Positions 1-12,554 of a DNA stretch of 12,554 nucleotides are shown here, one piece after another. Origin of the DNA: Salegentibacter sp. (GTDB lineage: Bacteria; Bacteroidota; Bacteroidia; Flavobacteriales; Flavobacteriaceae). The translations under genes were made by a program, and so were the position numbers. Location: the NCBI GenBank assembly GCA_024635815.1, contig JAGXIG010000061.1, positions 1 to 12,554 of the forward strand, read 5' to 3'. Below the pieces are notes generated by a model. It was not told the origin of the DNA, ran no database searches, and saw only the letters and a program-made list of their open reading frames with translations. Numbering within the stretch: the first letter of the stretch is position 1; the number at the start of each line of letters is the position of its first letter.

Positions 1-675
1 ATGTTTATCACTATAAACGATTTTGAGGGCGAATCTTTCAGTGGGACAATTCAGGTGCAATCTTCAAGACCGGTTTACGGATCTAGTATGATTAGCCCGA
101 TATTAAATTTTAACGATGCGCAATTCAGCTTTAATTATCGCGAATATCAGCCTTTAAATTACAGCCAGAATTCCTTTTCAAACAACCTAGTTTCCGTAGT
201 TTCATTTTATGTGTACACCATTTTAGGAATGGACGCCGATACTTTTGCTCCTGAAGGCGGAACAGAATATTACCAGGAAGCCAACCGTATAGTAAATACG
301 GCACAACAAAGTGGTCGAACTGGCTGGAGTGGTGCCGATGGGCAAAGCTCACGTTTTAGATTAAATTCTGATCTGCTCTCAAATATGTTTGCTGAATATC
401 GTATTGCTTTATATGAATATCACCGGCAGGGACTGGATGTAATGCATAAAGACCCAGAGGCCGGGAAATTGGCTATTGCTGATGCAATTGAGAATTTAAC
501 AACTATGAATTCCAGGAGGGCAAATTCTTTACTTCTTAGAAGTTTCTTTGATGCTAAAGCCGATGAGGTAACCCAAATTTTTAGCGATGGCCCCGAAATT
601 AATCGCCCAGGTTTAAGCGAGACTTTAAGCGGCCTGGCACCTCGATATGCCCGAAACTGGAGAAACCTGCAATAA
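1..675 (+). CDS. porD: PorD-like (DUF4835) type IX secretion protein, 3' part
   Basis: The reading frame is open from the first base and stops at TAA 673-675, leaving 224 residues. Recognition rests on family-like segments: FEGESFSGTIQVQSSRPVYG near the start, then NLVSVVSFYVYTILGMDADTF, and a C-terminal half containing EYRIALYEYHRQGLD. These fit the DUF4835 family, annotated as PorD in type IX secretion systems. Members are usually near 290-300 residues with an N-terminal signal peptide, so the first part of the gene probably lies outside the window. The ATG at position 1 is probably an internal methionine, since no signal peptide follows it. PorD is associated with the Por secretion apparatus of Bacteroidota; its biochemical role is poorly defined. 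The gene lies upstream of recN on the same strand with a 162-bp gap. Family assignment is from memory of conserved segments. Confidence 0.8.
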   Translation: MFITINDFEGESFSGTIQVQSSRPVYGSSMISPILNFNDAQFSFNYREYQPLNYSQNSFSNNLVSVVSFYVYTILGMDADTFAPEGGTEYYQEANRIVNTAQQSGRTGWSGADGQSSRFRLNSDLLSNMFAEYRIALYEYHRQGLDVMHKDPEAGKLAIADAIENLTTMNSRRANSLLLRSFFDAKADEVTQIFSDGPEINRPGLSETLSGLAPRYARNWRNLQ

Positions 676-837
676 AGAATTTTTACTTCATAAACGAGAT
701 TTAAATGCTCTATCCTGCTATCCAGATGCCGCTAAATTCTAAATTTTCCCTTTTATTATTGCTTGTGGACGCACTTGAAAGTTTATTGTTGATTGGGAGT
801 AATTTCTCCCGTATATTTATCGCAAATTTAATTCACT

Positions 838-2490
838 TTGCTCACAGCTCTATCCATAAAAAATTACGCCTTAATTGAAGATATAAATATTAAACTTCAG
901 GAAGGCTTTACTATTATTACAGGGGAAACCGGTGCCGGGAAATCGATTATGCTTGGCGCACTGGGACTTCTCTTAGGTAATCGCGCCGATTACGGTAGTA
1001 TTCGAGATGCCGATAAAAAATGCGTGATTGAAGGCTCCTTCAATATATCTAATTATCGCTTAAAAGATTTCTTTGTTTCTGAAGATCTGGATTATGAAGA
1101 AAATACGATAATCAGACGGGAAATCCTTGCCTCGGGTAAGTCACGTGCTTTTGTAAACGATACACCGGTAAAACTCACTTCTTTAAATAAACTTGGCGAA
1201 TATCTTATCGATATCCATAGTCAGCACGAAACCTTGAGTTTGGGAAATAACGATTACCAGTTTCAGGTAATCGATACCATCGCGAACAGCGAAACTTTAC
1301 TTTTGGATTATAAAACCGAACTAAAAGCCCTTAAAAAATTACAAAAACGACTTGTAGAATTAAAAGACGAACAGGCGCAAGCCATCAAAGAATACGATTA
1401 CAATTTATTTCTGCTGAATGAGCTGGAAGAAGCACGTTTAGAAAACGGGATACAGGAAGACCTGGAAACCCGATACGAAGAGTTGAGCAATGTTGAAGAA
1501 TTAACCGAGAATTTAAGTTCGGCTTTAAATTTACTGGAGCAGGAAGAAATTGGAAGCTTAGACAGTTTAAAGCAGGCTCGTGCCTCTTTGACCAGGATTG
1601 CCAGTTTATCTTCAAATTATGAAAATCTACATCAGCGTATAGAAAGTGTGATTATTGAACTAGACGATCTTTCTTCGGAGGTTAACAGCGCCCTGGATAG
1701 GGTAGAAGCCAATCCTGAAGAACTTGAAGCAACCAATCAAAAACTTCAGTTGATTTATAATCTTCAGAAAAAACATTCCGCAGAAAATATTGAAGAATTA
1801 CTGAAGATTAAGGACGAGCTTCAGGAGAAAGTTGCGGTAAGTGAAAATGCCGAAAATGCACTTTCAGAATTAGAAAACGCCATTGTTAAGCAGGAATCCC
1901 GACTGGGCGCTATCGCTGTTAAATTGCACGAAAAACGAAAAGCTATAGTTCCTACCTTCATCAAAGAAGCCGAAGCTTTATTGGGCGATTTAGGAATGCC
2001 TAATGCCCGGTTAAAAATAGATTTAAAGAAAGCTCCGAGTTTTTTTGCCAATGGTCAAGATGAATTAAACTGGTATCTGGCAGCGAATAAAGGTGGCGAT
2101 TTTAAGGAAATTAAAAAAGCAGCTTCTGGCGGGGAACTTTCCAGAATTATGTTGGCTGTAAAAAGTATCCTGGCCGCGCAAAGCAAACTACCGACTATCA
2201 TTTTTGATGAAATAGATACGGGGGTTTCAGGAGATATCGCGCAAAAAATGGCGGGAATCTTACAGCGAATGGGCAATGCAATGCAGGTAATTGCCATTAC
2301 CCACCTTCCGCAAATTGCCGGGAAAGGTAACAGTCATTTTAAAATATTTAAAGAGGATTCGGTGCATACCACCACCACCAAGATCGAAGAATTAAAAGAC
2401 AGCGAGCGGGTAGAAGAGCTGGCGATGATGCTTGGTGGTAAGAATATAGGAGATTCAGCGCGGGCTCACGCACGTGCACTCCTGGATTAA
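838..2490 (+). CDS. recN: DNA repair protein RecN, TTG start
   Basis: RecN is an SMC-like ATPase that acts in recombinational repair of double-strand breaks in the cytoplasm. The 550-residue length is normal for the family. The N-terminus (LSIKNYALIEDINIKL) matches RecN. Walker A GETGAGKS is at residues 29-36, a long Glu/Lys/Leu-rich coiled-coil region spans about 150-370, the ABC signature SGGELS is at 430-435, and Walker B with the catalytic acidic pair (IIFDEID, D457/E458) follows. The end, with an ITHLPQIA stretch and a C-terminal helix, is complete. The start is TTG at 838: an in-frame TAA lies at 829-831, and the next methionine (residue 39) falls after Walker A, so no ATG start can give a working protein. 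No Shine-Dalgarno sequence is seen, as usual for Bacteroidota. A hairpin GGGAG/CTCCC (795-810) lies in the leader. Confidence 0.96.
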   Translation: MLTALSIKNYALIEDINIKLQEGFTIITGETGAGKSIMLGALGLLLGNRADYGSIRDADKKCVIEGSFNISNYRLKDFFVSEDLDYEENTIIRREILASGKSRAFVNDTPVKLTSLNKLGEYLIDIHSQHETLSLGNNDYQFQVIDTIANSETLLLDYKTELKALKKLQKRLVELKDEQAQAIKEYDYNLFLLNELEEARLENGIQEDLETRYEELSNVEELTENLSSALNLLEQEEIGSLDSLKQARASLTRIASLSSNYENLHQRIESVIIELDDLSSEVNSALDRVEANPEELEATNQKLQLIYNLQKKHSAENIEELLKIKDELQEKVAVSENAENALSELENAIVKQESRLGAIAVKLHEKRKAIVPTFIKEAEALLGDLGMPNARLKIDLKKAPSFFANGQDELNWYLAANKGGDFKEIKKAASGGELSRIMLAVKSILAAQSKLPTIIFDEIDTGVSGDIAQKMAGILQRMGNAMQVIAITHLPQIAGKGNSHFKIFKEDSVHTTTTKIEELKDSERVEELAMMLGGKNIGDSARAHARALLD

Positions 2491-2506
2491 AACTATGGCC
2501 TGAAAG

Positions 2507-2514
2507 TAATTTTG
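2507..2514 (+). promoter_or_regulatory. Possible Bacteroidota -7 element upstream of fabI
   Basis: TAATTTTG matches the Bacteroidota -7 consensus TAnnTTTG exactly and lies in the 160-bp recN-fabI gap. No TTG/TTTG -33 element is present at the usual distance upstream. A start near 2520 would give a leader of about 130 bases, long for this phylum, so this is only a candidate. Confidence 0.3.
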
Positions 2515-2650
2515 CTATATTTACGGGCTCAACAAGTAACCAATAATCTCGGGAAAAGCCGGGAAGGTTTGGATTAGAAACTATTTTTTCAAGTTTCTGA
2601 AGAACCTTTTAATATTAAACCCTCAATAAGGGAATAAAAATTAGATCACT

Positions 2651-3472
2651 ATGTCATATAACCTGTTAAAAGGAAAAAAAGGAATTATTTTTGGCGCTCT
2701 AGACGAGAATTCTATTGCCTGGAAAACCGCTGAACGCATCAAGGAAGAAGGCGGTGAGTTTGTGCTTACCAACGCTCCAATCGCTTTAAGAATGGGAACC
2801 ATTAAGGAACTGGCCGAAAAAACCGGATCTGAAGTTATTCCTGCTGATGCTACCAAGATTGAAGACCTGGAAAACCTGGTTGAAAAATCTATGGAGATCC
2901 TTGGCGGAAAAATCGACTTTGTACTTCACGCTATCGGGATGTCTGTAAACGTTAGAAAAGGAAATCATTATACAGAGCAGAATTACGATTTCACCCAAAA
3001 AGGTTGGGATATTTCTGCGGTTTCTTTTCATAAAACTATGCAGGTGCTTTATAAAAAAGAAGCGATGAATGAATGGGGAAGTATTGTGGCGCTTAGCTAT
3101 ATGGCTGCACAACGTGTATTCCCGGATTATAATGATATGGCCGATAACAAAGCTTTTTTAGAATCTATAGCGCGTAGTTTTGGTTATTTCTTCGGGAAAG
3201 ATCATAAAGTAAGAGTAAATACTATTTCACAATCGCTAACTCCAACCACTGCGGGACAGGGAGTAAAAGGGTTTGACGGCTTTATCGCTTATGCCGATAA
3301 AATGTCACCACTTGGAAATGCTACTGCATTAGAGTGCGCCGATTATACCGTAAGCTTGTTCTCTGATCTTACTAAAAAAGTAACGCTTCAAAACCTTTTC
3401 CATGACGGCGGTTTTTCTAATATGGGAGTTAGCCAGGAAGTTATGGAGTCTTTTGTAAAAGGGCAGGAGTAG
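2651..3472 (+). CDS. fabI: Enoyl-[acyl-carrier-protein] reductase (NADH) FabI
   Basis: FabI catalyses the last reduction of each fatty-acid elongation cycle (trans-2-enoyl-ACP to acyl-ACP) in the cytoplasm. The 273-residue protein is a short-chain dehydrogenase/reductase. The nucleotide-binding start KGIIFGALDENSIAW is at about residues 10-24. The segment HAIG (93-96) aligns with the E. coli HSIG segment that contains Gly93. The catalytic Y-x6-K pair is Y160 and K167 in FPDYNDMADNK, with the additional conserved Y150. The C-terminal part contains RVNTISQSLTPTTAGQGV and LFHDGGFSNMG, as in FabI. Length is slightly above the roughly 260 of enterobacterial FabI. The ATG at 2651 gives the expected N-terminus. 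The gene appears to be transcribed alone, with 160 bp before it and a 265-bp repeat-rich gap after it. Confidence 0.96.
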   Translation: MSYNLLKGKKGIIFGALDENSIAWKTAERIKEEGGEFVLTNAPIALRMGTIKELAEKTGSEVIPADATKIEDLENLVEKSMEILGGKIDFVLHAIGMSVNVRKGNHYTEQNYDFTQKGWDISAVSFHKTMQVLYKKEAMNEWGSIVALSYMAAQRVFPDYNDMADNKAFLESIARSFGYFFGKDHKVRVNTISQSLTPTTAGQGVKGFDGFIAYADKMSPLGNATALECADYTVSLFSDLTKKVTLQNLFHDGGFSNMGVSQEVMESFVKGQE

Positions 3473-3494
3473 AAGTAGGTTAATTTTAATACGG

Positions 3495-3691
3495 CGTCTA
3501 GCATATATAGAAGTTCTCATAACTTAGACCTTGAAACCAGTTCAGGGAGACGTGTAATTGAAAAGCAGCTTCAGCGTGACGTTGATTTTGAATACTGAAT
3601 TCACAATTTTACGTCACGCTGAATTTATTTCAACGTCTAATATGAATAGAGTTTCAGTCAACTTAGACTCTGAACCCAGTTCAGGGAGGCG
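3495..3691 (+). repeat. REP-like repeat pair: two 58-bp direct copies around an inverted repeat
   Basis: Copy 1 (3495-3552) and copy 2 (3634-3691) are both 58 bp and align without gaps at 44 of 58 positions. Both start with CGTCTA and share CTTAGAC and CAGTTCAGGGAG near the end. Each copy contains imperfect inverted repeats: GTCTA paired with TAGAC, and in copy 2 CTGAA-cccag-TTCAG. Between them is a perfect 13-bp inverted repeat. The motif style (CGTCACGCTGAATTTATTTC followed by an inverted relative) resembles dispersed palindromic repeats common between genes in Bacteroidota. No transposase is present. Confidence 0.75.
3570..3623 (+). terminator. Perfect 13-bp inverted repeat downstream of fabI
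   Basis: TTCAGCGTGACGT (3570-3582) is the exact reverse complement of ACGTCACGCTGAA (3611-3623), with a 28-base AT-rich loop. It is the strongest stem in the window and sits about 100 bp after the fabI stop. It could end fabI transcription, but there is no clean T-run after it and the loop is long, so it may only be part of the REP-like element. Confidence 0.35.
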
Positions 3692-3737
3692 ATAAGAATA
3701 AATTAATAATTAAAAACCCTCAAATTTAAGCTACCGC

Positions 3738-4745
3738 ATGAGTTTGGAATATTCTTTTGTAATTCCCGTTTATAACCGGCCTGAGGAGGTTAGGGAATTA
3801 CTAGAGAGTATGCTTGAGCTTCAATTTGATAGTAATTTTGAGATTGTGATCGTTGAAGATGGTTCCAGTGTTCCGTCGCAGGAGATCGTAATGCAGTTTC
3901 AGAAGAAACTCAATGTTAGCTATTACTTTAAAAAGAATTCCGGGCCAGGTGATTCCCGGAATTTCGGGATGCGAAAAGCGAAAGGCAACTATTATCTTAT
4001 CCTGGATTCTGATGTTATATTACCCGAAAATTACTTGCAGGAAGTAGATGATTTTCTTCAACAAAATTACTGCGACTGCTTTGGCGGGCCAGATGCTTCA
4101 CATCCTTCATTTAGCAAAACCCAAAAAGCTATAGATTACTCGATGACCTCGTTTTTTACTACCGGGGGAATTCGGGGTAAAAAATCTTCGGTAAACGATT
4201 TTCAGCCGCGGAGTTTTAATATGGGAATTTCCCGAAAAGCATTTGAAGCTTCAGGGGGATTCGGGAAAATTCATCCCGGGGAGGATCCCGATCTTTCCCT
4301 GCGACTTAAAAAACTCGGATTTAAATTATGCTTAATTTTCGAGGCGGTGGTTTTTCATAAACGCCGAATAGACTGGTCAGAATTTTATACCCAGGTGCAA
4401 AAATTCGGAATGGTGCGACCAATTCTTAATAAATGGCATCCGGGTTCGGGAAAGATTACCTATTGGTTTCCGGCAGTATTTAGTTTGGGCTTTTTATTGG
4501 CCATCTTACTTTTAAAACTGGGATTTTGGTGGTTGTTTGTATTATATGCGCTATATTTTGTGCTGATTGCCATTCACGCGGCCATAACTAATAAAAGTTT
4601 AGGAATTGGTTTTTTAGCGGTTTATGCCGCTTTGGTACAATTTTTCGGGTATGGTTCTGGTTTTATGAAATCGATATGGCATATTCATATTTTAAAACAG
4701 GATCCTGAACACGAATTCCCGAATTTATTCTTTAAAAATGTTTAA
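3738..4745 (+). CDS. Membrane-anchored family 2 glycosyltransferase
   Basis: This 335-residue GT-A-fold enzyme should transfer a sugar from a nucleotide donor at the cytoplasmic face of the inner membrane. The acceptor is unknown. Visible motifs are the start FVIPVYNRP (7-15), VEDGSS (39-44), the metal-binding DxD motif DSD (90-92) after a GDSRNFGMRKAKG stretch, and GEDPDLSLRLKKLG with the probable catalytic acidic residues E182/D183. The C-terminus holds two or three hydrophobic segments (about 242-258, 262-282 and 287-309), which anchor the protein. The start ATG at 3738 directly gives the conserved N-terminal strand. The stop overlaps the next gene by 8 bases, indicating one transcript with ybbR-like and coaE. 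No clear promoter is seen in 3692-3737. Similar genes beside YbbR/CoaE genes occur in flavobacteria, but a specific pathway cannot be named. Confidence 0.88.
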   Translation: MSLEYSFVIPVYNRPEEVRELLESMLELQFDSNFEIVIVEDGSSVPSQEIVMQFQKKLNVSYYFKKNSGPGDSRNFGMRKAKGNYYLILDSDVILPENYLQEVDDFLQQNYCDCFGGPDASHPSFSKTQKAIDYSMTSFFTTGGIRGKKSSVNDFQPRSFNMGISRKAFEASGGFGKIHPGEDPDLSLRLKKLGFKLCLIFEAVVFHKRRIDWSEFYTQVQKFGMVRPILNKWHPGSGKITYWFPAVFSLGFLLAILLLKLGFWWLFVLYALYFVLIAIHAAITNKSLGIGFLAVYAALVQFFGYGSGFMKSIWHIHILKQDPEHEFPNLFFKNV

Positions 4746-5694
4746 AAACATAAGATTTAAGCGTATCTCCATTAAAAGATCCAGTCTAAAGACCTTTGGA
4801 TTCTTTTTGCTGTTTGCTTCCCTCATCTGGTTTTTTGTACAGATTTCAAAAGAATATACGCAGGTTATAGATATCCCTGTGTCTTATGTGAATATTCCTA
4901 TGGATAAAAGTATTGCTAAGGAAAGGCCGCAAAATTTAAAATTAAGAATTCAGGATAAAGGCTTCGCTATTTGGTATTACAAGATCTTTAGGCCTGAGGT
5001 AAAATTGGATCTCGGCAAAGCTTTAGAGGCAGATGGGGAACTGGTCTATGATTTTGAAGCCAATCGTGAATTTCTGGAAGACCAGGTAAATATAAATTTT
5101 GAAAAAGCCCGTTTTATTCAGGAAAGTCTTTCTATAAAATATCAGCCGAAAAAGAAAAAAAAGGTAAAAGTAAATCCCGATATCGATTTAAGTTATGCGG
5201 TGGGCTATTCTGCTAACCAGCCGGTTACGTTGCGCCCCGATTCCATTCAGGTAAGCGGGCCTGAAAATATTATTGATACCCTTCAAAGTTTAAAAACCGT
5301 TTATTTAAGGCTTAATAATATAAATACTAATGTTTCAGGGAAAGTAAAGATCGATACTTCCAACCTGGGGATGCTGAGTTTTTACACTAACGAGGTTACT
5401 TATAGCCAGGAGGTAGAGAAGTTTACCGAAGGTAGTGTTAAAGTGCTGGTAGAAATTCTAAATCTGCCGGAAAACACTAATATCTCTATTTTTCCGAAGG
5501 AAGTTTTAGTGTATTACCAGGTTAATTTAAGGCAGTATGAAATGGTGGAAGCTGAAAATTTCAGGGTGGTTTGCGATTATAATGATATAGATGATGGCGA
5601 CGATTTCATTATTGCTAGCATCGTTAAATCGCCTTCCTTTGTTAGGAATCTAAGGCTTAACGAGCGTAAAATTCAATTTGTGATCAAAAGATGA
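4738..5694 (+). CDS. YbbR-like domain protein (CdaR-like)
   Basis: This 318-residue protein has a basic N-terminus, one transmembrane helix at about residues 19-36 (KTFGFFLLFASLIWFFVQIS), and an exported beta-rich remainder. The segment after the helix (SKEYTQVIDIPVSYVNIP) and the later stretch LRPDSIQVSGPENIIDTLQSLKTVYLRL are typical of YbbR domains; at least two such units fit. In Firmicutes the YbbR protein CdaR binds and regulates the diadenylate cyclase CdaA. No cyclase gene is present here, so that role should not be assumed. The gene overlaps the glycosyltransferase by 8 bases and coaE by 4, so translation is probably coupled. A run of five lysines (138-142) is encoded by an A-rich stretch that includes 8 consecutive A at 5155-5162. 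Confidence 0.8.
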   Translation: MFKNIRFKRISIKRSSLKTFGFFLLFASLIWFFVQISKEYTQVIDIPVSYVNIPMDKSIAKERPQNLKLRIQDKGFAIWYYKIFRPEVKLDLGKALEADGELVYDFEANREFLEDQVNINFEKARFIQESLSIKYQPKKKKKVKVNPDIDLSYAVGYSANQPVTLRPDSIQVSGPENIIDTLQSLKTVYLRLNNINTNVSGKVKIDTSNLGMLSFYTNEVTYSQEVEKFTEGSVKVLVEILNLPENTNISIFPKEVLVYYQVNLRQYEMVEAENFRVVCDYNDIDDGDDFIIASIVKSPSFVRNLRLNERKIQFVIKR

Positions 5695-6281
5695 TGGTAG
5701 TCGGACTTACTGGCGGCATTGGCAGCGGGAAAACCACCGTAGCAGGTTTTTTTAAGGAAAAAGGTGTTCCGGTTTATATTGCCGATGAGGCCGGGAAACG
5801 CTTGTTGGAAAGTTCAGGTGATATTCGGGAAAAAGTGATGGCCTTAATTGGCGATAAGGCTTATACCGGTAAAACGCCCAATCGCAAACTTATTGCTTCC
5901 GTAGTATTTAATGATTCCGAAAAACTTGACGCGCTGAACAAGATTATTCACCCGGCCGTTGCGATAGATTTTGAAACATGGAAAGGCAAACAAGATTCGA
6001 CTTACGTAATTTATGAAGCCGCAATTCTATTTGAAGCCGGAGGCTATAAAAAATGTGATGTCAATATTTTGGTGACCGCAGATAAAGAGAAAAAGCTAAA
6101 AAGATTGCAACAACGTGATAATAGTTCTGTTGAAGAAATTGAAGCTAGAATGACCAAACAATGGAGTGATGAGCAGAAGAAAAAACTGGCCGATTTTGAA
6201 ATTAAAAATCACGATTTAGCCCTTACCAGATCTCGGGTTGACGAATTACACGAGATTCTCTTAAAACGAGGTAAAAATTAG
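5691..6281 (+). CDS. coaE: Dephospho-CoA kinase CoaE
   Basis: CoaE phosphorylates the ribose 3'-hydroxyl of dephospho-CoA, the last step of coenzyme A synthesis, in the cytoplasm. The 196-residue length is normal. The P-loop GGIGSGKT is at residues 8-15. YIADEAGK (29-36) corresponds to the conserved D-A-D-K-like motif, with D32 as the likely catalytic acid. LNKIIHPAV is the CoA-binding helix. KRLQQRDNSSVEEIEARM forms the lid region, and FEIKNHD is near the end. Two start codons lie in a row (ATGATG): 5691 overlaps the upstream stop by ATGA, and 5694 overlaps by one base. Both give a family-like start, so the true one is uncertain by one residue. It is the last gene of the glycosyltransferase-ybbR-coaE operon. 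Confidence 0.95.
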   Translation: MMVVGLTGGIGSGKTTVAGFFKEKGVPVYIADEAGKRLLESSGDIREKVMALIGDKAYTGKTPNRKLIASVVFNDSEKLDALNKIIHPAVAIDFETWKGKQDSTYVIYEAAILFEAGGYKKCDVNILVTADKEKKLKRLQQRDNSSVEEIEARMTKQWSDEQKKKLADFEIKNHDLALTRSRVDELHEILLKRGKN

Positions 6282-6287
6282 CAGAAG

Positions 6288-6307
6288 TTTTGTTAACATT
6301 TGGTTAA
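6288..6307 (+). promoter_or_regulatory. Direct repeat, 11-bp period, likely response-regulator site
   Basis: TTTTGTTAA (6288-6296) is followed exactly 11 bp later by TTTGGTTAA (6299-6307), 8 of 9 bases identical. A further TGTTAA is at 6325-6330. Direct repeats one helical turn apart are the usual site form for OmpR/PhoB-type regulators. The repeats lie about 40-60 bp before the expected transcription start of the kinase/regulator operon, where no -33 element is seen. Autoregulation is inferred. The same bases also form a short inverted repeat, TTAAC-N5-GTTAA. Confidence 0.45.
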
Positions 6308-6335
6308 ACGCCGGAAGCCCTAAATGTTAAAATCT

Positions 6336-6343
6336 TACTTTTG
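6336..6343 (+). promoter_or_regulatory. -7 promoter element TAnnTTTG of the kinase/regulator operon
   Basis: TACTTTTG matches the Bacteroidota -7 consensus TAnnTTTG and is followed by C, as is common. It ends 5 bases before the ATG at 6349, so transcription would begin at or within a few bases of the start codon. No TTTG element lies 19-21 bases upstream. Confidence 0.6.
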
Positions 6344-6348
6344 CCAAC

Positions 6349-7920
6349 ATGAATAAAAAGCTTTTTTTACTCCTCGTTATCTTGATGAGTCTCTCCCTAA
6401 TCGGAATAATTTTCGTGCAGGGATATTGGATTAAGAGTACTGTAGATGATAAAGAAGCGCAGTTTACCTACGATGTAAAGCAGGTGCTTTTACGGGTGGC
6501 CAACGAAATTCAAAACCAGGAAATAGAAGATTACTGGATGAAATTCAAGGATGCCGACACCACTAACAGTCGGCTGGAATCATCTACCATTACCGAATAT
6601 TCTTATGTAAATGAAAATAAATTAAGAAATCAAACCCTTTTTCATTCTGATGCAATCCTGGAAGAAGATTATAAAGTTTCCTCAGGTTTTATAGAATCTG
6701 CTCGGGATAGTATCCCTTTTACGAAACTTATCAATAAGAAGGTAACCAGTATTGTGAACAAACGCAATAGCATAGATGGTAGCCGCCTTAGTACGCAGCA
6801 GCAAATTGAGCGTATTATTCGTATGGATGAGTACGAGAAAAATTTGCTTAAAGAATATATTGCCGAGCATACCAGCAGGCTACCGCTGCACCAAAGAGTA
6901 AACGAGGCTACTATAGAAAGGCTTTTGGCCCAGGAATTAAGCAATCGCGATATTAAATCTGAATTTGAATATGGCGTATACAGTAATAGTATTTCCACCA
7001 ACTTGCATAGCGACGATTTTTCGCTAAGCCATCCCGCCACGTATGGGGTCCCGCTTTTTGCAGACGATATGGGAAATAGCAATTACCAGTTACTGGTTAA
7101 TTTTACCGAGAAGAAAAAAGTAGTGCTCTCGTCTATTACCTTAATGGCCTCTCTATCTATTATTTTTACTCTTATTATAGTTATAGCATATTCCAGCGCA
7201 TTATCACAATTGATAAAACAACGGCAGATCTCCCAGATTAAAACCGATTTCATCAATAATATGACCCACGAATTTAAAACGCCTATCGCTACTATTAACC
7301 TGGCCTTAGACGCAATTAAAAATCCTAAGATTAGCAGTGACGAAGAAAAGAAAAAGCGCTATCTTAAGATGATTCGGGATGAAAACAAAAGAATGCATGC
7401 CCAGGTAGAGAACGTTTTGCGAATTTCTAAATTGGAAAGAAACGAGCTGGACCTTAAAAAAGAAAGGATTCAGTTACACGAGCTGGTAGAAGATGCTATA
7501 ACGCACGTAGAACTTATTGTAGAAGATCGCGGTGGCTATGTAACAACTCATTTTGGAGCTTTGCGTTCTTCAATTCTGGCCAATCAGGATCACTTTACCA
7601 GTGTTATTGTGAATATGCTGGACAACGCGGTGAAATACTCACCGGAAGAGCCTAAAATTGATATTTATACTGAAAATGTAAAGAACTACATCATTCTTAA
7701 AATTCGCGACCAGGGAGCGGGAATGACCAAGTTGGTTCAAAAGAAAATATTTGAAAAATTTTATCGTGAACATACCGGAGATATCCATAATGTGAAGGGT
7801 CACGGCTTAGGTTTGGCTTATGCCAAACGAATTATAGAAGACCATCACGGGCAGGTCTGGGTAGAAAGCGAAAAAGGAAAAGGAAGCACATTTATAATTA
7901 AATTACCTCTAATATCTTAA
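6349..7920 (+). CDS. rprX: Sensor histidine kinase, RprX-like
   Basis: This is a 523-residue inner-membrane sensor kinase. A transmembrane helix at about 4-24 starts the protein. A periplasmic sensing region of about 230 residues follows, with no domain I recognise, then a second helix at 258-281. Only 26 residues separate that helix from the phosphoacceptor H307 (MTHEFKTPIA), so there is no HAMP domain. The ATPase part has the N box NMLDNAVKYSP (N426), G1 box DQGAG (454-458), F box FEKFYRE and G2 box GHGLGL (484-489), all intact. The partner regulator starts 4 bases after the stop, so the two are one operon. The layout and the partner resemble the RprX/RprY pair of Bacteroides. The signal is unknown. 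A promoter element lies immediately before the start codon. Confidence 0.88.
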   Translation: MNKKLFLLLVILMSLSLIGIIFVQGYWIKSTVDDKEAQFTYDVKQVLLRVANEIQNQEIEDYWMKFKDADTTNSRLESSTITEYSYVNENKLRNQTLFHSDAILEEDYKVSSGFIESARDSIPFTKLINKKVTSIVNKRNSIDGSRLSTQQQIERIIRMDEYEKNLLKEYIAEHTSRLPLHQRVNEATIERLLAQELSNRDIKSEFEYGVYSNSISTNLHSDDFSLSHPATYGVPLFADDMGNSNYQLLVNFTEKKKVVLSSITLMASLSIIFTLIIVIAYSSALSQLIKQRQISQIKTDFINNMTHEFKTPIATINLALDAIKNPKISSDEEKKKRYLKMIRDENKRMHAQVENVLRISKLERNELDLKKERIQLHELVEDAITHVELIVEDRGGYVTTHFGALRSSILANQDHFTSVIVNMLDNAVKYSPEEPKIDIYTENVKNYIILKIRDQGAGMTKLVQKKIFEKFYREHTGDIHNVKGHGLGLAYAKRIIEDHHGQVWVESEKGKGSTFIIKLPLIS

Positions 7921-7924
7921 ATAT

Positions 7925-8647
7925 ATGGAAACTGAAGACAAGAAAATTTTGTTAGTAGAAGACGATCCAAACTTTGGAACTGTCTTAAAAGATTATTTGG
8001 CGATGAACGATTACGAAATAACGCACGCCAAAAATGGAATGGAAGGTTTTGAAAAGTTTAAAAAAGACGATTTCGACCTTTGTATTCTTGATGTAATGAT
8101 GCCTTACAAAGACGGCTTTACGCTGGCTAAAGAGATAAGGGAAAAGAACGAAGAAATCCCAATTATCTTCCTTACCGCCAAAGCGATGAAAGAAGACGTG
8201 CTTAAAGGTTATAAAGTTGGGGCAGACGATTACCTTAACAAACCTTTTGACAGCGAAGTATTGCTCATGAAGATTAAAGCCATTATGCAGCGTAAAGCTA
8301 CAGACAGCGTGGCCGATTCTAAGCAGTTTGAGTTCGAAATTGGTGGTTTTCACCTTAATTCTAAATTAAGGTTTTTAACCTATAAGGATGAAGAAGCTCA
8401 AAAGCTTTCTCCAAAAGAAAACGAATTATTGCGTTTGCTTGCATTGCATGAAAACGATTTGATGCCAAGAGAACTGGCGCTTACCAAGATTTGGAGAGAC
8501 GACAACTATTTTACGTCCAGAAGTATGGATGTATATATTGCCAAACTGCGTAAATACCTTAAGAAAGACGAGAATGTTGAGATTTTAAACATTCACGGAG
8601 AAGGATTTAGATTAGTGGTGAAGAACAGCGAAAATGCCGAAGCATAA
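7925..8647 (+). CDS. rprY: Response regulator, OmpR/PhoB family, RprY-like
   Basis: This 240-residue cytoplasmic regulator should be phosphorylated by the adjacent kinase and bind DNA. The receiver domain (about 6-122) has the acidic pocket E12/D13/D14, phosphoacceptor D56 (LDVMMP), T84 and K106 (NKPF). The C-terminal winged-helix domain (about 135-232) includes LSPKENELLRLLALH, the DDNYFTSRSMDVYIAKLRKY region and the wing INIHGEGFRL. These segments agree with RprY of Bacteroides as I remember it. It is co-transcribed with the kinase gene, 4 bases apart, and is probably the last gene of that operon because a terminator-like structure follows. Its likely binding site upstream of the kinase gene suggests self-regulation. 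Confidence 0.92.
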   Translation: METEDKKILLVEDDPNFGTVLKDYLAMNDYEITHAKNGMEGFEKFKKDDFDLCILDVMMPYKDGFTLAKEIREKNEEIPIIFLTAKAMKEDVLKGYKVGADDYLNKPFDSEVLLMKIKAIMQRKATDSVADSKQFEFEIGGFHLNSKLRFLTYKDEEAQKLSPKENELLRLLALHENDLMPRELALTKIWRDDNYFTSRSMDVYIAKLRKYLKKDENVEILNIHGEGFRLVVKNSENAEA

Positions 8648-8666
8648 AGCGAGGTAATTTTCAGTT

Positions 8667-8728
8667 TCCGGGAATAATCCTGTTGCGGTGCTAACTGTAA
8701 TAGGATTGTTTTCCTACCCGGACTTTTT
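8667..8728 (+). terminator. Likely terminator after the response regulator gene
   Basis: TCCGGG (8667-8672) pairs with CCCGGA (8717-8722), and inside it AATCCT (8676-8681) pairs with AGGATT (8702-8707), with an asymmetric internal loop. A run of five T follows at 8724-8728. The place, 20 bases after the stop of the last operon gene, fits factor-independent termination, although the interrupted stem is not ideal. Confidence 0.45.
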
Positions 8729-8836
8729 AACAAAAATCTACCGGCCCATATCTGGCCAGGCATTTTTATGCCCACTTTTAAATTACGGAAAACCTTATAA
8801 TTAACGTAATTTTTAAATCTTTAACGCCACAATATT

Positions 8837-8844
8837 TATCTTTA
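8837..8844 (+). promoter_or_regulatory. Probable -7 element of the giant surface-protein gene
   Basis: TATCTTTA, followed by C, differs from TAnnTTTG at one base and lies 25 bases before the ATG at 8870. Transcription would begin near 8850, giving a leader of about 20 bases. No -33 element is evident. Confidence 0.35.
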
Positions 8845-8846
8845 CT

Positions 8847-8868
8847 GCCGGAGGCGCTAAAATCCGGC
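8847..8868 (+). promoter_or_regulatory. Leader hairpin with GGAGG before the giant gene
   Basis: GCCGGA (8847-8852) and TCCGGC (8863-8868) form a perfect 6-bp GC-rich stem with a 10-base loop, ending one base before the start codon. A Shine-Dalgarno-like GGAGG (8850-8854) is half inside the stem. SD-like sequences are rare in this phylum, and this one is too far (15 bases) from the ATG to be ideal, so its role is uncertain. Confidence 0.35.
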
Positions 8869-8869
8869 T

Positions 8870-11800
8870 ATGAAGCAAAGTTACTTTACACACCCCGGTT
8901 ATACTTTTCGGTTACAGCCGCTTAGGACCACTACGGCGCTTTTTTTTCTCTTTTTTTTACTGAATTTTTTTATTGGGTTTGGGCAGGGATTGACAATTTC
9001 CAGTGATGGGGAAGAAGGCCCTATTTTCACCCAGCAACAAACTATCCCTTTAACTTTTGAATTTGACGAACCAATTAATGGTTTTGAGGAAACTGATATT
9101 AATGTGGATAATGGAACACTTTCTGATTTTTCTGTAGAAACTCCTAATTTTGACTGGATAGAAAGTTATGATGTTGATAATTTTGATGTAACCCTAGCAG
9201 ATGCGCAAGGTATTGAAGCTAAGACAGATAGAGTAGTAATTTCCGTAGCAACTAATAGCAATGGAGAAGTCTTCGTTTTAACTTTTGGAAATGGAATTAT
9301 TAAATATGATTTAGACGGAAATAAAACCATCTTTAATAACGGAGATGATTTAGAAAGCCCGCTAGATATTGCATTTGATAGTGAAGACTATTTATATGTT
9401 GCTGATAATGGTCAGGCTCGACAAATAAAAGTTTATTCACCAGGAGGAATTTTTTTACCGAATAGAACGATTGGAAATGGAAATGCTGGAAGCAGTGAGG
9501 ATAATTTTTATGGTCCAATAGGATTGACATTTGATTCTCAAGATAACTTATATGTTACAGATGCTTATAACGGACCCTCACAAGATGAATTTGATAGATA
9601 TTCGGTAAAGATTTACTATTCAAATGGTGATTATATCAGATTTATTGGCGATAATGGATATGAATTTAATAATCCATACAGAATTGCTGTAGATGATAAT
9701 TTCAATGTCTATGTCAGTGATGCAGGAGGTGACAATGGCAGAGTTTTAGTATTTGACTTAAATCAGAATTTCATTGATATCATAGAAGGAGCAGATGATA
9801 ATTTAGGGTCACCAGGGAGTATTGTAATAGACAACAATTCAGGATTTATCTATATAGCCGATTTAGGAGAAGAAATTAGTATAGGTCAATTTTTACTAGC
9901 ACAACAAAATCCGGAAGATTTATTAGATGTTTTTCCAGATATAGTTGAGGGAATCGAAAATGATGAATATAATATAAAAGTGTTCAATGAGTCTAGAAGT
10001 TATGTTACTTCAATTTCAAATAATGTAGATTTACCTGTAGATCTAGCTCTAGATCCTTGTGGTAAATTATTAGTTCTGAATGCATACTTTGAAGGGGAAA
10101 TTAGGGAAGTTTTCGGTTTTCCAATACCAGATATATCATTAGATTTTGATATTGAATTTTACAATCGCCTCCCTAATTCCTTTACTGCTAACTTAGAAAT
10201 TGCAAATGAATGTATTCCAGCAGAAATTAAAATTGTAGAAAATACAGGGGAAAATGCAGATTGTGAGCAGACTCCTAACAGCGGAAATACTTTTATAGCA
10301 ACCTGGGATCAAACTAAACCGGTTGGAGATATTTGTGTTGAAGATGATAAAACAGTGACAAGTGGTTTTGTTATTCCAGACTATATTGATAATGGAGAAG
10401 TAAGTTTTACCGATAATTGTGGTGTAGAAAATCTAATATTCACACAAATACCTGAAGAGGGAGAAATCATAACCCAAAATACAACGGTTACTATTACTGC
10501 AACCGATGAAGCAGGTAATGTGTCTGAAGCTTGTACTTTTGAGTTGGTGGTTGAAGAGGATGAAGAACTTTTCATAGATTGTCCCGGTACTCAAACTGAA
10601 GATTTTCAAGGTAATTGTGAATTTGAACTTCCAGATTATACCGATGATGCTGACTTCACTTTGGGAGCAAATATTTCGCAATTGCCAGAGGCAGGAACTT
10701 TTATAACAGAAAATACAGAAATTACTTTAACGGCAGAACTAGATGGTGAAACACGAGAATGCACTTTTATTGTTGAAACTACCAACGAGCGCTCAGAATT
10801 AGCAATTTCCTGTCCTGAAGATCAACAGGAGGACGCTGATTCAGATGGAACTTTTGATTTACGGGATTATACGAATTTAGCTGATGTTGAAAATAATTGC
10901 GGTGAAGCGAATATTACCCAAAGTCCACCATTAGGAACCGAAATTGATCAAAATACTACTGTAACTTTAAGCATTGTAGATGATAGGGGCATTACAAAAG
11001 AATGTGAATTTGAAGTAATTTTAAATATTCAGGAAGATTTAAGTATTGACTGTCCCAGTTCACAAACTTTAGATCTTGAAGGCAATTGTGAAATAGAACT
11101 TCCTGATTATACCGAAATGGCAGATCATACCGAGGGCGCTGTAGTTACTCAAAGCCCCGAGCCGGGAACTTTAGTGAACTCAAGTGAAACCATAGAACTA
11201 ACCGCAACTTTAAATGGTGAAAATAGCTCCTGTGATTTTCAACTGGATGTAATTAATCAGGCCAATGATTTAAGTATTAGCTGTCCTTACGAAGGTACCC
11301 ATGTAATTGAAATACCGAATTCAGAAGATTCCACCATTTTTGAATTTGATAATCCTGAAGTAATCGGTGGATGTGGAGCAATTGATATAGAGCAAACCAA
11401 TGGCCCAAAATCTGGAGAATTCTTTACCGAAGGCACTACAACAGTAACATTTACGGCAACCGATGAAGTAGGAGGAAATACAGAGACTTGTAGTTTTATT
11501 GTGCGGGTGCAAAGGGAAGGAACACCCCCCGAGCCCGATTACACCTGTCCTCCGGAAGCAGAAATCCCCGATATTAGTTTGGATGAAAATTGTGAAATTG
11601 ATGTTCCCGATTATTCTTATCTCATAGAAGCCGAAAACTTTACCCCAGATTTCACCCAAACTCTGGAGCAGCTTACCGAGGAAACCTATTTTATTACTAT
11701 TGAAATAAGGGACGAAGCAACTGGTGAACTGGTAGGAGAATGTTCTTTTTCAGCAAATCTGGTAGACCTTATTCCACCAACAATTTCCTGCCCCGAGAAT

Positions 11801-12554
11801 CAGGTAGAAAATTTTAGTCCAGATACAGGTTTTGAAGTTCCCGATTATGAAAATATGGCCAATTTTTTTGATAACTGTGGGGAAGCCAGTTTTAGGCAGG
11901 AACCCGAAGCCGGGGAAATTATTTACGAAAGCACCACGGTAAATCTTTTTGCAGTAGATTCTGGGGAATTGGAAGCCAATTGTAGTTTTGAGCTGGAACT
12001 AACCGAATCCGATGTTCTAAATATCTCCTGCCAGATAGATCAAAACCTAACTCCCGATGAAGATTGCAGTTTTACTCTACCTGATTATACCGATTCGGGC
12101 GAAGTTAATTTTCAAGATGCAGAGGTAACCCAAACACCGGCCGAAGGCACAGTAATTACCGAAAATACCCAAATAAAACTTACCGCCAGCCTCGATGGCG
12201 AAACAGACGATTGCTATTTTATGGTAAACCTTGTAGATACGGAAGTGCCGGTGGCTTCCTGTATTTCTGGCTATGTAGTGAATTTAGACGAGAACGGTAA
12301 TGCCAATATAGAGCCCGAAGATTTGAACAACAATTCAACCGATAATTGCGGGATTGCTGATATAACTTTAAGTCAGACCAATTTTACCACCACCGATATC
12401 GGGGAGGTTTCGGTAACTTTAACCGTTCGGGACGAAGCTGGGAACATGGATTCCTGCGAAACCATGGTAGAAGTTGTAGGAGAGGCTTCAGGGGAATTTC
12501 AATGCAGTGAAAATGTCGTGCTTAACCTCGATGAAAACGGCCAAGCCAGTTTAA
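8870..12554 (+). CDS. Giant secreted beta-propeller/HYR-like repeat protein, 3' end beyond window
   Basis: One frame stays open from ATG 8870 to the window end (1228 codons); an in-frame TAA at 8858-8860 fixes this as the first possible ATG. Residues 1-40 are a signal peptide: a basic stretch, then TTALFFLFFLLNFFIGFGQG. Residues about 41-90 resemble the start of a bacterial Ig-like domain (FEFDEPINGFEETDINVDNG). Residues about 120-415 hold NHL-type propeller blades, each with a motif like PLDIAFDSEDYLYVADN; such motifs start near 162, 213, 265, 312 and 385. After a linker with unpaired-looking cysteines come modules of 77-88 residues, whose first cysteines are at 489, 571, 648, 728, 805, 893, 974, 1054, 1131 and 1212. 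Each of the nine complete modules has three cysteines. The protein is probably exported to the cell surface or released by type IX secretion; the C-terminal sorting domain that would prove this is not in the window. An adhesin or matrix role is inferred. Confidence 0.9.
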   Translation, partial: MKQSYFTHPGYTFRLQPLRTTTALFFLFFLLNFFIGFGQGLTISSDGEEGPIFTQQQTIPLTFEFDEPINGFEETDINVDNGTLSDFSVETPNFDWIESYDVDNFDVTLADAQGIEAKTDRVVISVATNSNGEVFVLTFGNGIIKYDLDGNKTIFNNGDDLESPLDIAFDSEDYLYVADNGQARQIKVYSPGGIFLPNRTIGNGNAGSSEDNFYGPIGLTFDSQDNLYVTDAYNGPSQDEFDRYSVKIYYSNGDYIRFIGDNGYEFNNPYRIAVDDNFNVYVSDAGGDNGRVLVFDLNQNFIDIIEGADDNLGSPGSIVIDNNSGFIYIADLGEEISIGQFLLAQQNPEDLLDVFPDIVEGIENDEYNIKVFNESRSYVTSISNNVDLPVDLALDPCGKLLVLNAYFEGEIREVFGFPIPDISLDFDIEFYNRLPNSFTANLEIANECIPAEIKIVENTGENADCEQTPNSGNTFIATWDQTKPVGDICVEDDKTVTSGFVIPDYIDNGEVSFTDNCGVENLIFTQIPEEGEIITQNTTVTITATDEAGNVSEACTFELVVEEDEELFIDCPGTQTEDFQGNCEFELPDYTDDADFTLGANISQLPEAGTFITENTEITLTAELDGETRECTFIVETTNERSELAISCPEDQQEDADSDGTFDLRDYTNLADVENNCGEANITQSPPLGTEIDQNTTVTLSIVDDRGITKECEFEVILNIQEDLSIDCPSSQTLDLEGNCEIELPDYTEMADHTEGAVVTQSPEPGTLVNSSETIELTATLNGENSSCDFQLDVINQANDLSISCPYEGTHVIEIPNSEDSTIFEFDNPEVIGGCGAIDIEQTNGPKSGEFFTEGTTTVTFTATDEVGGNTETCSFIVRVQREGTPPEPDYTCPPEAEIPDISLDENCEIDVPDYSYLIEAENFTPDFTQTLEQLTEETYFITIEIRDEATGELVGECSFSANLVDLIPPTISCPENQVENFSPDTGFEVPDYENMANFFDNCGEASFRQEPEAGEIIYESTTVNLFAVDSGELEANCSFELELTESDVLNISCQIDQNLTPDEDCSFTLPDYTDSGEVNFQDAEVTQTPAEGTVITENTQIKLTASLDGETDDCYFMVNLVDTEVPVASCISGYVVNLDENGNANIEPEDLNNNSTDNCGIADITLSQTNFTTTDIGEVSVTLTVRDEAGNMDSCETMVEVVGEASGEFQCSENVVLNLDENGQASL
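10334..12554 (+). repeat. Tandem array of HYR-like modules in two alternating types
   Basis: Nine complete modules and a partial tenth follow each other, each starting at a cysteine, usually in S/D-C-P. Type A modules (starting at residues 489, 648, 805, 974, 1131) have the second cysteine 27-29 residues later in D/N/G-N/G-CG and the third 34-38 after that. Type B modules (571, 728, 893, 1054) have the second cysteine only 11-14 residues later, in GNCEFELPDYT-like text, and the third 47-49 after that. The DNA copies are diverged, so this is protein-level repetition. Confidence 0.85.

Follow-up and report, generated by a model that had tools for sequence, protein, structure and literature searches.

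The nine complete HYR modules of a long, presumably secreted Salegentibacter protein, encoded in the stretch of DNA analysed here (the window; 12,554 nucleotides of contig JAGXIG010000061.1), are very probably held by two kinds of disulfide bond: one joining C1 to C4 inside each module, and one running from C2 or C5 of module i to C3 of module i+1, which would chain neighbours together. HYR modules carry the conserved cysteine pair C1–C4 together with C3 (in DNCG) and/or a partner-type cysteine, C2 (in GNCEFELPDYT) or C5 (in FDCSDIG). Modules with C2 and C3 are denoted F, those with C5 and C3 D, those with C3 only A, and those without C3 either B (C2 only) or 5 (C5 only). C3 in a module can be predicted from C2 or C5 in the module before it, and, judged from the sequences, the alternation of two module types in the window is one case of this wider neighbour-joint rule. 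Joint statistics, array ends, capping cysteines and inserted segments make bonding between neighbours the most likely state of the spare cysteines.

Module Layout of the Window Protein

The reading frame encodes, in order, an N-terminal hydrophobic stretch, an NHL propeller, a small two-cysteine region, nine modules and the beginning of a tenth:

8870..12553, + strand: ORF of the HYR-array protein, 1228 aa, 3′ end open at the window edge
10058..10060, + strand: Cys397, end of the propeller region
10211..10264, + strand: Cys448 and Cys465, small region between propeller and first module
10322..10567, + strand: module 1, type A (C489, C517, C555)
10568..10798, + strand: module 2, type B (C571, C583, C631)
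10799..11038, + strand: module 3, type A (C648, C677, C712)
11039..11269, + strand: module 4, type B (C728, C740, C788)
11270..11533, + strand: module 5, type A (C805, C835, C874)
11534..11776, + strand: module 6, type B (C893, C908, C958)
11777..12016, + strand: module 7, type A (C974, C1003, C1038)
12017..12247, + strand: module 8, type B (C1054, C1066, C1115)
12248..12490, + strand: module 9, type A, FDCSDIG-like subclass (C1131, C1160, C1196)
12491..12553, + strand: module 10, beginning only (C1212), interrupted by the window end

Cysteines 489–1196 form nine triplets in the order A-B-A-B-A-B-A-B-A, spaced C-x27..29-C-x34..38-C in the five A modules and C-x11..14-C-x47..49-C in the four B modules; C1 and C4 are both present in all nine. 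The cysteine positions thus confirm the strict alternation reported in the preliminary description, as well as its location (the first cysteine codon starts at 10334, and the last cysteine of the ninth triplet lies at 12455). The GNCEFELPDYT motif given there for type B does contain the second cysteine of the B modules, but its PDY is not B-specific, PDY-like stretches occurring in A modules 1 (IPDYI), 3 (RDYTN) and 7 (VPDYE). Five A and four B modules in random order would alternate strictly with a chance of 1/126, and the homologue arrays leave a chance origin untenable. Module 9 belongs to a different sequence subclass, with an FDCSDIG-like region that has lost its cysteine, so the alternation is more than repeated duplication of one A-B unit.

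Standard HYR annotation, expected to miss the pattern, does match the array (PF02494; 68 bits against a cut-off of 21.7, E 9.4e-19, four stretches), though a single model covers all modules alike, as had been pointed out. Pfam NHL also matches the protein. PASTA (PF03793) scores 54.5 bits over the whole protein (gathering cut-off 23.2); its best stretch covers only profile positions 37–61 of 64 within an HYR-like module, and we read it as a likely cross-match on Q-x-P-xx-GT. The T9SS sorting domain PF18962 is found in many of the 120 relatives listed; the window stops before the C-terminus. At the position of module 10, two full-length Salegentibacter-type relatives, P0003 and P0012, have a C5-only module followed by a C3+C5 module. 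A linker cysteine comes next, and the last D module of both proteins lacks C1 and C4.

Joint Statistics in Three Protein Sets

Complete modules of 238 proteins gave a phi of 0.954 between C2/C5 in module i and C3 in module i+1 (3681/23/5/316), with 0.600 in the reverse direction and −0.089 within modules. Near-duplicates were removed at a 6-mer overlap above 10%, leaving 118 representatives with 2089 joints (phi 0.965 forward, 0.615 reverse, −0.080 within module) and 11 mismatches; 2000 shuffles gave a mean of 212.7 and a minimum of 184. The counts exclude joints whose modules lie more than 30 residues apart and modules with under 60 aligned columns (a limit of 62 or 66 in the end, insert, coupling and Asp/Asn counts).

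Among evenly drawn Bacteroidota genomes, 32 of 296 had HYR matches. From 26 of these, 40 regions were chosen by hand, yielding 35 arrays with phi values of 0.929 forward, 0.195 reverse and 0.133 within module. Three of their 236 joints were mismatched; inspection by eye shows a PKD-like segment at two of them and a cysteine-free HYR-like segment at the third (L055). A third set of 118 proteins, reduced to 64 representatives by the same overlap threshold, gave 0.860, 0.214 and −0.005, respectively, with 14 mismatches in 1641 joints (shuffle mean 93.3, minimum 74). By eye, eleven of these are "A" calls with C5 inside an insertion; a linker cysteine is present in one more.

Of 68 raw mismatches, all but eight were either truncated or capped by a linker cysteine; the exceptions are in P0122, P0235, P0047, P0230, P0055, P0216, P0050 and P0112, of which P0050 and P0112 show a displaced C5 by eye. 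The 20 early "D5" mismatches proved, in the rows inspected, to be "5" modules whose C3 is displaced (GVRC or similar), the 19 early "DB" mismatches have an extra linker cysteine, and each of eight "AA" gaps contains a B-like module missed by the profile.

Random order of A and B in homologues was looked for and not seen, 4109 neighbour pairs including one AA, one BB and no 55; nor did diverged arrays combine A, B and 5 freely, apart from the listed mismatches (217 arrays or proteins; 118 + 64 + 35). These arrays support a module order that is non-random, old and selected. The idea that A and B always occur in pairs gives way to the joint rule, of which A/B pairs are one case: it is also obeyed by BFFF..A, FABFAB, A5A5, A5DA5D and 5DDD..DA arrays, the last present in the third set.

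Array Ends and Inserted Segments

Disulfides between neighbours are consistent with most of what is seen at array ends, in capping cysteines and in inserted domains. C3 is missing from 56 of the 67 distinct first modules that lie near the N-terminus; among the 67, C3 and an upstream cysteine are jointly absent in 44 and jointly present in 10. Both are present in P0030, P0054, P0073 and P0089, and both are absent from the apparent mature part of the relatives P0032, P0034–P0040, P0043, P0066, P0071 and P0097; P0050, P0115 and P0302 are misfits. With a fixed window of 40 aa, the upstream-cysteine association is weak (phi 0.376; 51/27/18/47). In A-first relatives the number of cysteines before the array is odd in 28/29 and exactly one in 21/29; counting against the model, 11/42 representatives have an odd number of cysteines. 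A last module with C2 or C5 is followed by a cysteine within 40 aa in 127/137 cases, and one without them in 5/38.

Segments inserted at F|F joints have cysteines near both ends (9/9); those at A|B or A|5 joints have none (8/8). The remaining 6 of the 23 rows in the insert list are of other types; P0218, P0102, P0104 and P0112 do not fit, and P0011 fits partially. Gaps of 104–690 residues occur 14 times at A_B or A_5 joints and never at B_A or 5_A joints.

Coupling Between Positions and Register of the Pairs

Across 4157 neighbour module pairs, the strongest within-module coupling is C1–C4 (9.6). C2(i)–C3(i+1) ranks second of 6226 between-module pairs (z 16.4) and C5(i)–C3(i+1) ranks 11th, while within-module coupling of C2–C3 and C5–C3 is about zero. 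Coupling is also seen for columns adjoining C2 and C5 (19–50).

The preliminary description proposed an A-B pair as the structural unit. A two-module unit is likely, but the register is not upheld, since the evidence from array termini, inserted domains and coupling puts the covalent link between B and the A that follows, shifting the pair by one module. A bond from C3 of A to C2 or C5 of the next module, with C2–C3 or C3–C5 bonds inside F and D modules, is very unlikely. It predicts the same within-array grammar (A, then B or 5), and reverse phi reaches 0.600–0.615 in the sets with many alternating arrays. However, this value falls to about 0.2 in the two further sets, and the correlation and coupling of C3 with C2 or C5 within modules are near zero (phi −0.09 to 0.13 in every set). 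Moreover, such bonds would strand an unpaired B or 5 at the beginning, and an unpaired A at the end, of BFFF..A and 5DDD..DA arrays, and the long gaps at A_B and A_5 joints would part the partners. Both the A-to-B bond and the intramodular C2–C3 and C3–C5 bonds were dropped on joint statistics, inserts and coupling.

Slightly less probable still is that the pattern records the copying of an ancestral two-module block, its cysteines having no structural link. Blocks are common to related Salegentibacter proteins, and the likeness of adjacent modules is visible in the coupling table. Nevertheless, the rule is valid in F, D and mixed arrays and crosses subclasses (in P0012, a D-type A precedes an F-type B and an F-type A precedes a D-type 5), shuffles are far from the observed count, and related proteins keep or lose C3 together with the upstream cysteine.

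Predicted Staples and Possible Hinges

In the preferred arrangement, with C2/C5–C3 bonds between neighbours, C2 lies before the second main strand and C5 further along, and either would reach C3 of the next module. B or 5 would start a chain of such staples, F and D continue it, and A terminate it; the bonds would form after export. Statistics and coupling predict the following staples in the window:

10616..10900, + strand: staple 1, Cys583 (module 2, C2) to Cys677 (module 3, C3)
11087..11374, + strand: staple 2, Cys740 (module 4) to Cys835 (module 5)
11591..11878, + strand: staple 3, Cys908 (module 6) to Cys1003 (module 7)
12065..12349, + strand: staple 4, Cys1066 (module 8) to Cys1160 (module 9)

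The covalent unit would thus be B-A (B2-A3, B4-A5, B6-A7 and B8-A9), with an unstapled A-B joint after every pair. A staple probably ties the first A module to the propeller side, Cys397 being the likely start of the chain.

Where a module lacks C3, several Asp/Asn residues (the linker Asp, D32, N33, D64 and N68) are missing as a set too, which argues that unstapled joints are structurally different; they may act as hinges. The set could form a joint site, perhaps for calcium. Bonds between chains (dimers, fibres) or metal binding at this site are the least probable explanation of the neighbour correlation: metal is conceivable because Asp/Asn residues accompany C3, but cysteine caps before the first module, after the last and in linkers fit one-to-one pairing within the same chain.

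If the unstapled joints are hinges, A/B order would set the stiffness and hinge spacing of the stalk carrying the propeller. We give even chances to a general joint code, in which a cysteine pair and an Asp/Asn site at each joint define stiff stapled blocks with hinges at set spacing, making the mechanics readable from sequence. Blocks would comprise two modules in BABA, three in BFA and the entire array in BFFF..A.

AlphaFold predicts all-strand modules, individually confident, with a pTM of 0.30 for nine modules and 0.59 for a B-A pair (linker-block pLDDT 76), so a fixed joint is not shown by the models. Joint-block pLDDT in the nine-module model (B-A 69, 70, 87, 90; A-B 79, 74, 72–74, 79) does not tell the two kinds of joint apart. 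Foldseek and VIA-align gave general Ig-like likeness only.

Relation to Known Systems

The window array resembles Pfam HYR (PF02494) in its score, predicted all-strand modules and C1–C4 pair. It differs in that Pfam has one single-module model, whereas the C2/C3/C5 grammar belongs to the joint, and the half-modules A, B and 5 are a variant. Our literature search found no account of this grammar or of disulfides between HYR modules; the founding HYR paper (Callebaut 2000) may contain an earlier description. Another long array, with 23 HYR modules, is found in C. cellulolyticum HycP, where the role of bacterial HYR modules is called unknown; the main text of that paper contains no words beginning with "cystein" or "disulf" (PMC3723904).

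PDB sequence searches found no solved relative carrying these cysteines; matches to cadherin, PKD-collagenase, SraP and IgA-receptor were weak, and none was accepted as kin. Cadherin repeats have calcium-bound linkers with conserved acidic joint residues, and loss of the site gives a flexible joint. Both systems are tandem arrays with such residues, and fold comparison shows a general Ig-like likeness, but the HYR joint has a cysteine pair, sequence matches are weak, and calcium at the HYR joint is putative. The Aureispira grappling hook protein GhpA (9flp, 9fly, 9flw, 9flx) is absent from the profile matches in the PDB searches, and its TM-scores of 0.13–0.16 limit the likeness to the domain level.

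HYR arrays are often long in the Bacteroidota that carry HYR matches. If true, the rule would account for the odd cysteine numbers per module, show which modules to keep joined in constructs and give annotators a check for truncated or wrongly joined arrays; stiffness and hinge spacing would become predictable from sequence.

The window protein and its modules

838–8647: upstream ORFs, presumably recN, an enoyl-ACP reductase, a glycosyltransferase, a YbbR-like protein, coaE, and a histidine kinase with its response regulator
8870–12,553: window protein, a 1228-residue open frame within which the window ends
11,129–11,203 (protein residues 754–778): Pfam PASTA match above cut-off on the LPDYT-type array

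The window protein possesses a hydrophobic N-terminus, an NHL propeller (Pfam NHL, 34.1 bits) and an array of HYR-like modules (Pfam HYR, 68 bits); by Pfam score the modules belong to HYR, a known family. The PASTA score is probably a cross-hit on Q-x-P-xx-GT; PASTA labels or names also occur on many of the 120 relatives listed.

The nine cysteine triplets alternate strictly between types A and B, exactly as the preliminary description stated. Aligned with one another, A and B are the same module retaining different cysteines: C1 (ISCP) and C4 (TCSF) are common to both, and the remaining cysteine is C3 (DNCG) in A but C2 (GNCEFELPDYT) in B. Module 9 is a type A module from another subclass.

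Cysteine grammar of the relatives

A protein search returned 417 relatives; an iterated profile identified 1670 modules in the window protein and the 120 relatives listed (first set). Five cysteine positions recur: C1, C2, C3, C5 (FDCSDIG) and C4. Complete modules retain C2 and C3 (F) or C3 and C5 (D), half modules C3 (A), C2 (B) or C5 (5), giving arrays such as ABABABABABA5D, A5A5A5ABABA5D and FFFFFFFFA. The next module after A is B or 5; after B, 5, F or D it is F, D or A. Leaving aside joints with unclassed modules, the first set contains 47 exceptions (D5 20, DB 19, AD 4, AF 4). The A/B alternation thus recurs in Salegentibacter and its kin, but as only one part of a wider grammar that includes F, D and 5. 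Among Salegentibacter-type arrays, the last D module of relatives P0003 and P0012 lacks C1 and C4 yet keeps C3 and C5. Arrays of modules scored X, bearing both a C2-like and a C5-like cysteine, occur in relatives P0216 and P0145 and in L074, a region from the evenly drawn genomes described below.

Cysteines are matched across joints

Three pairings were compared by the correlation of cysteine presence (phi): the intramodular pair C3 and C2/C5, the forward pair C2/C5(i)–C3(i+1), and the reverse pair C3(i)–C2/C5(i+1). The main set comprised 237 relatives and the window protein, complete modules only; the third set comprised 118 new proteins found with a D-type array as query. An even draw of 296 Bacteroidota genomes was used to lessen similarity-search bias: 32 had an HYR match, and from 26 of these we chose 40 regions ourselves. 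The module profile derived from the first two protein sets.

Table. Phi for the three pairings, and joints breaking the C2/C5(i)–C3(i+1) rule.
Set; within module; C2/C5(i)–C3(i+1); reverse; mismatches
Main, 238 proteins; −0.089; 0.954; 0.600; 68 (raw, incomplete modules included)
Main, 118 cluster representatives; −0.080; 0.965; 0.615; 11/2089 (within-array shuffles: mean 212.7, minimum 184, n = 2000)
Third set, 64 representatives; −0.005; 0.860; 0.214; 14/1641 (shuffle mean 93.3)
Even draw, 35 arrays of at least 3 modules; 0.133; 0.929; 0.195; 3/236

Forty of the 68 raw mismatches touch a module of fewer than 60 aligned columns and 20 further ones have an extra linker cysteine (19 of them DB), leaving eight with neither excuse (P0122, P0235, P0047, P0230, P0055, P0216, P0050 and P0112); in the last two C5 is displaced, as judged by eye. 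A linker cysteine before B would substitute for C3. Such a cysteine (e.g., DPLFVC) precedes a B module after a complete module in P0030, P0032, P0034, P0036, P0037, P0072, P0073, P0089, P0097, P0218 and P0259. In the third set, 11 AD mismatches have C5 inside an insertion, outside the column window used for scoring; the others are one DB with a linker cysteine and two oD, both in P0301. Two of the three even-draw mismatches involve a PKD-like segment, and the third (L055) a Cys-free HYR-like segment before a C3 module.

Mean-field coupling over 4157 distinct neighbour pairs (effective number 2212) gave C1–C4 the top intramodular rank. Across joints, C2(i)–C3(i+1) ranked 2 of 6226 (z 16.4), the adjoining column pair 17–34 ranked 8 and C5(i)–C3(i+1) ranked 11; reverse-direction pairs were weaker (ranks 18, 21 and 29), and C2–C3 and C5–C3 coupling inside one module was about zero. 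Rank 1 and several others (72–72, 72–5, 5–72, 5–5, 24–24) are taken to reflect neighbour likeness or arrays without C1/C4. Because the cysteine ranks reuse the signal of the joint counts and lend no independent support, only two couplings are new information: columns 19 and 50, which adjoin C2 and C5 and suggest that these lie near each other, and C3 with columns 64 and 68 (TD..GN).

Array ends and inserts distinguish A-B from B-A

An A-B pair and a B-A staple (a predicted C2/C5(i)–C3(i+1) disulfide) predict the same order inside an array and diverge at its ends. The first module near the Met was B in 14 of 31 cluster representatives, F in 10 and another type in 7, the latter two groups including several fragments. 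Of first modules lying no more than 75 residues from the Met, 67 were distinct: 44 lacked both C3 and an upstream cysteine and 10 had both; 12 had the upstream cysteine alone, in 11 cases within an apparent signal peptide (exception P0050), and one (P0115) had C3 alone. In the third set, four first modules had both and P0302 had C3 alone. A fixed 40-residue upstream window over all arrays gave a weak association (phi 0.376; 51/27/18/47), which is explained in part by signal-peptide cysteines and in part by the greater distance of the partner in propeller proteins. The number of cysteines before the array is odd in 28 of 29 propeller proteins and one in 21, often in an LAFNxCxxMYV-like motif whose window counterpart is Cys397. 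At the C end, a cysteine follows within 40 residues in 127/137 last modules with C2/C5, versus 5/38 without.

In the first set, gaps of 104–690 residues fall between A and B (6) or A and 5 (8), never between B and A or 5 and A. In a larger list, cysteines lie near both ends of 9/9 inserts between F modules and in 0/8 A|B or A|5 inserts; among six other rows, P0218, P0102, P0104 and P0112 misfit. Among Salegentibacter-type arrays, long non-HYR segments at A|B or A|5 occur in P0014, P0019, P0020, P0023, P0028, P0041, P0053 and L001; these proteins bear tandem-95/cadherin-like Pfam labels at protein rather than segment level. P0173, P0234 and P0237 share a recurring insert of ~155 non-HYR residues that seems to act as a chain module, one cysteine opening it (ECxx) and another lying close to the end (GC.xP).

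A predicted stapled joint

Three acidic or amide positions are nearly constant in F and sparser in B and 5, the modules without C3: D32 (F 0.98, B 0.39, 5 0.32), D64 (0.99, 0.38, 0.33) and N68 (0.93, 0.24, 0.09). A linker Asp is found at 0.92 of stapled versus 0.52 of open joints, and C4-to-C1 spacing is tighter at the former (10–90% range 15–16 versus 15–18). We infer from these sequence patterns a joint site that is retained or lost along with the staple and is perhaps calcium-binding.

The pairing direction C2/C5(i)–C3(i+1) is strongly supported. Two observations count against the fuller reading: AlphaFold gave a B-A pair a low pTM of 0.59, and 11/42 representatives have an odd cysteine count. 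The window protein is probably exported, since the T9SS sorting domain PF18962 is present in many of the 120 relatives listed. The literature searched, which took in only a minority of subscription journals, yielded no account of the joint rule; the HYR module itself is known, and the neighbour-dependent cysteine rule is what appears to be new. We hypothesize that the cysteines would pair up outside the cytoplasm after export, so that covalently stapled B-A blocks in the window array would alternate with unstapled joints, which may act as hinges, and that together these would form a jointed rod bearing the propeller.
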